A stretch of DNA of 64,000 nucleotides from Devosia sp. Root635 (GTDB taxonomy: Bacteria > Pseudomonadota > Alphaproteobacteria > Rhizobiales > Devosiaceae): contig NZ_LMGZ01000019.1 in NCBI RefSeq assembly GCF_001427605.1, forward strand, positions 1-64,000. The letters run 5' to 3'. The notes beneath the pieces were generated by a model. The model made no database searches. It was not told where the DNA came from and saw only the letters and a list, made by a program, of their open reading frames with translations. Position 1 is the first letter of the stretch. The number at the start of each line of letters is the position of its first letter. Below are positions 1-64,000 of this stretch, in pieces. The position numbers and the translations under genes were made by a program.

Positions 1-16
1 CTGCCCGAGGACGGTC

Positions 17-60
17 GATGTCTGCCCGGGAGCGCGGATGCGACCGCCTCCCGGGACATC
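17..60. repeat. Short intergenic hairpin
   Basis: An inverted repeat pairs GATGTC and CCCGGGAG on the left with CTCCCGGG and GACATC on the right, with a two-base bulge. It lies downstream of the S4 protein gene on the minus strand. It has no T-run, so a rho-independent terminator is not supported. A copy of the dispersed motif GCCCGAGGGTGACG follows at about 84-97. Confidence 0.4.
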
Positions 61-122
61 TTAATCAGATTTCGTCGATACAAGCCCGAGGGTGACGATC
101 CAGTTTGAGCGAGCCTCGCGGG

Positions 123-530
123 TCACTCATCATCCCCGCCCCGCAACTTGTCCGTGTCCCGCCGCTGCTTCTTGGTGGGGCGCCCGGCCCCGTCGTCGCG
201 CTGGGCGATGGCGGCGTCATAGGGGGATTGCTCGGCCTTGGGCAGAGCCGGCGGGGAGAGGTCTTCGTAGAGCGCCTGCGCTTCGGGCGCCGGACCGCGG
301 CGGGTGCCGCAATCCACGATGCGCCAGACCACGATGCGGCCGTGCAGGCTCATGGTCAGCACGTCGCCCGCCCCGACCTTGTGGTCGGAGCGGGTGGTGC
401 GGTCGGAATTGACCCTGATGGCGCCGGTCTCGATGAGCTTTTGCGCCAGCGTGCGCGACTTGAGGGCGCGCGAAAAGAACAGGAACCTGTCGAGCCTTTC
501 CTTGCGGATGGGTTCGGCCGGTCCTGCCAA
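123..530 (-). CDS. S4-domain RNA-binding protein (HslR-like)
   Basis: This 135-residue protein has an N-terminal S4 RNA-binding fold over about residues 10-70. It includes the typical RLDRFLFFSR opening and the loop with SDHKVGAGD. The C-terminus is basic and rich in KKQRR. S4 proteins of this size (HslR/YrfH type) bind structured RNA, often on stalled ribosomal subunits. The gene starts 3 bases after the end of the upstream helicase gene on the same strand, so the two are very likely co-transcribed and may act together on RNA. The specific target is not shown by the sequence. Confidence 0.85.
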   Translation of the reverse strand: MAGPAEPIRKERLDRFLFFSRALKSRTLAQKLIETGAIRVNSDRTTRSDHKVGAGDVLTMSLHGRIVVWRIVDCGTRRGPAPEAQALYEDLSPPALPKAEQSPYDAAIAQRDDGAGRPTKKQRRDTDKLRGGDDE

Positions 531-533
531 TGC

Positions 534-3500
534 CTACTCCGCCTTGCGGTCGCGCAAGGCGGCGAGCTTGGCAAAGGGGCTATCCGGATCGAACGCCTTT
601 TCCTTGCGCGGCTCGGGTGCCGGACGCTCGAAGCGGGCGCGCTCGCCCTTCTGGTCGTCCGGGCGGCGATTGTCGTTGCGGCCCTTGGGCCCGGGATTGA
701 GATGGCGGGCCTTGGAGAGATCCTGCACTTCGCCTTCCGGCCGCCGCGGAGCCGGCGGACGATGATGGCGCTCGGGGCGCTTGGCCTGCACCTCACCCTC
801 GGGACGACGGCGATGCTCGTGCCGCTTGTTGTCCGGACGTTTGCCGGCAGGCGACCAGACTTCGTCGAATTCAGGCTCGGCCGGGGCCGCCGGTTCGGCA
901 GGGGTGGTCTCGGCGGTTTCCGGGGTGGCTTCGACAATGGTGGTTGCCGGAATTTCGGCCTCGACCGCTACCGGGGTCTCCATCGCCACGGCTTCCACCG
1001 GGGCCGCGTCCACGGCATCGACGGAAGCCGGATTTTCGGCCAGCACCTCTTCCAGAGCCGGCGCGTCGGCAGTCGCTTCGGCCGCCACGGCGGGAGCCGG
1101 CGCCTTGGGCGTGCGCTTGACGCGATAGCCGAGCGAATTGAGGATGGAGGCGAAATCCTCGCCCGAGCAGCCCAGCAGCGAAGTCATTTCCACGGTGACG
1201 CGGAAACCATTGCCTTCGGCGGCGCCGGCAGGCAGTTCGCCCGCATAGGGACGGCCGGCATCGAGCGCGATCAGCGGGCGGATGATGTCGGCGAGGCGTT
1301 CGAGGATATCGACGCGCACGGCGCGCTTGCCGGCCACCTTGAAGCCGGCGATTTCATAAAGCCGTGTATCGACCTCGGGATCGACCACGAAAGAGGTGCG
1401 GCCGCTCAGCACGATATGGGGAATGTCGGTGACGCCGGCCTGGCGCACGCCGCCATTCTTCAGGGCAAACAGAATCAGCGCCAGCTCGCGCGGGGCGGGC
1501 TTGAGCGACAGCGGCAGATAGATGTGATAGGCGCCAAACTTGATGCCCAGCTTGCGCATCTTGCCGCGCACATCCTGGTCCAGCCCCTTGACCTCATCGG
1601 CCACCTGGCTGCGCGGAATGAGCCCGAGATGCTCGAAGAGCTGGAAGCCGATGCCGCGGGCGGCGCCCTCCAGATCGGCCGGCGCTTCCAGCGCCATGAC
1701 GCTTTCGAGCACCGTGTTGATGTGGTGGCGCAGCCAGAGGCTGAGCCGATCCTGCACGCGCTCGAGATCGGGCCCGGTGAGCGTCTCGTCGGCCAGGATC
1801 AGGATGCGAGGGCGGTAAAGCGCATCGCCTTCGATCAGCTCGGCGACGATATCGCCCTTCCAACGCAAGCGACCATCGGTGGCCAGCACGAATTCTTCAT
1901 TGGGCGCGCCCGCCAGGCGATCGGCGCGATTGTGGATTTCGGGCGCCACCACGGAATCGGCTGCCGCGCGCAGGCCCTTGATGTCGGCGTCGCCGTCATT
2001 GCGCGCCAGGGTGAAGCGGAAGCCTTCAAGCGTGCCGATGAGATGGCCTTCCAGCCGCACTTCGCCACGCTCATTGATCTCGGGAGATGCCATACGTTTG
2101 TCTTTCAGATGACGCAGCAAAACGCTGGTGCGCCGGTCGACGAAGCGCTGAGTGAGACGCTCATGCAAAGCGTCGCTCAGCCGGTCTTCAATGTCTCGGG
2201 TCTTTTCGCGCCAATGTGAAGGGTCTGCAAGCCAGTTTTTGCGGTTCGCAACGAAGGTCCAGGTCCGGATTTGCTTGATCCGGTTGCTCAGCGTATCGAT
2301 GTCACCGCTGGCATTGTCGCAAAAGCGCACCTGCTCGGCAATCCAGTCCTCGTTGACATGGTGGCGCTTGACTAAATCCGCGTAAATCCGCGTAACGATT
2401 TCGCCGTGATTGGCCGGTGAAATGCCCTGATAATCAGGGATCTGGCAACATTCCCAGAGCAGCCGCGCGCCATCGAGCCCGCGCGCCAGCTGCCCCGCCT
2501 CGTTGCGCGAAACGAATTCGAGCGCATGCTGGTCGGTGGCGATGGGAACGCGGGTCAGGCTGCGGTGTTCGGGGGCCATTTCGAGGCTGTCGCGCAACGC
2601 ATCGATGGAAGCGAAATCCAGCCGATTGTTGCGCCATTGCAGCACTTTGACCGGCTCGAAGTCGTGCGTTTCGAGCGCCACCACCATATCCTCGTCAAAT
2701 CCCTCAGTGCCGCCGGTGACGCCAAAGCTGCCATTGCGGGCATGGCGACCGGCCCGCCCGGCGATCTGGCCAAGCTCGGCAGCGGTCAGCGGCCGGCTGG
2801 TATGGCCATCGAACTTGCTGTCATCGGCAAAGGCGACATGGTGGATATCGAGGTTCAGCCCCATGCCGATCGCATCGGTGGCGACGAGAAAATCCACATC
2901 GCCATTCTGGTAGAGTTCTACCTGCGCATTGCGGGTGCGGGGACTGAGCGCGCCCATGACCACGGCGGCCCCGCCACGCTCGCGGCGGATCAGCTCGGCA
3001 ATGGCATAGACCTGCCGCGCCGAGAAGGCGACGATGGCCGAACGGGAAGGCTGGCGCGAGATTTTCTTGCTGCCCGAATAGGTGAGCTGGGAAAAGCGCG
3101 GCCGGTCGACGATCTCGGTATGGGGCAGCAGGCGCCGGATCACCGGCGCCATGGTGGCCGCGCCCAGCAGCAGGGTTTCGCTCGTGCCGCGGGCATTGAG
3201 AATGCGGTCGGTGAAGACATGGCCGCGATCGAAATCGGTGGCCACCTGGATTTCATCGATCGCCACGCAATCGACGCGGATGTCCGTGGGCATGGCCTCG
3301 ACGGTGCAGACCCAGTAGCGCGGTTTGGCGGGAACGATGCGCTCCTCGCCCGTCACCAGCGCCACCGCCCCCTCGCCGACGCGCTCGACGCAGCGCTGAT
3401 AGACCTCGCGCGCCAATAGCCTCAGCGGCAGGCCGATCATCCCGGTGGGATGGGCCAGCATGCGCTCGATGGCAAAATAGGTCTTGCCGGTATTGGTGGG

Positions 3501-3551
3501 GCCAAGGATCGCCTTGACCGATTGGGGGGGCGCGAAAGTCATTGCCGGCAA
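534..3551 (-). CDS. SUV3-like superfamily 2 RNA helicase
   Basis: A 1005-residue helicase. Walker A (GPTNTGKT) is at residues 17-24 and the DExx-like motif is DEIQ at 99-102. The C-terminal helicase motifs include ATDAIGMGLN and QIAGRAGR. This pattern matches the SUV3 family, whose mitochondrial members unwind RNA for a degradosome; alphaproteobacteria carry a close relative. After about residue 790 there is a long alanine- and glutamate-rich stretch. A basic, arginine-rich tail follows in which the peptide RRPEGEVQ occurs twice, a likely disordered RNA-binding tail. The S4 protein follows 3 bases downstream. RNA processing or turnover is inferred from the family. Confidence 0.85.
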   Translation of the reverse strand: MPAMTFAPPQSVKAILGPTNTGKTYFAIERMLAHPTGMIGLPLRLLAREVYQRCVERVGEGAVALVTGEERIVPAKPRYWVCTVEAMPTDIRVDCVAIDEIQVATDFDRGHVFTDRILNARGTSETLLLGAATMAPVIRRLLPHTEIVDRPRFSQLTYSGSKKISRQPSRSAIVAFSARQVYAIAELIRRERGGAAVVMGALSPRTRNAQVELYQNGDVDFLVATDAIGMGLNLDIHHVAFADDSKFDGHTSRPLTAAELGQIAGRAGRHARNGSFGVTGGTEGFDEDMVVALETHDFEPVKVLQWRNNRLDFASIDALRDSLEMAPEHRSLTRVPIATDQHALEFVSRNEAGQLARGLDGARLLWECCQIPDYQGISPANHGEIVTRIYADLVKRHHVNEDWIAEQVRFCDNASGDIDTLSNRIKQIRTWTFVANRKNWLADPSHWREKTRDIEDRLSDALHERLTQRFVDRRTSVLLRHLKDKRMASPEINERGEVRLEGHLIGTLEGFRFTLARNDGDADIKGLRAAADSVVAPEIHNRADRLAGAPNEEFVLATDGRLRWKGDIVAELIEGDALYRPRILILADETLTGPDLERVQDRLSLWLRHHINTVLESVMALEAPADLEGAARGIGFQLFEHLGLIPRSQVADEVKGLDQDVRGKMRKLGIKFGAYHIYLPLSLKPAPRELALILFALKNGGVRQAGVTDIPHIVLSGRTSFVVDPEVDTRLYEIAGFKVAGKRAVRVDILERLADIIRPLIALDAGRPYAGELPAGAAEGNGFRVTVEMTSLLGCSGEDFASILNSLGYRVKRTPKAPAPAVAAEATADAPALEEVLAENPASVDAVDAAPVEAVAMETPVAVEAEIPATTIVEATPETAETTPAEPAAPAEPEFDEVWSPAGKRPDNKRHEHRRRPEGEVQAKRPERHHRPPAPRRPEGEVQDLSKARHLNPGPKGRNDNRRPDDQKGERARFERPAPEPRKEKAFDPDSPFAKLAALRDRKAE

Positions 3552-4461
3552 TGTAGGAGGTCAGCTCGTGGGTTGCGAGGGCCGCCGCGCATTGTCCCAA
3601 GAAAGGACAGGCTTGGCGACCTTTTTGTTCCCCCGCTTAATATAAAGAACAGGGTAGGAACGAAACGGCACCGAATCGGCGCAAATCAATGAATCCGGCT
3701 TCGTTCTCCACAACGTCTGGGGGTGGTCGCCGGGAAATACCACTAGCCGAAATACAAAGATGCAGAAAAACTGCTGAAAACGCGGCAAAGCGTTCAACTT
3801 CGTTGCGAAGTCGTAAATTCGCAGCGCGAATCGGGCATGTGTGAAGGCCCGGTAAATGATTGAATGGCAAAGATTTTTGTCGGATTTATGACGCAGGTGC
3901 CGCAAAAGCGGACTGTGGCGCGCGAAAATTGAGGATCGCGATGCTTGACCGTATCGGGATGGGACAGGCAATCCCAACTCGATCGTCACCCTCGGGCTTG
4001 ACCGAGGGCTCTGCACTTAATGATGTGCCCGGCAAGTATAGTGCCCTCGGGTCAGGCCCGAGGGTGACGGCCGGTGGTTGCGGGTGACGCTGGCGGCATT
4101 CCCAAACCGGCACACAATGGCCGGTCCGTCCACGGCTCCGTTCACACCCGAACCAAACCGGGAACGAACGGGGACAGAATCGGGTGAATCGCGCCAATGC
4201 CGCTTTGTTCGCCACGACATGTTGGGGGCCAGGCGCGCCACGCCACTAGTGCCGCGACAATTGGGGCCAAATAGCCCCGAACGGCTTTATCTTGGTGACC
4301 AAAGGGTAAATTTCGGGTCGTCCCGGCCGAATCTCACCGGAACCTTGCACGAACATTTTCCCGGCACTGGCCAACGTTAACGCCAGCCGGCCCGCGCTGC
4401 GCCGCTTTGGCGGAGCAATATTGAGGAAAAAGCCGTTGACCGTCCCGTGGCGGGACAGCGT
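3552..4461. other. Long intergenic region without a supported gene
   Basis: About 910 bases separate the divergent end of the helicase gene from the 3' end of the DUF3108 gene. The part at 3600-3950 is visibly richer in A and T than its surroundings and probably holds the helicase promoter. Short reading frames here lack plausible starts or recognisable products. The only structured element is the palindrome at 3984-4069. No tRNA or known small RNA could be recognised. Confidence 0.5.
3984..4069. repeat. Dispersed palindrome (GCCCGAGGGTGACG family)
   Basis: The two ends are exact inverted copies, CGTCACCCTCGGGC and GCCCGAGGGTGACG. Each end is itself a smaller hairpin built on CCCTCGG/CCGAGGG. 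The same motif recurs at about 84-97 and 5967-5993. Confidence 0.75.
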
Positions 4462-5244
4462 CTAGAACCGCATCTCGGTCAGCACCATCGACAGATCTCC
4501 CATATCGGTGCCCAGCAGCACGCGATAGGGGATGAAATAGCCGGTTTCCCCGAGCGGGGCATACCAGATGACGATGCGGTCGCTGTCGGCCAGATAGTTG
4601 GTGATGTCCGAACTGGTGAAATGGCCCGAGACCGGGTCGTAGTCCACCGTGCACAGCACCACCGGCCCCTGATAGCCGGTGCGCGGCGAGGTCGCCTCGT
4701 CGTCGCCGGCATAGCTCATGGCGATGTTGAAGCGCTCGACGCCGGTAAAAATCTTAGCCTGGCGCTGGCAGAGGCTCCTGTCGAGGCCATTGCCCTTGAG
4801 CACGAAGGCCGAGAGAAAATCGCCCACCCCGGTCAGGTGCCGGCGCTCCAGCGGTACGCGGTCGTAATTGTCGACGATCGGCGGGGTGACCTTGAAGGCG
4901 GAGACATCGTGGCCGGCAAAGGACACGTCGACCGTGAAGGTCTCGCCATTGGCGCGGGTTTCGAGATCGAATTCCTCGGCCAGCAGCGAGGAGCCGGAGG
5001 AGCGCCCGGTGGAGGTGGCCTTGGCCGTACCGCTGGCGACCAGCGTGCCCAGCCCCGCCACATTGGCCGAAAGATCGAGCGTATAGCGGCTGCCGTTATC
5101 CTCGAGATCGACTTTCATGGCCGCGATATTGATGCCGCCCAGCGTCAATATATAGCTTGCTCTCGCATCGACTTCGGCCGCGCCGGCGGGGTGGCTCAGG
5201 AACACCGCCAGGGCGGCCAGGGGAACAAGACGGAGCTGGATCAA
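4462..5244 (-). CDS. DUF3108 periplasmic protein
   Basis: A 260-residue protein with an N-terminal signal peptide of about 22 residues ending near PAGAAE. The rest is beta-rich and matches the DUF3108 pattern: a start such as ASYILTLGGINIAAMKVDL and a C-terminal WYAPLGETGYFIPYRV segment. Members are exported proteins of unknown function. The gene diverges from rpmB, and the 220-bp gap must hold both promoters. Assignment to the family is fairly sure; no function can be given. Confidence 0.8.
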   Translation of the reverse strand: MIQLRLVPLAALAVFLSHPAGAAEVDARASYILTLGGINIAAMKVDLEDNGSRYTLDLSANVAGLGTLVASGTAKATSTGRSSGSSLLAEEFDLETRANGETFTVDVSFAGHDVSAFKVTPPIVDNYDRVPLERRHLTGVGDFLSAFVLKGNGLDRSLCQRQAKIFTGVERFNIAMSYAGDDEATSPRTGYQGPVVLCTVDYDPVSGHFTSSDITNYLADSDRIVIWYAPLGETGYFIPYRVLLGTDMGDLSMVLTEMRF

Positions 5245-5464
5245 GGCGGTCGGCTCTCTGCATGGGGCGGACGCGAATCAGCGCCCTGCTCAAAATTGCC
5301 TGCGCGATATGGCCCATGCAAGGCACTCGCGGGCGTTTGAGGCCGCTTCACCTTGACGGCGGCAGCCGTTTTCTCTAAAGACGCGCCAGATTTCATAACA
5401 ATCGAGGCCCGTCGCGGGAATTGCCCGCCACGCAGGACCTTTACACAAATAGGATATCCATCAA

Positions 5465-5749
5465 ATGGCACGTCGCTGTGATCTGACTGGCAAGGGCGTA
5501 ATGGTTGGCAACAACGTTTCGCACGCCCTCAACCGCACCCGCCGCCGGTTTCTCCCCAACCTGGTCAACGTGACGCTGCTGTCCGACGCGCTCAACCGCG
5601 GCATCAAGCTGCGCGTCTCGGCTGCGGCGCTGCGCACGGTCGAGCATCGCGGCGGTCTGGACGCCTTCCTGCTCAAGCAGAGCGACGACACGCTGTCCCC
5701 GCTCGCCCAGGGCATCAAGAAGGAAATTCGCGCCGCCCTCGCTGCGTAA
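5465..5749 (+). CDS. rpmB: 50S ribosomal protein L28
   Basis: The 94-residue product opens with [20 protein letters not shown] and has [11 protein letters not shown], both diagnostic of bacterial L28. It is somewhat longer than the 78-residue E. coli protein, as usual in alphaproteobacteria. It sits near the E site of the large ribosomal subunit. An AGGA ribosome-binding site lies about 10 bases before the ATG. The gene stands alone and is closed by a strong hairpin terminator at 5773-5809. Confidence 0.97.
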
Positions 5750-5772
5750 GCAGTAGACCGGTTTCAGATTTG

Positions 5773-5809
5773 ACCGCGTGGAGTTCATGCTCCGCGCGGT
5801 TTTGTTTTT
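5773..5809 (+). terminator. Rho-independent terminator of rpmB
   Basis: An 11-bp stem, ACCGCGTGGAG paired with CTCCGCGCGGT with one G-T pair, has a 6-base loop and is followed by TTTGTTTTT. It starts 24 bases after the rpmB stop codon. Confidence 0.9.
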
Positions 5810-5812
5810 GGG

Positions 5813-5970
5813 GGGCTCTTGGTTTGCCACGCCCTCGTGGTTCGAGGCTCGTGAAGAACTCGCACCTCACCATGAGGGCTACTCTTAGGCTCGGGTGCAA
5901 TCAGTAGTCCTCATGGTGAGGTGCGCCTCTTGGCGCCTCGAACCACGAGGACGTGGCAAACCAAGAGCCC
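5813..5970. repeat. 158-bp imperfect inverted repeat
   Basis: The outer arms are GGGCTCTTGGTTTGCCACG and its complement ending CCAAGAGCCC. Both arms continue through CTCGTGGTTCGAG and CACCTCACCATGAGG. The element would fold into one very long hairpin. The CCTCATGGTGAGG and TCGAACCACGAGG parts resemble palindromes widespread in Hyphomicrobiales genomes. It has no coding capacity. Confidence 0.8.
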
Positions 5971-5993
5971 TCGGGTCGAGCCCGAGGGTGACG
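5967..5993. repeat. Short palindrome of the CCCTCGGG/CCCGAGGG family
   Basis: The unit GCCCTCGGGTCGAGCCCGAG, followed by GGTGACG, matches the repeats near 84-97 and at 3984-4069. It abuts the 158-bp inverted repeat. Confidence 0.65.
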
Positions 5994-6074
5994 TTCGGTG
6001 GGTGGGGTGATACCTATCCATAATCCTGCGCCCCGGTCTTATGCCGGATCGCGCTCATATAGAGGTGCATTCTG

Positions 6075-6761
6075 ATGCTTGCTCGTTTCCTGGCGGCCGT
6101 GGCCGCCATGGTCGTGGTCGTTGCCGCGTCCAATATTCTCGTGCTCTACCCGCTGCAGGCCCAGCTCGGCTCGGTCAACCTGGCCGACCTGCTGACCTGG
6201 GGCGCCTTCACCTTCCCCTTCGCCTTCCTCATCACCGACCTGACCAACCGCTATGACGGCCCGCGCAATGCGCGCCGCGTCGTGCTGGTGGGCTTTCTCG
6301 TCGGGCTCGGCCTGTCCTTCTATCTGAGCTACAATCCCTTGCCCTGGAATGCTGGTGGCGATCCGGCCACCACGCCACGCATCGCCGTCGCCTCGGCCAC
6401 CGCCTTCCTTGTCGGGCAATTGCTCGATATCGCCGTGTTCTCGCGGCTGCGGGCCAGCCGGGCCTGGTTCCTGCCGCCGCTGGCGGGTTCGCTGTTCGGC
6501 TCGATGATCGATACCACGATCTTCTTCACCGTCGCCTTTGCCCCGGCTCTGGTGGCCGTCGACATGCTGTTCGGCATGGCCGATGGCTCGCTGGGTTTCC
6601 CGGCACCATGGCTCGGCATCGGACCGGACGTGCCGCTCTGGACCTCGCTGGCCACGGGCGACTTCATGGTGAAATTCCTCGCGGCGCTGCTGCTGCTGGC
6701 GCCCTATCGGGCCCTGATGGGCCGGATCATGCCGCTACCGGCCCTGGGGGCGCGGGCTTAG
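6075..6761 (+). CDS. yhhQ: Queuosine-precursor transporter (YhhQ/VUT family)
   Basis: This 228-residue integral membrane protein has about six hydrophobic segments. Family signatures are FPFAFLITDLTNRYDGP near residues 48-64, and FGSMIDTTIFF in the second half. YhhQ-type proteins (COG1738) import preQ0/preQ1 for queuosine modification of tRNA. I looked for a preQ1 riboswitch in the 75 bases upstream and did not recognise one. The gene stands alone between repeats. Confidence 0.88.
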   Translation: MLARFLAAVAAMVVVVAASNILVLYPLQAQLGSVNLADLLTWGAFTFPFAFLITDLTNRYDGPRNARRVVLVGFLVGLGLSFYLSYNPLPWNAGGDPATTPRIAVASATAFLVGQLLDIAVFSRLRASRAWFLPPLAGSLFGSMIDTTIFFTVAFAPALVAVDMLFGMADGSLGFPAPWLGIGPDVPLWTSLATGDFMVKFLAALLLLAPYRALMGRIMPLPALGARA

Positions 6762-6772
6762 GGCGCGGACTT

Positions 6773-6797
6773 CCCCTCTCCCCTTGAGGGAGAGGGA
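6773..6797. repeat. Short CCCTCTCC/GGAGAGGG palindrome
   Basis: A small palindrome on CCCTCTCCC and GGGAGAGGG lies between two convergent genes (6761 and 6806). It is a partial copy of the large dispersed repeat family found at 9730, 10913, 15129, 16329 and 22685. Confidence 0.65.
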
Positions 6798-6805
6798 AAA
6801 GGAGG

Positions 6806-7798
6806 CTACTCCGCCAGGGCAAATTCCAGCAGCAGGGTGCGTTGCCAGTCGTTGAAATTGTTGTCCGAGCCGATGAGGATGCGCAACTCGCCATCGGGGG
6901 CGGTGTGGACGGCGACCGATTCCATGTTGTCGATACTGCCGCCAGTGGCCGAGAGCAGCAATTCGCCGGCCATCAGATTGTTTGGCCGCACGTCGGCAGC
7001 GGGGACGCGGCGCAGGTTCATCACAAAGCTCAGCATGGAGACGCCGCGCTCGAGCACCAGCAGGTCGCCATTGGGCAAAAAGGCGCAATCGGTGGGGTTC
7101 ACCACCGGGCTGTTCTGGTAGCCGATGGGGCCCTTGTCGTTCTGGCCGAGCAGCCAGCCGCGATGATTGCCCTCCTCGTCCAGCGCCTCTTCGGTCAGCA
7201 GCAGGGTGGACCCCGCTATGGGCGAGGCCGGCGGCGCGATGCAGAGCGATTCCAGGCTCTCATTGGTCCGGAGGTCGGTGAGCCAGTCGGGAATGCGCAC
7301 CTCGCGCGCCGGCCCGCCCGGCCGGCCGTCGACAAGGGCGAAATCGGCAACGCGGGTCAGGTTCTCGAAGCCAACGCGCACCGCCACCGGCACGCCGTCG
7401 CGATGGACGGTGTCGAGGCTTTCGGCATCCTTGGCATATTGGCGCGGCAGCAGGTCGCCCTTGGAATTGCGCATCGGCTCGACCCAGGCGCCGATGAAGC
7501 CGAAGAGGCGCCCCGCATCGTCATAAGCCAGTTGCCCGGTGACGAAATTGCCGCGGTCGCTGGCAAAGGTCGCCTGCTGGTCCGGCCCGGTCATGGCGAG
7601 GCTGGAGAGACCCCCGAAAGTGTCATTCTGGCTGACCAGCGCGATGCCGCCGCGAAAGATCAGACCATCGACCGGCTGATCGACCGTGCTGTCCTTGAAC
7701 TGGGTGATCGGGCTGGCGCTGACGCTCACCTCGACGGCCATGGCGGGAAAACTCCCCGCCAGCATCGCCGCGACGATGGCGACGCGCCGCAGGGTCAT
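6806..7798 (-). CDS. Esterase-like/phytase-like secreted protein
   Basis: A 330-residue protein with a signal peptide (about residues 1-21, ending AMA). It resembles the 'esterase-like activity of phytase' family. Recognisable parts are [34 protein letters not shown] and a final [10 protein letters not shown]. Together they suggest a beta-propeller. The start codon overlaps the cobT stop by 4 bases (ATGA), so it is translated in the cobT transcript. A direct role in cobalamin synthesis is not implied by the family. Confidence 0.78.
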
Positions 7799-9684
7799 CC
7801 CCGTCCCCGCCGCCGCGTCTGCACCGGCATTTCCTCGTCGAACAGGGCGGCCAGTTCGTCCGTCAGCGCCCCGGCCAGTTCCTCGGCATCGAGCAGCGTC
7901 ACGGCGCGGCGGTAGTAGCGCGTCACGTCATGGCCAATGCCCACGGCGACCAGCTGGATCGGCGAGCGCGTCTCGATATCCTCGATCACCTGCCGCAGAT
8001 GGGCTTCCAGGTAATTGCCGGCATTGACCGACTGCGTGCTGTCATCGACCGGGGCGCCATCGGAAATCACCATCAGGATGCGGCGGGCTTCCGGCCGGGC
8101 CAGCAGGCGTTTGCGCGCCCATTCGAGCGCCTCGCCATCGATATTTTCCTTGAGCAGGCCCTCGCGCATCATCAGGCCGAGATTACGCCTTGCATGGCGC
8201 CACGGCTCGTCGGCGGCCTTGTAGATGATGTGGCGAACATCGTTGACGCGGCCCGGATTGGCCGGGCGATTGGCTTCGAGCCAGGCTTCGCGGCTCTTGC
8301 CGCCCTTCCAGGCGCGGGTGGTGAAACCCAGGATCTCGACCTTGACGCCGCAGCGCTCCAGCGTGCGCGCGAGAATATCGCCGCAGATGGCCGCGATGGT
8401 GATCGGGCGGCCGCGCATCGAGCCGGAATTGTCGATCAGCAGCGTCACCACCGTATCGCGGAAATCGGTGTCGTTCTCGACCTTGAAGGACAAAGCCTGC
8501 ATCGGATCGGTGACGACACGGGTGAGGCGCGCCGTATCGAGCAGACCCTCTTCGAGGTCGAACTGCCAGCTCCGATTCTGCTTGGCCATCAGGCGCCGCT
8601 GCAGCTTGTTGGCCAGCCGCGCCACGGCACCGGCCAGGTTTTCCAGCTGCTTATCGAGCAGGCCACGCAACTGGTCGAGCTCGTCGGGCGGGCACAGCTC
8701 GGCCGCCTTGACGATCTCGTCGAATTTGGTGGTGAAGACCTTGTAGTTGAACTGGTTGGAGAGCTGGGTGCCGCCATCCTTGGCGGGCGGTGGCATGGGC
8801 GCGTCTTCGCCGGCTTCGGCGGCCGCGTCCTCATCGGTATCGGCCATGTCCGATTCCATGCCCTCGACGTCGCCGGTTTCTTCCGACTCGCCGGCCTGCT
8901 CGTCCTGCTGGCTATCCTGGCTGTCGTTCTCGCCTTCGCCCTGTTCGGGCGACTGGTCGGAGCTGTCGCCCTGCTCAGGATCCTGGCTCTCGCCCTCTTC
9001 CTCGTCCGAGGCATCGGGATCGTCCAGCTCGCTTTCGGGCACCAGATTGAGGTCACGCAGCAGCGCCTTGGCGGCGCGCGAGAACTCGTCCTGGTTTTCG
9101 TAGCGCGTCAGCAGGTCATCGAGCGACTTGCCGCCCTTGTCCTCGATCTCCTTGCGCCACAGATCGACCAAAGCATGGCCCGAAGGCGGCACCGGCACGC
9201 CGGCGAGCTTTTCGCGCAGCAGCAGGCCCAGAGCCTCGGCAATCGGCGCATCGCCCTTGTTGTCGACCTCGGCGAAATTGGCGCGGAACAGCCGATCTTC
9301 CAGCATTTCGGAAATATTGCCGACCATGCCGGGCATGCGCACGCAGCCCAGAGCTTCGACGCGGGCCTGTTCCAGCGCGTCGAAAGCGGCACGGGCCGTG
9401 GGGTCCATCGGCGAGCGCTTGCGATGGGTATCGGGATCGTGGCTGGCCAGCCGCATGGCCATGGCATCGCCCTGCCCGCGGGCAATGGCGATATCGCGGC
9501 GGGTCGGCAGGCGCGGCAGATTGGCCAGGCGCGCCTTGTCGGAAGTGAGCAAAGGCCGGTCGGAGGTGAAGGTCACTTCCAGCTCGGGCTTGGCGCCGAT
9601 GGCGCGCACCGTCGCCCCCATGGCCGATTTGAAGACCTGGGTCTGGTCGGGCTTGTTGGCTTTGCTGCGCGGTGGTTGTGCCAT
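7795..9684 (-). CDS. cobT: Aerobic cobaltochelatase subunit CobT
   Basis: A 629-residue protein. Together with CobS and CobN, CobT forms the ATP-dependent cobaltochelatase that inserts cobalt into hydrogenobyrinic acid diamide in aerobic cobalamin synthesis. The sequence shows the expected layout: an N-terminal domain, a strongly acidic linker (about residues 219-295, rich in D, E, S and Q) and a C-terminal von Willebrand A domain. The metal-site motif DNSGS is at 418-422, with LMVISDGAP further on. CobS lies upstream in the same direction, 161 bp away across a dispersed repeat. No CobN is in the window. Confidence 0.96.
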
Positions 9685-9729
9685 TCTGAATGCTCGTCGT
9701 CTGCCTGGCCACCAACATGGCCAACGGCG

Positions 9730-9823
9730 CCCCCTCCCCTTGAGGGGAGGGCCGGGGAGGGGGTGGGTCAGTAGATCACCGATGGACCCCCACCCCCAAC
9801 CCCTCCCCTCAAGGGGGAGGGGA
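9730..9823. repeat. Dispersed inverted repeat between cobS and cobT
   Basis: CCCCTCCCCTTGAGGGGAGG on the left pairs with a near-complementary copy ending AAGGGGGAGGGG on the right. An inner pair, GGGTGGGTC and GACCCCCACCC, extends the hairpin. It fills most of the cobS-cobT gap and could modulate their relative expression. Confidence 0.8.
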
Positions 9824-9845
9824 GCACGGAGCCCACACTTTCATC

Positions 9846-10829
9846 CTAAGCCGTGACGGCCAGATTGGCCGAGCTTTCCGGCAAATCTTCGCCGAACACG
9901 CGCTGGTAGAACTCGGCCACGACAGGGCGCTCCAACTCATCGCATTTGTTGAGGAAGGTCAGGCGGAAGGCGAAGCCGACATCGCCACCGAAAATCTGGG
10001 TGTTTTCGGCCCAGGTGATCACGGTACGCGGCGACATGACGGTACTGAGATCGCCATTGATGAAGGCCGAGCGCGTCAGGTCGGCCAGGCGTACCATATT
10101 GGCGATGAGCTTCTTGCCCTTGTCATTCTCGCCATAGGCCTTGTTCTTGGCGAGCACGATGCCGACTTCCTTGTCATGCGGCAGGTAGTTGAGCGTGGTC
10201 ACCAGGCTCCAGCGGTCCATCTGACCCTGGTTGATCTGCTGGGTGCCGTGATAGAGGCCCGACGTATCGCCCAGCCCGATCGTATTGGTGGTCGAGAACA
10301 GCCGGAACGCCGGATGAGGCACGATCACGCGATTCTGGTCGAGCAGGGTCAGCCGGCCCGCGACTTCCAGCACGCGCTGGATCACGAACATCACATCCGG
10401 GCGACCGGCATCGTATTCGTCAAACACCAGCGCGACATTGTTCTGCACCGCCCAGGGCAGGATGCCATCGCGGAATTCGGTGATCTGCTTGCCGTCCTTG
10501 AGCACGATCGCGTCCTTGCCGACGAGATCGATACGGGAGACATGGCTGTCGAGATTGACGCGGACCAGCGGCCAGTTGAGGCGCGCCGCGACCTGCTCGA
10601 TATGGGTGGATTTGCCGGTGCCGTGATAGCCCTGCACCATGACGCGGCGATTGAAGGCAAAGCCGGCAAGGATGGCCAGCGTGGTGTTGCGGTCGAACAG
10701 GTAATCGGGATCGACCGGCGGCACGTGGCTATTGGCTTCCTTGTAGCCCATCACCTTCATGTCCGTGTCGATACCGAACAGCTCCCGTGCCGAAAATTCG
10801 GTGTCGGGCAGATTGGTGTACTCAGTCAT
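9846..10829 (-). CDS. cobS: Aerobic cobaltochelatase AAA+ subunit CobS
   Basis: A 327-residue AAA+ ATPase with Walker A GYHGTGKS at residues 67-74. A Walker B region reads [10 protein letters not shown]. Family-specific sequences include [15 protein letters not shown] near the start. CobS supplies the ATPase ring that works with CobT and CobN to insert cobalt. It precedes cobT on the same strand, the usual alphaproteobacterial order. Length fits the family. Confidence 0.97.
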
Positions 10830-10912
10830 GGCATGGCTCTTGGCGGAAGGATTCGAGGCGGGAAGTCGCGGGCTCTATAGCAGCATTGTGACGGGGGCGG
10901 TAGGCACCTCTT

Positions 10913-11040
10913 CACCTCTCCCTCGGGGGAGAGGTCGGCGGCGCAGCCGACGGGTGAGGGGGCCTTTACTGGGTGCGGTGCGCGGGGAAGGCCCCCTCAC
11001 CCGACCCTTCGGGTCGACCTCTCCCCCAAAAGGGAGAGGT
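10913..11040. repeat. Dispersed ~130-bp inverted repeat (CACCTCTCCC family)
   Basis: The left part reads CACCTCTCCCTCGGGGGAG, then GGTGAGGGGGCC. The right part is the mirror image, GGCCCCCTCACC and a CTCTCCC...GGGAGAGGT end. Closely related copies occur at 15129-15261, 16329-16454 and 22685-22809. It separates cobS from the J-domain gene. Confidence 0.85.
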
Positions 11041-11048
11041 AAGAAAGA

Positions 11049-11675
11049 TCACTTCGCCACGAACCCCGTCTTCTTCAGATGTGAATAGGCCGCAATGATC
11101 GTCCGCAGGCGCTCCTCGCTGGCCTTGTCGCCGCCATTGGCGTCGGGGTGATGGATTTTGACCAGCGTCTTATAGGCCCGCTTGATGTCGTCGGACTTGG
11201 CCTGCCCGATCAGGCCCAGCGTTTCCAGCGCCCGCCGGTCCTGCTCATGCAGCGGCTTGACGCGTTCGGTCGCCGGCTTCTGCGACTGGCGGTGGCGATA
11301 TTTGGCGAAAACGCCAAACGGATCGCCGTATCTGTCGCCGGGCCGCAACGCCTCGCGGGCGGCGCGGGCGCCCCGCATATTGGGATTGCCGGTGGCAAAG
11401 CTGGAGCGCGATTCCGCCTTGGGCGGAGCGTGCAACGCCTCCTCGAGCTCGTCCTTGTCCATGCCGGCGAAAAAATTGAACGCCGTATTGTAGTGGCGGA
11501 CATGCTCGAGGCAGAAATGGTGGTACTGGCCTTCGCTGCGGGCGCCCTTGGGCGCGCGATATTCGCCGGCCAGCTCGCACCCTTCCCAGTCGCAGACATG
11601 CTCGACCGGCGCCGGTTTTTCTTCCCGGCGCGGCTTGATGCGAATGGTGTCGAAGAGCTTGGAAGTCAGTTTCAT
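11049..11675 (-). CDS. J-domain (DnaJ-like) protein
   Basis: A 208-residue protein with a C-terminal J domain over about residues 148-205. It contains the HPD tripeptide (KIHHPDANGG) that stimulates Hsp70 ATPase. The N-terminal half is unusual: it has a CDWEGCELAGEYRAP segment with paired cysteines and further His/Cys (HHFCLEH), a likely metal-binding site. Alphaproteobacteria commonly keep this gene beside cobS and bolA. The client protein is unknown. It is divergent from the BolA gene. Confidence 0.88.
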   Translation of the reverse strand: MKLTSKLFDTIRIKPRREEKPAPVEHVCDWEGCELAGEYRAPKGARSEGQYHHFCLEHVRHYNTAFNFFAGMDKDELEEALHAPPKAESRSSFATGNPNMRGARAAREALRPGDRYGDPFGVFAKYRHRQSQKPATERVKPLHEQDRRALETLGLIGQAKSDDIKRAYKTLVKIHHPDANGGDKASEERLRTIIAAYSHLKKTGFVAK

Positions 11676-11717
11676 TGCGCCTAGTTAAAGCCTGAAAACA
11701 ACGGAGAACTCGACGCG

Positions 11718-11993
11718 ATGTCCGTAAAAGACACCTTAACCGCCAAGCTCACCAGCAAATTTGCCCCCGCTTTCCTCGATGTGATCGATGAATCGAACAA
11801 GCATTTCGGTCATGCCGGCTGGCGGGAAGGTGGTGAAACCCATTTTCGTGTCAGAATCGCGACCCGCCATTTTGACGGGATGAGCCGCGTGGCGCAACAC
11901 CGCGCCGTCATGGACGTTCTCGACGCCGAACTCAAGGACCGGGTGCATGCCCTGGCCATCGACGTGCTGCCGGTGGATGGGCCCTGGGAGTAG
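11718..11993 (+). CDS. BolA-family protein
   Basis: This 91-residue protein has the BolA signature NKHFGHAGWREGGETHFRV, in which the HxGH-type loop can bind an iron-sulfur cluster with a monothiol glutaredoxin. A C-terminal HALAIDVLPVDG follows. BolA proteins take part in iron-sulfur trafficking or act as redox-linked regulators. The gene is divergent from the J-domain gene, with 42 bases between the starts. Confidence 0.93.
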   Translation: MSVKDTLTAKLTSKFAPAFLDVIDESNKHFGHAGWREGGETHFRVRIATRHFDGMSRVAQHRAVMDVLDAELKDRVHALAIDVLPVDGPWE

Positions 11994-12008
11994 TCCTCTT
12001 GCGCCGGC

Positions 12009-12160
12009 CTCCCCTCGCCCCTTGTGGGAAAGGGTGGAAATCCGCGTTCAACGGAGTTCCGGGTGAGGGGTCTGCGGTTGCCCATGCTTTAATGCTGGCG
12101 GGGAGCTCAAAGCCCCCCTCATCCGCCCTTCGGGCACCTTCTCCCACAAGGGGAGAAGGG
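12009..12160. repeat. Dispersed ~150-bp inverted repeat (CCTTGTGGGA family)
   Basis: The left end CTCGCCCCTTGTGGGAAAGG and the right end with TTCTCCCACAAGGGGAGAAG are complementary, with an inner GGTGAGGGG / CCCCTCATCCGCCC pair. The copy at 23754-23912 is very similar. It sits between convergent bolA and aroB and nearly touches the aroB stop codon. Confidence 0.85.
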
Positions 12161-12162
12161 GA

Positions 12163-13275
12163 TCAGCCCCGCATTTCGTTCAAAAATTCTGCCACCGCCG
12201 CGCCGCCCACATTCTTCTCGATGAACGCCTGTCCGATCCCCCGGGTCAAAATAAACGTCAGCGCGCCGCGCTGGACTTTCTTGTCCTGCGCGATGGCTTC
12301 CATCAATGTTTCGGTGGAGCCGAGTGTTCCGGGGATATCAGCCAAAGTGGTGGGCAGGCCCGATTTCTTCAAGTGCGCGGCAATGCGGCCGCTGTCCTGG
12401 CTCGGCGCCAGCCCCAGCCGCGCCGAGAAGCCATGCGCCAGCACCATGCCGATGGCGACGCCTTCGCCATGCAGCAGGCGGTCGGAATAGCCGGTATCCT
12501 TTTCCAGCGCATGCCCGAATGTATGGCCGAGATTGAGCAGGGCGCGGACGCCGAGTTCCTTTTCGTCCTCGATGACGACGCGCGCCTTGTGGGCACAGCA
12601 ACGGGCAATGGCCTCGCCGCGCGCCGGGCCGCCGGCGAAGATTTCGGGCTGATGCTCTTCGAGCCAGAAAAAGAAATCCTCATCGTCGATGAGGCCATAT
12701 TTGACGACCTCGGCATAGCCGGAGGCGAACTGGCGCGGGCTCAGCGTATCGAGAGTCGACAGGTCCGCCAGCACCAGCCTGGGCTGGTGGAAGGCGCCGA
12801 TCAGGTTTTTGCCATGGGGCGAGTTGATGCCCGTCTTGCCGCCGACCGAGCTATCGACCTGCGCCAAAAGCGAGGTCGGCATCTGCACGAAATCCATGCC
12901 GCGCCGGGCGATGGACGCGGCGAACCCGGCCAGGTCGCCGATCACGCCACCGCCGAGCGCGATGACGAGGTCGCCGCGTTCGAGCCGAGCAGCGAGAATG
13001 CCTTCCACCGCCTGGCCGAGCAGGGTCCAGGACTTGGTGGCCTCCCCCGCTGGCAGCACGATTTCGGTATGGCCGAGCCCCGCCGCATCGAGCGAAGCGG
13101 TGAGGCGCGGCAATTGCGCGCGGGCCACGTTGTCATCGGTGATGATGCCATAGCGGCGACCGGGAAAGCGCTCGGCCAGGATTGTCCCCGCATCGTCGAG
13201 CAGGCTGTCACCGATCAGAATGTCGTAGGCGCGCTCGCCGAGGGCGACGTGAACTTTGTGGGCGATATCGGCCAT
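12163..13275 (-). CDS. aroB: 3-dehydroquinate synthase
   Basis: A 370-residue enzyme of the second shikimate step, converting DAHP to 3-dehydroquinate with NAD and a divalent metal. NAD-binding GGGVIGDLAGFAAS, the SSVGGKTGIN loop and the metal-ligand segment NLGHTFGHALE are all present. It follows aroK by 5 bases on the same strand, the classic aroKB order. The 3' end runs up to a dispersed repeat. Confidence 0.97.
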   Translation of the reverse strand: MADIAHKVHVALGERAYDILIGDSLLDDAGTILAERFPGRRYGIITDDNVARAQLPRLTASLDAAGLGHTEIVLPAGEATKSWTLLGQAVEGILAARLERGDLVIALGGGVIGDLAGFAASIARRGMDFVQMPTSLLAQVDSSVGGKTGINSPHGKNLIGAFHQPRLVLADLSTLDTLSPRQFASGYAEVVKYGLIDDEDFFFWLEEHQPEIFAGGPARGEAIARCCAHKARVVIEDEKELGVRALLNLGHTFGHALEKDTGYSDRLLHGEGVAIGMVLAHGFSARLGLAPSQDSGRIAAHLKKSGLPTTLADIPGTLGSTETLMEAIAQDKKVQRGALTFILTRGIGQAFIEKNVGGAAVAEFLNEMRG

Positions 13276-13280
13276 ATCAA

Positions 13281-13865
13281 TCAGTCCTGGCGCTTGAGAA
13301 AGCCGAGCACGGCGTCGATCACGTCGCCGGCCACCACATCCTGCGGCACGTCGCGCGAGACCACGGTGACGTCGGCTTCGGCATAGATGGGATAGCGGTC
13401 CTCGATCAGCTTTTCGAGGGTGGCGCGGGGATTGGCGGTCTTGAGCAGCGGGCGGTTGGAGCGGCGCGACACCCGTTCGAACAGGATATCCACCTCGGCC
13501 TTGAGCCAGATGGATATGGCCTCGCTCTTGACCAGGGCCCGCGTCTCGGCATTGACGAAAGCGCCGCCGCCGGTGGCCAGCACCACGCCCTGGTCCTTGA
13601 GCACGCGGGCGATGACGCGGGTCTCCCCGGCGCGGAATTCGGGCTCGCCGCGCTGCTCGAAAATCTCCGGGATCGTCATCTGTGCCGCCTTCTCGATCTC
13701 TTCGTCGCTATCGAGAAACTGGCGGCTGAGCCGGGCCGCGAGACGCCGGCCGACGGTGGTCTTGCCCGCGCCCATCATGCCGACCAGCACCAGCGGCCTG
13801 CCGGCCAGGCGCTCGGCAAGATGTTCGGCGCGGGCCTGCCGCGATACCGCGTCGGGTCGGTTCAA
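13281..13865 (-). CDS. aroK: Shikimate kinase
   Basis: A 194-residue P-loop kinase with Walker A GMMGAGKT at residues 29-36. Shikimate-binding residues lie in FLDSDEEIEKAAQ, and the lid region contains RSNRPLLKT. It phosphorylates shikimate at the 3-OH. It is first in the aroK-aroB pair and divergent from the small membrane gene at 14013. The N-terminal 24 residues before the core are somewhat long; the start is the only in-frame ATG with a clear upstream stop. Confidence 0.95.
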   Translation of the reverse strand: MNRPDAVSRQARAEHLAERLAGRPLVLVGMMGAGKTTVGRRLAARLSRQFLDSDEEIEKAAQMTIPEIFEQRGEPEFRAGETRVIARVLKDQGVVLATGGGAFVNAETRALVKSEAISIWLKAEVDILFERVSRRSNRPLLKTANPRATLEKLIEDRYPIYAEADVTVVSRDVPQDVVAGDVIDAVLGFLKRQD

Positions 13866-14012
13866 AAAAGGCGCTCCCTGATCTTGCCGCTATGAACCTG
13901 CCGCCGTTGCGCCTGTCAAGAACTTGCAGTGGGCGGCGCCAGACCGCACTATGCCTACGGAAACGAAACCTTTTGCTGGCAAATTGCGCAAAAGCCGATA
14001 GCCGGACTGCCA

Positions 14013-14222
14013 ATGCCCACTCTGATCCGCCTCATCATCGTCCTGCTGTTCCTGGCTGGCCTCGTCTATGCCGGCATGTTCGCGCTGGTCGCCTTCGTCG
14101 AGCCGACGCCCAAGGAACAGACCATCCGCATTCCCCAGCGCGACCTGCTTTCGGGTGGCCAGCCGGCACTGCCGGGACAGGCGACCCCGGCGGTCGACGA
14201 GCCAGCGGAGCCGGTCCCGTGA
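14013..14222 (+). CDS. Small single-pass membrane protein
   Basis: A 69-residue product with one hydrophobic segment at about residues 5-27 (LIRLIIVLLFLAGLVYAG) and a proline-rich tail. Its stop codon overlaps the xerD start (GTGA), so translation is probably coupled. I do not recognise a family. A longer frame from 13929 is possible, but the ATG at 14013 directly precedes the hydrophobic segment and is the better start. Confidence 0.6.
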   Translation: MPTLIRLIIVLLFLAGLVYAGMFALVAFVEPTPKEQTIRIPQRDLLSGGQPALPGQATPAVDEPAEPVP

Positions 14223-15124
14223 GCCACCTGATCGGCGCTTTTCTCGAAATGATGAGCGCCGAGCGCGGCGCGGCAAAAAATACCATCGAAGCCTATCGCC
14301 GCGACCTTTCCGACTATGCCGGCTACGTGCTGGGCAGCCAGCAGACCCTGCTGAACGTGGACCGTGACACGGTCAATGCCTTTCTCGACCGGCTCAAGCA
14401 GGACGGGCTTTCGTCCGCGTCCTCGGCAAGGCGGCTCTCGGCCATCCGCCAGTTCCACAAATTCCTGTGCGCCGACGGCATGCGCGGGGATGACCCGACG
14501 CGGATCGTCCCCAGCCCCAAAAGCCGGCGGCCGCTCCCCAAGGTGCTGTCACTGGCCGAGGTGGACACGCTGCTGACATTGGCCGAAAGCGAGGTCAACA
14601 AACCGGCTTCGCCGCAGAAGCAGGCATCCGCCCAGCGCCTCTATGTGCTGCTCGAATTGCTCTATGCCACCGGGCTGCGCGTCAGCGAACTGGTGAGCCT
14701 GCGCCGCTCGGCGGTGATGCGCGACGCCAGTTTTCTCACCGTCGTCGGCAAGGGCAGCAAGGAGCGCATCGTACCGGTCAACGACCGGGCGCGCGACGCC
14801 ATCAAGGCCTATGTCAAGACGCTGGAAAAGGGGGAGGTTTTCCTGTTTCCGGCTTCGGGGGCGGAAGGCTATCTGAGCCGGCAGGTTTTTGCGCGTGATC
14901 TCAAGCTCCTGGCCGGACGCGCCGGGATCAGTTCGGCACGCGTGGCGCCGCACGTGCTGCGGCATGCTTTTGCCAGTCACCTGCTGGCCGGCGGTGCCGA
15001 CCTGCGGGTGGTGCAGATGCTGCTCGGCCATGCCGATATCTCGACCACGCAGATTTATACCCATGTGCTGGACGAGAAACTGCGGACCCTGGTGGAGACC
15101 CATCACCCGCTGGCGGAGGGATGA
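14219..15124 (+). CDS. xerD: Tyrosine recombinase XerD
   Basis: A 301-residue recombinase that, with XerC, resolves chromosome dimers at dif. The N-terminal SAM-like core-binding domain (about 1-90) is followed by the catalytic domain. Its residues are R in TGLRVSEL, K in VVGKGSKER, HVLRH, H in LLGHADI and the nucleophile Y in TQIYTHV. The frame is open further upstream. The GTG at 14219 overlaps the previous stop and gives the usual length of about 300 residues, so I chose it. The aroK-side position is common in Hyphomicrobiales. Confidence 0.93.
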   Translation: MSHLIGAFLEMMSAERGAAKNTIEAYRRDLSDYAGYVLGSQQTLLNVDRDTVNAFLDRLKQDGLSSASSARRLSAIRQFHKFLCADGMRGDDPTRIVPSPKSRRPLPKVLSLAEVDTLLTLAESEVNKPASPQKQASAQRLYVLLELLYATGLRVSELVSLRRSAVMRDASFLTVVGKGSKERIVPVNDRARDAIKAYVKTLEKGEVFLFPASGAEGYLSRQVFARDLKLLAGRAGISSARVAPHVLRHAFASHLLAGGADLRVVQMLLGHADISTTQIYTHVLDEKLRTLVETHHPLAEG

Positions 15125-15128
15125 CTTT

Positions 15129-15261
15129 CTTACCTCTTCCTTCGGGGGAGAGGTCGACTTGCGAAGCAAGGCGGGTGAGGGGGCCTTTTCTTGATACTGT
15201 GCTCGGGAAAGGCCCCCTCACCAGGCCTGCGGCCGACCTCTCCCCCAAAGGGAGAGGTAAG
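15129..15261. repeat. Dispersed ~130-bp inverted repeat (CACCTCTCCC family)
   Basis: CTTACCTCT at the left end pairs with AGAGGTAAG at the right end, and GGTGAGGGGGCC pairs with GGCCCCCTCACC inside. It contains CGACTTGCGAAGCAAGGCGG, also present in the copy at 16329-16454. Confidence 0.85.
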
Positions 15262-15367
15262 AGGCTTGACTTGCCATTGCGCCATCGCCACTTTCCGGCC
15301 ACTTTAGGGCGCAAGAGCAGCGGCCCTTGATCCAGGGTCCGAACAGAGACCCCGAACGGGCAGGTTG

Positions 15368-16321
15368 ATGCAGTCTTATCTCGATTTCGAAAAGCCGGTT
15401 GCCGATCTTGAGGGCAAGATCGCCGAGCTCAAGGCCATGGCGGCGACCGACCAGGCCGTGAGCATCGACGAGGAGGTCAACCGGCTCTCCAGCCGCGCCG
15501 ACGAGGCGCTGGTCGAGATCTACAAGAAACTCACCCCCTGGCAGAAGACGCAGGTGGCGCGCCACCCACAGCGCCCGCATTTTTCCGATTATGTCGGCAA
15601 GCTCATCACCGAATGGACGCCGCTGGCCGGCGACCGGAAATATCGCGAGGACGCGGCTTTGCAGGCCGGCTTCGGGCGCTTCAACGGGCAATCGGTGGCT
15701 ATCCTGGGCCAGGAAAAGGGCAGTTCCACCGAGACCCGCCTCAAGCATAATTTCGGCATGGCCAGCCCCGAAGGCTATCGCAAGGCCGTCCGCATCATGG
15801 ACATGGCCGATCGCTTCAATATTCCGCTGATCTCGTTCGTCGACACGGCGGGGGCCTATCCCGGCATCGGCGCCGAGGAGCGCGGCCAGGCCGAGGCCAT
15901 CGCCCGCTCGACAGAGAAGTGTTTGGAGCTGGGCGTGCCCAACATCGCCATCGTCATCGGCGAAGGCGGCTCGGGCGGCGCCATCGCCATCGCCGTGGCC
16001 AACCGCGTGCTGATGCTGGAAAACGCCATCTATTCGGTGATTTCGCCGGAAGCGGGCGCCTCGATCCTGTTCCGCGACGCCGCCAAGGCGCAGGACATGG
16101 CCACCGCCCAGAAGATCACCGCGCAGGACCTGCTGGGCTTCGGCGTCATCGACGGCATCATCCCCGAACCCGCCGGCGGCGCCCATCGCCATCACGAGGC
16201 GATCATGGATTCGACGCGAGGGGCCATCGCCAAATTCCTCACCGACTTCGAGGGCAAGGGGCGGCTTGAAACCCGCGAACACCGCCGCGAGAAGTTCCTC
16301 GCCATAGGCTCGGCGCTTTAG
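15368..16321 (+). CDS. accA: Acetyl-CoA carboxylase carboxyltransferase subunit alpha
   Basis: A 317-residue protein. With AccD it transfers carboxyl from biotin to acetyl-CoA to make malonyl-CoA, the first step of fatty acid synthesis. Typical sequences are SYLDFEKPVADLEGKI at the start, HPQRPHFSDYV, and FVDTAGAYPGIGAEERGQAE, followed by the crotonase-fold GEGGSGGAIAIA. Start at the ATG of MQSYL; a TTG one codon earlier is less likely. Flanked on both sides by dispersed repeats. Confidence 0.97.
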   Translation: MQSYLDFEKPVADLEGKIAELKAMAATDQAVSIDEEVNRLSSRADEALVEIYKKLTPWQKTQVARHPQRPHFSDYVGKLITEWTPLAGDRKYREDAALQAGFGRFNGQSVAILGQEKGSSTETRLKHNFGMASPEGYRKAVRIMDMADRFNIPLISFVDTAGAYPGIGAEERGQAEAIARSTEKCLELGVPNIAIVIGEGGSGGAIAIAVANRVLMLENAIYSVISPEAGASILFRDAAKAQDMATAQKITAQDLLGFGVIDGIIPEPAGGAHRHHEAIMDSTRGAIAKFLTDFEGKGRLETREHRREKFLAIGSAL

Positions 16322-16328
16322 GCTCCGT

Positions 16329-16454
16329 ACCTCTCCCTTGGGGGAGAGGTCGACTTGCGAAGCAAGGCGGGTGAGGGGGCCTTCCCCACACGCCGCACCG
16401 AGACAAGGCCCCCTCACCCGGCCTACGGCCGACCTCTCCCCCAAAGGGAGAGGT
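16329..16454. repeat. Dispersed ~125-bp inverted repeat (CACCTCTCCC family)
   Basis: ACCTCTCCC at the left pairs with GGGAGAGGT at the right, with the inner GGTGAGGGGGCC/GGCCCCCTCACC pair. It follows the accA stop by 8 bases and could act as a transcript end structure. Confidence 0.85.
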
Positions 16455-16601
16455 GAAGAGGCCACACGCTTGCGTGATATTCCTCCGCTTCCAGCCGATT
16501 TCGCGGCGTGCTAACGCTTCGTTCACCAGCAAAACTCATGCTGCGGTAACCACCGGCCCCTATGGGTCACCGCTTCCTTTCGTCCATTCGGGCTGCCGAC
16601 C

Positions 16602-17639
16602 TTGACCGCCATTATGTTTCGCAAAATTTCCGCGGCGCTGATCCTGCTCTGGGTCGCCTTCGGGCTCGTCGCCTGTGGCGGCTTCCTGCCCAAGAGCAGC
16701 GACAACCGGCATAACCAGCCGCTCTCGGGCATGACCCAGGCCGGGTTGCGCAATATGGGCTCGTCGCCCGGCGAGGCCATGGTCGTCCGCATCTTCAAGG
16801 AGGAAAAGACCCTCGAAGTGTGGAAGCGCACGACGGCCGGCACGTTCAAGCTGTTCAAGACCTACGAGATCTGCGCCTTTTCCGGCGATCTCGGCCCCAA
16901 GATCAAGGAAGGCGACCGCCAGAGCCCGGAGGGCTTCTACACCATCACACCCGGCCTGATGAATCCGCGGTCCAACTACTACCTGGCCTTCAATACCGGT
17001 TTTCCCAACAAGTTCGACCGCGTCTGGGGCCGCACCGGCAGCGATTTGATGGTGCATGGCGACTGCTCGTCGCGCGGCTGCTACGCCATGACCGACGAGG
17101 GCATTGCCGAGATTTATGCGCTGGCCCGCGAGAGCTTCAAGGGCGGCAACCAGAGCTTCCAGCTGCAGATCTTCCCGTTCAAGATGACCGCCGCCAAGCT
17201 GGCAAAGCGGGCTTCGAGCCCGCATATCGGCTTCTGGAAGGATATCAAGGAAGGCTACGACCTGTTCGAACTGACCCGGACGCCGCCGGCCTGGGACGTG
17301 TGCGAACGGCAATATATCTTCAATGCCGTCGGCGGCGGCGCGCTCAACCCGATGGGCCCCTGCCCGGCCGTGATCCAGAATGCGGCACTGACCCAGCGCC
17401 AGCAGGCCGACGACATCGCCTTCGCCGCCGCGGTCGAAAGCGAAGCGCAGAAGGCGGCGCGCCAGGCAGCCGAGGCCGAACGCCAGGCAGCCGCCGAAAT
17501 CGCGGCCAAGGAACGCGGGGCGGCCATTGGCGGCTTCTTCAGCGGCATCGGCAACATATTCGGCGGCAAGGATGCCGATGTCGTGCCGGTAATGTCGGGC
17601 AAGCCGGCGCCCAGGCCGATGCCGAGGTTGCAGCGCTAA
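16602..17639 (+). CDS. L,D-transpeptidase family lipoprotein
   Basis: A 345-residue predicted lipoprotein: the signal ends in a lipobox with Cys at residue 25 (LVACG). A YkuD-type catalytic segment is present, HGDCSSRGCYAM, with His152 and catalytic Cys160. Such enzymes make or cut 3-3 cross-links or attach proteins to peptidoglycan; this one looks closest to the YafK-like group. After residue 270 there is an alanine-rich, probably coiled-coil tail (QAAEAERQAAAEIAAKE) and a glycine-rich end. A start four codons later is equally possible. Confidence 0.85.
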   Translation: MTAIMFRKISAALILLWVAFGLVACGGFLPKSSDNRHNQPLSGMTQAGLRNMGSSPGEAMVVRIFKEEKTLEVWKRTTAGTFKLFKTYEICAFSGDLGPKIKEGDRQSPEGFYTITPGLMNPRSNYYLAFNTGFPNKFDRVWGRTGSDLMVHGDCSSRGCYAMTDEGIAEIYALARESFKGGNQSFQLQIFPFKMTAAKLAKRASSPHIGFWKDIKEGYDLFELTRTPPAWDVCERQYIFNAVGGGALNPMGPCPAVIQNAALTQRQQADDIAFAAAVESEAQKAARQAAEAERQAAAEIAAKERGAAIGGFFSGIGNIFGGKDADVVPVMSGKPAPRPMPRLQR

Positions 17640-17785
17640 AGCATGTCTCCCAAAGTGGTGCGCGCTTTAGACCGATCCACATCCGGTCATTGGCAGGATG
17701 ATGCAATTGCCATTGCCCCGCACCATATCTGGGCCGCAATCTGCGCCGATCTGGACGCGACAAAGCCAGCAATGGAGACTTCGTT

Positions 17786-18406
17786 TTGGAAGAGCCAGCA
17801 TCGGTCGATGTTCAGGGCGAGAAGCGGGACGACCTGCCCCCTGCCCGCCGCCGCCTACCACTCTCCACCATGCTGAGCTTCGCGGTCGGGCTGGTGGGCA
17901 TTGCCGCGCTGGGCGCCAGCGCCTGGGTCTATAACGAGACGCAGCGCGACATCGTGCGGCTCTCTACCGATATCGCGCAATTGCGCGTCAGCATGGACCT
18001 GTTCGGCCGCCAGCAGGGTACGCCTTCGGGCACCGACAGCGCCAGTCTTTCCGACCTCAGCAATCGCCTGTCCATCCTGGAGGAAAGCTGGCGCGGCGCG
18101 CCGGCGCCTGCGGCAAGCCTGCCGGCGGTTCCCGCCGCAGCCGCACCCGCCGATGCGGCGGGCGGCGACTGCCTGCCGACAGGAACGCGCTTCATGGTGG
18201 CGGCGGGCGACCGCTACCCGGTCTGCGGCACCGGCGCGGTGGTCGAGATCGGCGGGGTGGACGACGGCTTCATCACGCTGGCGGACGGCACGGTGATCGC
18301 CCAGGGCGGCAATATCGCCCTGCCCAACAGCGCCTGCATGATCGGCGTGGTGCCCAGCGAGGGCGGCAGCATCAGCGGCTTCGCGGAGATCAGGGTGACC
18401 TGCTGA
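17786..18406 (+). CDS. Single-pass membrane protein of unknown function
   Basis: A 206-residue product from a TTG start (alternative starts are further in). A basic N-terminus precedes one transmembrane helix at about residues 28-48. A short coiled-coil stretch (DIVRLSTDIAQLRVSM) and an Ala/Pro linker follow. The C-terminal domain has cysteines at GGDC, YPVCG, SACM and the final TC. This domain is probably periplasmic and could hold disulfides. No family recognised. A bidirectional terminator follows. Confidence 0.6.
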   Translation: MEEPASVDVQGEKRDDLPPARRRLPLSTMLSFAVGLVGIAALGASAWVYNETQRDIVRLSTDIAQLRVSMDLFGRQQGTPSGTDSASLSDLSNRLSILEESWRGAPAPAASLPAVPAAAAPADAAGGDCLPTGTRFMVAAGDRYPVCGTGAVVEIGGVDDGFITLADGTVIAQGGNIALPNSACMIGVVPSEGGSISGFAEIRVTC

Positions 18407-18456
18407 GCCTGTGGCACGCCCTCGTGTGCCTCCGCCAAATGCCTCCCACCCACAAT

Positions 18457-18538
18457 CGCTTCCCCCGGACTTGATCCGGGGTCTCTCGCCGCTTGTGCCG
18501 TGTGGAGAGTGACCCGCGGATCAAGTCCGCGGGAAGCG
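18457..18538. repeat. Inverted repeat of the CCGGACTTGATCCGG type
   Basis: CGCTTCCC at the left pairs with GGGAAGCG at the right, and CGGACTTGATCCG pairs with CGGATCAAGTCCG inside. Such elements are dispersed in many alphaproteobacterial genomes. This family differs from the CACCTCTCCC family elsewhere in the window. Confidence 0.75.
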
Positions 18539-18570
18539 CCGGTGGAAGGGGAGAGCCGGAGGCAAAAACA

Positions 18571-18603
18571 AAAAAAGGCCCGGATCGCTCCGGGCCTTTT
18601 CTA
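18571..18603. terminator. Bidirectional terminator between convergent genes
   Basis: AAAAAAGGCCCGGA, a short loop and TCCGGGCCTTTT form a perfect hairpin with A-run and T-run on the two sides. It lies between the end of the 17786 gene (+) and the end of secA (-), so it can stop transcription from both. Confidence 0.88.
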
Positions 18604-18620
18604 TTCATCTGCGATCCTGG

Positions 18621-21365
<2,745 letters not shown>

Positions 21366-21756
21366 ATGTCAGGTCCTTTTATGACTCATCGTCGTGCGGC
21401 GGGGGAGGGGCGGAATTGGACCGGGCGGTCCCGTCGACGCGATGAGAAAGCCTTTCCGGCTTTGGATTTCCGTTATCCCGCCATACGGCGGAAAAAGCGG
21501 GGCAGATGTAAGAGCGGGCCCCTCTATTGTCAACGCCGCCGAAATGGGCGACACCTCCTGACCCATGCCGGAAACCCCGGCAGAAACGGGATTTTCGGCG
21601 ATTGGTTGCTCACACGGCGCGACGCGGCACATTTTGGCCCGGTTGACGTGTGACGGCAGGCCGGAAACATCGTACCGGGCCAACCGGGGCGAGCCATTGC
21701 CGACCACAACGAGCCAGACGCGAGCACAGGAAGCGCCGGCCAAGGAGATCTATCCG
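21366..21756. other. Divergent intergenic region secA / parvulin gene
   Basis: This 391-bp gap must contain the promoters of both divergent genes. The parvulin frame is open back to 21565, but the residues encoded before 21757 do not resemble a signal peptide. The AAGGAG ribosome-binding site at 21742-21747 fixes the start at 21757. I see no RNA gene or repeat here. Confidence 0.5.
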
Positions 21757-22677
21757 ATGAATTTTTCCCTTTCGCGCCTTGCCCGTACTGCAAGCGTCGT
21801 GGCGCTCATGCTGGCCGCCGGCGCCCTGGCCCCGGCCTTCGCGCAGGATGCGGCGCCTGCGGCTGCGGCACCCGCCGCGGCAGCGCCCGTCTCGCCCGAT
21901 ACGGTTGTCGCCACGGTCGGCGGCGAGGCGATCACCGAGGCCGATCTGAGCTTTGCCGCCGAGGACCTGACCCAGGAATTGCAGCAGATGCCTCCCGAAC
22001 AGCGCAAGCCGTTCCTGCTGCGCGTGCTGATCGACATGAAGGTGATGGCCCAGGCCGGTCGCGATGCCGGCATGGCCGAGACGCCCTTGTTCCAGCAGCG
22101 CCTGAAATATCTGGAAGAACGCTCGCTGCGCCGCGCCTTCTTCGCCGAGACCATCGCCAATGCGGTGACCGAGCAAGCGGTGCGCGCCGACTATGACAAG
22201 TTCGTCGCCGATTTCGTGCCGGCAGATGAAATCCGCGCCAGCCACATCCTGGTGGCCGACGAAGCCGAAGCCAATGCCATCAAGGCCGAACTCGATGGCG
22301 GTGCCGACTTCGCCACCATCGCCAAGGAAAAGTCGATCGATCCCGGCGCGGCCAATGGCGGCGACCTGGGCTTTTTCGGCAAGGGCATGATGGTCGCCCC
22401 GTTCGAGGCGGCCGCTTTCGCGCTGACCGATATCGGCCAGATTTCGGCGCCGGTGCAGTCCCAGTTCGGTTGGCACATCATCAAGCTGGAAGAAAAGCGC
22501 CAGTCCACCCCGCCCGCCTTTGAGCAGGTCGCCGGCCAGCTCCAGCAGCAATTGCTGATGACCACCTTCGACGACACCGTGGCCAGGCTGATGGATGGCG
22601 TGGAGATCGACATCCCCGACGCGGCGCTCAAGGCCGCCGTGGATGCCCAGACCGAGACCGAAGCTGGGGCGCAGTAG
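21757..22677 (+). CDS. Periplasmic parvulin-type peptidyl-prolyl isomerase
   Basis: A 306-residue exported foldase. The signal peptide covers about residues 1-29 (ending AFAQ), then an Ala/Pro linker. An N-terminal chaperone-like helical region follows, and the rotamase domain covers about 155-250: IRASHILVADEAEA, DPGAANGGDLGFFGKG, FGWHIIKLE. It probably assists folding of secreted or outer-membrane proteins. It is well suited to its position beside secA. A perfect AAGGAG lies 9 bases before the ATG. Confidence 0.92.
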   Translation: MNFSLSRLARTASVVALMLAAGALAPAFAQDAAPAAAAPAAAAPVSPDTVVATVGGEAITEADLSFAAEDLTQELQQMPPEQRKPFLLRVLIDMKVMAQAGRDAGMAETPLFQQRLKYLEERSLRRAFFAETIANAVTEQAVRADYDKFVADFVPADEIRASHILVADEAEANAIKAELDGGADFATIAKEKSIDPGAANGGDLGFFGKGMMVAPFEAAAFALTDIGQISAPVQSQFGWHIIKLEEKRQSTPPAFEQVAGQLQQQLLMTTFDDTVARLMDGVEIDIPDAALKAAVDAQTETEAGAQ

Positions 22678-22684
22678 AGAACTT

Positions 22685-22809
22685 CACCTCTCCCTTCGAG
22701 GGGAGAGGTCGACCCTCTTGGGGTCGGGTGAGGGGGCCTCCCCCACCGCACCAAGAAAAGGCCCCCTCACCCGGCGCTGCGCGCTTACCTCTCCCCCAAG
22801 GGAGGGGTA
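22685..22809. repeat. Dispersed ~125-bp inverted repeat (CACCTCTCCC family)
   Basis: TTCACCTCTCCC and the right end GGGAGGGGTAA are complementary, with GGTGAGGGGGCC/GGCCCCCTCACC inside. The right arm runs 25 bases into the tetR-type gene and encodes its last residues. Confidence 0.85.
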
Positions 22810-23405
22810 AGCAGCCCCCGCACCATCTGCCGGGCCACTTGCCGCAACTGGGCCGGGTCGCGTTCGATCCGCCCGGTCAGCAGGCGCTGCCAGATGAAGC
22901 CGGCCAGAATATCGGCGCAGAGACCCACATCGACATCCTTGGCCAGTTCGCCCCTGTCGATGCCACGCCGGAAGATTTGTCCGCTCTGGATGCGCCGCTC
23001 GGCCGCATAATCGGCCAGCGACGCGGCGGCGGCCTGGTCGCGCTGCGCTTCGGCAATGACGAAGCGGAACACCTGGCCCGCCCCGGTATCGCCCCAATGG
23101 GCGAAGACGCCGGTCAGGAAAGCGAACACATCGCCTTCGACGCTCCCGGTATCCATATGCACATTGGCCGGCTTCTGCCGGTGATACACATCGAGCAACA
23201 GCGCCGTCTTGCCGGGCCACCACTTGTAGATGGTCGGCTTGCCGGCGCGGGCACGCTTGGCCACCGCCTCGATGGAAAAACCGGCAATGCCCTGCTCGGC
23301 CATGATGGCTTCGGCGGCCTCGAGGATAGCCTCTTCAGTCTCCGGATTGCGGCGCGCGCCGATGGACCGGCGGCGATCGTCGATATCGTCTGTCAGCTCG
23401 CTCAT
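22785..23405 (-). CDS. TetR-family transcriptional repressor
   Basis: A 206-residue regulator. The N-terminal helix-turn-helix (about residues 23-65) contains ILEAAEAIMAEQGIAGFSIEAV and the recognition-helix end GKPTIYKWWPGK. The C-terminal half is a typical helical ligand-binding and dimer domain. It is divergent from a small membrane protein, and two matching palindromes lie between them. It therefore most likely represses that gene and itself. Its last eight residues come from a dispersed repeat. An upstream TTG at 23414 is a less likely start. The inducer is unknown. Confidence 0.9.
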   Translation of the reverse strand: MSELTDDIDDRRRSIGARRNPETEEAILEAAEAIMAEQGIAGFSIEAVAKRARAGKPTIYKWWPGKTALLLDVYHRQKPANVHMDTGSVEGDVFAFLTGVFAHWGDTGAGQVFRFVIAEAQRDQAAAASLADYAAERRIQSGQIFRRGIDRGELAKDVDVGLCADILAGFIWQRLLTGRIERDPAQLRQVARQMVRGLLTPPLGER

Positions 23406-23445
23406 GGCGCCCAATATGGGGCAAAAAGAATCCGAAGCAAAGCAC

Positions 23446-23491
23446 TTGAACGAAACGTGCCGTTCCGTTACATAACGAAACGTACCGTTTC
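23446..23491 (+). promoter_or_regulatory. Promoter with two TetR-type operators
   Basis: A promoter with -35 TTGAAC (23446-23451), a 17-bp spacer and -10 TACATA (23469-23474) points to the gene at 23506. GAAACGTGCCGTTCC (23452-23466, one mismatch from a perfect palindrome) fills the spacer. GAAACGTACCGTTTC (23477-23491, a perfect 6-3-6 palindrome) lies just past the -10. The two centres are 25 bp apart. Binding by the divergent TetR protein is inferred. Confidence 0.85.
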
Positions 23492-23505
23492 AATAGGAGC
23501 TGCAA

Positions 23506-23739
23506 ATGCAACCCTCTTTTGCTTCCAAGCTGCGCATGGCGCTGGTGATGACCCTGGCGGTCTATCCAGTGGTGACGCTCTATCTCTATGTGCTGATGCC
23601 GCTGACCCCCGGCTGGGAAATGTGGCAGCGCAGCCTGGTGCTCGTGCCCGTCATGGCCAGCACCATCGTCCTGCTGATCGTGCCGTTTATCGGCAAGCAT
23701 TTCGGCGGGTTTATCGCCGGCAGGAAGGCGGCGGCGTAG
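23506..23739 (+). CDS. Small two-helix membrane protein (DUF2798-like)
   Basis: A 77-residue protein with two hydrophobic helices (about 12-33 and 44-64) joined by a short loop with GWEMWQRSL. Its size, the FxxxLxMxLVMTLAV-type start and the second helix resemble DUF2798. AGGAG lies 7 bases before the ATG. The gene stands directly behind the double TetR operator, so it should be strongly induced when the repressor is released. Function unknown. Confidence 0.75.
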
Positions 23740-23753
23740 TGCCAAGAGTGGAG

Positions 23754-23912
23754 CCTCCCCCTCGCTCCTTGTGGGAGAGGGGGGCAATTTCCTCGTCCAG
23801 AGGAAATTGCGGGTGTGGGGTTCCCGCGCCCGCCCATGCACCGATGCCAGTGGATGGCCCTGCGCCCCCTCATCCGCCCTTCGGGCAGCTTATCCCACGA
23901 GGGGAGAAGGGG
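23754..23912. repeat. Dispersed ~160-bp inverted repeat (CCTTGTGGGA family)
   Basis: CCCCTCGCTCCTTGTGGGAG and the right end with TTATCCCACGAGGGGAGAAG are complementary. An inner hairpin, GCAATTTCCTC / GAGGAAATTGC, is exact. It is related to the copy at 12009-12160 and separates the DUF2798-like gene from argJ. Confidence 0.85.
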
Positions 23913-23995
23913 ACTCCGCGGACCTGGCTGGTTCGACGTCTTGCGAATGCCGCACGTTTCGGGCACACCCTTGCGACTTCGCAGAGGACTTTGCC

Positions 23996-25231
23996 ATGGC
24001 TGCCCATCCGGTTTCCCCGCTCGCTCCCAAATCCTATCCCGACCTGCCCGCCATTGCGGGAGTGCGGTTTGCCACGGCGGAAGCCGGCATCAAGTACAAG
24101 GGCCGGACCGATGTGCTGCTGATGGCCTTTGACGAGGGCACCACGGCCGCCGGCGTGCTGACCAGGTCCAAATGCTCCTCGGCCGCGGTCGACTGGTGCA
24201 AGGCCAACCTGCCCGGTGGCGTGGCACGCGGGCTGGTGGTCAATTCGGGCAATGCCAATGCCTTTACCGGCAGCAAGGGCAAGCAGAGCGTGGAACTGAC
24301 CGCCGACTATGCGGCCAAGGCGCTGGGCTGCCAGCCCGGCGAAGTGTTCCTCGCCTCGACCGGCGTCATCGGCGAACCGCTCGATGCGTCCAAATTTGCC
24401 GGCGTGCTTGACACCATGGCCGGCCAGATGGGCGATGCGCCATGGATGGACCCGGCCAGGGCCATCATGACCACGGACACTTTCCCCAAGCTGGCGGGCG
24501 CCGTGCTCGATATCGACGGGGTGGAGGTCAGGATCAACGGCATCGCCAAGGGCAGCGGCATGATCGCCCCCGACATGGCCACCATGCTGAGCTTCGTCGT
24601 GACCGACATGCCCGTGGCCGCGCCGGTGTTGCAGGCGTTATTGGCCAAACATGTGCAGACCAGTTTCAACGCCATTACCGTCGATAGCGACACCTCCACT
24701 TCGGACACGCTGCTGGCCTTCGCCACCGGCAAGGCCGGGGTAGAACCCATTGCCAGCCTCGACGATCCGCGCGCCGAAGTGTTTGGCGAGGCCCTGCGCG
24801 ATGTGCTGTTCGACCTTGCCATCCAGGTGGTGCGCGATGGCGAAGGCGCCACCAAGCAGGTGTCCATTCATGTCGAGGGCGCCACGTCCGACGCTTCGGC
24901 CTTCCGCATCGCCAAGTCGATCGCCGACTCGCCGCTGGTCAAGACCGCCATTGCCGGCGAGGACGCCAATTGGGGCCGCGTGGTGATGGCAGTGGGCAAG
25001 GCCGGCGAACCCGCCGACCGCGACAGGCTGGCCATCCGCTTCGGCGACCTGCTGGTGGCCAAGGACGGTGAACGCGCACCGATCTACGACGAGGCCGCCA
25101 CCTCGGCCTATATGAAGGGCGAAGACCTGGAACTGACCGTGAGCCTCGGGCTCGGGGACGGCCGCGCCACGGTCTATACCTGCGACCTGACGCACGGCTA
25201 CATCACCATCAATGGCGACTACCGGAGCTGA
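23996..25231 (+). CDS. argJ: Bifunctional ornithine acetyltransferase/N-acetylglutamate synthase
   Basis: A 411-residue enzyme of the arginine cycle that moves the acetyl group from N-acetylornithine to glutamate. It also may acetylate glutamate with acetyl-CoA. The self-cleavage site is ATML (195-198), with Thr196 as the new N-terminal nucleophile of the beta chain. Other motifs are [11 protein letters not shown] and [10 protein letters not shown]. The frame is open upstream to 23771, but that part is encoded by the dispersed repeat. The ATG at 23996 fits the family. Confidence 0.95.
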
Positions 25232-25232
25232 G

Positions 25233-25979
25233 ATGGGCCTCCCCGACACACTGGCCTTCGAACGCGCCGGGCTGAAGGCCTGGCCGGGCATCGAGACCGA
25301 TTGGGACGGCCAATGGGTACGCCGTGCCGCTGGCGGCTACACCAAGCGCGCCAATTCGCTGCAATGCTTCGACCCGGCTGACGGCGACGATGCCGAAGAC
25401 CGGCTGGCGGCTGGAGTCGCCTGGTTCGAGGCGCGCGGCATTGCCCCCGTGGTGCGCACCACCCCGCTCGCCAGCGCCAGCCTCAATGCGGTGCTGGATG
25501 CCCAGGGTTGGGCCACAATCGACCGCAGCTATCTCTATGCCATGCCCCTGGCCGCGCATGAGCCTGATGCGGAAGGCCGGGTTACCGCCCTGCTCGACCC
25601 GCAATTCCTTGCCGCCCAGCAGGCGCTGAAGGGGCATACGGACGCGCTGATGACCCGCATGCGGGCCCTGCTCGCGGTCATGGCGGTTCCCGCTTGCGGC
25701 ATCGTGATCTATCGCGATGGCGTGGCCGTGGCCTCGGGACTGATGGCGATTGCCGATGGCATCGTCATCACAGGCAATGTCATCGCCGACCGGACACGCC
25801 GCCGCCAGGGGCTGGGCGCCGCCATGATGCGAACCGGGCTGGCCTGGGCGAAAGCCGAGGGTGCGACCATAGCCGCGCTCAACGTGGAGGCGAACAATCC
25901 GGCCGGCCAGGCGCTCTATGCCAGCCTCGGCTACCGGCACCTCTACGACTACACCTATCGCGTCCGGGGGCAGGCATGA
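25233..25979 (+). CDS. GNAT-family N-acetyltransferase
   Basis: A 248-residue protein with a C-terminal GNAT fold. The acetyl-CoA-binding motif is RTRRRQGLGAAMM near residue 190, followed by the NVEANNPAGQALYASLGY segment. The N-terminal half looks like a degenerate second acetyltransferase-like domain. The ATG at 25233 is one base after the argJ stop and has GGAG upstream; an ATG 21 bases earlier lacks a binding site. Its stop overlaps the mutT start. The substrate is unknown. Confidence 0.85.
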   Translation: MGLPDTLAFERAGLKAWPGIETDWDGQWVRRAAGGYTKRANSLQCFDPADGDDAEDRLAAGVAWFEARGIAPVVRTTPLASASLNAVLDAQGWATIDRSYLYAMPLAAHEPDAEGRVTALLDPQFLAAQQALKGHTDALMTRMRALLAVMAVPACGIVIYRDGVAVASGLMAIADGIVITGNVIADRTRRRQGLGAAMMRTGLAWAKAEGATIAALNVEANNPAGQALYASLGYRHLYDYTYRVRGQA

Positions 25980-26383
25980 GCGAGTTCAAGCTGCTGCTCG
26001 TCGTGGCCTGCGCCCTGATCGATGCCGACCGGCGCGTGCTGATCGCTCAGCGCCCCCAAGGCAAGTCACTGGCGGGGCTGTGGGAATTTCCCGGTGGCAA
26101 GGTGGAGGCGGGGGAAAGCCCGGAGGATGCACTGATCCGCGAACTGGAGGAAGAGCTCGGTATTTCCACCAAGACGGCGTGCCTGGCTCCGGTATCCTTC
26201 GCAAGTCACTCTTACGATAATTTTCACCTGTTGATGCCACTTTACGCCTGCCGGAAGTGGCAGGGTGAACCCCAGGCGCGGGAACATTCGGCGCTGAAAT
26301 GGGTCCGCCCGCAGAAGCTGCGCGACTACCCCATGCCACCGGCGGATGAACCTCTGGTCGCCGCATTGTGCGACCTGCTCTAG
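25976..26383 (+). CDS. mutT: 8-oxo-dGTP diphosphatase MutT (Nudix)
   Basis: A 135-residue Nudix hydrolase with a perfect Nudix box at residues 41-63, following GX5EX7REUXEEXGU. The upstream LIAQRPQGKSLAGLWEFPGG is typical of MutT. It hydrolyses oxidised dGTP and so prevents A:T to C:G transversions. The start overlaps the preceding stop (ATGA), making argJ-GNAT-mutT a tight operon. Confidence 0.93.
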   Translation: MSEFKLLLVVACALIDADRRVLIAQRPQGKSLAGLWEFPGGKVEAGESPEDALIRELEEELGISTKTACLAPVSFASHSYDNFHLLMPLYACRKWQGEPQAREHSALKWVRPQKLRDYPMPPADEPLVAALCDLL

Positions 26384-26394
26384 CGGGGGTGAGC

Positions 26395-26595
26395 ATGCTG
26401 GCCGAGACGATCAGAAGATTCGTCGATGACGAGAGTGCCGCGACCGCCATCGAATATGGCCTGATCGCCGCCTTGATCGCCGTTGCCGCCATCGGCAGCT
26501 TCGTCGCCTTCGGCAATTCCCTGGTGAACCTGATGGGGATCGGCACCGGCAGCGCCGCCGAGGTCATGGCTACCCAGAGCGCCAAAATCCAGTAG
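26395..26595 (+). CDS. Flp-family type IVb pilin
   Basis: A 66-residue product with a short basic leader (LAETIRRFVDDESA). It then has ATAIEYGLIAALIAVAAIG, the class IVb pilin pattern with a prepilin peptidase site just before TAIEYGLIA and a hydrophobic helix. An alternative start at 26368 lies inside mutT and is unlikely. No tad/cpa assembly genes are in the window, so the pilin is an orphan here. Confidence 0.88.
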   Translation: MLAETIRRFVDDESAATAIEYGLIAALIAVAAIGSFVAFGNSLVNLMGIGTGSAAEVMATQSAKIQ

Positions 26596-26608
26596 CGTGT
26601 CACCGCTG

Positions 26609-28096
26609 CTACTGCAGCACCACGACCTTGTATTTCTCGCCCGCGACCACCGGATCGCCGGGATAGAGGTCGTTGATGATGTAGAACAGCTCGCTGCCGC
26701 GATTGAGCCCGGCCATCTGGCGGGCCAGCGAATCGGCGCTATCGCCGGATTTGGCCGTCACCACCCGCACCGCCACCTTGCGCACCTGGTTGAGATCGGC
26801 CGCCTCGGTGCGGCGGAAGCTCTTGAGCGTCGCCTCGGCGCCCTGGGCGAAGCGGCTGCTGTCGGCCTTGGCGGCGAAGATGAAGCGATAGACCTGGCCA
26901 TCGAGCCGCATGACCGAGACGCGGAAGAACCACTGGTCGGTCTGGGCCAGGCCCGAAGCCATTTCGATGCCGTTATAGCTCTGCGTGGTGACGCTGTCGG
27001 CCTTGAGCCCGGCAATCCAGCCCGAGCGCAGGTAATCGGCCAGCGGCACATTGGCCTGCACGTCGGCGCTGTCGAAGCGCACCGCCTCGCCATCGCCGGC
27101 CACGCCCACCACCGCGCTCTGCGAATTCTGCAGCGTATAGCCCTCGGGCACGGTGAAGGTGAATTTGGAGGCGGTATGGATGAAGCGGCGCCCGACAATG
27201 GAGCCCTGGGCCGGGCTGTCGCCGAAGGTCAGCCCGGCAATCGAGGCCAGATAGCCGTCGCGATCGGTCTCGCCCAGGCCGGACTGGCCGAACATGGTCG
27301 TGGCGGTATCGAGCGCTTTCTGGATGCGAGCCGGGGTCGAGGGGTGAGAGGACAGGAACCCGTCATCGCCCCCCTCGCCGGCCGAGAAGCTGGCGAAACG
27401 GCTCATGACGCCCAGGAACCGTGCCGCGGCCCGCGGATCGTAGCCCGCCTTGCCGGCGAACTTGATGCCCTCGCGGTCCGCTTCCAGCTCCTGGTTCTGG
27501 CTGAAGGCGGCCATGGATTCGCGGGTGCGGTTGGCGGTTGCATCGGTCGAGGTATCGCCGCCGAAAACGCTGGTGATGACGCGATCGACGATTTCGGTGG
27601 TGCGGGTACGGTCGGTGCGGGCGCGGGCATGGCGCAGGGTCACGTGGGCGATTTCATGCGCCAGCACGGCGGCCAGTTCGCTGGTGTCGCTGGCCAGCGC
27701 CAGGATGCCGCGCGTCACGTAGATATAGCCGCCCGGCAGCGCGAAGGCATTGACCTCGGAACTGTCGAGGATGGTCACCTGGAACTGCGCATTGGGCTGG
27801 TTGGCGGCAGCGAGCAGGCGACCGACGATACGCGCCACCATGATCTCGGCCGGACGGTCGGAATAGACCCCGCCATAGGCGGCGATGATGCGCGGATGCT
27901 CGCGGCGGCCGATGACCACGTCTTCGGGGTCGGTACCCTCGGGCACCACGGTCGGTGCCGGATTGTCGCCCGTCTTGCTGACGGCGATATTGGGGCCCAG
28001 GCTGGTGCAGGCGCTCAGCGCCAGCAGCGACAGGGCCACAAGGCCCGCGCGCAAGGCGGGTCGCAATCCCCTCGACATTTGCCCCGGGCCCATCAT
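26609..28096 (-). CDS. M48-family metalloprotease lipoprotein
   Basis: A 495-residue protein from the ATG that overlaps the upstream stop (ATGA). The signal ends in a lipobox with Cys30 (ALSACTS). The zinc site is HEIAH at about 147-151, with the third ligand in ELEAD. The central part has the Loip/BepA-like SHPSTPARIQKALD. The C-terminal third is a second domain ending GDPVVAGEKYKVVVLQ. Such proteins carry out quality control in the outer membrane or periplasm. The frame is open 24 codons further upstream, inside the nuclease gene. Confidence 0.9.
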   Translation of the reverse strand: MMGPGQMSRGLRPALRAGLVALSLLALSACTSLGPNIAVSKTGDNPAPTVVPEGTDPEDVVIGRREHPRIIAAYGGVYSDRPAEIMVARIVGRLLAAANQPNAQFQVTILDSSEVNAFALPGGYIYVTRGILALASDTSELAAVLAHEIAHVTLRHARARTDRTRTTEIVDRVITSVFGGDTSTDATANRTRESMAAFSQNQELEADREGIKFAGKAGYDPRAAARFLGVMSRFASFSAGEGGDDGFLSSHPSTPARIQKALDTATTMFGQSGLGETDRDGYLASIAGLTFGDSPAQGSIVGRRFIHTASKFTFTVPEGYTLQNSQSAVVGVAGDGEAVRFDSADVQANVPLADYLRSGWIAGLKADSVTTQSYNGIEMASGLAQTDQWFFRVSVMRLDGQVYRFIFAAKADSSRFAQGAEATLKSFRRTEAADLNQVRKVAVRVVTAKSGDSADSLARQMAGLNRGSELFYIINDLYPGDPVVAGEKYKVVVLQ

Positions 28097-28929
28097 CGTG
28101 TCGCCAGAACCTCGATCTGCTCGGGATGGGTTATCTCGATGCGCGGACCATCCCGGTCGTCCACCCATCCGCGGATGCGCACCAGCGCATTTTCGAGCGC
28201 CAGCGGATCGATGCCGGTTTCGGCAAACAGCCGCAAGGCCGGCGCCTCGATCACGGCGGTAAAGTCTTCTTTCCAGAACCGGCCAAAATTGAGATAGACC
28301 CGCCCGCCGCTTTTCTCGGCGAGCAGAATTCTGCCTTCGACAAGTTCGTAATGGCCTGCCCGTGCGAGAATATCGCCGGGCCGGTCCGCCGCACGAGTGC
28401 TGTAATAGGGATCGGCCCAGATGCCAAGCCTGCCCAGCCTTGCGCGACCCTCAGCCGCGAACAGCAGATCGAGACAGGCCCGGTTGTCGGGGAAGGAATA
28501 GACCCGCGCCAGCCCCAGCCCGACCATGGCCTGCTGCGCCCAGACTTCGCCATCGGGCCCGTCGACAAAGACATGCGCCAGCACGCGCCCATAGCGGTCG
28601 ACCTCTTCCCCGCCAAAGCCCAGCCGCACCGGCTTGTTGAGGGCGATGGCTTCCAATGCTGCCTTGGCCTGGGGGGCCAGCGGCCAGGTGACGAAATCGG
28701 GGCGGTCGAGCGGCAGCTTGGGCGCCTGGGTGCCGATCATCCGCACCACGCGGCCATCGTCGAGCACCACCGTATCGCCATCGGTAACCGCGGTGACGAT
28801 GCCGCCCTGTTCCATGCGCAACTGCTCGCAGGCCAGGGCCGCGACCGACACGGAAGAAAGGGCCGCAAGCGCAGCAAGACGGACGAGACTGGCTTTGAAC
28901 AATGGAGGCCCCGGAAACAGACGATTCAC
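28093..28929 (-). CDS. Exported thermonuclease-fold (SNase) protein
   Basis: A 278-residue protein with a signal peptide (about 1-33) and a staphylococcal nuclease-like OB domain at about 42-165. It contains VTDGDTVVLDDGRVVRMIG and EVDRYGRVLAHVFVDG, which carry the usual Asp/Arg/Glu active-site positions. The C-terminal 110 residues form an additional domain with RVYLNFGRFWKEDF. It is translationally coupled to the M48 protease. Nuclease activity is likely but not certain. Confidence 0.85.
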   Translation of the reverse strand: MNRLFPGPPLFKASLVRLAALAALSSVSVAALACEQLRMEQGGIVTAVTDGDTVVLDDGRVVRMIGTQAPKLPLDRPDFVTWPLAPQAKAALEAIALNKPVRLGFGGEEVDRYGRVLAHVFVDGPDGEVWAQQAMVGLGLARVYSFPDNRACLDLLFAAEGRARLGRLGIWADPYYSTRAADRPGDILARAGHYELVEGRILLAEKSGGRVYLNFGRFWKEDFTAVIEAPALRLFAETGIDPLALENALVRIRGWVDDRDGPRIEITHPEQIEVLATR

Positions 28930-28986
28930 CTTGCACGCAATTGCGGCAAAAAATCATGAAGGCTCGCGCAGGCGTGATCGGGCGGG

Positions 28987-29922
28987 CTATCGCCGGGCAA
29001 GGCGCGACCGCAGAGCCGCCACGACGCCAGCCAGCCCGATCACCACCATGCCGGCCATGCCGATCCCGTCGGGCAACTGGCCGAAGACCAGCCAGCCCAG
29101 GACCCCCGCCCACAGCAGATGCAGGTAGCTCATCGGCGCCAGCAGCGACGCCTCGGCATAGCGGTTGGCGGCAGTAAAGCAGAAATGGCCAATGGCCGCC
29201 GTCAGTCCCAGGCTGAGGAACAGCCCCATTTCGAACAGGCTCGGCACGGCACCGAACCAGTACCACGGCATGGCCAGCCCGAAGCAGATCGCCCCGGCCA
29301 GCGCCGAATAGAACAGCAAGGCCAGCGTCCGCTCGCTGCGCGCCAGCACGCGCGACAGCATGTAATAGGTCACCGTGGCCACCACATTGCACAGTGCGAA
29401 GACCACCCCCGCCGGGTCGAGCCCGGCTCCCGGCCGCGCGATCAGCACCACACCGGCAAAGCCGCCCAGGGCCGCCAGCCAGCCGAGCAGGCCGATCCGT
29501 TCACCCAATACCGGCCGCGCCAGCAGCACCACCAGGATCGGCGACAGATAGATGATGGAGGTGGTCTCGGCGATCGGCATGAGCTGCAGGGCAAGGCTGG
29601 CAAACAGCGAGCCGACCACCAGGCAGATCGAGCGCACGGCGACCAGGCCGCGCCGCCTGACCACCACCAGCTCGCGCCCCCGGCTCGGCCCCAGGATGGC
29701 CAGCATCAGCAACGCATGCACGATATAGCGGATGGCGGCGACCAGCGGCACGTCATAGCTGGCAATGAGATATTTGTTGGTGGCGTCATTGGAGGCAAAC
29801 ATCAGCGTGGCGACGACGATCAGCGATATGCCGAGCAGCGGCCGGTTTTCCACCAGGCTGGGCGCCGGCCGCGCAGCGGCATCCATTTCCGCGCCCACAT
29901 CGGCCACGGCCTCGTCACTCAT
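28987..29922 (-). CDS. EamA/DMT-family transporter
   Basis: A 311-residue protein with about ten transmembrane helices in two EamA repeats. The first has NDATNKYLIASYDVPLVAAIRY and the second GVVFALCNVVATVTYYMLS. Members export metabolites such as amino acids; the substrate here cannot be told. It has an acidic, cytoplasmic N-terminus of about 28 residues. The gene is not in an obvious operon. Confidence 0.88.
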   Translation of the reverse strand: MSDEAVADVGAEMDAAARPAPSLVENRPLLGISLIVVATLMFASNDATNKYLIASYDVPLVAAIRYIVHALLMLAILGPSRGRELVVVRRRGLVAVRSICLVVGSLFASLALQLMPIAETTSIIYLSPILVVLLARPVLGERIGLLGWLAALGGFAGVVLIARPGAGLDPAGVVFALCNVVATVTYYMLSRVLARSERTLALLFYSALAGAICFGLAMPWYWFGAVPSLFEMGLFLSLGLTAAIGHFCFTAANRYAEASLLAPMSYLHLLWAGVLGWLVFGQLPDGIGMAGMVVIGLAGVVAALRSRLARR

Positions 29923-30125
29923 GACATTCTCCAGGGAGGCACATCCGCCATGCGGACAGCGCGCCGGTCTTTCTTGGCGGTGGACTCACCGGCCGGGCGG
30001 CCAGGAAACGCAGCATGCCGCCGGGAATGCCAATCAGCAACAGATTTCCGTTGCCTCCCTATATGAGGGCCGGCACGTCGCCCAATCTTGTAACCTCCGG
30101 CCCTAGCTGGTATTTCCTCGCGCGT

Positions 30126-30202
30126 GGTCTCGTAGCTCAGCCGGATAGAGCACCGGATTCCTAATCCGGGGGTCATGGGTTCGAATCCCGTCGAGATCAC
30201 CA
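30126..30202 (+). tRNA. tRNA-Arg (anticodon CCT)
   Basis: A 77-base cloverleaf. The acceptor GGTCTCG pairs with CGAGATC and the D-arm is GCTCAGCCGGATAGAGC. The anticodon stem CCGGA/TCCGG encloses loop TTCCTAA, and the T-arm has GTTCGAATC. Discriminator A and an encoded CCA are present. It reads the AGG codon. Confidence 0.97.
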
Positions 30203-30393
30203 CTGTTTCCCCATCATCCCCCACGATGCAGCGCATCACCCTGCCACCGATCGGCCATAGCGCCGGCCGGGAAATGGCGCCGGCCGGAAATATGCTTGGG
30301 AGTTCTTCCACTGTTCGGGATGCCGCACTCCGGCAATCATCGTCTTCGGCGCTCGCACCACCTGCGAGAAACAAACCCGATCGGAGCGTCAAG

Positions 30394-30699
30394 ATGGGGT
30401 ACAAGAAGATCAATGCCATCGACCTGCTGGCACATTTTGAAAATCGGCCGCGCGACTACAGCAAGATTGCCGACCACCTCCATGCCGCGGCCAGCCTGAG
30501 CGGCCTCGCCCATCTGGCCGGCATCGCCCGGCGCGTCCGCCAGGACTGCCGGACCGACGAATCGCTCATGGCGATGATCAAGCTGAACCTGATGAGCCTG
30601 CCCAAGCCGCTCGAACTGGCGATTTTCGGCGATAGCGGGCTGCTGCACGAGCAGCTCGGCCTCGTGCCGGGCACCGAACCGAGATCGGGCACGTCCTAG
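30394..30699 (+). CDS. Hypothetical protein
   Basis: A 101-residue, probably all-helical soluble protein. Its first part reads MGYKKINAIDLLAHFENRP, and a leucine- and alanine-rich middle follows. The frame is open back to 30175, directly behind tRNA-Arg. The ATG at 30394 is preceded by GGAG and is the more natural start. I do not recognise a family, and no signal peptide or membrane segment is visible. Confidence 0.5.
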   Translation: MGYKKINAIDLLAHFENRPRDYSKIADHLHAAASLSGLAHLAGIARRVRQDCRTDESLMAMIKLNLMSLPKPLELAIFGDSGLLHEQLGLVPGTEPRSGTS

Positions 30700-30764
30700 C
30701 CCCGGCCGGGCTCAACAAGCGCCGGCCTGCAATGCGGCCTGGGCCGCGAGCAGGCCGGACGGTC

Positions 30765-31406
<642 letters not shown>

Positions 31407-31461
31407 CCTATTCTCCTCACGCGATAAAGTGGCCAGCGCCGCCAGGCATCCGGCGATGAAA

Positions 31462-32670
31462 CTACTGGGCGTGCCGCGCCGGGCCGGTGGTGCCCCAGGG
31501 CGAGCCATAAAGTTCGCCCAGGGCGACGGCCGCCGCGCCACGCGCCCACAATTCGTCGCCGCAATCGTCGATGACGATCTCGGCCAAGGTGGTCAGTGGC
31601 GCCGGGATGGCATTGGCGAAGGCCTGGCGCAGCGGCGCCAGCAGATGCTCGCCCAGCGCCAGGGTCGAACCGACGAGAATGACGCGCGGTGGCGCGAACA
31701 GGGCCACCAGATTGGCGATGGCGATGCCCAGGGCCGCCCCGGCCCGGGCTGCCGCATCGCGCAGGCCCTCCTCGCCGGCTTCGAGCAGGCCCTTGACCTG
31801 GCCCATGCCCTGCCCCAGCCGCATCGCTTCGCTCAATCGCGGATCGGCTTGCAGCGACGACAGAATCGCGCCTTCACCGGCCAGGTCGGCCAGCCGCACG
31901 GCATTGTCGCCGCCCGCGCCCATGATCATGTCGCCCAGAGTGAGGCTCAGCCCGCGCGCACCACGGAACAATTGCCCACCATGCATCACGCCCAGCCCCA
32001 GCGTTTCCTCGATGGCGACCAGTACGAAATCGTCATGGCTGCGCGCCTGCCCGAACCAGTGCTGCGCCATGGTGATGGCATTGGCGTCGCTCTCGATGAT
32101 CGTATCGATACCCAGCCGCGTAGCGATGGCCTGATGCAGCGACACATTGAGATCGGCAAGCACGCTCGATGCCAGCACCTTGCCGGTGCCATGCTCGATA
32201 ACGCCGGGCAGGCTGAGGGCGATGGTCTTGATCTGGTCGAGGCCCAGCCCGGCATCGCGCACGCAGCGCCGCACCCCGTCTTCAACCAGGTCGGCGACAA
32301 CGGGGGTGGGGATGCGGTCGACGCGCACCGGCAGGGTCAGGCTGGCCAGCACGTCGCCCTGGAAATTGGTGGCGACGAAGACGATGCGGTTGGCGGCGAG
32401 CTTGGCGCCGACCACCCAGGCGGCGTCGGGATTGAGCGCCAGCATGACGCGGGGCCGGCCGCGCAAAGTCTGGCTGCGGATATCGCCCTCATGCCGCACT
32501 GTGATCAATCCGTCATCGAGCAGCGAGGCGGTGATGGCCGAAACCGTGGTCGCCGACAGGTCAGTGCGCTCGCCGATCTCGACGCGGGCAATCGCGCCGT
32601 GCCGACGGATGGTGTCGAGGACGTGGAAGCGATTGATGGCCCGCATCAGTTCGGGATCGGCAGTCTTCAT
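31462..32670 (-). CDS. ROK-family transcriptional regulator
   Basis: A 402-residue NagC/XylR-type regulator. The N-terminal winged helix (about residues 8-65) contains HGAIARVEIGERTDLSATTVSAI, followed by an ROK sugar-kinase-like fold with AIEETLGLGVMHGGQLFRGA. The cysteine-rich zinc motif typical of ROK proteins is missing; the equivalent region reads SLTLGDMIMGAGG. It probably senses a sugar and controls the downstream ThuA gene and itself. A perfect 16-bp palindrome lies 28 bases upstream of the ATG. The frame is open further upstream, but MKTADPEL is the better start. Confidence 0.88.
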   Translation of the reverse strand: MKTADPELMRAINRFHVLDTIRRHGAIARVEIGERTDLSATTVSAITASLLDDGLITVRHEGDIRSQTLRGRPRVMLALNPDAAWVVGAKLAANRIVFVATNFQGDVLASLTLPVRVDRIPTPVVADLVEDGVRRCVRDAGLGLDQIKTIALSLPGVIEHGTGKVLASSVLADLNVSLHQAIATRLGIDTIIESDANAITMAQHWFGQARSHDDFVLVAIEETLGLGVMHGGQLFRGARGLSLTLGDMIMGAGGDNAVRLADLAGEGAILSSLQADPRLSEAMRLGQGMGQVKGLLEAGEEGLRDAAARAGAALGIAIANLVALFAPPRVILVGSTLALGEHLLAPLRQAFANAIPAPLTTLAEIVIDDCGDELWARGAAAVALGELYGSPWGTTGPARHAQ

Positions 32671-32697
32671 GGAAGGGCGTCGGCTCGCTGGCGGGTC

Positions 32698-32713
32698 CCG
32701 ATTTAAATCGGGA
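32698..32713. promoter_or_regulatory. Perfect palindrome, candidate operator of the ROK regulator
   Basis: CCCGATTTAAATCGGG is a perfect 16-bp palindrome in the gap upstream of the ROK gene. ROK repressors usually bind AT-centred palindromes near their own promoters, so autoregulation is plausible. Confidence 0.55.
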
Positions 32714-32884
32714 TGCAAAATAACTGCGTCCCTTCTAGTCGCCTGCCATACAAGAAGGCAAGGCAAATCGCTTTGGGCGTTAAGCTCATGGCAGGGGCGC
32801 GCGCGCTATCAAGGGGCAACCATCTTTTGGCCTTGCTGGCCGCCTAACCGGGCCACGACCACTCTTGCTCCAGGATCTTTTTTC

Positions 32885-33373
32885 ATGACCGTTTTGCGCC
32901 ATCTCAAGCCGGCCATCCTCCCCCTTGCCGTCATTCTGGCCGGCGCCACCCTCGCCGCCTGCAGCATGGGCGGCAGCGGCACCACCGCCATCGCCCTCTC
33001 GCCGGGCCTCTCCGCCCGCATGGACCAGCCCGGCGCCAGCCTCGATCGGGCCCAGGCCATCGGCATGATCAATGCCTATCGCGCCACCAACGGTCTGCCG
33101 GCCCTGACGCCCGATGCCGCGCTCGATGGCACGGCCCAGGCTTTGGCCAACCAGTATGCCCAGACCGGCACGCCGCCGCGCGCGCCGCAGGATCTGACGG
33201 TGATGAAGCTCAGCGCCGGTTACGCCACCTTCGCCGAAACCTTCTCGGGCTGGCGCAACAGCCCGGCCGATGCCGTCGGTCTCAGGGCCACGGCCGGCAA
33301 GGCCGGCATCGCCATGGCCTATAGCCCCACCTCGAGTTACGGCGTTCACTGGGTGCTCGTCCTTGACGACTGA
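32885..33373 (+). CDS. CAP/SCP-domain lipoprotein
   Basis: A 162-residue predicted lipoprotein with Cys26 in LAACS. The remainder matches a bacterial CAP (SCP/PR1) domain: RAQAIGMINAYRATNGLPALTPDAAL at the start, AETFSGWRNSPA in the middle and YGVHWVLVLDD at the end. The domain's function in bacteria is unclear. The frame is open far upstream, but the signal peptide fixes the ATG at 32885. The end overlaps the next gene. Confidence 0.87.
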   Translation: MTVLRHLKPAILPLAVILAGATLAACSMGGSGTTAIALSPGLSARMDQPGASLDRAQAIGMINAYRATNGLPALTPDAALDGTAQALANQYAQTGTPPRAPQDLTVMKLSAGYATFAETFSGWRNSPADAVGLRATAGKAGIAMAYSPTSSYGVHWVLVLDD

Positions 33374-33590
33374 TATCGAAACCATCGACGCCCGCGGGCT
33401 CAAATGTCCGCTGCCGGTCCTCAAGATGGAAAAGCACCTGGCGGCCTTGCCGCCGGGTGCGCGCCTTGCCGTGCTGGCAACGGACCCCATGGCAAAGGTG
33501 GATATTCCCCTGTTCTGCAAGCAGAACGGGCATGACTGCGCGGTCACGGTCGAGGAAGACGCCATGCGCTTTGTCATTCTCAAGGGGTGA
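33363..33590 (+). CDS. TusA/SirA-like sulfurtransferase
   Basis: A 75-residue protein of the TusA fold with the key ARGLKCPLPVLK segment, whose Cys carries sulfur as a persulfide. TTG at 33363 is the best start; it overlaps the end of the CAP gene by 11 bases, suggesting coupling. TusA-type proteins relay sulfur for tRNA thiolation or molybdenum cofactor. Which partner this one serves is not visible. Confidence 0.87.
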   Translation: MTTDIETIDARGLKCPLPVLKMEKHLAALPPGARLAVLATDPMAKVDIPLFCKQNGHDCAVTVEEDAMRFVILKG

Positions 33591-33644
33591 CAGGACAGGC
33601 TGCATGAGGTGAAGTGGACCCGCGGCGAGCAGAGGAGGTTCACA

Positions 33645-34625
33645 ATGACACTTTCCACATGCAGGGCGGTGGCATTCCGCGCAGCTTTGGCCGCTACACT
33701 GATGTTCCCCGCCGCCACGATGGCGCAGGAGGATCCGGGCTGGCATGGCAGCGTCTATGACGGCATGGCGACCCTGTTCTACGGCATTCCGCAATCGGAT
33801 CATGCCGAGATTTCCCTGGCCTGCCAGGCCGGCAGCGACACCGCCACATTCGTCTTCGCCTTCGCCCCCATCGCGGCTGTCGATGGGGTTCAGGTCCAGG
33901 TCACCCTGGAGGCCGGCAATGTTTCATTGCCCATCCAGACCACCGGCGCGCTGATGCAGATGGACGATCTCTTCCTGCTGGAAGGCGAAGTTGCGGTCGA
34001 TACCAGGCTCATCGACCTGCTCGGCTCGGACGGCATGCTGAGCGTTTTCGTCGAGGACGGCGCTGCGGAATACCCTCTGGACGGCGCGCGGCAAGCCGCC
34101 GCCGCGCTGATCGAGACCTGTGGCCAGCGCGCCGAAACCGCCGCCATCCGGAGCTGTGAATTCGACGCCTGGGTGGAGGGCAGCGGTCCAGCCGCCACGG
34201 TCATCCGCGATGGCCCGTCCGGCGACGCCGCCGCCGTTGCCGATTTACCGGGGCCATATGAAGGCTACGATGCGGTCAACTATCCCACCGTCAGCGTCAC
34301 CGGCAGCAGCAATGGCTGGTTCCGCATCGAGAAGGCCGTCACCAATCTCTATGCGCCGGACGGCGATGTCATTGTGGTCTTCGCCGGACAAGGCTGGGTG
34401 TCCGGCAAGGCGCTGGGGCTCGATGTGGAAAGCTCTCTCCACACCCACCCGGCAGCCAATGCCGCGATTGCGATGGATTTCAGTGACGCAGCCGACAGCT
34501 ATCGGGTCGACCGGCTCTACGCCTGTCGTGACCACTGGGTCGAAGTCGGTGGGACCTATGACGGGCAGCGGGTGCGCGGCTGGTCCGCCGATACCTGCGA
34601 AAGCCAGATAACCACCTGCCCGTAA
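33645..34625 (+). CDS. Exported protein with SH3-like C-terminus
   Basis: A 326-residue protein with a signal peptide (about 1-27, ending MAQE) and AGGAGG 7 bases before the ATG. The first half is beta-rich without recognised family. About residues 190-265 resemble a bacterial SH3 domain, including GWFRIEKAV and FAGQGWVSGKALGLD. The cysteines are suited to disulfides in the periplasm. The last segment (YACRDHWVEVGG) is not assigned. Cell-wall association is a guess from the SH3-like part. Confidence 0.65.
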   Translation: MTLSTCRAVAFRAALAATLMFPAATMAQEDPGWHGSVYDGMATLFYGIPQSDHAEISLACQAGSDTATFVFAFAPIAAVDGVQVQVTLEAGNVSLPIQTTGALMQMDDLFLLEGEVAVDTRLIDLLGSDGMLSVFVEDGAAEYPLDGARQAAAALIETCGQRAETAAIRSCEFDAWVEGSGPAATVIRDGPSGDAAAVADLPGPYEGYDAVNYPTVSVTGSSNGWFRIEKAVTNLYAPDGDVIVVFAGQGWVSGKALGLDVESSLHTHPAANAAIAMDFSDAADSYRVDRLYACRDHWVEVGGTYDGQRVRGWSADTCESQITTCP

Positions 34626-34629
34626 CGCT

Positions 34630-35010
34630 TTATGAGGCGGATCGGCCCTGCCGTAGCCGGGCCACGAAATCCTCCGAGCGCACCGACATCAGCTTGATGG
34701 CGCCGCGGGCATGGCTGATGTCGATCCGCTCCGACGCCATGCGCTTTTCCACGCCGATATCGGCGATCTCGGCAAGCGGGATTGTCCAGCTATCGGGCGG
34801 ATTGCGCGACTTGGTCAGCCGCGTCTGGGCGAACTGGAGATTGCCCTCCGCCAGGGTCAGCGTGCCGCTCACCCACACCCCGCCATTGCGCTTGAGCATG
34901 ATCGTGGTGGCGGGAAGGACGATCCAGCGCCAAAGCGGTATCTTGTAATTTGCCGGAAGCGGCCTGAGCCAGGCGGCGGGGATTGCAGCTTCTGGGACAA
35001 TTTCGGTCAA
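34630..35010 (-). CDS. PH-like domain protein, last chromosomal gene before the prophage
   Basis: A 126-residue protein. Its strands WVSGTLTLAEGNLQFAQ and WTIPLAEIADIGVEKR, ending in a helix DFVARLRQ, fit a small PH/GRAM-like domain. The frame is open to 35178, but everything beyond 35029 is prophage sequence. A TTG at 35010 with GGGGAG 5 bases upstream is therefore the likely native start. The new upstream DNA may have changed its promoter. Confidence 0.6.
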   Translation of the reverse strand: MTEIVPEAAIPAAWLRPLPANYKIPLWRWIVLPATTIMLKRNGGVWVSGTLTLAEGNLQFAQTRLTKSRNPPDSWTIPLAEIADIGVEKRMASERIDISHARGAIKLMSVRSEDFVARLRQGRSAS

Positions 35011-35028
35011 GTCGGCTCCCCAGGCTGT

Positions 35029-35048
35029 TGGTGCCCCCCGCCGGACTC
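35029..35048 (-). other. Candidate attL: 3' end of a tRNA gene
   Basis: Read on the minus strand these 20 bases are GAGTCCGGCGGGGGGCACCA. They fit the end of a tRNA: the T-loop end GAGT, T-stem CCGGC, acceptor GGGGGGC, discriminator A and CCA. The 5' part of the tRNA is missing, as expected for the displaced 3' fragment at one prophage end. A leucine-type tRNA is possible but not proven. Confidence 0.6.
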
Positions 35049-35138
35049 CGGTTAGACCAGCGAGATATGCTCTAACCAATTGATTTGATTGTGTTGTTTG
35101 CGACCGGTCAAAACCACCCTTGACCCCGTCGCGAAAAA

Positions 35139-35171
35139 CGTGCCCCAGATCGTGCCCCAAAACGTGCCCCA
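35139..35171 (+). repeat. Three CGTGCCCCA direct repeats with 12-bp period
   Basis: CGTGCCCCA occurs at 35139-35147, 35151-35159 and 35163-35171. The repeats lie between the attL candidate and the integrase start, so they are candidate arm-type integrase or excisionase sites. Confidence 0.65.
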
Positions 35172-35189
35172 AGCACATGGAGCCGACCG

Positions 35190-36557
35190 TTGCGCCGTGG
35201 CGCCGATCCCGATCGATACCTGACCCTCAAGGGGCAGCGATACCACTACAAGCGGCGGGTGCCGTCGAGCCTTCACGCCATGTTCGGCGGCGATACGCAC
35301 GTGCGCAAGAGCCTCAAGACCGACGACCTCGCCATTGCCCGGGTGAAGCGGGACGAGCTGGAGGAGGCCGACGATCGCCTGTGGGAGGCGCTGGCGCTTG
35401 GTAAGCCGAGCGAAGGGGCGAAGGCCGCCTATGAGGCCGCAGTGGCCACAGCGCTCGCCCTGCGCTTCGCATACCGGCCTGCGATCGAAGTCGCGGCCGA
35501 GCCGCTGCCAGACTTGCTCGGACGGATCGCGGCCGTGCCGGAATCGGGAACCAGCCGGCCGATCGCCGATGCGACCCTTGGTCTGCTCGACGCGCCCAAG
35601 GTCACGGTGACCGAGGCATTCGATATCTATTTCGACGTGATCGCCACCGACGAGCTGCGCGGCAAGAGCGCAAAGCAGCGGGCCGACTGGCGTAAGGTAA
35701 AGACCCGGGCACGGAACAACTTCATCCAGGTCGTCGGCGATATCACCCTCACCGACACGACCCGTGACCAGGCGCTGCAGTTCTATGACTTCTGGCGGAA
35801 GCGGATTGCGCCGAACGATCGCGAGATTGCCGAGGGCGCCCTCATCACCCACTCACCGGCCAGCGGCAACCGCGACATCGGCAATATGCGCGTGCTGTTC
35901 ACCGCCTACCATCGTCACATCGGCCAGATGGACAAGTTCAATCCGTTCTCCGGGCTCGGCTTCGAGGAGGACGATGAGCGGACGCGGCCACCCTTCCCTG
36001 TCGAGTGGATCACAGGAACCATCCTGGCGCGTGGTGCGCTGTCGGCGCTCAATCCGCCGGCGCGGCGCATCTTCCTGACATTGGTGGAGACCGGCGCCCG
36101 TCCGAGCGAGATCGCCAACCTGCTGCCGCGGCACATCGTGCTCGACCACGACATTCCGCACATCGTCATCAGCCCGCGCCGCGAACGCGAAGATCCTCGC
36201 CAGATCAAGACCGGCACATCGGTGCGCAAGGTGCCGCTGCTGGGCGTGTCACTGGCGGCGATGCAGGCCAGTCCCAAGGGCTTCCCTGAATACCACGACA
36301 ACGAGACGACGCTGTCCAACACGCTGATGAAGCATTTCCGCAAGCACAAGCTGCTGCCGACGCCGGCGCACACCATCTACTCGATCCGCCATGCCTTTGA
36401 GGATCGGATGAAAGATGCGCTGGTGGACGAGGAGGTGCGGAAGCTATTGATGGGCCATGCTATCGATCGCCCACGCTATGGCAGCGGCGGCAGCCTGGAA
36501 CTGCGCCGCGAGGCACTGGCGCGGATCACGCTGCCGTTCGATAAGACGATAGTTTGA
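35190..36557 (+). CDS. Phage integrase (tyrosine recombinase)
   Basis: A 455-residue integrase starting at TTG, with GGAG about 8 bases upstream; no in-frame ATG is near. The N-terminal part with RYLTLKGQRYHYKRRVPSS resembles the arm-binding domain of long alphaproteobacterial phage integrases. The catalytic domain shows R in ETGARPSEIANL, the IRHAFEDRM region with H and R, H in LLMGHAIDRPRY and the probable nucleophile Tyr in that same segment. It catalyses integration and excision at the adjacent att site. Confidence 0.92.
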   Translation: MRRGADPDRYLTLKGQRYHYKRRVPSSLHAMFGGDTHVRKSLKTDDLAIARVKRDELEEADDRLWEALALGKPSEGAKAAYEAAVATALALRFAYRPAIEVAAEPLPDLLGRIAAVPESGTSRPIADATLGLLDAPKVTVTEAFDIYFDVIATDELRGKSAKQRADWRKVKTRARNNFIQVVGDITLTDTTRDQALQFYDFWRKRIAPNDREIAEGALITHSPASGNRDIGNMRVLFTAYHRHIGQMDKFNPFSGLGFEEDDERTRPPFPVEWITGTILARGALSALNPPARRIFLTLVETGARPSEIANLLPRHIVLDHDIPHIVISPRREREDPRQIKTGTSVRKVPLLGVSLAAMQASPKGFPEYHDNETTLSNTLMKHFRKHKLLPTPAHTIYSIRHAFEDRMKDALVDEEVRKLLMGHAIDRPRYGSGGSLELRREALARITLPFDKTIV

Positions 36558-36575
36558 TCGGGGAGTAGCACGCGA

Positions 36576-37103
36576 GTGTCAATTTTCACCTTGCAGATCG
36601 ACGATGCTACACCCTGCACCAAATGCGCGGAAGCGGTACCACTTCTCGTATCGCACTGCCCTCATTGCAGCCACGTTGCCCTGCATCGGCTGACGTTTGA
36701 TCAGTTCTTTGGAGAGATGGAGCACGGTCGCATTGTCAGCGCCAAGACTGGCGGGCTTGTGGTTGGGCGCACCACGGACGAAGACGATATCCCGATGTAC
36801 CAACACGTGAAGGGCAACGTGTTCGCGGCCGTTGGTTTGATGCAGGGTGGCGAGTATCTGATGTCGAAAGCCGCGTCGATCGCCCACCGTGAGCGGATTG
36901 ATCAGATAAACGCAGTGAAGGGCAAGGCGCCAGCGAGTTTCCCGATTTCCCTCACCGCTCTATGCTCTGTAATCAATACCAATCTCATGCCGCCCTGGTC
37001 GGGCATCTGGATTGATTGGGGGCAGTACGTGGTCAACCGATTTGCAACAGCACAGCATTTTGAAGAACTGGAAGAGTTGAACGCGGACGTCCCAATGGAA
37101 TGA
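36576..37103 (+). CDS. Zinc-ribbon-containing protein of unknown function
   Basis: A 175-residue product from a GTG start, 18 bases after the integrase stop. Near the N-terminus CTKC and CPHC form a probable zinc ribbon (about residues 14-32). The rest has no recognised domain; a segment LMPPWSGIWIDWGQYVVN could be partly buried. Base composition is lower in GC than neighbouring phage genes, a sign of separate acquisition. Its place between integrase and TcmP is typical of phage cargo. Function unknown. Confidence 0.6.
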   Translation: MSIFTLQIDDATPCTKCAEAVPLLVSHCPHCSHVALHRLTFDQFFGEMEHGRIVSAKTGGLVVGRTTDEDDIPMYQHVKGNVFAAVGLMQGGEYLMSKAASIAHRERIDQINAVKGKAPASFPISLTALCSVINTNLMPPWSGIWIDWGQYVVNRFATAQHFEELEELNADVPME

Positions 37104-37125
37104 CCGGCATTTTGCTTTCAGCCGA

Positions 37126-38064
37126 GTGCGGCCTATGCTCCCCAGAGTGGGGATTCGGGGCACGCACTTGGCAAGAGATGCAGATGAACATGAGTTTGGG
37201 TCCGATGACACCGACACCAAGCTGCGACTAGTCCGAGATTATCTTAGCGCCTACGCGACAGCGCTCCGCCCAAAGTTCAACCATCTCTGGTACATCGACG
37301 CCTTCGCGGGTACCGGCAGCCGGTCGGTAAAGCATCCAGCACGGCCCGGCGATTTTATGAACGTCGAGGACGTGCCCGAAAGAGTGGAGAAGCGGCCTGG
37401 GTCGGCGCGCATCGGCCTAGAGATTAGTCCGGCCTTCGATCGTGTCATCCTTATGGACAGCAAGCCGCGCCATATCGCTGCACTTGAGGCCCTAAAAGTT
37501 GAGCACCCGCATCGAGACATCCATGTGGTCCCGGGTGACTGCAACCGCTTCATCCAAGACCAGTTGGCCAAGACGAACTGGGCAAGCAAGAGGGCAGCTC
37601 TGTTCCTCGACCCATATGGCATGGAGGTCGAATGGGCCACGCTCAAGGCCATTGCATCTACCGAAGCCATCGACGTCTGGTATCTGTTTTCGTTGGAGGG
37701 GCTCTATCGCAACGCAGCTCACGACATCAACGATGTCGACCAAGTGAAGCGAGCGGCCCTGACCAAGCTGCTGGGCACCGATGAATGGGAACGCGAGCTG
37801 TATTCCGTGCACCAGCCGCCGACCGATCTGTTCGACTATACGCCGCCGGAAGAGCGACGGCGGAACGCCGATGTGGCAGGCCTCGAGGCCTACGTGACCC
37901 GGCGACTGCGAGAGATATTTCCGATGGTTCTCGACCCTTATGCATTGCCGGTCGGGCGGAAGCCTCAGCGCTTCTCGCTGTACTGCATGATCTCTAACAA
38001 GGACGGCAAGGCGCTAGGGCTGGCGCGTCGGATCGGCGATCACATACTCAAGGCGGGCAAGTGA
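37126..38064 (+). CDS. tcmP: Three-Cys-motif partner protein TcmP
   Basis: A 312-residue protein recognised as TcmP. It begins with a segment containing DTKLRLVRDYLSAYATAL. A methyltransferase-like Rossmann motif follows, LWYIDAFAGTGSR, then RIGLEISP and FLDPYGMEVEW, where DPYG resembles motif IV of DNA/RNA methyltransferases. TcmP genes occur next to genes for DUF5131 'three-Cys' proteins, as here: the 3' ends overlap by 25 bases in convergent orientation. Start is GTG at 37126 or ATG at 37135. The biochemical role is not established. Confidence 0.85.
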   Translation: MRPMLPRVGIRGTHLARDADEHEFGSDDTDTKLRLVRDYLSAYATALRPKFNHLWYIDAFAGTGSRSVKHPARPGDFMNVEDVPERVEKRPGSARIGLEISPAFDRVILMDSKPRHIAALEALKVEHPHRDIHVVPGDCNRFIQDQLAKTNWASKRAALFLDPYGMEVEWATLKAIASTEAIDVWYLFSLEGLYRNAAHDINDVDQVKRAALTKLLGTDEWERELYSVHQPPTDLFDYTPPEERRRNADVAGLEAYVTRRLREIFPMVLDPYALPVGRKPQRFSLYCMISNKDGKALGLARRIGDHILKAGK

Positions 38065-38792
38065 TCCCAAGTGCGGCCGAGATAGGTTCGGCCCGCGGCC
38101 TTCTTGTTGCGTCCGCCCCACTGCTTGAAGAAGAAGGCGGCGCCGTGCCGGTCGCAGGCCTCACGGATTTCCTCGACCCATTCCTCCTGCATCGGCCGCG
38201 CCTTGGGCCCGCTTTCGCCGCCGACGATTGACCAATGGATGCCAGCCAAATCAGCGCCGGCCACTGAGCCGAGCAACGGCTCGAAGGAGACGAAGCGCAC
38301 CGCGGCGGGTACCAGGCGCAGATGGTCGAGACGTTCGAGCACGCGGTCATCCTCGACGCTGGTGCCCAGCCAGACATTAGGCAGGATGCGGAATCGGCTT
38401 TCGCGGAGAACCTCGGCCATGCGCTCCGGCCGCTTGGTCAGGATCTGATACGTGTGGCGCGGCGTCGCCGCCATGGTCTGCCAGACCAGTTCGATGAAAT
38501 CGGCCGGCACGTCCTCATGGAAGAGGTCGGACATGGAATTGACGAAGATTTTGCGCGGCTTCTTCCAGGCGATCGGCGCATCGAGCGATGCGTGATCAAG
38601 CCGGACCTTGCCGGTCCAGACGGCACGTCCGCCGCTCTTGCGGGTGAGGCCTTCATATTTTTCGACATCCATGGCTTCGAGTCGGGCGGCCATACGCATA
38701 GCATAGCAGTTGGTGCAGCCGGCGGTGACGATGGTACAGCCGGCAACGGGGTTCCAGGTGGCGTCAGTCCATTCGATCGATGTTTCGGCCAT
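38040..38792 (-). CDS. DUF5131 (phage Gp37/Gp68-like) three-Cys-motif protein
   Basis: A 250-residue protein of the DUF5131 family. It opens with TSIEWTDATWNPVAGC and has three cysteines at residues 19, 26 and 29 (CX6CX2C). These recall an iron-sulfur site of radical-SAM type. Further conserved parts are FVNSMSDLFHEDVP, YQILTKRPERM, and WSIVGGESGPKARPM. It is the last gene of the leftward early operon, 19 bases after the preceding gene, and converges on TcmP. Activity is unknown; nucleic-acid or nucleotide modification is a guess. Confidence 0.88.
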   Translation of the reverse strand: MAETSIEWTDATWNPVAGCTIVTAGCTNCYAMRMAARLEAMDVEKYEGLTRKSGGRAVWTGKVRLDHASLDAPIAWKKPRKIFVNSMSDLFHEDVPADFIELVWQTMAATPRHTYQILTKRPERMAEVLRESRFRILPNVWLGTSVEDDRVLERLDHLRLVPAAVRFVSFEPLLGSVAGADLAGIHWSIVGGESGPKARPMQEEWVEEIREACDRHGAAFFFKQWGGRNKKAAGRTYLGRTWDHLPALSM

Positions 38793-38811
38793 TGCGTCGC
38801 CCTTTCCGCTG

Positions 38812-39060
38812 TCAGCGATACTCGCCCATGGTGGTTAATGTTTGACCCTGCAAAACGGTCAGCCGCTTCTGCCGAGCACGTACCGCCGCCATGGCGTCAT
38901 TCTGCGTCAGTAGTGCGTCGCGCTCGCGCTCGAGGCGCTGCCAGATCGGGAGATAGGTGACGCCCTGGTCGGGCGCCTCGGCCATGATCACTGCCATGCG
39001 GTCGAGCGCCCATTCGAGCGTCTCGACGGTGATGGGCTGACCTGGCACGAAGCGGGGCAT
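38812..39060 (-). CDS. Small hypothetical phage protein
   Basis: An 82-residue product, largely helical, with a likely coiled coil in the region QRLERERDALLTQNDAMAAV. It starts 1 base after the HD gene stop and is followed by the DUF5131 gene. It resembles no family I know. The operon position says only that it is expressed early from PL. Confidence 0.6.
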   Translation of the reverse strand: MPRFVPGQPITVETLEWALDRMAVIMAEAPDQGVTYLPIWQRLERERDALLTQNDAMAAVRARQKRLTVLQGQTLTTMGEYR

Positions 39061-39061
39061 G

Positions 39062-39637
39062 TCAGGCCGCCAGTGCGCCGAAGGGGCGCAGCGCGCCTTC
39101 GAGGGCCTTGCGGAAGGCCTCTTCGACCTTGGGCTGCGCCATGAACTTGATGCGGGCCGGCAGCGGCACGGCCTCGGGGCGCCAGTCGGGGTGCTTGCCC
39201 TTGACGATGTCGCGGTATTCGGTGGCGAGCGCGACCTGGTCGGCCTGGTCGACATCGTCGAGGATGGCCTGGCTCGGCAGCGGCAGGTTGAAAGCGGGAT
39301 AGATCGCCTCGTGCAGGATGCGGCACTCCAGCCCGACAACGTCGGCGCCCTGATCCATCAGCCAGAGCTTCCACGGCGTTGCCAGATCGCGCGTTACATA
39401 TTCGGGTGCGTCGTGCAGCAGCGCGTAGGGCCTGGACGACACGAGCCGGCAGGCCGAGGCGGCGATCAGGGTGTGCTGGGCCACCGTGAAGCTCGCCGTC
39501 TCGATGTTGCCGTACCAGCGGTTCTCGCGCGACAGGTGGTGCACGATGTCGTCGAGGCTCACCATTTCGGGCTTCGGGTTGGCGAAGTCGAAGGCGCGGC
39601 CGCTCGATGTGGTCAGCCAGAAGCGAGACATGGTCAT
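39062..39637 (-). CDS. HD-domain phosphohydrolase
   Basis: A 191-residue protein with an HD-type active site: the first His in SFTVAQHTL, the HD pair in ALLHDAPEYVTRD and a later DVDQADQVALATEY. It resembles YfbR-like nucleotidases (COG1896), which dephosphorylate deoxynucleotides and could serve phage DNA synthesis. The ATG at 39637 overlaps the preceding stop (ATGA); a second ATG two codons later is possible. Confidence 0.83.
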   Translation of the reverse strand: MTMSRFWLTTSSGRAFDFANPKPEMVSLDDIVHHLSRENRWYGNIETASFTVAQHTLIAASACRLVSSRPYALLHDAPEYVTRDLATPWKLWLMDQGADVVGLECRILHEAIYPAFNLPLPSQAILDDVDQADQVALATEYRDIVKGKHPDWRPEAVPLPARIKFMAQPKVEEAFRKALEGALRPFGALAA

Positions 39638-39726
39638 GGCTGGCGCTGCCCGAAATGGAGGGCGACGCCGGCGGCGATCATGATCAGGCCAACGACCAGG
39701 CCGATGGCGATATCGGGGTTGCTCAT
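39634..39726 (-). CDS. 30-residue single-helix membrane peptide
   Basis: A tiny gene between ATGA overlaps with both neighbours. The product starts MSNPDIAIGLVVGLIMIAAG and is almost entirely one transmembrane helix with a short basic end (GQRQP). The precise start/stop overlaps on both sides argue that it is real. Function unknown. Confidence 0.6.
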   Translation of the reverse strand: MSNPDIAIGLVVGLIMIAAGVALHFGQRQP

Positions 39727-39812
39727 TCGAACACCCCCGCATGAATGCAGACCAGCCAAATGCCGAGGAAACCGCAGGCATAAGGGAAGAGGTCGAGTGC
39801 GAAGGCGCTCAT
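39723..39812 (-). CDS. 29-residue hydrophobic peptide
   Basis: The product begins MSAFALDLFPYACGFLGIW and would form one membrane helix. Start and stop overlap the neighbouring genes by ATGA on both sides, as in a translationally coupled chain. It contains two cysteines. No family recognised. Confidence 0.5.
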   Translation of the reverse strand: MSAFALDLFPYACGFLGIWLVCIHAGVFE

Positions 39813-39928
39813 TTGTGCGCCTCCGCGAGATGCATCTTGAGGCCCTTGTCGCCGCTCAGCTTCTTGCCGCAATGCGGGCATGGGGTGCTGGCGCCGGAGC
39901 GGCTGCGCTTTTTGGTGCGGCTGCTCAT
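39809..39928 (-). CDS. 39-residue C2H2 zinc-finger protein
   Basis: The basic start MSSRTKKRSRSGAS is followed by CPHCGKKLSGDKGLKMHLAE ending AH. This is a CX2C...HX4H arrangement like a single classical zinc finger. It is coupled by ATGA overlaps to both neighbours. It may bind nucleic acid or a host protein. Confidence 0.65.
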   Translation of the reverse strand: MSSRTKKRSRSGASTPCPHCGKKLSGDKGLKMHLAEAHK

Positions 39929-40554
39929 GCCTGTGCACCCTGGCCCGGGCCAGCAGCGACGCGCGGCTGCGTGATGGCGACGAAGTCCTTGGCCGCGAGG
40001 TTGACGACGCGGCGGGTGTAGAGGTTGATCTGCCGCTCGGAGAAGCCGCGATAGCGCAGGCCGGTGATGACGTCCTTCAGGCTGGGCATGATCTGCCCGA
40101 CCGCCTCGCGCATGCCGGCGACGGTGGCCTCCTCATTGTCGCCCGAGGTGTCCAGCTGCTGGACGAAGCTCTTGTTGGCCAGCGTCACCGCAGCATCGCG
40201 GTTCTGCTTCTGGAAGCTGAGCGGGAAGCCGAGGGCGGCGAGCACATCTTCGGTACAGTTGCCGTGATTGGCGCGCATCGCCTCGGCGAGGCCCTCGACG
40301 GTCAGCTGGGCGGCTTTATCATCGTCCGTCTTGTCGCGCTGCGAGCCGAGGCCATCGAGCTGGCAGGCGGCAAAGGCGGTCGGGGCGGTGATTTCCGCGC
40401 CCCCGTCCCAGGCGAAGTCAGGAACCTCGTTGCGATTTGCCGGGCGGCGCCACATGCCACTGTCGTGGCGCTGCCAGCCGGCAGCTTCAGCGAAGTGGGC
40501 CCAATAGGCTTCGTCGTGGGTAAGACGCTGTGCAGCGCCATATTGTGCGAGCAT
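39925..40554 (-). CDS. Hypothetical phage protein, first gene of the leftward operon
   Basis: A 209-residue protein starting MLAQYGAAQRLTHDEAYWAH, with GGAGG seven bases before the ATG. An upstream ATG at 40584 overlaps the -10 box of PL, so it cannot be the usual start. The middle has AAQLTVEGLAEAMRANHGNC and the end is helical. No family recognised. As the first PL gene it is expected to be made early after induction. Confidence 0.65.
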   Translation of the reverse strand: MLAQYGAAQRLTHDEAYWAHFAEAAGWQRHDSGMWRRPANRNEVPDFAWDGGAEITAPTAFAACQLDGLGSQRDKTDDDKAAQLTVEGLAEAMRANHGNCTEDVLAALGFPLSFQKQNRDAAVTLANKSFVQQLDTSGDNEEATVAGMREAVGQIMPSLKDVITGLRYRGFSERQINLYTRRVVNLAAKDFVAITQPRVAAGPGQGAQA

Positions 40555-40583
40555 GATGCCCTCCAGTGGTGAACTGGCGAGCA

Positions 40584-40634
40584 TGTAGCCATATCGGCTA
40601 CTGTTCCGTCAAGTGGGTGTAGCCATACTGGCTA
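40584..40634 (-). promoter_or_regulatory. Leftward early promoter PL with two operators
   Basis: On the minus strand: -35 TTGACG (40612-40607), a 17-bp spacer and -10 GCTACA (40589-40584). Operator TAGCCATATCGGCTA (40586-40600, plus-strand reading) covers the spacer and part of the -10. A second operator TAGCCATACTGGCTA is at 40620-40634. The same operators occur at 41469-41543. Confidence 0.85.
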
Positions 40635-40823
40635 TTTAGAAACACGGCGCAGAGCCAAGCCCATGACAATCATCGCCAGAGCGATCAGGCCGAGAAATAT
40701 GGAAAGCGGCCGCGTTGTCTGTCCGACATAGACGCCCGCTCCCGAAATAATGAAGTAGCCGACCAGTGCCATAAGCAGCGCCAGCACCCCGAGGATATAC
40801 AAGGTTGCCGCTATCCATCTCAT
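40632..40823 (-). CDS. Small two-helix membrane protein downstream of the repressor
   Basis: A 63-residue product with hydrophobic segments at about 5-27 and 38-58 and a basic end (LRRVSK). It starts 2 bases after the repressor stop and should be made in the lysogen together with it. Its stop codon overlaps a PL operator. Membrane proteins in this position sometimes block superinfection, but nothing in the sequence proves this here. Confidence 0.6.
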   Translation of the reverse strand: MRWIAATLYILGVLALLMALVGYFIISGAGVYVGQTTRPLSIFLGLIALAMIVMGLALRRVSK

Positions 40824-40825
40824 GG

Positions 40826-41458
40826 CTAATCCTCCCGCTGCACCGAGTATATCACCCGCCCGACGACTCGGACCACGGCTTCCACGTCATCATCAATCGG
40901 AATGGGAGCTTGAAAGCGCGGGTCTGTGCTCTCGGGCATCAGCCAAAGCCTGCCATCCTCATCTCGACTGAGCGTTTTTACGGTCGTTTCTCTGGTTCCG
41001 TCCGGGCGTTCGCGTTCCACAATGTAGCGCTTGCCGACTTCCAGCCGTTCACCGGCCGCGATGAAGCTAGTATGCACCAACACCGTTTGCTCGGGATAGC
41101 GACGGTTCATTGATGGGCCCCTTGTCTCAGAGCCGAACAATTCCAGCGTTCGGTATCGCGGGTCGTCTGGGATTGCGACCGAGTACCATTCTTCCTCGGG
41201 CCATTCCGAATGGCTCTCCCACGCTCCCGCCTCCACGTGACTGCGGACTTTTACAATTCGCGTCGCTGAGGGAGCAGTGATGATCTGTTCGGGAGGAACA
41301 CCGAACACCGTCGAGAAACGAGCCATCCAATCCTGGGTGAGCTTCATTTTCCCGGAGATCAGTTTGCTGACGGTGATGGGATGTGCGTCGATACCGGCCG
41401 CGACATCGTCGCGTGACAGGTTTCTTTCGCGCATCAACTCTTTGATCCGATTGCCCAT
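40826..41458 (-). CDS. CI-like phage repressor (XRE helix-turn-helix plus S24-like domain)
   Basis: A 210-residue protein. The N-terminal helix-turn-helix covers about residues 5-60 (LSRDDVAAGIDAHPITVSKLISG). The C-terminal LexA/CI-like domain has GPSMNRRYPEQTVLV, with the probable catalytic Ser before Met. A later lysine lies in RETTVKTLS. Such repressors keep lysogeny and are inactivated by RecA-stimulated self-cleavage. It very likely binds the five 15-bp operators around it. It is divergent from the Cro-like gene. Confidence 0.9.
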   Translation of the reverse strand: MGNRIKELMRERNLSRDDVAAGIDAHPITVSKLISGKMKLTQDWMARFSTVFGVPPEQIITAPSATRIVKVRSHVEAGAWESHSEWPEEEWYSVAIPDDPRYRTLELFGSETRGPSMNRRYPEQTVLVHTSFIAAGERLEVGKRYIVERERPDGTRETTVKTLSRDEDGRLWLMPESTDPRFQAPIPIDDDVEAVVRVVGRVIYSVQRED

Positions 41459-41468
41459 TCCTCAGAAA

Positions 41469-41545
41469 TAGCCGATACGGCTACGCTTGTCGTAGCTGAT
41501 ATGGCTACTTTTATGCTTGACGTGACAATAGCCGATATGGCTACT
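41469..41545 (+). promoter_or_regulatory. Right operator region and early promoter PR
   Basis: Three operators: TAGCCGATACGGCTA (41469-41483), TAGCTGATATGGCTA (41493-41507) and TAGCCGATATGGCTA (41529-41543). PR has -35 TTGACG (41517-41522), a 17-bp spacer and -10 GCTACT (41540-41545). The third operator lies across spacer and -10, the same geometry as PL. The Cro-like ATG is only 8 bases past the -10, suggesting a leaderless transcript. Confidence 0.85.
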
Positions 41546-41552
41546 TTGCGTC

Positions 41553-41795
41553 ATGAACCTCACCGCATGGCGAAAATCGCAAGGCAAATCCCTGGCAGAG
41601 ACGGCCGCCGCAATCGGTATTGTCGGCGCTAATCCTGCGCGGTCGCTGCAGCGGTACGAGAGTGGCGAGCGCGTGATGCCGGCGGTGCAGCAGGCAGCGG
41701 TCGAGACCTTCACGAATGGCGCGGTCACATTTAACGACATGTTTGCTGCCCGTCTTGCGTGGGAGACAACCAATCTAGCCGAGGCTCAGTCGTGA
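41553..41795 (+). CDS. Cro-like regulator
   Basis: An 80-residue protein with an N-terminal helix-turn-helix-like segment, LTAWRKSQGKSLAETAAAIG, continuing to NPARSLQRYESGERVM. It is the first rightward gene, facing the CI-like repressor across the operator region, the classical Cro position. It should compete for the same operators and favour lytic growth. No ribosome-binding site is visible. Confidence 0.82.
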   Translation: MNLTAWRKSQGKSLAETAAAIGIVGANPARSLQRYESGERVMPAVQQAAVETFTNGAVTFNDMFAARLAWETTNLAEAQS

Positions 41796-41986
41796 GCCCC
41801 GCCCTCCCCATCATCAGTTCGGCCCGCCACCCCTCCAGGCGCGCCTGTGCCCGGCGTGTCGCGCGCAGCATCCTCCTCCCGCTGCGCGCGGCCGTCGGGG
41901 CTTTTTCGAGCAGCGATCGCCTCGCGATACCGCTCGATGGCCTGACGCAAGGCAGTGCTGGGCTGGTAGTGGGGAAACCGGTTCAT
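41786..41986 (-). CDS. Possible small antisense gene
   Basis: A 66-residue frame starting MNRFPHYQPSTALRQAIERY, with AAGG before the ATG, lies opposite the gap between the Cro-like and CII-like genes. The first half looks like a real helical protein; the second half is Gly/Ala/Asp rich. An overlapping plus-strand frame (41792-42088) is equally open. I cannot decide which, if either, is used. Confidence 0.3.
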   Translation of the reverse strand: MNRFPHYQPSTALRQAIERYREAIAARKSPDGRAQREEDAARDTPGTGAPGGVAGRTDDGEGGAHD

Positions 41987-42075
41987 CGACAGACCTTCAT
42001 CGCCGCGACGCCGGCGGTGCTTTTTGTTGCACGCGGACGAGCGATTGTCGCTGGCAGCGTGGCGGGGGTTTTGCC

Positions 42076-42549
42076 ATGCGCCCGATGAAGCCGCGCCGCC
42101 CCGGCTCGCCGCATGATGCACTCGCACAACTGATGAGCCAGATCGGCCTCAGCGAGAAGGGCGACGGCGTGCAGATCGCCGCGGACTTCGAGGGCAAGAC
42201 CAAGTTCACGTTCTACAAGCTGCTCGACCCCGACCAGGACGGCGAGCTGAGCTTCGTCCGCGTGGCCCGGCTGACGGAGCATTTCGGCGCGACGGCAGCG
42301 GCCGAGCACCTGGCCGGGCTTTGCGGCTGCGTGCTGGTGCGGCCACCGGAATCGGTGCCCGGCGCCAAGGATCTGCTGGTGGCAACCGGGGCCGCGCTCA
42401 AGGAAACCGGCGACGTGATCGCCGAAGTCAGCACCGCCCTGGTGGATGGCGAAATCAGCGCCGCCGACCGCGCACGCATCCTGCCGGAAATCCGCCAGGC
42501 CATGGCGCTGTTCGCCGCGCTCGAGCTGATCGTGGAGGCTGGCCAATGA
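42076..42549 (+). CDS. Phage regulatory CII-family protein
   Basis: A 157-residue protein. A DNA-binding-like N-terminal half (DALAQLMSQIGLSEKGDGVQ, FTFYKLLDPDQDGE) is followed by a helical C-terminal half (AALKETGDVIAEVSTALVDG). This matches the phage regulatory protein CII family found in alphaproteobacterial prophages. It lies second in the rightward operon and probably helps choose lysogeny. The stop overlaps the next start (ATGA). Confidence 0.75.
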   Translation: MRPMKPRRPGSPHDALAQLMSQIGLSEKGDGVQIAADFEGKTKFTFYKLLDPDQDGELSFVRVARLTEHFGATAAAEHLAGLCGCVLVRPPESVPGAKDLLVATGAALKETGDVIAEVSTALVDGEISAADRARILPEIRQAMALFAALELIVEAGQ

Positions 42550-43619
42550 GCACCGAACTCGCGCTGTTCGCCCACGCCAAGGAAGCCCTCGCCGCCGCGG
42601 TACGGTTCGACGAAGTACAATCAATCCGCAGCCGGGCGCGGCAGGCCGAGGCCTATGGCAAGATCGCCCGCGACAAGGGGCTGATCGCCGACGCCAACGA
42701 AGTGATCGCCCGGGCGGAGCGCAAGCTCGGCATCATGCTGCGCGCGGTCAAGAACGACGGACTACTGAGCCAGGGCGGCCGGCCTGAGACCAGCAACCTG
42801 AGCGAGCCGGAAACCGGTGACGGACAGGAACCGGTTTTCGACAACACCCCGTTCACGCTCGCCGATATCGGCGTCGACAAGAAGCTGAGCAGCCGCGCGC
42901 AGAAGCTCGCCGAGCTGGAGGACGCTGCCTTCGAAGCGGTTGTCGCGGACAAGCGTGAGAAGATCCTCGCGACCGAGCCGGTATCCGCAAGTCCGAAGAC
43001 GATCAAGGTTGCCGCGCAGCCGAAGCCCGAGCCGATCAAGCCGCTGAAGCCGCGCCGCTTCCATCAGTTTGTGGTGTCGCTGCTGGCGCTGTCGTTTGCC
43101 AGCGATCGGGTGACCAGCGTCGGCATATGGGACCTAGCCAGAATGTGCGGCATCGTCACGGTCGACGGGGACGATGTCGAGTTCACGCCAGAGGCCTATG
43201 AGGCGCTCGGCGCCCTGGCCGAAACGGCGCTCAAGCCGTTCATTGAGGCCCAGACGAATACCCCAGAGGGGTCCGGCACGGCTCGCGAGGCCTCCGGCGG
43301 TCAACCTCTCCCCGGTGACGGGGACATTGGAGACCTGCAACACGGGACACAGTCCGCCCCTCACCACCTTCAACAACTGCAGCTGCGCGAGGCCTATGAG
43401 GGCGAGGTTGCCCTGCTTGGCGACAAGCGCGGCAAGCTGACCATGGCGCTGGCGGAGCCCGCCATGCGGGCCGGTTATGACGCCGAGGTTCCCGTGGCGC
43501 TGATCGCCCAAGACCTCGGTCATCCCCTCGGCACGATCAAGACCTGGGCCAACCGCCTCGAACTGACCAGCATAGACCGCATGCATGCCCGCCAGCAGCG
43601 CTACGGAGGCGCCGCATGA
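42546..43619 (+). CDS. Phage early protein of unknown function
   Basis: A 357-residue protein. Its first 60 residues, with ALAAAVRFDEVQSIRSRARQ and ADANEVIARAERKLGIML, resemble helical N-termini of phage ParB-like or replication-associated proteins. The middle is Pro/Lys-rich. The end contains a helix-turn-helix-like sequence, VPVALIAQDLGHPLGTIKTW, so DNA binding is likely. It is coupled to both neighbours by ATGA overlaps. Confidence 0.65.
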   Translation: MSTELALFAHAKEALAAAVRFDEVQSIRSRARQAEAYGKIARDKGLIADANEVIARAERKLGIMLRAVKNDGLLSQGGRPETSNLSEPETGDGQEPVFDNTPFTLADIGVDKKLSSRAQKLAELEDAAFEAVVADKREKILATEPVSASPKTIKVAAQPKPEPIKPLKPRRFHQFVVSLLALSFASDRVTSVGIWDLARMCGIVTVDGDDVEFTPEAYEALGALAETALKPFIEAQTNTPEGSGTAREASGGQPLPGDGDIGDLQHGTQSAPHHLQQLQLREAYEGEVALLGDKRGKLTMALAEPAMRAGYDAEVPVALIAQDLGHPLGTIKTWANRLELTSIDRMHARQQRYGGAA

Positions 43620-43858
43620 ACCGGCCTGCTCCCAGCTATCATCCCGAACAGATCGTCGCCCGTGTGGTGCTGGAGCCATCTGGCGCCCACCGGCTCGAAG
43701 TCGAGACCACGGGCGGCATCATGATCGTCGCCTATGACGCCAACACCATTCCGCAGCTCGAAGCGGCCTGCTCCCAGTTCCGCATGCTGACGACGCAGGC
43801 TGATGGCGGCCGCGACTTCCACAATCGCAAGACCGTAGCCCTGGAGATCGGACGATGA
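43616..43858 (+). CDS. Small hypothetical phage protein
   Basis: An 80-residue, mainly beta-stranded product, with IVARVVLEPSGAHRLEVETT and a later GGIMIVAYDANTIPQLEAAC. Start and stop overlap the neighbours by ATGA. No family recognised. It is part of the rightward early operon. Confidence 0.6.
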   Translation: MNRPAPSYHPEQIVARVVLEPSGAHRLEVETTGGIMIVAYDANTIPQLEAACSQFRMLTTQADGGRDFHNRKTVALEIGR

Positions 43859-44382
43859 TGACCGTCGATAACGTGACGATCGACCCCACTGCCATTTTCG
43901 GCATGCTGCTAGCGGCCGAGGGCGGCGCGTCTCTGGATCAGATGGCGCATGTATACGGGCTGGCGCGGCACAGCGTGCTGGACCTGCTCACCAAGGCGCG
44001 GCGCGGCGAGTGCGGCAAGGTCGAGGCCTGGAGCGGTGAAGGCCGAGGCCAGACCGTGTCCGGCAAGGCCAAGGGTGCCGGCCCCGTCGCGGCCGATCGT
44101 CAGGAAGTGCTGCTGCAGCGCTGGATGCGCCGCATCGCGCGCCACATGCACCGGCATGGCGAAATCAGCCTGGAGCAGGTGCGCCAGCTGGTCGACACCC
44201 AGAGCGAGACGGCTTCGGTGTGGATGGACCAGCTGCGCCACCAGTTCAAGAAGCTGGGGCTTGCCTTCCGCAGCGAGACGCGCGGCACGAAGTTCGACCT
44301 GTTCTACGTGATCGAGGGCGATAGCCGCGACCTGCTCGCCACCATCATCGCCGACGACTGGAAGATCGAGGTGGAGCGGTGA
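43855..44382 (+). CDS. Hypothetical phage protein with winged-helix-like C-terminus
   Basis: A 175-residue protein. The first part has helices typical of small DNA-binding folds (GGASLDQMAHVYGLARHSVL). The last 80 residues (HGEISLEQVRQLVDTQSETA, then a beta region LFYVIEGDSRDL) could be a winged helix. No family recognised. It is translationally coupled to its neighbours. Confidence 0.55.
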   Translation: MMTVDNVTIDPTAIFGMLLAAEGGASLDQMAHVYGLARHSVLDLLTKARRGECGKVEAWSGEGRGQTVSGKAKGAGPVAADRQEVLLQRWMRRIARHMHRHGEISLEQVRQLVDTQSETASVWMDQLRHQFKKLGLAFRSETRGTKFDLFYVIEGDSRDLLATIIADDWKIEVER

Positions 44383-44474
44383 TAGCCGACAACTTCCCCC
44401 TCATCGTCCTCTGCTGCTTCGGCGCGGTCGCGGTCTACGCGTGCGTCTGCATGTTCTTTGGGAATGACATGTGA
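44379..44474 (+). CDS. 31-residue membrane peptide
   Basis: A GTG-started micro-gene whose start overlaps the previous stop (GTGA) and whose stop abuts the next ATG. The product, starting MIADNFPLIVLCCFGAVAVY, is a single hydrophobic helix with four cysteines. It is probably real because it fits exactly between two coupled genes. Function unknown. Confidence 0.5.
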   Translation: MIADNFPLIVLCCFGAVAVYACVCMFFGNDM

Positions 44475-44713
44475 TGAAGAACCGTCTTTCCGACCTCAAC
44501 AACCACCTCTTCGCCCAGCTCGAACGGCTGTCTGACGAAGATCTGACGCCCGAACAGATCGACACCGAGGCTAAGCGTGGCGAGGCGATCGTCACTGTTG
44601 CGGACCAGATTATTCGCAATGCCGCGTTGCAGATCAAAGCGGCTGAGCTGGTCGCCGAATATGGGTCCAATCCCGAACCCTACCTGCCGCAGATCGAGGG
44701 CAAGGCGTCATGA
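44474..44713 (+). CDS. Small hypothetical phage protein
   Basis: A 79-residue helical protein that includes LNNHLFAQLERLSDEDLTPE and EAIVTVADQIIRNAALQIKA. It resembles short helical proteins found beside phage HNH genes, but I cannot name a family. Its stop overlaps the start of the HNH gene. Confidence 0.6.
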   Translation: MKNRLSDLNNHLFAQLERLSDEDLTPEQIDTEAKRGEAIVTVADQIIRNAALQIKAAELVAEYGSNPEPYLPQIEGKAS

Positions 44714-45531
44714 CGAGGCGCGGGCCCATCCATTACTCGGCAGCGGAAATGACTTGGCTTGAAGCCAACCGCTCGATGATCATCAGCGACTATCACGCCG
44801 AATTCGTTGCCGCGTTCGGCCGTTCCGATGTTGACGCCGCCCATCTGCACAGCCTGCGCAAACGCAAAGGCTGGAAGGTCGGCCGAGAGCCGGGCAGGAC
44901 CAAGGGTCGACTGTTGAAGTATTCGGCGGCCGAGATTGCCTGGCTGCGCGAGAATTGCGGCCTGATGATCGGCGAGTTCCATAGTGCTTTTTGCGTCCAG
45001 TTCGGCCGTGTCGATATCTCAGCCGAGCAGCTGAACGCCCTGCGCAAGCGGCAGGGCTGGAAAACTGGTCGCACCGGTCATTTCGCCAAAGGGGCGGCGC
45101 CAGCAAACAAGGGCAAGAAGATGCCCTTCAACGCGAAGTCGGCGGCAACCCAGTTCAAGAAGGGTCAGGTGCCGCACACCTTCCGCGGCGCCGGTCATGA
45201 ATCGGTCGACGAGGACGGCTACGTCTGGATCATCATCGACGCGCCGAACCCATGGACCGGAGCGGCCACCCGCCGCATCCACAAGCATCGATGCCTTTGG
45301 GAACAGGCCAACGGGCCGGTGCCAGAAGGCTACGTGCTCAAGTGCCTGGACAGCGACAAGCTCAACACCGATCCGAGCAATTGGGAAGCCATCCCGATGG
45401 CCGTGCTGCCGCGACTGAACGGTCGTTTCGGTCGTGGCTATGACACGGCGCCGGCGGAACTCAAGCCGACGATCATGGCGGTGGCCAAGCTCGAGCATGC
45501 TTCGCGCACCAGGCGTGAGGCGGCGCGATGA
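44710..45531 (+). CDS. HNH-motif protein with duplicated DNA-binding-like modules
   Basis: A 273-residue protein. Two related modules of about 55 residues lie in tandem: the first has HYSAAEMTWLEANRSMI and the second KYSAAEIAWLRENCGLM. Each ends in LRKRKGWKVGR or LRKRQGWKTGR, suggesting a tandem helical DNA-binding unit. The C-terminal part carries an HNH-type nuclease core: HKHRCLWEQANGPVPEGYVL, then DPSNWEAIPM. Homing or phage-encoded endonucleases often have this composition. Activity is inferred. Confidence 0.75.
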   Translation: MTRRGPIHYSAAEMTWLEANRSMIISDYHAEFVAAFGRSDVDAAHLHSLRKRKGWKVGREPGRTKGRLLKYSAAEIAWLRENCGLMIGEFHSAFCVQFGRVDISAEQLNALRKRQGWKTGRTGHFAKGAAPANKGKKMPFNAKSAATQFKKGQVPHTFRGAGHESVDEDGYVWIIIDAPNPWTGAATRRIHKHRCLWEQANGPVPEGYVLKCLDSDKLNTDPSNWEAIPMAVLPRLNGRFGRGYDTAPAELKPTIMAVAKLEHASRTRREAAR

Positions 45532-45887
45532 CCGCACTCAACTTCATGGCCAAATTTTCCGGACCGGTCGAGCGGCGAGAGAAGCGGCGGAGCATCCGGG
45601 CGAAGGGCGATCGCTTCAAGGTCGGTGGCAGCATCCAGCTTTACACCGGCATGCGGACGAAGGCCTGCCGAAAGCTGGTTGCCAATGACCCTGTCTGCAC
45701 TGCTGTCGAGCCGATAACGATCCGGCAGGACAGCGTGTGCATCAACGGGCGCTATCTCAACGTGCCGGAGCGCCAAGCCTTGGCGATCGCCGATGGCTTC
45801 GAAGGTATCTTGCCGTTCTGCGATTTCTTCCTCGATGGCTCCCACGTGTTCAACGGCTTCCTCATCGTATGGGACTGGCCGGAATGA
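45528..45887 (+). CDS. ASCH-like domain protein
   Basis: A 119-residue protein whose beta-rich sequence, with KGDRFKVGGSIQLYTGMRTK and PFCDFFLDG, fits small ASCH-type domains. ASCH folds resemble PUA domains and bind RNA or modified nucleotides. It is coupled to the helicase-methyltransferase gene by an ATGA overlap. The assignment is moderate. Confidence 0.6.
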   Translation: MTALNFMAKFSGPVERREKRRSIRAKGDRFKVGGSIQLYTGMRTKACRKLVANDPVCTAVEPITIRQDSVCINGRYLNVPERQALAIADGFEGILPFCDFFLDGSHVFNGFLIVWDWPE

Positions 45888-48616
45888 ACATGCCGATCCG
45901 ATACGAGGAATTCCTCGCCGCCAAGGTGGCCATGGCGCCGGTCTCGGGCTTCGTCGTCGAAGATCACGAGATCAATCCGCTGCTCAAGCCGCACCAGAAG
46001 GCCATTGTCAAATGGGCATGCCTGGGCGGCCGGCGCGCCATCTTTGCCGCCTTCGGGCTCGGCAAGAGCTTTATGCAGATCGAGATCCTCCGGATCATCT
46101 GCGCGCGGTTCGGCGAAGGCGCCAGCATGGGCCTCATTGCCGCGCCGTTGGGTGTGCGCCGCGAGTTCTTTGCCGACGTGCGTACGCTGGCCACCGGCAA
46201 CCACCCCGATATCAGCGACGCGCAGCGCGACGAGCTGACGGCGTGGCAGGAAGGGCATCCGAATCGGGTGCCGTCGCTCAAGTTCATTCGCGGCCTGACT
46301 GAGGCGGTACCCGGCCTCAACATCACCAATTACGAGACGATCCGCGACGGCAAGCTCGACCCGCGCGACTTCCTCGCCGCGTCGTTGGACGAGGCCTCGG
46401 TGCTGCGCGGCTTTGGCGGCACCAAGACGTTCCGTGAGTTCATGCGGCTGTTCGATGGCATCCGCTTCAAGTTCGTCGCCACGGCCACGCCGTCGCCCAA
46501 CCAGTATATCGAGCTGCTGGCCTATTCCGCATTTCTCGAGGTGATGGATGTCGGCCAGGCCAAGACCCGGTTCTTCAAGCGCAACAGCGAGAAGGCCGAC
46601 ACGCTGACCATCCACCCGCACAAGCAGCGCGAGTTCTGGCTGTGGGTGGCGAGTTGGGGCCTATTCGTGCAGAAGCCCAGCGACCTCGGCTTTTCAGACG
46701 AAGGCTACGCGCTGCCGCCGCTGACCGTGCACTGGCACGAGCTGCCGGCCGACCATACGACGGCCGGCGAGGAGAAGAGCGGCCAGGGGCGCCTTCTGCG
46801 CAATGCCGCCGCCTCGCTATCGGACGCCGCCCGCGAGAAGCGCGACAGCCTCGATATCCGCATCGGCAAGATGGTCGAACTGCGCGCGCTCGACCCGGCG
46901 GCGCATCGCGTCATCTGGCACGACCTCGAGGATGAGCGGCGGGCGATCGAGAAGGCGGTACCGGGTATCGGCGCGGTCTATGGCAGCCAGGACCTCGAAG
47001 CCCGCGAGGCCATGGTGGCCGAGTTCGCCGAAGGCCGGCGCCGCGAGCTGGCAGGGAAGCCGTCGATGCTCGGCTCGGGCAGCAATTTCCAGCGGCACTG
47101 CCACTGGGAAATCTTCCTCGGCATCGGCTTCAAGTTCAACGACTTCATCCAGGCGGTGCATCGCTGCTACCGATTCCTGCAGCTGCACGAAGTGCGGATC
47201 GACCTGATCTACACCGAGGCCGAGCGGCCGGTGCGGGACGTGCTCGAAGCCAAGTGGCGCCGCCACGACGAACAGATGGCCATCATGACAGAGATCATCC
47301 GAGAATACGGCCTCGCCTCGGCGGCGATGGCCCAGAGCCTGACGCGCGCCATGGGCGTGGAGCGGGTGGAGGTGAGCGGGCCGGGCTATGTGCTGGTCAA
47401 CAATGACTGCGTGCCTGAATGCCAGGCCATGGCCGCCGACAGCGTCGACCTGATCGTCACCTCGATCCCGTTCTCGACGCAGTACGAGTATTCGCCCAAC
47501 TATGCCGACTTCGGCCATACCGACGACAATGGCCACTTCTTCGCGCAGATGGATTTCCTGATCCCGCAGCTGCTGCGCGTGCTCAAGCCCGGGCGGATCG
47601 CCGCCATCCATGTGAAGGACCGGATCGTGCCGGGCGGCATGACCGGCCTCGGCTTCCAGACGGTTTACCCGTTCTCCGACGACACGATCCGCGCCTTCGT
47701 TCGGCATGGCTTCGCCTTTCTCAGTCGCAAGACGATCACGACAGACGTGGTGCGCGAGAACAACCAGACCTATCGGCTGGGCTGGACCGAGCAGTGCAAG
47801 GACGGCTCGCGCATGGGCAACGGCATGCCGGAATACCTGCTGGTGTTCCGCAAGCCGCCCACGGATGCCTCTGACGGCTATGCCGACGAGCGGGTGCCCA
47901 AGGGCATGAAGTTGTGGGTGGACGATGCGCGCAAGGCGCTCAAGGACCCCAAGCTCAAGGCGCACCGCCCGGCGATCCGCGAGCTGATCGCGGCCGAGGG
48001 CGACAAGGCCGGTGTGATCAGCGGCTGGATCAACCCGAACGGCTATAGCCGCGCCCGCTGGCAGCTCGATGCGCATGGCTACGAGCGGGTGACCGGCAAC
48101 CGGCTGCTGACGCCCGAGGAAATGCTCGGGCTCGACGCCAATGTCATCTTCAAGCTGTGGAAGGCCTACCAGCTCGACCAGGTCTATGACTTCGAGCATC
48201 ACGTCAAGATTGCCGAGGCGCTCGAGGAGAAGGGCGCGCTGCCGTCGACCTTCATGCTGCTGCCGCCGCATAGCCGGCACGAGGATGTGTGGACCGATGT
48301 CGCCCGCATGCTGAGCATGAACACGCTGCAGGCGCAGCAGGGCAAGGAACTGCATCTGTGCCCGCTGCAGTTCGACATCGTCGATCGCGCGATCAACCAA
48401 TACACGGCGCCCGGCGAAGTGGTGTTCGACCCGTTCGGCGGGCTGATGACGGTGCCGATGCGCGCGCTGAAATTCGGGCGGCAGGGTCGCGGCGTCGAGC
48501 TGAACCCGGCCTATTTCGTGGACGGCTGCGCCCATGTGCATGCCATGGCCGAGGAGCTGGCCATGCCTGACCTCTTCGGCCTGATGGAAATCGAGCAAGA
48601 GGAGATGGTGGCGTGA
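45884..48616 (+). CDS. Helicase-DNA methyltransferase fusion protein
   Basis: A 910-residue protein. The N-terminal half is an SNF2/DEAD-like ATPase: Walker A-like AFGLGKS (56-62), LDEAS (DEAS at 169-172), TATP (200-203) and a motif VI-like QAVHRCYRF (423-431). The C-terminal half is a beta-class amino-methyltransferase with motif IV before motif I. The order is TSIPF (SIPF at 527-530), then VFDPFGG (DPFGG at 849-853) with a following RGVELNPAYF. Both methyltransferase motifs depart from the usual (S/N/D)PP(Y/F) and DPFxGxGT. It may modify phage DNA and translocate along it. The ATG at 45884 overlaps the previous stop. Confidence 0.85.
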   Translation: MNMPIRYEEFLAAKVAMAPVSGFVVEDHEINPLLKPHQKAIVKWACLGGRRAIFAAFGLGKSFMQIEILRIICARFGEGASMGLIAAPLGVRREFFADVRTLATGNHPDISDAQRDELTAWQEGHPNRVPSLKFIRGLTEAVPGLNITNYETIRDGKLDPRDFLAASLDEASVLRGFGGTKTFREFMRLFDGIRFKFVATATPSPNQYIELLAYSAFLEVMDVGQAKTRFFKRNSEKADTLTIHPHKQREFWLWVASWGLFVQKPSDLGFSDEGYALPPLTVHWHELPADHTTAGEEKSGQGRLLRNAAASLSDAAREKRDSLDIRIGKMVELRALDPAAHRVIWHDLEDERRAIEKAVPGIGAVYGSQDLEAREAMVAEFAEGRRRELAGKPSMLGSGSNFQRHCHWEIFLGIGFKFNDFIQAVHRCYRFLQLHEVRIDLIYTEAERPVRDVLEAKWRRHDEQMAIMTEIIREYGLASAAMAQSLTRAMGVERVEVSGPGYVLVNNDCVPECQAMAADSVDLIVTSIPFSTQYEYSPNYADFGHTDDNGHFFAQMDFLIPQLLRVLKPGRIAAIHVKDRIVPGGMTGLGFQTVYPFSDDTIRAFVRHGFAFLSRKTITTDVVRENNQTYRLGWTEQCKDGSRMGNGMPEYLLVFRKPPTDASDGYADERVPKGMKLWVDDARKALKDPKLKAHRPAIRELIAAEGDKAGVISGWINPNGYSRARWQLDAHGYERVTGNRLLTPEEMLGLDANVIFKLWKAYQLDQVYDFEHHVKIAEALEEKGALPSTFMLLPPHSRHEDVWTDVARMLSMNTLQAQQGKELHLCPLQFDIVDRAINQYTAPGEVVFDPFGGLMTVPMRALKFGRQGRGVELNPAYFVDGCAHVHAMAEELAMPDLFGLMEIEQEEMVA

Positions 48617-48930
48617 CCGAGGGACAGATTTCGCCATGGCTGCCCGAACAGGATCGCATCCGCCTAGCGATCCTCGGCAAGTTGATCGAGGAGTGCAACG
48701 AGCTGGCGGCACGCGCGGCTCGCTGCATCATCCATGGCCTCGACGAGGTCGATCCCGATTCCGGTCGAACCAACTTCATGGAATTGGGCCGGGAGATCGC
48801 CGATGTCGATGCCTGCATCGGCGTTGCGACCACCGAACTGAGCATCCCCGTCTCCACCCAGCGAATGCTCGACAAGACTGCCGGCTTCGAACGCTGGCAT
48901 GGCATGATCCGGGAGGCCGCCGATGCGTGA
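48613..48930 (+). CDS. MazG-like nucleotide pyrophosphohydrolase
   Basis: A 105-residue all-helical protein. EECNELAARAARCI and later ELGREIADVDACIG give the EExxE...ExxD metal-binding pattern of MazG-like enzymes, which split nucleoside triphosphates to monophosphates. Phages use them to adjust nucleotide pools or alarmones. It is coupled to the genes on both sides. Confidence 0.75.
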   Translation: MTEGQISPWLPEQDRIRLAILGKLIEECNELAARAARCIIHGLDEVDPDSGRTNFMELGREIADVDACIGVATTELSIPVSTQRMLDKTAGFERWHGMIREAADA

Positions 48931-49267
48931 GGCCCTGCCGCAGCGCCGCTATGCCGAGGGCTTCGACCTCGCCTTCCCGCGCTTCACCGACAAGTTCTAC
49001 ACCGTCACGATCGGCTGCCATCCCGATGGCCGGCTGGCCGAGGTGTTCATCAACGCCCATACCAAGGTGGGCAGCGATGGCGACCTGGCAGCGCGCGACG
49101 TCGCGATCCTCATCTCGATGAGCCTGCAGCACGGCGCGACCGTCGAGGGCCTCGCCCATGCCATGACCCACGACGCCAGCGGCAAGCCCGAGGGCCTCGC
49201 CGGCATCGTGCTCGCCGAGCTGGTGAAGTGGCAGGCGCTCAACCGGGTGGAGCGCGCCGATGTCTAG
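48923..49267 (+). CDS. TSCPD-like domain protein
   Basis: A 114-residue protein whose core has YTVTIGCHPDGRLAEVFINA, a glycine/Asp turn (KVGSDGDLAARD) and ISMSLQHGATVEGLAHAM. It matches the TSCPD domain found at the C-terminus of some ribonucleotide reductases and as stand-alone phage proteins. It follows a MazG-like gene, consistent with nucleotide metabolism. The function of stand-alone TSCPD proteins is not established. Confidence 0.65.
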   Translation: MREALPQRRYAEGFDLAFPRFTDKFYTVTIGCHPDGRLAEVFINAHTKVGSDGDLAARDVAILISMSLQHGATVEGLAHAMTHDASGKPEGLAGIVLAELVKWQALNRVERADV

Positions 49268-49625
49268 CTACGACGCGCCGCCCGAGGCCGAAGAACTGCA
49301 CCTGCTGGGCAAGCTGGTGCCGTCGCCGCTGATCATCACCCATTCGGCCACGCTTGCAATCGCCGAGCGGCTGCGGGCCAGCGGCGATGGCATGCTGCTG
49401 TTCAGCCTTGGCCTCGGCGCGAACTGGCTCGAAATCACGGCGCAGGGCCGGCGCCGGCTGGTCGAGCATGGGCCGAAGCCCAAGCCGTGCCCGTTCTGCG
49501 GCTGCAACCTGGTCGAGACCGCCTTCCGCGCCGGCTGGGCTCACCCGCATCGCTCGCAATGCATCCTGGCTGACTACGCCACCAGCAAGATCAACGAATG
49601 GAACACGAGGCCTGTCCTCGCATGA
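49260..49625 (+). CDS. Lar-like restriction alleviation protein
   Basis: A 121-residue protein whose second half has PKPCPFCGCNLVE and ends INEWNTRPV. This is the pattern of Lar-family proteins: a single CPFC zinc knuckle plus a C-terminal WNxR. Rac-prophage Lar reduces type I restriction by stimulating host methylation. The first half is a helical extension not typical of Lar. Its stop overlaps the primase start. Confidence 0.7.
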   Translation: MSSYDAPPEAEELHLLGKLVPSPLIITHSATLAIAERLRASGDGMLLFSLGLGANWLEITAQGRRRLVEHGPKPKPCPFCGCNLVETAFRAGWAHPHRSQCILADYATSKINEWNTRPVLA

Positions 49626-50803
49626 CCCTGTCGCCCGAACTGGCATCGCTGCGCGACCAGGCCATGGCGGTGACTTGCTGGAGCTGGTCGACGTTCAGGG
49701 GATGGAAGCTGAGCAACGGCGTCGATCGCTGCGGGCCGTGCCCCAAATGCGGCGGCAAGGATCGTTTTGCCATCCATACCCAGAAGAACACCTTCAACTG
49801 CCGCAAATGCGGGCTCAGCGGCAGCGGCGTCATCGACCTGGTGATGAAGACCGAGGACGTGCCCTTCGTTGATGCCTGCGAAATCATTACCGGCCGCAAG
49901 GCCAGCGAGCCGCTCGACCCAGAGAGGGCGCGGCAGCTCGATGAGCAGCGCCGGCGGGATGAGCAGCGGCGCCAGTCCGATGCCGAGCGCTATCGCCTCA
50001 AGGCGATCGGCGACGCTGTGACGCTGTGGAACCGTTCCGTCGAGCCCGGCCCGGCCGGGTCAGGGGGTGTGCTGGACTATCTGGCGTTGCGCGGGCTCAA
50101 GCCGTCGCGCTGGCTGCGCGAGATCCCGGTGCTCGACTATGTCACCGAAGTGATGGTCGACGGCCGCAAGACCTGGCCTGTGATCCATTCGGGCCCGGCG
50201 ATGATCGCCGGCGTGGTGCAGCCCGATATGCAGATGCAGGCGGTGCATGTCACCTGGATCGACCTCGGCCAGGCCAAGGGCAAGGTAGCGCTGCACCACC
50301 CGACTCGGATGGACGAAAAGACCGGCGCCTTCGAGCCGCTGCCGTCGCGCAAGGTGTTCGGCCACAAGAAGGGCGGATCGATCCGCCTGTTCACGCCCTC
50401 GGCCGGGCTGCGCCGCATCGTCATGGGCGAAGGCATCGAGACGACCTGGACCATGGCGGTGCACAATTTCGAGCCGGGCACCGCCTACTGGGCCGGGGTC
50501 GACGTGCCCAACATGGCGGGCAAGGCGTTTCGCGACATCGAGAACAAGCGTCACCGCGATCGGCCTGACCTCGACGATCTCGAATGCTTCTTGCCGCCCG
50601 ACTGGTGCGAGGAGCTGGTCTATCTCTGCGACGAGGCGGAGACGCTGCCCGAAATCATCCGCGGCCTGGCGCGCGCCGTGACGCTGCGCGACCAGGCGCG
50701 CGATGCCAATCCCGCGCTGCCGCTGTTGGCGGCCAGCTATGTCGAGCCGATCGGCGACGGCAAGGACATGAACGAACTTGTGAGAGTGCAGGCCGGTGAC
50801 TGA
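49622..50803 (+). CDS. P4-type DNA primase (CHC2 zinc finger plus Toprim)
   Basis: A 393-residue protein. The zinc finger has Cys at about 40, 43, 60 and 63 (CPKCGGKDRF, then NTFNCRKCG). A charged linker follows, with a Toprim-type catalytic segment containing VMGEGIETTWTM in the C-terminal half. It would make primers for phage DNA replication. It overlaps the following helicase gene by 8 bases. The ATG at 49622 overlaps the Lar-like stop; a longer frame begins at 49598. Confidence 0.88.
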   Translation: MTLSPELASLRDQAMAVTCWSWSTFRGWKLSNGVDRCGPCPKCGGKDRFAIHTQKNTFNCRKCGLSGSGVIDLVMKTEDVPFVDACEIITGRKASEPLDPERARQLDEQRRRDEQRRQSDAERYRLKAIGDAVTLWNRSVEPGPAGSGGVLDYLALRGLKPSRWLREIPVLDYVTEVMVDGRKTWPVIHSGPAMIAGVVQPDMQMQAVHVTWIDLGQAKGKVALHHPTRMDEKTGAFEPLPSRKVFGHKKGGSIRLFTPSAGLRRIVMGEGIETTWTMAVHNFEPGTAYWAGVDVPNMAGKAFRDIENKRHRDRPDLDDLECFLPPDWCEELVYLCDEAETLPEIIRGLARAVTLRDQARDANPALPLLAASYVEPIGDGKDMNELVRVQAGD

Positions 50804-52667
50804 TACGCCCGACGACGACAACCCGGTCAAAAGAGCCGCCGCGCGCCAGCGGCCGGTGAAGGGCAACTTCAAGGTCATCGACGGCGGCAAGCCGGAGGAA
50901 TCGGCCAAGCCAAAGCGCGGCCGCAAGCCGAAGGCCTCGGCCGAGGGCGAGGCGCCGCCGGCGGCTGATCCGGACGATCCGGGCCCAGGCGACGATGGCC
51001 TGCCCGACTTCGACGACGTGGAGGAGGAAAGCGGCGGTCTCGCGGGCTTGTCGGAAGACGATATCGTGGTGCTCAAGCGCAATGCAGAGCGCGACGAGAA
51101 TGACCGCGACAATGCCCGGCGCTGGATCGACTGGGATGGGCAGAGGGTCGGCCATGTGCGCGGCCTCGGCTGGATGACCTACCAGGTCAACCACTGGAAG
51201 CGTGACGATGGCGACCTCGATGTGCGGCTGATGGCGCAGGATCTAGTCGACAAGATCAAGCTCGAAGCCCTGTTCATCCTGGCCACTCCCCGCGTCGGCC
51301 GATTGATCGCCGCGGCCGAGGCCGTGTCAAAGAAGCCGGAGGCCGATATCACGGCCGCCGATCGCTCCCTGCTCACAAAGGCCGATAAGGCGCGCACCAC
51401 GCTGGCCAAGAAGCGCGCCGCACGCATCCGCTTTGCCGTGGGTACCGGCAATGCCAGCAAGACCACGGCGCTGCTGACACAAGCGGCCAGCCAGAAGTCG
51501 ATCGAGCAGGACGTGCTCGATAGGGACCGTATGCTGTTCAATTGCCGCAACAAAACCCTGCGGTTCAGTCGCATCAACGACCCAGAGCAGGACCTGACAC
51601 CCGAGGCGGACGGCACACCTATCCCGCCCCGCAAGATCGGCCACGTCGAAGTGCTCGAGCACGATCGCGGCAACATGATCACCAAGCTGGCAGACGTCGA
51701 TTACGACCCCGACGCCACCTGCCCGCGGTTCATGGCGTTTCTCGAACGATCGCAGCCCGAGCCGGTGATGCGCAAATTCCTGCAGGTCTTCGACGGCTTC
51801 GCGTTGCTGATCGGCGGCAATGGCGAGCAGAAGGTGATCTATCACTTCGGGCACGGCGCCAACGGCAAGTCGATCTACATCGAGACCATCGGCGGGATGG
51901 CCGGGACGTTCCGCACCGTCGTTTCGCCAGATACCATCACGGGCGATGCGCAGCGTGGTGGGCAGCAGGCCTCGCCGGATATCGCCCGGCTGTTCAACAC
52001 CCGCTATGTCGTGGTCGAGGAGTTGCCCAAGGGCACGCCGCTGCGCGAGAGCCTGATCAAGGCGGTGTCGGGTGGCGGCACCATGATCGCTCGATTCCTG
52101 CAGAAGGAGTTCTTCGAGTTCCGCCCGATCTTCGTGCCGATCCTGTCGGGCAACGAGCTGCCAGAAATCAGCGGCGGCGACAACGGCATCTGGCGCCGCG
52201 TGCTGATCACCCCATGGGAAGTGACGATCCCCGAGGGTGAGCGCATCCAGTTCGACGAGATGCTCGAGATTCTCGCGGCCGAGCGTGCCGGTATCCTCAA
52301 CTGGCTGATCGAAGGCCTGATGCTCTACCTGCGCGACGGGCTGGACCCCTACATCCCCGAGAAGGTGAAGAAGTTCACCCAGGACTATCGCGAGGAAAAG
52401 GACCCGGTTGGCCGCTTCTGCAAGGCGCTGCTGATCCCCGATGCGGAGAGCAAGGTGCAGGCCCGCACCATGCTCGCCGCCTATAACGACTGGTGCCTGG
52501 CCAACGGGCTCAAGGCCTGGAACGAGACGTCGTTCGGCAAGACCATGCGCCGGCTCGGCTACCAGAAGGAAGAAGGCCGGCTGGTCTACTACCTCGGCGT
52601 GCGCCTCGGCGACGTCCCCCGAACCACCAGCGATCCCCGCGACCCCGGCTGGTCTCCCGACCGGTAA
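50796..52667 (+). CDS. Phage/plasmid primase-type SF3 helicase
   Basis: A 623-residue protein from GTG. The first 80 residues are a basic and acidic low-complexity stretch, followed by a D5-like N-terminal domain. The superfamily 3 helicase core has Walker A GHGANGKS at 352-359, Walker B in YVVVEELPKG and motif C in FVPILSGNELPEI. Such helicases unwind the phage origin; with the preceding primase it forms a P4 alpha-like replication module split into two genes. Repeats directly downstream may be its binding sites. Confidence 0.9.
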   Translation: MTDTPDDDNPVKRAAARQRPVKGNFKVIDGGKPEESAKPKRGRKPKASAEGEAPPAADPDDPGPGDDGLPDFDDVEEESGGLAGLSEDDIVVLKRNAERDENDRDNARRWIDWDGQRVGHVRGLGWMTYQVNHWKRDDGDLDVRLMAQDLVDKIKLEALFILATPRVGRLIAAAEAVSKKPEADITAADRSLLTKADKARTTLAKKRAARIRFAVGTGNASKTTALLTQAASQKSIEQDVLDRDRMLFNCRNKTLRFSRINDPEQDLTPEADGTPIPPRKIGHVEVLEHDRGNMITKLADVDYDPDATCPRFMAFLERSQPEPVMRKFLQVFDGFALLIGGNGEQKVIYHFGHGANGKSIYIETIGGMAGTFRTVVSPDTITGDAQRGGQQASPDIARLFNTRYVVVEELPKGTPLRESLIKAVSGGGTMIARFLQKEFFEFRPIFVPILSGNELPEISGGDNGIWRRVLITPWEVTIPEGERIQFDEMLEILAAERAGILNWLIEGLMLYLRDGLDPYIPEKVKKFTQDYREEKDPVGRFCKALLIPDAESKVQARTMLAAYNDWCLANGLKAWNETSFGKTMRRLGYQKEEGRLVYYLGVRLGDVPRTTSDPRDPGWSPDR

Positions 52668-53085
52668 CTCCCCCGACCCCTCGCGAGGGCAGCGGCAGCA
52701 GTCGCGACCCTCGCGTTCCGATCCCCGCGCCCCCTTGGGGGAAGGGGAAAGGAAGTCGCAACGGTCGCCCCACGCAAGCGTGGGCCGCACGACCGTTGCG
52801 AGAGTTTTTCGAGGGTTAGATGCTACGGTCGCAAATCTAAATCAACAAGTATATCAACGACTTGCAGAGGCTTTGCGACCGTTGCGACCCTTTCGTGCGC
52901 GTATACTGATGGGGAAGGGGTTCGGGGTGTTGAAGCTGATTTGGTCGGTCTGCGAAATTCTCATGTCACAAGGGAAAACCGTCGCAACTACCGCAACCGT
53001 CGCTAACCCTCGCCCTCCCTCACGTTTTTCCCTGCGATAGTTCATCCCAACTATCGAAAGGGTCGCGAAAAGAAGGATAGAGCTG
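52668..53085. other. Repeat-rich non-coding region, candidate phage replication origin
   Basis: Exact 12-mers CGACCGTTGCGA occur at 52790-52801 and 52876-52887, and an inverted copy at 52756-52767. Partial copies (TACGGTCGCAA near 52824, CCGCAACCGTCGC near 52991) lie around them. A markedly A+T-rich stretch (about 52828-52865) sits between the copies. This is the usual composition of an iteron-type origin next to its helicase. Weak open frames here look like shadows. Confidence 0.5.
52756..52815 (+). terminator. Long hairpin with T-run after the replication genes
   Basis: TCGCAACGGTCG pairs with CGACCGTTGCGA, and the inner CCCACGC pairs with GCGTGGG. GAGTTTTTC follows. It may end the early transcript, be part of the origin, or both. 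Confidence 0.5.
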
Positions 53086-53649
53086 ATGCCGAAGGCCATG
53101 GATGTCGAAGACCTGCTGATCTGGGCCTTTCGTGATCAGAAGATTGACCTGGTGGCAGCGGCAATGCGGCCAAAGGGTCCGAGCGGCGCAAGTCATAGCT
53201 CTCTCGCCGAAATGCTGATGCTGGGCACCAAGGTGGACACGACCTCGGCGGGTGCCAGGCACTTCGCGGTGCACTGCCATGAGGATGCGGCGGTGATTTA
53301 TGATGCGGTGATGGCACTCCCGCCCGAGGCCTGGATGTTCGTGATCAAGCATGCCAAGTCAGCGACGCAGCCGGACTGGCACGAGGAAGGGCCGGGCGAA
53401 TGGGTAGTGCCAAAGGACAAGCATGGCGAGCCGCGCAAGCTCTGGGCCGATCCGGCGAAGAAAACCGGGTTCCTCGGCTATCAGGCAGCCGAGCTGGTGG
53501 GCACAAATCCGGTGCATGTCGAAGAAAGCCGCCGCGCCTACGCGGTTTGGCGCGCCGCGCTGGTCGACCTGGTCCCGTTGCTCAATGCCGAGATGGTCGA
53601 TCATGAGGCCATCGGGCCCGGCGCTCGACCGGAGCCGTGGGCTGGCTAA
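53086..53649 (+). CDS. Hypothetical phage protein
   Basis: A 187-residue soluble protein starting MPKAMDVEDLLIWAFRDQKI. Aromatic and acidic residues dominate the middle (PPEAWMFVIKHAKSATQPDW). It lies between replication and packaging modules, where late-gene regulators are often found, but I see no DNA-binding motif and cannot name a family. AAGGA lies 8 bases before the ATG. Confidence 0.6.
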   Translation: MPKAMDVEDLLIWAFRDQKIDLVAAAMRPKGPSGASHSSLAEMLMLGTKVDTTSAGARHFAVHCHEDAAVIYDAVMALPPEAWMFVIKHAKSATQPDWHEEGPGEWVVPKDKHGEPRKLWADPAKKTGFLGYQAAELVGTNPVHVEESRRAYAVWRAALVDLVPLLNAEMVDHEAIGPGARPEPWAG

Positions 53650-53761
53650 ACTCGCTGTTGACGAACCCGTAAAACTTGACATACCTTCAACCACAAGAAA
53701 TCAGGTCTACACACAGGCGCATCGGGAAACCGGGGCGCCTTTTGCGTTTCCGGGGTCCAGC
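53650..53761. other. Short gap with possible late promoter
   Basis: A TTGACA (53676-53681) followed after 17 bp by a poor -10 (AATCAG) could be a promoter for the genes starting at 53762. GGGAAAC and GTTTCC form a weak inverted repeat further on. The evidence is thin. Confidence 0.25.
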
Positions 53762-54565
53762 ATGGCGCGATCGGTGATCGTCCGGCCGGGCAACGCGGCG
53801 CTCTCGATATCGTTCGAGGCCGATATCTCCTCGATCAAGAGCGAGATGCCGGAGTGGGCGCAGCGGCGCATACCCTCGATCACGCGCAACGCGCTCAATG
53901 ACAGCGTGATCGATGCGGCCCACGCCGAGACCGACAAGATCAGGGGCGTGTTCGATCGTCCCAAGCCGCTAACAGAGCGGGCGCCACTCTACCGCAAGGC
54001 CACATCAGACAGCCTCACCGCCTGGGTGTTCATCAGGGATGAGGCATCGGGTGGCACTGCGCCGTCCAAGTATCTCATGCCCCAGGTGATGGGCGGTGCA
54101 CGCGGGGCCAAGCGCTTCGAGGTTGCCCTCCGATCCATCGGTGTGATGCGGGCCGATGAGTTCGCCATCCCGGCTATCGGGTTCAAGCGTGACCAGCATG
54201 GCAACGTGCCGGGCTCGACCATCGTGCGCATCCTCTCGCAGCTGCGGGCAATGGAGCGGTTCGCTGGCTCGATGGCCAACGAGACGGCCAAGTCCAAGGT
54301 GCGCAACGTGAGGGCGGGCAAGGCTCGGTACTTCATACCGCAGACCAGCGGACCACGTGCTGATCGTGGCATCAGTCGCCTGCCTCGCGGTATCTATGAG
54401 CGGCAAGGCAACCGCATCCGGGCCGTGTTCGTGTTCGTGAAGCAGCCGACCTATCGCAAGCGCTATGACTTCGGTCAGGCAGCCAGGGCGAAGGTCGAGC
54501 GTGTGTTCTGGCCCTACTGGCAGCGGCACTTCTATGCTGAACTGAAGAAGCACACGAGCCGATGA
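53762..54565 (+). CDS. Phage protein, possibly minor-tail-like
   Basis: A 267-residue basic protein. Its helical first half has WAQRRIPSITRNALNDSVID, a pattern seen in phage minor tail protein Z-like proteins. A beta-rich middle follows (TAWVFIRDEASGGTAPSKYL). The C-terminus is Arg/Lys-rich and ends in FWPYWQRHFYAELKKHT. The frame is open upstream into the previous gene, but the ATG at 53762 is natural. Lying before the terminase it is out of the usual tail block, so the assignment is weak. Confidence 0.5.
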   Translation: MARSVIVRPGNAALSISFEADISSIKSEMPEWAQRRIPSITRNALNDSVIDAAHAETDKIRGVFDRPKPLTERAPLYRKATSDSLTAWVFIRDEASGGTAPSKYLMPQVMGGARGAKRFEVALRSIGVMRADEFAIPAIGFKRDQHGNVPGSTIVRILSQLRAMERFAGSMANETAKSKVRNVRAGKARYFIPQTSGPRADRGISRLPRGIYERQGNRIRAVFVFVKQPTYRKRYDFGQAARAKVERVFWPYWQRHFYAELKKHTSR

Positions 54566-54689
54566 TGGGTCGTGGGTCCTTCCAGCGTCCCGCCCGCCTG
54601 CGGGTAATTCGGGCCCCGAGCATTGGCCAGTCAGACAGCATTTTTAGAGCCTAAAGAGCGCTCTAAACTGGAGCCTCAAAAGCACTAAA
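54566..54689. other. Candidate cos region
   Basis: Non-coding DNA directly before the small terminase gene. It contains GGGTCCTTCC, CCCGCCCGCCTGCGGGTAAT and TCGGGCCCCGAG. It ends in an A+T-rich stretch with AGAGCGCTCT, a perfect 10-bp palindrome. In lambda-like phages the cos site lies exactly here. No database comparison was possible. Confidence 0.4.
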
Positions 54690-55289
54690 ATGGAACTGAG
54701 CAAGTCGGACTTCGCGGCGCACATCAACGTGTCGGCGGGTCGGGTGAGCCAGATGCTGACTGCCGGGATCATCGGGCAGGATTGCCTGGTTGGCCAAGGG
54801 CGATCAGCCAAGATCGATGTCGAGAAGGCGGTGCGGCAGATCAGCCTGCGCCGCGACATCGGGCAAAGCCTGGGCAATGGCATTGGCACCCAGCTGACAA
54901 TGCCGGATGAGCCGATGGCGCCGAAGCCGAGCAAGACCGACGACCTGGCGCAGCAGCTGCAGCAGGAGCGGCTTGAGAGCGAGAGACGCAAGAACCGCAT
55001 CGCGGCCTCGGAAGAACTGGTCCGGCAGGGTCAGCTGGTGCCGGCCGACCAGGTGCGCGCCTCAATGACGAAGCTGGCGCGGCAGGTCGACGAAGAAAAC
55101 GGCGCCATGCTCGCCGACTTCGCCTCTGAGATCGCCAGCAAGTTCGGCCTGGTGCAACGCGACGTGCTCCACCTGCTCCGCCAGGTGCGCAACGAGAAGA
55201 AGGGCGCAGCGGCCGAACGGGCAAGGGCTCGCGCGGCCGAGCTGCCGGCGACGGTCGAGATCGTGGTGACAGAGGCGGTCGAGGCATGA
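54690..55289 (+). CDS. Terminase small subunit (Nu1-like)
   Basis: A 199-residue protein with an N-terminal winged-helix-like DNA-binding part: SKSDFAAHINVSAGRVSQML and IDVEKAVRQI. A coiled coil follows (LAQQLQQERLESERRKNRIA) and then a C-terminal helical domain for contact with the large subunit. It recognises cos DNA to start packaging. The stop overlaps the large-subunit start (ATGA). Confidence 0.87.
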   Translation: MELSKSDFAAHINVSAGRVSQMLTAGIIGQDCLVGQGRSAKIDVEKAVRQISLRRDIGQSLGNGIGTQLTMPDEPMAPKPSKTDDLAQQLQQERLESERRKNRIAASEELVRQGQLVPADQVRASMTKLARQVDEENGAMLADFASEIASKFGLVQRDVLHLLRQVRNEKKGAAAERARARAAELPATVEIVVTEAVEA

Positions 55290-57286
55290 GCCAGATGATC
55301 GTCAACGTGGCCAATGCCGAGCGCATTGCCGCGGACGTGCTGGCCGACACGCTGACGCCGCCGCCGCGGGTGGACTATCTCGGTTGGGCGGAAGGCAACA
55401 TCGTGTTCTCCGAGCGCGAGAGCCCGCTGCCAGGACCCTACAACCGGGACCTGTTCTACTACTTCGACGAAATCCTGCGCGCGCTATCGCCGGATGACCC
55501 GTGCCGAACGGTGACGCTGGCCAAGTCGGCGCAGCTCGGCGGCACGGTGCTGGCCAACATCTTCTGCGGCGGGTCCATGGACATGGACCCCGGCGACTTC
55601 CTCTACGTACATCCCACCGACAGCAATGCCCAGCGGTGGAGCAAGATGAAGCTGGTGCCGATGCTCAAGGGCACGGCAGCACTGGCGAAGCTGTTTCCGC
55701 TCAAGTCGCGGGATGGCGGCGATAGCGTGCTCTACAAAGAGCGCGTCGATGGCAAGGGCGCCATCCAGATCTCGGGTGCGAACTCGCCCGCGTCGCTCTC
55801 CCAGGTGACGATGAAGCGCCAGGTGCAGGACGATCTGGCAAAATGGGAGATGAATTCCGGCGGCGACCCGGAGACGCAGGCCGACAGCCGGTCGCGCGCT
55901 CATGAGTTCGCCAAGGTATTTAAGATTTCGACGCCGCTCATTGAGCCCGGCTGCCGGATCACCAAGGCCTTTGAGGAAGGCAGCCAGGAGAAGCTCTACC
56001 TGCCCTGTCCGCATTGCGGGCATATGCAGACGCTCGAATGGGAAAACTTTCTCGACAATCTCGATGAGGAGCACCCTGAAAAGGCGCATTTCATCTGCAC
56101 CGGGCCAGACTGCGGCGCGGCGATCGAGGAATATCACCGCCCGCAGATGCTGCGGGAAGCCAAGCGCCGCGAGACGCTGGGCGAAAAGGTCTGGAAGGCC
56201 TCCAACGAAGCGGCGATGCGTGTGCATCGGTCTTTTCACCTGTGGTCTGCCTACTCGCTGCTGCAGAGCTTCGAGCGCATTGCGCGGGAATGGATCAGCG
56301 CCAAAGGCAATCCGGCCTCGGAGCAGACGTTCTTCAACGACACAGTCGGTCGCGCTTACCGGACACTCGGCGACGCGCCGCCGTGGGAGGCGTTGCGCGA
56401 CCGTGGTGGACTATCGGATCGCTTGCAGGGCCACGTGCCAGCAGGCCACGTGATCCTCACCTGCGGCGTCGACTGCCAGAAGGACCGTGTCGAGTATCAG
56501 GTTGTGGCCTGGGGCCGCGAGCACAAGCGGGCGATCGTCACTTACGGGATCATTCCCGGCCATATCTCGACGGTCGAGTGCCAGGCAGTGCTCAACGGGT
56601 TGCTGCAGCAGACCTATCCTAACGCCTATGGCCGCCGGATCGGGATCGACCTGACTGCAATCGACGGCAATGCCTGGACCGAGGACGTTTGGGCGTGGGC
56701 GAAGCGCCACCCGTCGTCGAAGGTGATCATGGTGCGCGGCATCGGCTCGGAGGCCGCGCCGCTGCTGACCGCGGTGAAGAAGGAAACCAACCGGGCGGGC
56801 AAGAAGCTGCCCTACTCGAAGCGGTTCTTCAACTTCGCCACCTCAGTGCTGAAAATGGCGCTCTACCGCAACTTGGTGAAGATTGACCCGCTGGAACGCG
56901 GCTTCATCGACCTGCCGAAGGGTCTAGAAGACGAGTTTTACCGCCAGCTGACCGCCGAAAGCCGCAAGCGGATCACCGGCAAGCGAGGCTTCGACGAGTA
57001 TAAGTGGGTCAAGGACCCGCTGCAGGCCAATGAGGGCCTCGACACGCATCTGCAGGCCGAAGCGGCCTTCATTCGCATAGCGGGGCCCACGCGGGCCCTG
57101 CCGGACGCCATCTGGGACCGCTACGAGCGAGCCCGCGATTGCGCCCCGGAGCCCGTGCAGGGCGATATCGAGGATTTGTTCAACCATACGGCTCCGGCAA
57201 CCCCGGCGCCCGCTGCAGCGCCCCCGGCGCCGGCGGCAACACGGTCGCGCCCGCAACGGGGCGTGCGGAAGATGAGGCGAGACTGA
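55286..57286 (+). CDS. Terminase large subunit (GpA-like)
   Basis: A 666-residue packaging motor. The ATPase part has an atypical Walker A typical of GpA proteins (TLAKSAQLGGTVLANI, about 75-90) and a following YVHPTDSNAQRW. A zinc-ribbon-like segment has CPHCGHMQTLEWENF and CTGPDCG. The C-terminal nuclease domain contains VDCQKDRVEYQVVAW. It cuts concatemers and pumps DNA into the head. Confidence 0.95.
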   Translation: MSQMIVNVANAERIAADVLADTLTPPPRVDYLGWAEGNIVFSERESPLPGPYNRDLFYYFDEILRALSPDDPCRTVTLAKSAQLGGTVLANIFCGGSMDMDPGDFLYVHPTDSNAQRWSKMKLVPMLKGTAALAKLFPLKSRDGGDSVLYKERVDGKGAIQISGANSPASLSQVTMKRQVQDDLAKWEMNSGGDPETQADSRSRAHEFAKVFKISTPLIEPGCRITKAFEEGSQEKLYLPCPHCGHMQTLEWENFLDNLDEEHPEKAHFICTGPDCGAAIEEYHRPQMLREAKRRETLGEKVWKASNEAAMRVHRSFHLWSAYSLLQSFERIAREWISAKGNPASEQTFFNDTVGRAYRTLGDAPPWEALRDRGGLSDRLQGHVPAGHVILTCGVDCQKDRVEYQVVAWGREHKRAIVTYGIIPGHISTVECQAVLNGLLQQTYPNAYGRRIGIDLTAIDGNAWTEDVWAWAKRHPSSKVIMVRGIGSEAAPLLTAVKKETNRAGKKLPYSKRFFNFATSVLKMALYRNLVKIDPLERGFIDLPKGLEDEFYRQLTAESRKRITGKRGFDEYKWVKDPLQANEGLDTHLQAEAAFIRIAGPTRALPDAIWDRYERARDCAPEPVQGDIEDLFNHTAPATPAPAAAPPAPAATRSRPQRGVRKMRRD

Positions 57287-57519
57287 TGCCTGGGATCACG
57301 GTTGAAAGAGCGCAGGCCATGCTCGACCTGTGGCTTGCGGCCGAAGAGGCTCTGGCCACCAGCCAGAGCTACACGATCCAGACCGACGGGTCGTCGCGTA
57401 CCCTCACGCGTGCGGACCTCAAGCATGTCGGCGAACGCGTGACCTACTGGCAGGGCAAGCTCACTGCCGCCGAGCGTCGTGCCTCGGGCCGGGGCAGCAT
57501 GCGATACGTGGTGCGCTGA
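57286..57519 (+). CDS. Small head-joining protein (gpW/DUF6148-like)
   Basis: A 77-residue protein starting MPGITVERAQAMLDLWLAAE, with a later RTLTRADLKHVGERVTYWQG. Its size, sequence and place between the terminase and portal match gpW-like/DUF6148 proteins. These often serve in head completion. Stop and start overlap neighbouring genes by one or a few bases. Confidence 0.75.
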   Translation: MPGITVERAQAMLDLWLAAEEALATSQSYTIQTDGSSRTLTRADLKHVGERVTYWQGKLTAAERRASGRGSMRYVVR

Positions 57520-59135
57520 TGGGCAAGCCAGTGACGAAGAACAGCTTCCGCGGTCGATTGGCCCGGGGCGTGAATGCGCTTGCCCACAGCGTCAATCGCA
57601 GCGCCCAGGCAATTGCCGGAGCCGGCAGCAGCGGCGGCTACGAGGGCGGGCGCCGCGACAGCCGCCGCACTCGCAGCTGGCGGCCGACCGGCGGCAGTGC
57701 TGCGGCAGACTTGTTGCCTGACCTGCCCGACCTGGTGGCGCGGTCGCGAGACCTCGAGCGCAACTCGCCGCTGGCGCTTGGTGCCATCCAGACCAAGGTC
57801 AACGGCGTCATCGGCACCGGCCTGCGGCTCAAGTCGCAGCTCGACTTCAGAGTGCTTGGCCTGAGCGAAGAGCAGGCGATTGCCGCCCAGGACGATATCG
57901 AACGCGAGTTCGAGCTGTGGCAGCGCGATGCCGACTGGTCCGGGGTGCTGCACTGGATGGACATGCAGCGCCTGATCTATCGCTCGGCGCGCGTCTCGGG
58001 CGATATCGGCGTGGTGCGGCGGTACCGGAAGGATGCCGGCCAGACCTATGGTCTCAAGCTGGTGCTGATCGAGGGCGATCGGGTCTGTAATCCGAACCGC
58101 ATGGCCGACAGCGACCGTATCAAGGGCGGCGTCCAGGTGAGTGCCTCGGGTGTCGTCGAGGGGTATCACTTCAGCGACCGCCACCCCGGTGACATGATGG
58201 GCGGCGCGCTCAAGTGGAACTTCGTGCCGCGCGTCGGGACCAATGGCAGCAAACTGATGCTATTGCCGTTCCAGATGCAGCGCCCGGGTCAGCCGCGCGG
58301 CGTGCCGCTGCTCGCGCCCATCGTGCAACTGGTCAAGCAGCTCAAGGACCTGACCGACGCCGAGATCAATGCTGCGGTCAACGACGCGATGCTGTTCGCC
58401 TTCGAGCAGCTCGGCGCCGACGATGATGCCGACCACGTCATCTCGGCGCCTGGCGCTGAGGGCGAGCAGCAAACTGCCGACGGTGAACTCAAGATCGAGG
58501 ACCTCGCCATCATCACGACGGCGAACGGGTCGACCGTCGAGATGCATACGCCCTCGCGGCCGAACACTGCCTTCGAGCCGTTCATGCTCGCGATCATCAA
58601 GCAGATGGGCGTGGTGCTCGAAATCCCGTTCGAGTTGATGATCATGCATTTCTCGGCGTCGTTTTCGGCGAGCCGTGGCGCGCTCGAAATCGCATGGAAG
58701 GGGTTCCTCTCAGAGAAGGCATGGTTCGAGCGCGAAGTGGCCGACGTGGTCTTCGAATGGTTCTTCACCGAGGCCGTGGCGACCGGCCGGCTCAAAGCCA
58801 AGGGCTTCCTCACCGAAGCCGGTAAGCGGATGGCCTGGCTCGGCAAACAGTGGATCGGGCCGACCCGCATCCAGATCAATCCGCAGGTTGAGGCCAATGC
58901 CGACCAAAAGGATCTGGAGATGGGTACCAAGACCCGCGATCAGATCATTACCGAACGCACCGGCGGCGACTTCCAGCGGAAGCATGCCCAGCTCACCCAC
59001 GAGGAAATGGCGCGGCGCAAGGACGGTATCGGCCAGTCGGCGCCGGCGCCGGCGGCGACCTCGGCCAAGCCAAATCCAAAGCCGGCCGATGAGCCGGACG
59101 ACGATGGCGAAACCAAAAAGGACGATGACAAGTGA
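57519..59135 (+). CDS. Phage portal protein (lambda family)
   Basis: A 538-residue portal. It has the typical LVARSRDLERNSPLALGAIQ and later NAAVNDAMLFAFEQLGAD and SFSASRGALEIAWKGF, all features of lambda gpB-like portals. It forms the dodecameric ring through which DNA enters. The C-terminal 50 residues are rich in Pro, Lys and Asp. The stop overlaps the GTG of the protease gene. Confidence 0.95.
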   Translation: MGKPVTKNSFRGRLARGVNALAHSVNRSAQAIAGAGSSGGYEGGRRDSRRTRSWRPTGGSAAADLLPDLPDLVARSRDLERNSPLALGAIQTKVNGVIGTGLRLKSQLDFRVLGLSEEQAIAAQDDIEREFELWQRDADWSGVLHWMDMQRLIYRSARVSGDIGVVRRYRKDAGQTYGLKLVLIEGDRVCNPNRMADSDRIKGGVQVSASGVVEGYHFSDRHPGDMMGGALKWNFVPRVGTNGSKLMLLPFQMQRPGQPRGVPLLAPIVQLVKQLKDLTDAEINAAVNDAMLFAFEQLGADDDADHVISAPGAEGEQQTADGELKIEDLAIITTANGSTVEMHTPSRPNTAFEPFMLAIIKQMGVVLEIPFELMIMHFSASFSASRGALEIAWKGFLSEKAWFEREVADVVFEWFFTEAVATGRLKAKGFLTEAGKRMAWLGKQWIGPTRIQINPQVEANADQKDLEMGTKTRDQIITERTGGDFQRKHAQLTHEEMARRKDGIGQSAPAPAATSAKPNPKPADEPDDDGETKKDDDK

Positions 59136-60520
59136 GCAGACTTCTCCACGTCGCCGACCGGGTGCTCAATCGCCCGCTTCTGCTGCATCCGGACAAGGCC
59201 GCCGTGGTTCTGGGCGTGTTGTCGGGTCGCATTGGCATCGAGACGCCCGATGCCAGTCGGTTTGAGGGTGATCAGCTGCCCGAGCGCGACGAGAATGGCA
59301 ACGTTAAGCCGGGTCGCTATGGCAGCGTGAAGCTGACCCCTTACAACGTCTCGGGCGGCGTCGCGATTATCAGCGTCGTCGGTTCGCTGGTGAACCGCGG
59401 CGCCTGGATCGGCGCCTACTCGGGGGTAACCTCATACGAGGGCATCCAACACCAGTTGAAGACCGCCGCTGCCGATGCCGGCGTTCATTCCATCCTGCTC
59501 GATATCCACTCGCCTGGCGGCGAAGCCATCGGAGCCTTCGAAACAGCCGCGATTGTCCGCGAAATCGCGAAGACGAAGAAGGTCATCGCCGTGGTCAACG
59601 GGATGGCGGCGTCTGCCGGCTACGCTATCGCCTCGGGCGCCACCGATATCGTCACCACTGAATCGGGCCTGTCCGGATCGATCGGCGTGCTGATGATGCA
59701 TGTCGACTACAGCAAATGGCTCGACACCGAAGGCATCAAGCCGACGCTGATCTTTGCCGGCGCTCACAAGGTCGATGGCAATTCCTTCGAGCCGCTGACC
59801 GACGACGTGAAGTCGGACATTCAGGCCGAGGTCGACCACTTCTACGACCTGTTCCTCAACACCGTGGCGGCTGGCCGAGGCTCCCGCCTTGATGCCGCCG
59901 CCGCACGAAAGACGGAAGCCCGCTGCTTCATCGGGGAGGCTGCCGTGAAGGTTGGTCTCGCCGACAGGGTGGGCACCTTCGAGACGGTCCTTGCGGACCT
60001 GACCCGCGCCCCCGGGCGCTCCTCCTCGCAGAAAGGAAAATCCATGAGCGAGAACAACGGCGCGCCCGCAGCCGAAAGCAATGCGGGCATCACCCAGGCC
60101 CAGCTCGATGCTGCCGTAGCGAATGCCACGGCGACGGCGAACGCAACCTTTGACGCCAATCTCAAGGCCGAGCGGGGGCGCATTGCTGCACTCGACGAGC
60201 TGGGCGCCAAGGCAGGTGCAGGTGCCGCGACGATCATCACCAAGGCCAAGGCTGAAGGCACGTCGCCCGAAGCGGCGGCCTTGGCGATCATCAATGCTGG
60301 CGCACACCTCGAGGGGGCCGCAGTCAGCGCCCTTCAGGCTGACGAAGCGCTTGCGACGGCGGCAACGCCGGCCGCACCCGCAGGTGGTGCCAAGGCGGCG
60401 ACGCCTGAGGGCTGGAAGGCCGAATACGAAGCCAGCCCGGCTCTCAAGGGCGAGTTCCCCACGGCGGAGGCGTACGTCGCCTTCAAACGAGATGAAGCCA
60501 AGAAAGGAGGTGTGAAGTGA
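59132..60520 (+). CDS. S49-family head maturation protease with fused scaffold
   Basis: A 462-residue protein like lambda gpC. Residues about 75-290 are an S49/SppA-type serine protease: SPGGEAIGAFE at 127-137, catalytic Ser161 in GMAASAGYAIASGA. The C-terminal 158 residues are an alanine-rich helical scaffold. Start is GTG, overlapping the portal stop. An internal start for a separate scaffold lies at 60044. It processes head proteins during maturation. Confidence 0.92.
   Translation: MSRLLHVADRVLNRPLLLHPDKAAVVLGVLSGRIGIETPDASRFEGDQLPERDENGNVKPGRYGSVKLTPYNVSGGVAIISVVGSLVNRGAWIGAYSGVTSYEGIQHQLKTAAADAGVHSILLDIHSPGGEAIGAFETAAIVREIAKTKKVIAVVNGMAASAGYAIASGATDIVTTESGLSGSIGVLMMHVDYSKWLDTEGIKPTLIFAGAHKVDGNSFEPLTDDVKSDIQAEVDHFYDLFLNTVAAGRGSRLDAAAARKTEARCFIGEAAVKVGLADRVGTFETVLADLTRAPGRSSSQKGKSMSENNGAPAAESNAGITQAQLDAAVANATATANATFDANLKAERGRIAALDELGAKAGAGAATIITKAKAEGTSPEAAALAIINAGAHLEGAAVSALQADEALATAATPAAPAGGAKAATPEGWKAEYEASPALKGEFPTAEAYVAFKRDEAKKGGVK
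60044..60520 (+). CDS. Nested scaffold protein (Nu3-like internal start)
   Basis: Inside the protease gene, in the same frame, GAAAGGAAAA is placed 3-10 bases before an ATG (residue 305 of the long form). It would give a separate 158-residue scaffold starting MSENNGAPAAESNAG. Lambda makes Nu3 from the end of gene C in just this way. The presence of the strong binding site supports it; expression is not shown. Confidence 0.7.
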   Translation: MSENNGAPAAESNAGITQAQLDAAVANATATANATFDANLKAERGRIAALDELGAKAGAGAATIITKAKAEGTSPEAAALAIINAGAHLEGAAVSALQADEALATAATPAAPAGGAKAATPEGWKAEYEASPALKGEFPTAEAYVAFKRDEAKKGGVK

Positions 60521-60951
60521 CCACTCTCGCGACCAACAAGGCCCGGGTCTATCATTACTCGGGCGACCCGATCCGCGAAGAATACCCCGTGATCGCCGCC
60601 GACATCATCTACCAGGGCGCGGCCGTCGGCGAAAATGCGGCGGGTTATTCTCGCCCGCTCGTTGCCGCCGACGTGTTCCAGGGCTTTGCCGTGGCCAAGG
60701 CCGACAACGCCGCAGGCGCCGCCGGCGACATCCGCGTGACCGTTGAACAGAAGGGCTTCATCACCCTCCCTATCTCGGGCCTCCCGGTCACCTCCAACGA
60801 CCGTGCGGCGGTCTACGCGTCGGATGACGACACGTTCACCCTCACCGCGACCAGCAACTCTCTCATCGGCTATGTCAGCCGCTGGGTGTCGACGGGCATC
60901 GCCGTCGTTGAATTCGACGCCGCGCTCGTTCGCGCTGCGCTCCAGGCATAA
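60517..60951 (+). CDS. Head decoration/capsid cement protein
   Basis: A 144-residue, beta-rich protein from GTG. It shows IIYQGAAVGENAAGYSRPL and later GFITLPISGLPVTSNDRAAV. Size, composition and position between scaffold and major capsid fit decoration (gpD-like or DUF2190-like) proteins that stabilise the head. The precise family is not certain. Confidence 0.75.
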   Translation: MTTLATNKARVYHYSGDPIREEYPVIAADIIYQGAAVGENAAGYSRPLVAADVFQGFAVAKADNAAGAAGDIRVTVEQKGFITLPISGLPVTSNDRAAVYASDDDTFTLTATSNSLIGYVSRWVSTGIAVVEFDAALVRAALQA

Positions 60952-60963
60952 GGGGCCACATCC

Positions 60964-61902
60964 ATGAGCTATCCTGCTCAGAACGATAAGCTCTCGACGC
61001 GCGGCGTGAAGTCCATGCTTCTGCTCGCCCTCGAGACCGGGACTGCCAGCTGGGTCACCGACCTGGCGATGAAGACCAACTCCGACCAGGCCAGCGAGAC
61101 CTACGCCTGGCTGGGTGCGCCGCCGGCCATGCATGAGTTCATCGGCAAGCGCCAGATGAACGAACTGCTGGAAAGCAGCTTCGTGATCTCCAACAAGGAT
61201 CACGAGGCCAATATCCGGGTGAAGTCCAAGGATATGCGCCGGGACAAGACCGGCCAAATCCAGATCCGCATCAATCAGCTCGCCAGCCGTGTGCTCGACT
61301 ATCCCGGTACTCTGCTGTCCCGCCTGATCCTCAACGGCGCCTCGGCGCTCTGCTATGACGGCCAGTATTTCTTCGACACCGACCACGTCGAGGGTGACAG
61401 CGGTTCGCAGAGCAACAAGATCACCTTCGCGGCCGCGACCGGCACCACTCCGACGGTCGACGAGTTCGCCGATGCCATCCTTGCTGGTATCCAGCAAATG
61501 TATGGCTTCAAGGACTCGACTGGCGAGCCGATGAACCAGGCGGCCAAGGCCTTCACGGTCATGGTGCCTGTGGCGATGATGGGCGTGGCCCTCAAGGCAG
61601 TGGCCATCCTGGTTGGTGCCAACGGCGCCACTGCCACTATCGCGGCACTCAAGGGCGACTTCACGATCAACGTGCAGGTCAATGCCCGCCTCACCTGGAC
61701 CGACACGTTTGCAATCTTCCGTACGGATGGCGAGATCAAGCCGTTCATCCTGCAGGAAGAGGATGGCGGCGCCGACGTGGTGGCGATCGGCGACGGCTCG
61801 GAATACGAGCAGATGAACAAGGAACAGATCTACGGCGTCGATTGGGCCGGCAATGTCGGCTACGGCTACTGGCAGGGCTCCGTGCAGGTGACCTTCACCT
61901 AA
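60964..61902 (+). CDS. Major capsid protein (Mu gpT-like)
   Basis: A 312-residue protein. The N-terminal TNSDQASETYAWLGAPPAMH, FIGKRQMNELLESSFVISNK and the central FFDTDHVEGDSGSQSNK match the Mu-like major head subunit gpT group. The rest of the head genes are lambda-like, so this is a mosaic. A strong terminator follows. Confidence 0.88.
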   Translation: MSYPAQNDKLSTRGVKSMLLLALETGTASWVTDLAMKTNSDQASETYAWLGAPPAMHEFIGKRQMNELLESSFVISNKDHEANIRVKSKDMRRDKTGQIQIRINQLASRVLDYPGTLLSRLILNGASALCYDGQYFFDTDHVEGDSGSQSNKITFAAATGTTPTVDEFADAILAGIQQMYGFKDSTGEPMNQAAKAFTVMVPVAMMGVALKAVAILVGANGATATIAALKGDFTINVQVNARLTWTDTFAIFRTDGEIKPFILQEEDGGADVVAIGDGSEYEQMNKEQIYGVDWAGNVGYGYWQGSVQVTFT

Positions 61903-61927
61903 TCGCTGATCCGAACCAAGACCCTCG

Positions 61928-61960
61928 AAAAGGCCCGCCAGTGAGCGGGCCTTTTCGTTT
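61928..61960 (+). terminator. Rho-independent terminator after the capsid gene
   Basis: AAAAGGCCCGC, loop CAGTGA, GCGGGCCTTTT, then CGTTT. It would stop part of the late transcript after the highly expressed capsid gene. Confidence 0.88.
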
Positions 61961-61981
61961 CCCGCAATGAGGATCATTCCG

Positions 61982-62422
61982 ATGAAAGTCACCAAGGTTG
62001 CCCTTTTCGGGCACGTTCCGGCCGGCACACAGGTCTGGCTTACCAAGGAACAGGCGCGCGACCGCGCCCACTCCATCTCACCGACCGACAGCAACAAGTC
62101 CGTGAAGGACCGCAAGCTGTTCACCGCAAACGACCAGCTCGGCTTCAAGGGAGGAGAAGAGCTGGCTATCGAAAGCGATCTCGATCGCGGCCTCGAAGTC
62201 ATGTTTGGCATCGCGCCTGCTTCGGCCGACGACAAGGCTGCCGACAAGCTCGCAGCGGTCGAGAAGAAGGTCTCGGGCATCAAGGCCCAGATCGAAGCCG
62301 AAACGGCCGCCGTTGCCGCCGCAACCGACGATGCCGGCCGCAGCAAGGCGCAGGGCAAGCTCGACAAGGCGAAGGGCGCGCTGTCCAAGGCCGAAGCCGA
62401 ACTCGCCAAGCTGCAGGGCTAG
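61982..62422 (+). CDS. Phage structural-region protein with coiled coil
   Basis: A 146-residue protein starting MKVTKVALFGHVPAGTQVWL. The second half is a long Ala/Lys coiled coil (KGALSKAEAELAKLQ at the end). An ATG five codons upstream is possible, but GAGG is placed for the one at 61982. Found after the capsid gene, it may be a head-tail assembly factor. Not recognised further. Confidence 0.6.
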   Translation: MKVTKVALFGHVPAGTQVWLTKEQARDRAHSISPTDSNKSVKDRKLFTANDQLGFKGGEELAIESDLDRGLEVMFGIAPASADDKAADKLAAVEKKVSGIKAQIEAETAAVAAATDDAGRSKAQGKLDKAKGALSKAEAELAKLQG

Positions 62423-62425
62423 GCG

Positions 62426-62611
62426 ATGCGCAAGATCATCGCCACCACCGATGTGCTGGCCCACGAGAACCGGTTCCCCAAGGGAACCGGTTTCCATGTC
62501 GTCGACACGCCAGACCCAAAGGCGAAGCCGCCGCAGATTGACCGCGCTACGGCCGAGGTCTGGGGCCGCAACGGCTGGGCCGAGGCTGCCACCGAGAAGG
62601 CCTCGACCTGA
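62426..62611 (+). CDS. Small hypothetical phage protein
   Basis: A 61-residue protein starting MRKIIATTDVLAHENRFPKG, placed 3 bases after the preceding gene and overlapping the next start by one base. No family recognised. Confidence 0.55.
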   Translation: MRKIIATTDVLAHENRFPKGTGFHVVDTPDPKAKPPQIDRATAEVWGRNGWAEAATEKAST

Positions 62612-62931
62612 TGCCAGTCGAGAGCGCGGCCGACCGCGCCGTTTTCGTCAACGGCGCGGATTTCGGCGAGACCATCCTGTGGACGGTGGGTGCTGCCGAC
62701 CCTGTCGCCATCAGCGTGCTCGGACAGGCCGGCTCTCTGATGATCGACACGCAGGATGGCCCCTCGATCCAAGGGCAGGAGGCCACCGTGACGATGCAGG
62801 AAGCGGACCTGCCACTCAATGCCAACCAGGGTGACGAAGTGCTCTTTCGCGCTAAGCACTACCTGGTCAAATCGATCGAGCCTGATGGCACCGGCATGGC
62901 CAATGTCCGCCTCGAAGAGGAGGACATCTGA
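62611..62931 (+). CDS. Head-tail joining protein (gpFII-like)
   Basis: A 106-residue beta-rich protein with ADFGETILWTVGAADPVAIS and later GDEVLFRAKHYLVKSIEPDG. This suits the short joining proteins that lie between connector and tail terminator genes. The exact family is inferred by position and strand pattern. Confidence 0.65.
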   Translation: MPVESAADRAVFVNGADFGETILWTVGAADPVAISVLGQAGSLMIDTQDGPSIQGQEATVTMQEADLPLNANQGDEVLFRAKHYLVKSIEPDGTGMANVRLEEEDI

Positions 62932-63383
62932 TGGCCGCGCATATCCGCACACAGGTGCGCAAGGCCGCCGTTGTCGATTTTACCGGCCTGACCACGACCG
63001 GCGGCAAGGTATTCACCGGCCGCATCGCCGCCATCGGCAAGGATGATATGCCCTGCCTCAACATACTGCTGCTGGACGAAGACAGCGCCTGGGACAGCGC
63101 CCCCAATATGGCGCGCAACGGGCGCCTGATCGTCGAAGGCCGGTTGCAGGCAAAGCCGGACGAGCTGCTCGACAAGCTCGACCAGATCGCCGCCGAAGTC
63201 GAAGCCCGCGCCTATGACCAATCAACGACTTTCAACGGCCTGCTGCAGAACATCGGCACGCCGACGACACAGATCGATCTGCCAGAGCCGAGCGAAGGCA
63301 ATGCCCGGCCAACGGGCGTGATCCGCATCCTGTTCCCGGTGACCTACCGGACGGCCTACACCGACCCCACAACCCCAGTCTAG
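62931..63383 (+). CDS. Tail terminator / minor tail protein U-like
   Basis: A 150-residue protein. LDKLDQIAAEVEARAYDQST is a helix, and the C-terminus GVIRILFPVTYRTAYTDP is a strand typical of gpU-like tail terminators, which cap the tail tube. Position between joining and tube proteins agrees. Confidence 0.75.
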   Translation: MAAHIRTQVRKAAVVDFTGLTTTGGKVFTGRIAAIGKDDMPCLNILLLDEDSAWDSAPNMARNGRLIVEGRLQAKPDELLDKLDQIAAEVEARAYDQSTTFNGLLQNIGTPTTQIDLPEPSEGNARPTGVIRILFPVTYRTAYTDPTTPV

Positions 63384-63394
63384 GAGACTTCCCC

Positions 63395-63799
63395 ATGACC
63401 ACTCACCGCGGTAATTCCGGCGTGCTCAAGGTTGGCGGCACGCCGACCGCCGTTGCCGAGCTGACCGGCTTCACCATCCAGACCAGCATCGGCACCAATG
63501 ACGACACGGCGCAGGGCGACGCTGCGCGCACGTTCAAATCCGACGCGCTGCCGACGTGGTCCGGCAGCATGCGCGGCTGGTATTTCCCGGCAGACACGAA
63601 CGGCCAGGCCGTGGTGAAGGAAGGCGCGGAACTCGCCTTGGAAGCCTCCCCCACTGGAACGACGAATGGCCTCGCCAAACTGGCAGGCAACATCATCGTC
63701 ACCGGTCGCACCATCACCTCGGACAATGGCGCCATCGTCAACTTCGAGGCGAACTTCCAGGGTACTGGCCCGCTGACCGAAACGACCCATTCGGCATGA
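63395..63799 (+). CDS. Major tail tube protein
   Basis: A 134-residue beta-rich protein starting MTTHRGNSGVLKVGGTPTAV. It shows WSGSMRGWYFPADTNGQAVV and ends GPLTETTHS. These features fit siphovirus tail tube subunits. Its presence indicates a long tail. The stop overlaps the next start (ATGA). Confidence 0.82.
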   Translation: MTTHRGNSGVLKVGGTPTAVAELTGFTIQTSIGTNDDTAQGDAARTFKSDALPTWSGSMRGWYFPADTNGQAVVKEGAELALEASPTGTTNGLAKLAGNIIVTGRTITSDNGAIVNFEANFQGTGPLTETTHSA

Positions 63800-64000
63800 G
63801 CGACCTGCTGGACCGCATCAAGGCCCACGCCGAGCCCGACAGGGTACGCCGCCTCCCCGTGCCCGAATGGGCGCCAGAAGGCGGGACGGCCCTTATCCTC
63901 ACCTATCGCATGGTCACGCTCGACGACCTGTCGCTGGTGCAGGAAATGGACGGCGATGCCTGGCACAAGCGCGCGGCGCGGATCATCGCGCTCAAGGCCT
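63796..64000 (+). CDS. Tail assembly protein (partial at window end)
   Basis: The first 68 residues begin MSDLLDRIKAHAEPDRVRRL and continue with TYRMVTLDDLSLVQEMDGDA. Position after the tail tube gene suggests a gpG-like tail assembly chaperone, whose downstream partner is often made by a programmed frameshift. The rest lies outside the window. Confidence 0.6.
   Translation, partial: MSDLLDRIKAHAEPDRVRRLPVPEWAPEGGTALILTYRMVTLDDLSLVQEMDGDAWHKRAARIIALKA

Follow-up and report, generated by a model that had tools for sequence, protein, structure and literature searches.

A prophage-borne TcmP/DUF5131 gene pair as a candidate two-enzyme module for base modification and defence

The window, a stretch of 64,000 nucleotides from Devosia sp. 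Root635 (NZ_LMGZ01000019.1, positions 1 to 64,000), holds the attL end of a 44-kb prophage, and a pair of genes encoding a TcmP protein and a DUF5131 protein lies 2.1 kb inside the attL site (Table 1). This site was inferred from a 21-base direct repeat, the second copy of which is found at contig C19:79278-79298, overlapping the 3' end of a tRNA-Leu(CAA) gene. An initial annotation, made from the letters alone, had described both reading frames and their convergent overlap of 25 bases, and frames, coordinates and overlap were confirmed on the sequence. Translation of TcmP probably starts about 15-20 codons after the annotated GTG at 37126, since its relatives have their first residues just ahead of the HEFG motif and the structural model is of low confidence over the first 20 residues.

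Table 1. Features at the attL end of the prophage, in window positions
Feature	Position	Strand	Basis
attL (inferred), 21-base direct repeat	35028..35048		repeat comparison
Integrase (phrog_1), gene nearest attL on the inner side	35190..36557	+	ORF and phrog match
175-aa protein without family match, between integrase and TcmP	36576..37103	+	ORF and profile scans
TcmP (TIGR04474)	37126..38064	+	profile match, motifs, predicted class I methyltransferase fold
Tail-to-tail overlap of TcmP and DUF5131, 25 bases, both stop codons inside	38040..38064		read from sequence
DUF5131 protein (PF07505)	38040..38792	-	profile match, predicted radical-SAM barrel
phrog_318 protein (deoxyribonucleoside 5' monophosphate phosphatase), on the DUF5131 strand, upstream of DUF5131	39062..39781	-	phrog match
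Prophage repressor (HTH and Peptidase_S24), same strand as DUF5131, upstream of DUF5131	40826..41458	-	profile match

The TcmP protein of the window matches TIGR04474 over residues 28-297 with 182 bits (curated cut-off 53). The FAGTG and DPYG motifs that had led to the guess of a methyltransferase are present as parts of motif I (DAFAGTG) and motif IV (LDPYG). K32, Y39, G62 and D162 are invariant in 71/71 relatives, and motif IV reads DP in 58 of these and DQ, with Q replacing P, in the other 13. Sequence searches of solved structures gave weak RlmJ matches for the TcmP profile (E 0.014), a chance-level match for the single DUF5131 sequence (E 0.55) and nothing for the DUF5131 profile, and therefore fold searches were needed. 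In the predicted structure TcmP combines a Rossmann-like fold with the motif I glycine (G62) and the acidic motif IV residue (D162) of class I methyltransferases. The top Foldseek match of the model is RlmJ, the 23S rRNA m6A2030 methyltransferase (2.2e-7), and the TcmP profile also matches E. coli RlmJ (E 1.4e-6). In the VIA comparison RlmJ (Z 15.2, rmsd 3.8, 211 aligned) is tied with Trm1, the tRNA G26 dimethyltransferase, which has the highest Z (15.8, rmsd 4.0, 215 aligned). TcmP and RlmJ are alike in fold and motif order, but their identity is about 13-14% and motif IV of TcmP is without the second proline of the RlmJ DPPY, so that the RlmJ motif is not found in TcmP. A separate rlmJ homologue is present in the genome of the window. 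The identity to Trm1 is 12%, and the motif IV of Trm1, DPFG, resembles the DPYG/DPFG of TcmP. A class I S-adenosylmethionine (SAM) methyltransferase fold of the RlmJ/Trm1-like type is thus predicted, which supports the earlier guess.

The DUF5131 protein matches PF07505 with 327.7 bits, far above the gathering cut-off of 28.9. Its CX6CX2C site, from which an iron-sulfur cluster had been guessed, consists of C19, C26 and C29 and is invariant in 86/86 aligned relatives. The model (pLDDT 93.2) is a barrel in which the cysteine cluster lies close to the first strand, as in the radical-SAM fold, and this prediction speaks for the iron-sulfur guess. The spacing is CX6CX2C and not the canonical CX3CX2C; variant cysteine spacings are known in the radical-SAM superfamily. 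All of the best VIA matches, from Z 12.4 to about 10, are radical-SAM enzymes, with spore photoproduct lyase (SPL) nearest (Z 12.4, rmsd 3.0, 190 aligned) and, behind it, viperin (Z 10.8, rmsd 3.2, 182 aligned) followed by lipoyl synthase (Z 10.6, rmsd 3.5, 196 aligned); from about Z 9 downward the list includes unrelated barrels. The Foldseek match to SPL is weak (E 3.8e-3). With 74 bits against TIGR04471 (radical SAM mobile pair protein A; equivalog cut-off 355) the protein is a distant relative of that family only. SPL and the SPL-like radical-SAM proteins (Rv2578c, PA0069, mobile pair A/B) thus have the nearest fold, but they differ in carrying CX3CX2C in place of CX6CX2C and share no common sequence family with DUF5131 at cut-off. 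We predict a radical-SAM barrel with SPL as its nearest relative in fold.

The two genes had been called genomic partners, and this holds in an even sample of 337 genomes of the class, where DUF5131 shares the block with TcmP at 25 of 26 TcmP places over the family cut-off, the exception being a contig end. In this sample TcmP is found in 31/337 genomes at E 0.001 or better and above its family cut-off in 25, so the pair is not rare, and DUF5131 is present in 46. Scans of the closest relatives, which took the best 80 of 557 genome and the best 80 of 594 viral matches and are not a random sample, gave DUF5131 in the same block for 79/80 genome and 54/61 viral TcmP loci. Altogether 167 TcmP places, over cut-off or matched by the scans and with six places below the family cut-off omitted, have DUF5131 in the block in 158 cases, a different SPL-like radical SAM in 6 and a contig end in 3. 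In locus L222 a second TcmP sits between TcmP and DUF5131.

Viral loci that seemed to hold TcmP without any partner were rejected as such, as one of the seven ends with its contig and the other six carry the different SPL-like radical SAM directly 3' of TcmP. This second radical SAM matches the TIGR04470 and Rv2578c/PA0069 models, in all cases far below cut-off, and its profile aligns to that of DUF5131 with E 2.8e-4 and a probability of 41%. It was found in 17 viral loci, four of them contigs already found via TcmP, and TcmP lies directly upstream in 17/17 (own profile, 45-239 bits), once in broken form. The converse linkage is looser. DUF5131 occurs without TcmP in 24/49 genome places, some of which are fragments or near contig ends and were left unsorted, and in 26/80 viral loci as judged with our own TcmP profile; among these 26 loci no recurring alternative partner was found. 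Because TcmP is so often absent beside it, DUF5131 would have some function without TcmP.

The partners evolve unevenly. In 68 locus pairs with a DUF5131 identity of at least 80% the median identity of the TcmP proteins is 31%, and it is under 25% in 28% of these pairs. Loci L010 and L022, both convergent, share 86.8% identity in DUF5131 and 23.0% in TcmP. Merging pairs with identical tails reduced 249 pairs to 190, and removal of weak or short pairs and of near-duplicates left 180 and then 121 loci for the trees. The TcmP and DUF5131 trees agree weakly in a mirror-tree comparison (Spearman 0.17; maximum of 1000 permutations 0.16), which is not the picture of a strictly co-evolving pair.

A link to defence had been proposed from the letters, and PADLOC matches and neighbouring genes support it. 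In PADLOC the window TcmP matches PDC-M41A (2.3e-72) and the DUF5131 protein PDC-M41B (4e-105), and lying side by side with overlap they fit the candidate system PDC-M41. No restriction gene adjoining the pair was seen in the window, in the ORF list or in the profile scans. For six loci the upstream side was sampled with ten large genes picked by eye; in four of the six loci a type III R-M system, a DUF1156 methylase with a PLD helicase, HmaC with TIR, or GmrSD with HmaC lies directly upstream of TcmP, and UvrB beside L209 and a match-less protein beside L226 were counted as no defence match. Of the loci with the second partner, 8/17 have, by scan, a type III Mod, a type I methylase, a type II restriction enzyme or GmrSD/HEC directly downstream. 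At E 1e-25, PADLOC families number 50 in 131 near genes (of 214 eligible) against 6 in 131 far genes (of 161), where families overlap and distinct proteins are fewer; the far control genes also match defence families, namely mad3 in two genes, PDC-M61A, DarG and MTase_II. We regard the defence signal beside the DUF5131-type pairs as moderate, the sampling being uneven. Elsewhere, in bacterial genomes and also on a megaplasmid, the pair adjoins genes of R-M, Hma-like and Hna-like type. For L314 and L315 we considered that TcmP might replace a type II DNA methylase, but rejected this: the restriction gene of L314 is met tail to tail by a methylase of the DUF1156 type, and L315 has an unscanned look-alike of it.

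The pair had been presented as a candidate for an undescribed system. It is already named, as the TcmP-like A and DUF5131-like B proteins of the candidates PDC-M41 and PDC-M30 are the same pair, catalogued in the database and not characterised, and what stands of the claim is that no paper characterising the pair by biochemistry or phage test was found in the open PMC literature (subscription papers, preprints and NCBI model notes lay outside the search). The models of PDC-M41 and PDC-M30 match the second radical-SAM partner weakly or not at all. Of two P. aeruginosa surveys, one lists PDC-M30 for 32 strains, 68.8% of them phage resistant (PMC10855318), and the other lists two PDC-M30 for strain PA14 (PMC11878078). 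DUF5131 was not found by name in the open PMC literature; the full TcmP name occurs in PMC12429752, PMC12445080 and PMC7387457. On the S. meliloti megaplasmid pSymA an 845-aa helicase-like gene, labelled PDC-S28 by PADLOC, stands ahead of a short TcmP gene of the same strand, and the opposite strand carries a long TcmP together with DUF5131. We take the helicase to be Hna (SMa2245) via Table 1 of PMC12445080, in which SMa2245 Hna and SMa2243 TcmP rise together; the part of that paper available to us states no role for TcmP.

Named as it is (TcmP, DUF5131, PDC-M41), the pair has no reaction found in the searched literature. The question can be narrowed to a base-amine type of methyltransferase fold that hardly ever occurs without a neighbouring radical SAM of the photoproduct-lyase kind, with two interchangeable partners and often in or beside R-M operons. 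We propose that TcmP and DUF5131 are one two-enzyme module that modifies nucleic-acid bases, of DNA or RNA, and protects the lysogen as defence cargo, a candidate function whose chances of being right or wrong we consider about even. The protection would be directed against other phages or mobile elements. DUF5131 would be a radical-SAM enzyme of the SPL kind, in which the three cysteines hold a [4Fe-4S] cluster and this cluster cleaves SAM to the 5'-deoxyadenosyl radical, as fold and conservation suggest, and TcmP, judged by fold and motifs, would methylate bases with SAM in the manner of RlmJ and Trm1. As a guess, TcmP might recognise the target and methylate or flip out a base, and the radical SAM might act on the same target. 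If TcmP is the part that sets specificity, this could be the reason why TcmP diverges and is exchanged while its radical-SAM partner stays constant. More speculatively, and in our opinion possible but doubtful, TcmP and an SPL-type radical SAM (DUF5131 or its replacement) could be a general, modular two-SAM-enzyme machine which, by a methyl/radical relay, installs or takes away a so far unseen modification of bases in DNA or RNA, with TcmP as exchangeable specificity subunit and with R-M systems of several types as company. If the pair does produce such a new base modification, modification-based immunity would gain a branch built on radical chemistry.

The lopsided linkage, with a radical SAM in the block at 164/167 TcmP places and DUF5131 without TcmP at 24/49, would also be expected of a toxin and its antidote. 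TcmP would then mark RNA or DNA harmfully and the SPL-like partner would remove the mark, until a phage upsets the balance and growth stops. The SPL fold, which stands for lesion reversal, fits such a chemistry, and RNA-directed guards, PrrC for one, are known from R-M operons. However, toxin-antitoxin genes are usually co-directional and tightly coupled, and the close relatives of the window mostly converge, though 21/25 pairs in the even sample are co-directional; in addition, a constant DUF5131 beside widely different TcmPs would require one antidote for many toxins. We consider this guard function rather unlikely.

Less probable still is that the pair decorates the prophage's own DNA, which would thereby escape restriction on entering a new host. 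Its occurrence in this prophage and in phages of Synechococcus and Gordonia agrees with this, as do 159 phage records with a tblastn match to DUF5131 (for TcmP at least five, a lower bound because TcmP is too diverged for a single-protein tblastn) and the 959-aa protein with a DNA methylase domain that the window prophage also encodes (45737-48616). But phage self-protection makes little sense where a bacterial genome or a megaplasmid carries the pair beside R-M, Hma-like or Hna-like genes, and the window pair lies in the integrase-repressor interval, where lysogeny genes are more typical than late DNA modification. Very unlikely is a role in lesion repair, with DUF5131 as SPL-like DNA repair enzyme and TcmP as accessory: the solved structures nearest to DUF5131 are those of spore photoproduct lyases, the repair enzymes for 5-thyminyl-5,6-dihydrothymine, a similarity of fold only, and the patchy distribution, the mobile-element and defence contexts and the swapping of partners are unlike core repair.

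Under the proposed defence module the tail-to-tail overlap would reflect tight packing of two genes, each with its own promoter, and no regulatory switch. The initial annotation, partly supported as a whole, had instead placed DUF5131 in the PL early operon and TcmP on the integrase side, with mutually antagonistic expression. The operon was not confirmed; since DUF5131 comes after the S24-type repressor gene on their common strand, it may rather be part of the repressor transcript. A promoter scan gave 2 sites, against 1.7 in shuffles. The fixed antagonism is unsupported, as Gordonia phage PantheRoc shows the reverse of the window: there the immunity repressor is followed by TcmP, and DUF5131 occupies the opposite strand. 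Convergence is the rule among close relatives (74/80 genome loci, 50/61 viral loci) but not in the even genome sample, where 4/25 linked pairs converge. The 190 unique pairs comprise 138 convergent, 49 co-directional and 3 divergent ones. That the convergent overlap itself keeps the two genes from being expressed together is the least probable explanation of all: 134 of the 138 convergent pairs do overlap by 4-75 bases, and convergence persists where the TcmPs are very different, but the co-directional pairs, the swapped repressor strand in PantheRoc and the quick trees of the 121 loci, which require at least 15-16 changes of arrangement, argue against it. In five examples with a 46-base overlap, moreover, the end of TcmP is what the conserved DUF5131 end gives when read in antisense; this explanation is limited to these five, since a literal search found the tail motif in only 38/138 convergent pairs. 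A short convergent overlap is in itself not rare, as E. coli shows: of three convergent pairs of protein-coding genes in 49 kb, one has an overlap of 25 bases, one an overlap of 4, and the third is separated by a gap of 2 bases.

Both genes of the pair were confirmed at the positions first assigned to them, together with the 25-base tail-to-tail overlap of their 3' ends; the true start of TcmP probably lies downstream of the GTG. In PADLOC-DB, TcmP matches PDC-M41A (E 2.3e-72) and DUF5131 matches PDC-M41B (E 4e-105). This database already lists TcmP and DUF5131 as a candidate defence system, with PDC-M30 as a related entry, and the window pair is a further member of this catalogued kind.

Features of the gene pair and its prophage (C19, the same contig beyond the window)
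Feature	Position	Strand	Remark
21-base direct repeat (att)	35028-35048		second copy at C19:79278-79298
Integrase	35190-36557	+	phrog_1
TcmP	37126-38064	+	TIGR04474, 182 bits (cut-off 53)
DUF5131	38040-38792	-	PF07505, 328 bits (cut-off 28.9)
S24-type repressor	40826-41458	-	prophage gene beyond DUF5131
HNH endonuclease domain protein	44710-45528	+	same prophage; PF13392
959-aa protein	45737-48616	+	same prophage; DNA methylase domain PF01555 in C-terminal part; N-terminal part helicase-like, by eye only

The pair is placed between the integrase and the S24-type repressor. The second copy of the 21-base repeat overlaps the 3' end of a tRNA-Leu(CAA) gene, and because the repeat recurs there we place the prophage at a span of about 44.3 kb; the pair then lies 2.1 kb inward of attL. 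The prophage uses this tRNA 3' end and runs past the end of the window. An identical TcmP is found on an IMG/VR contig that is 43,858 bases long. The assignment of DUF5131 to an early PL operon could not be confirmed, since the gene shares its strand with the repressor and lies downstream of it; a promoter scan gave promoter-like sites at background level only.

The genomic partnership of TcmP and DUF5131 was borne out in three sets, which overlap slightly. In an even sample of 337 genomes from the same class as the window's, TcmP over the cut-off was found at 26 places in 25 genomes (6 more places below the cut-off were left out of the counts). DUF5131 lies within 1 kb at 25 of the 26, the remaining place being a contig end. 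Among the closest 80 TcmP loci of the named-genome scan it is in the block at 79, and the remaining locus ends with its contig; 74 loci are convergent, 73 of these overlapping. On viral contigs DUF5131 accompanies TcmP at 54 of 61 loci, 50 of them convergent and all of these overlapping. DUF5131 is the less faithful partner: in the 337 genomes TcmP is present at 25 of its 49 places (the 24 without it include fragments and places close to a contig end), and our own profile detects no TcmP at 26 of the 80 viral loci of DUF5131. Blocks with two TcmPs occur at L291 (S. meliloti pSymA), L208 and L222; in L222 the second TcmP lies between TcmP and DUF5131. By eye, the pair at L152-L159 adjoins radA- and cvpA-like housekeeping genes in several Bradyrhizobium, Tardiphaga and Afipia genomes, which suggests that the two genes may insert there on their own.

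DUF5131 is missing from seven viral TcmP loci. A contig end truncates one of these, and the remaining six carry, immediately after TcmP, another radical-SAM-like protein, about 255 residues long. Four of these proteins were scanned and match the TIGR04470, Rv2578c and PA0069 models with scores far short of the cut-offs, and one aligns with the DUF5131 profile so that the cysteines coincide (E 2.8e-4, probability 41%). A search with this second partner, limited in reach to close relatives (62-100% identity), gave 17 viral loci, 4 of them contigs already met through TcmP, and our own profile places TcmP directly upstream in all 17. Because a second radical SAM replaces DUF5131 beside TcmP, the rule is TcmP plus a radical SAM of the spore photoproduct lyase type, not TcmP plus DUF5131 only. 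This rule was not found in the open PMC papers searched. At L317 (4018-4995) TcmP is broken into two frames, the only such case among the 17, and an N6 methylase piece lies about 2 kb upstream.

Within the pair, TcmP behaves as the variable part and is perhaps the target-facing one. Over 121 paired loci, the identities of DUF5131 and TcmP correlate poorly (0.21), as do their tree distances (Spearman 0.17). For the 68 locus pairs with DUF5131 at least 80% identical, median TcmP identity is 31%, and in 28% of them TcmP is below 25%. Loci L010 and L022, both convergent, have 86.8% identity in DUF5131 and 23.0% in TcmP; ten tested members of the second TcmP group in this comparison all score above the TIGR04474 cut-off.

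Confident AlphaFold2 models built from family alignments (mean pLDDT 91.8 for TcmP, 93.2 for DUF5131) support, as structure predictions, the methyltransferase and iron-sulfur ideas of the initial annotation. TcmP is predicted to be a class I methyltransferase; its best solved matches, tied in Z, are RlmJ (Foldseek E 2.2e-7; VIA Z 15.2, rmsd 3.8, 211 aligned) and Trm1 (VIA Z 15.8, rmsd 4.0, 215 aligned). A profile comparison of TcmP and E. coli RlmJ has E 1.4e-6, with the DPPY motif of RlmJ aligned to LDPYG of TcmP, and K32, Y39, G62 and D162 are invariant in 71/71 TcmP sequences. DUF5131 is modelled as a radical-SAM barrel. Its top VIA match is spore photoproduct lyase (Z 12.4, rmsd 3.0, 190 aligned), followed by viperin (Z 10.8, rmsd 3.2, 182 aligned) and lipoyl synthase (Z 10.6, rmsd 3.5, 196 aligned); the Foldseek score is weak (3.8e-3), and matches from about Z 9 down include unrelated barrels. 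Cysteines C19, C26 and C29 are invariant in 86/86 sequences. The window genome's own rlmJ homologue (G000:C12:350216-350955; L295, L296) matches as two overlapping pieces and therefore may contain a frameshift or an error of sequencing.

Six loci with large genes ahead of TcmP were picked by eye. In four of them these upstream genes include defence genes: type III Mod and Res (L189), a DUF1156 methylase and PLD helicase (L212), HmaC and a TIR protein (L223), and GmrSD-type HEC-05 with HmaC (L224). None was seen upstream at L209 and L226. In a random draw (PADLOC, E 1e-25), 131 of 214 near genes and 131 of 161 far genes were scanned; counted as families, not proteins, near genes matched 50 and far genes 6 (mad3, three PDC-M61A models, DarG and MTase_II). 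On pSymA one block (L291, 3325-8986) holds a helicase, taken to be Hna, then a short TcmP; a long TcmP and DUF5131 lie on the other strand. Beside the second partner, the next gene was scanned as type III Mod at L284 (same contig as L304) and L311, GmrSD-like at L310 and L313, a type II restriction enzyme at L314 and L315, a type I methylase at L316 and HEC-07 at L318. At L305-L307 it begins like the type III Mod of L284 and L311, and at L320 a type III Res and the end of a Mod lie upstream; L308, L309, L312 and L319 gave no such restriction-modification or defence gene or end.

The computation establishes membership, fold predictions, conservation, linkage, partner replacement, TcmP exchange and neighbours. 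We propose that TcmP and its radical-SAM partner would both act on one nucleic-acid target, with specificity supplied by TcmP and protection against phages as the outcome, a combined reading to which we give even chances. The lopsided linkage is also consistent with the main rival reading, a toxin-antidote arrangement. A further, less probable candidate is a methyl/radical machine for base modification, allied to restriction-modification.

Mutually antagonistic expression of the pair, as initially suggested, is not supported by its arrangement, for which quick trees give a minimum of 16 switches (TcmP) and 15 switches (DUF5131). In PantheRoc, a Gordonia phage, TcmP comes after the immunity repressor and DUF5131 is opposed, the reverse of the window. 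Convergence itself held for 138 of 190 unique pairs, among which close relatives are abundant (33 DUF5131 then TcmP, 16 TcmP then DUF5131, 3 divergent), but for only 4 of the 25 linked pairs in the even sample (16 DUF5131 first, 5 TcmP first, none divergent). The convergent unique pairs overlap in 134 of 138 cases, by 4-75 bases; two of three E. coli pairs read overlap convergently by 25 and 4 bases, and Synechococcus phage Ssp-JY39 has a convergent pair with a 46-base overlap. In five printed 46-base overlaps, the end of TcmP corresponds to the conserved end of DUF5131 read in antisense. Compact packing explains the overlap better than a regulatory switch.
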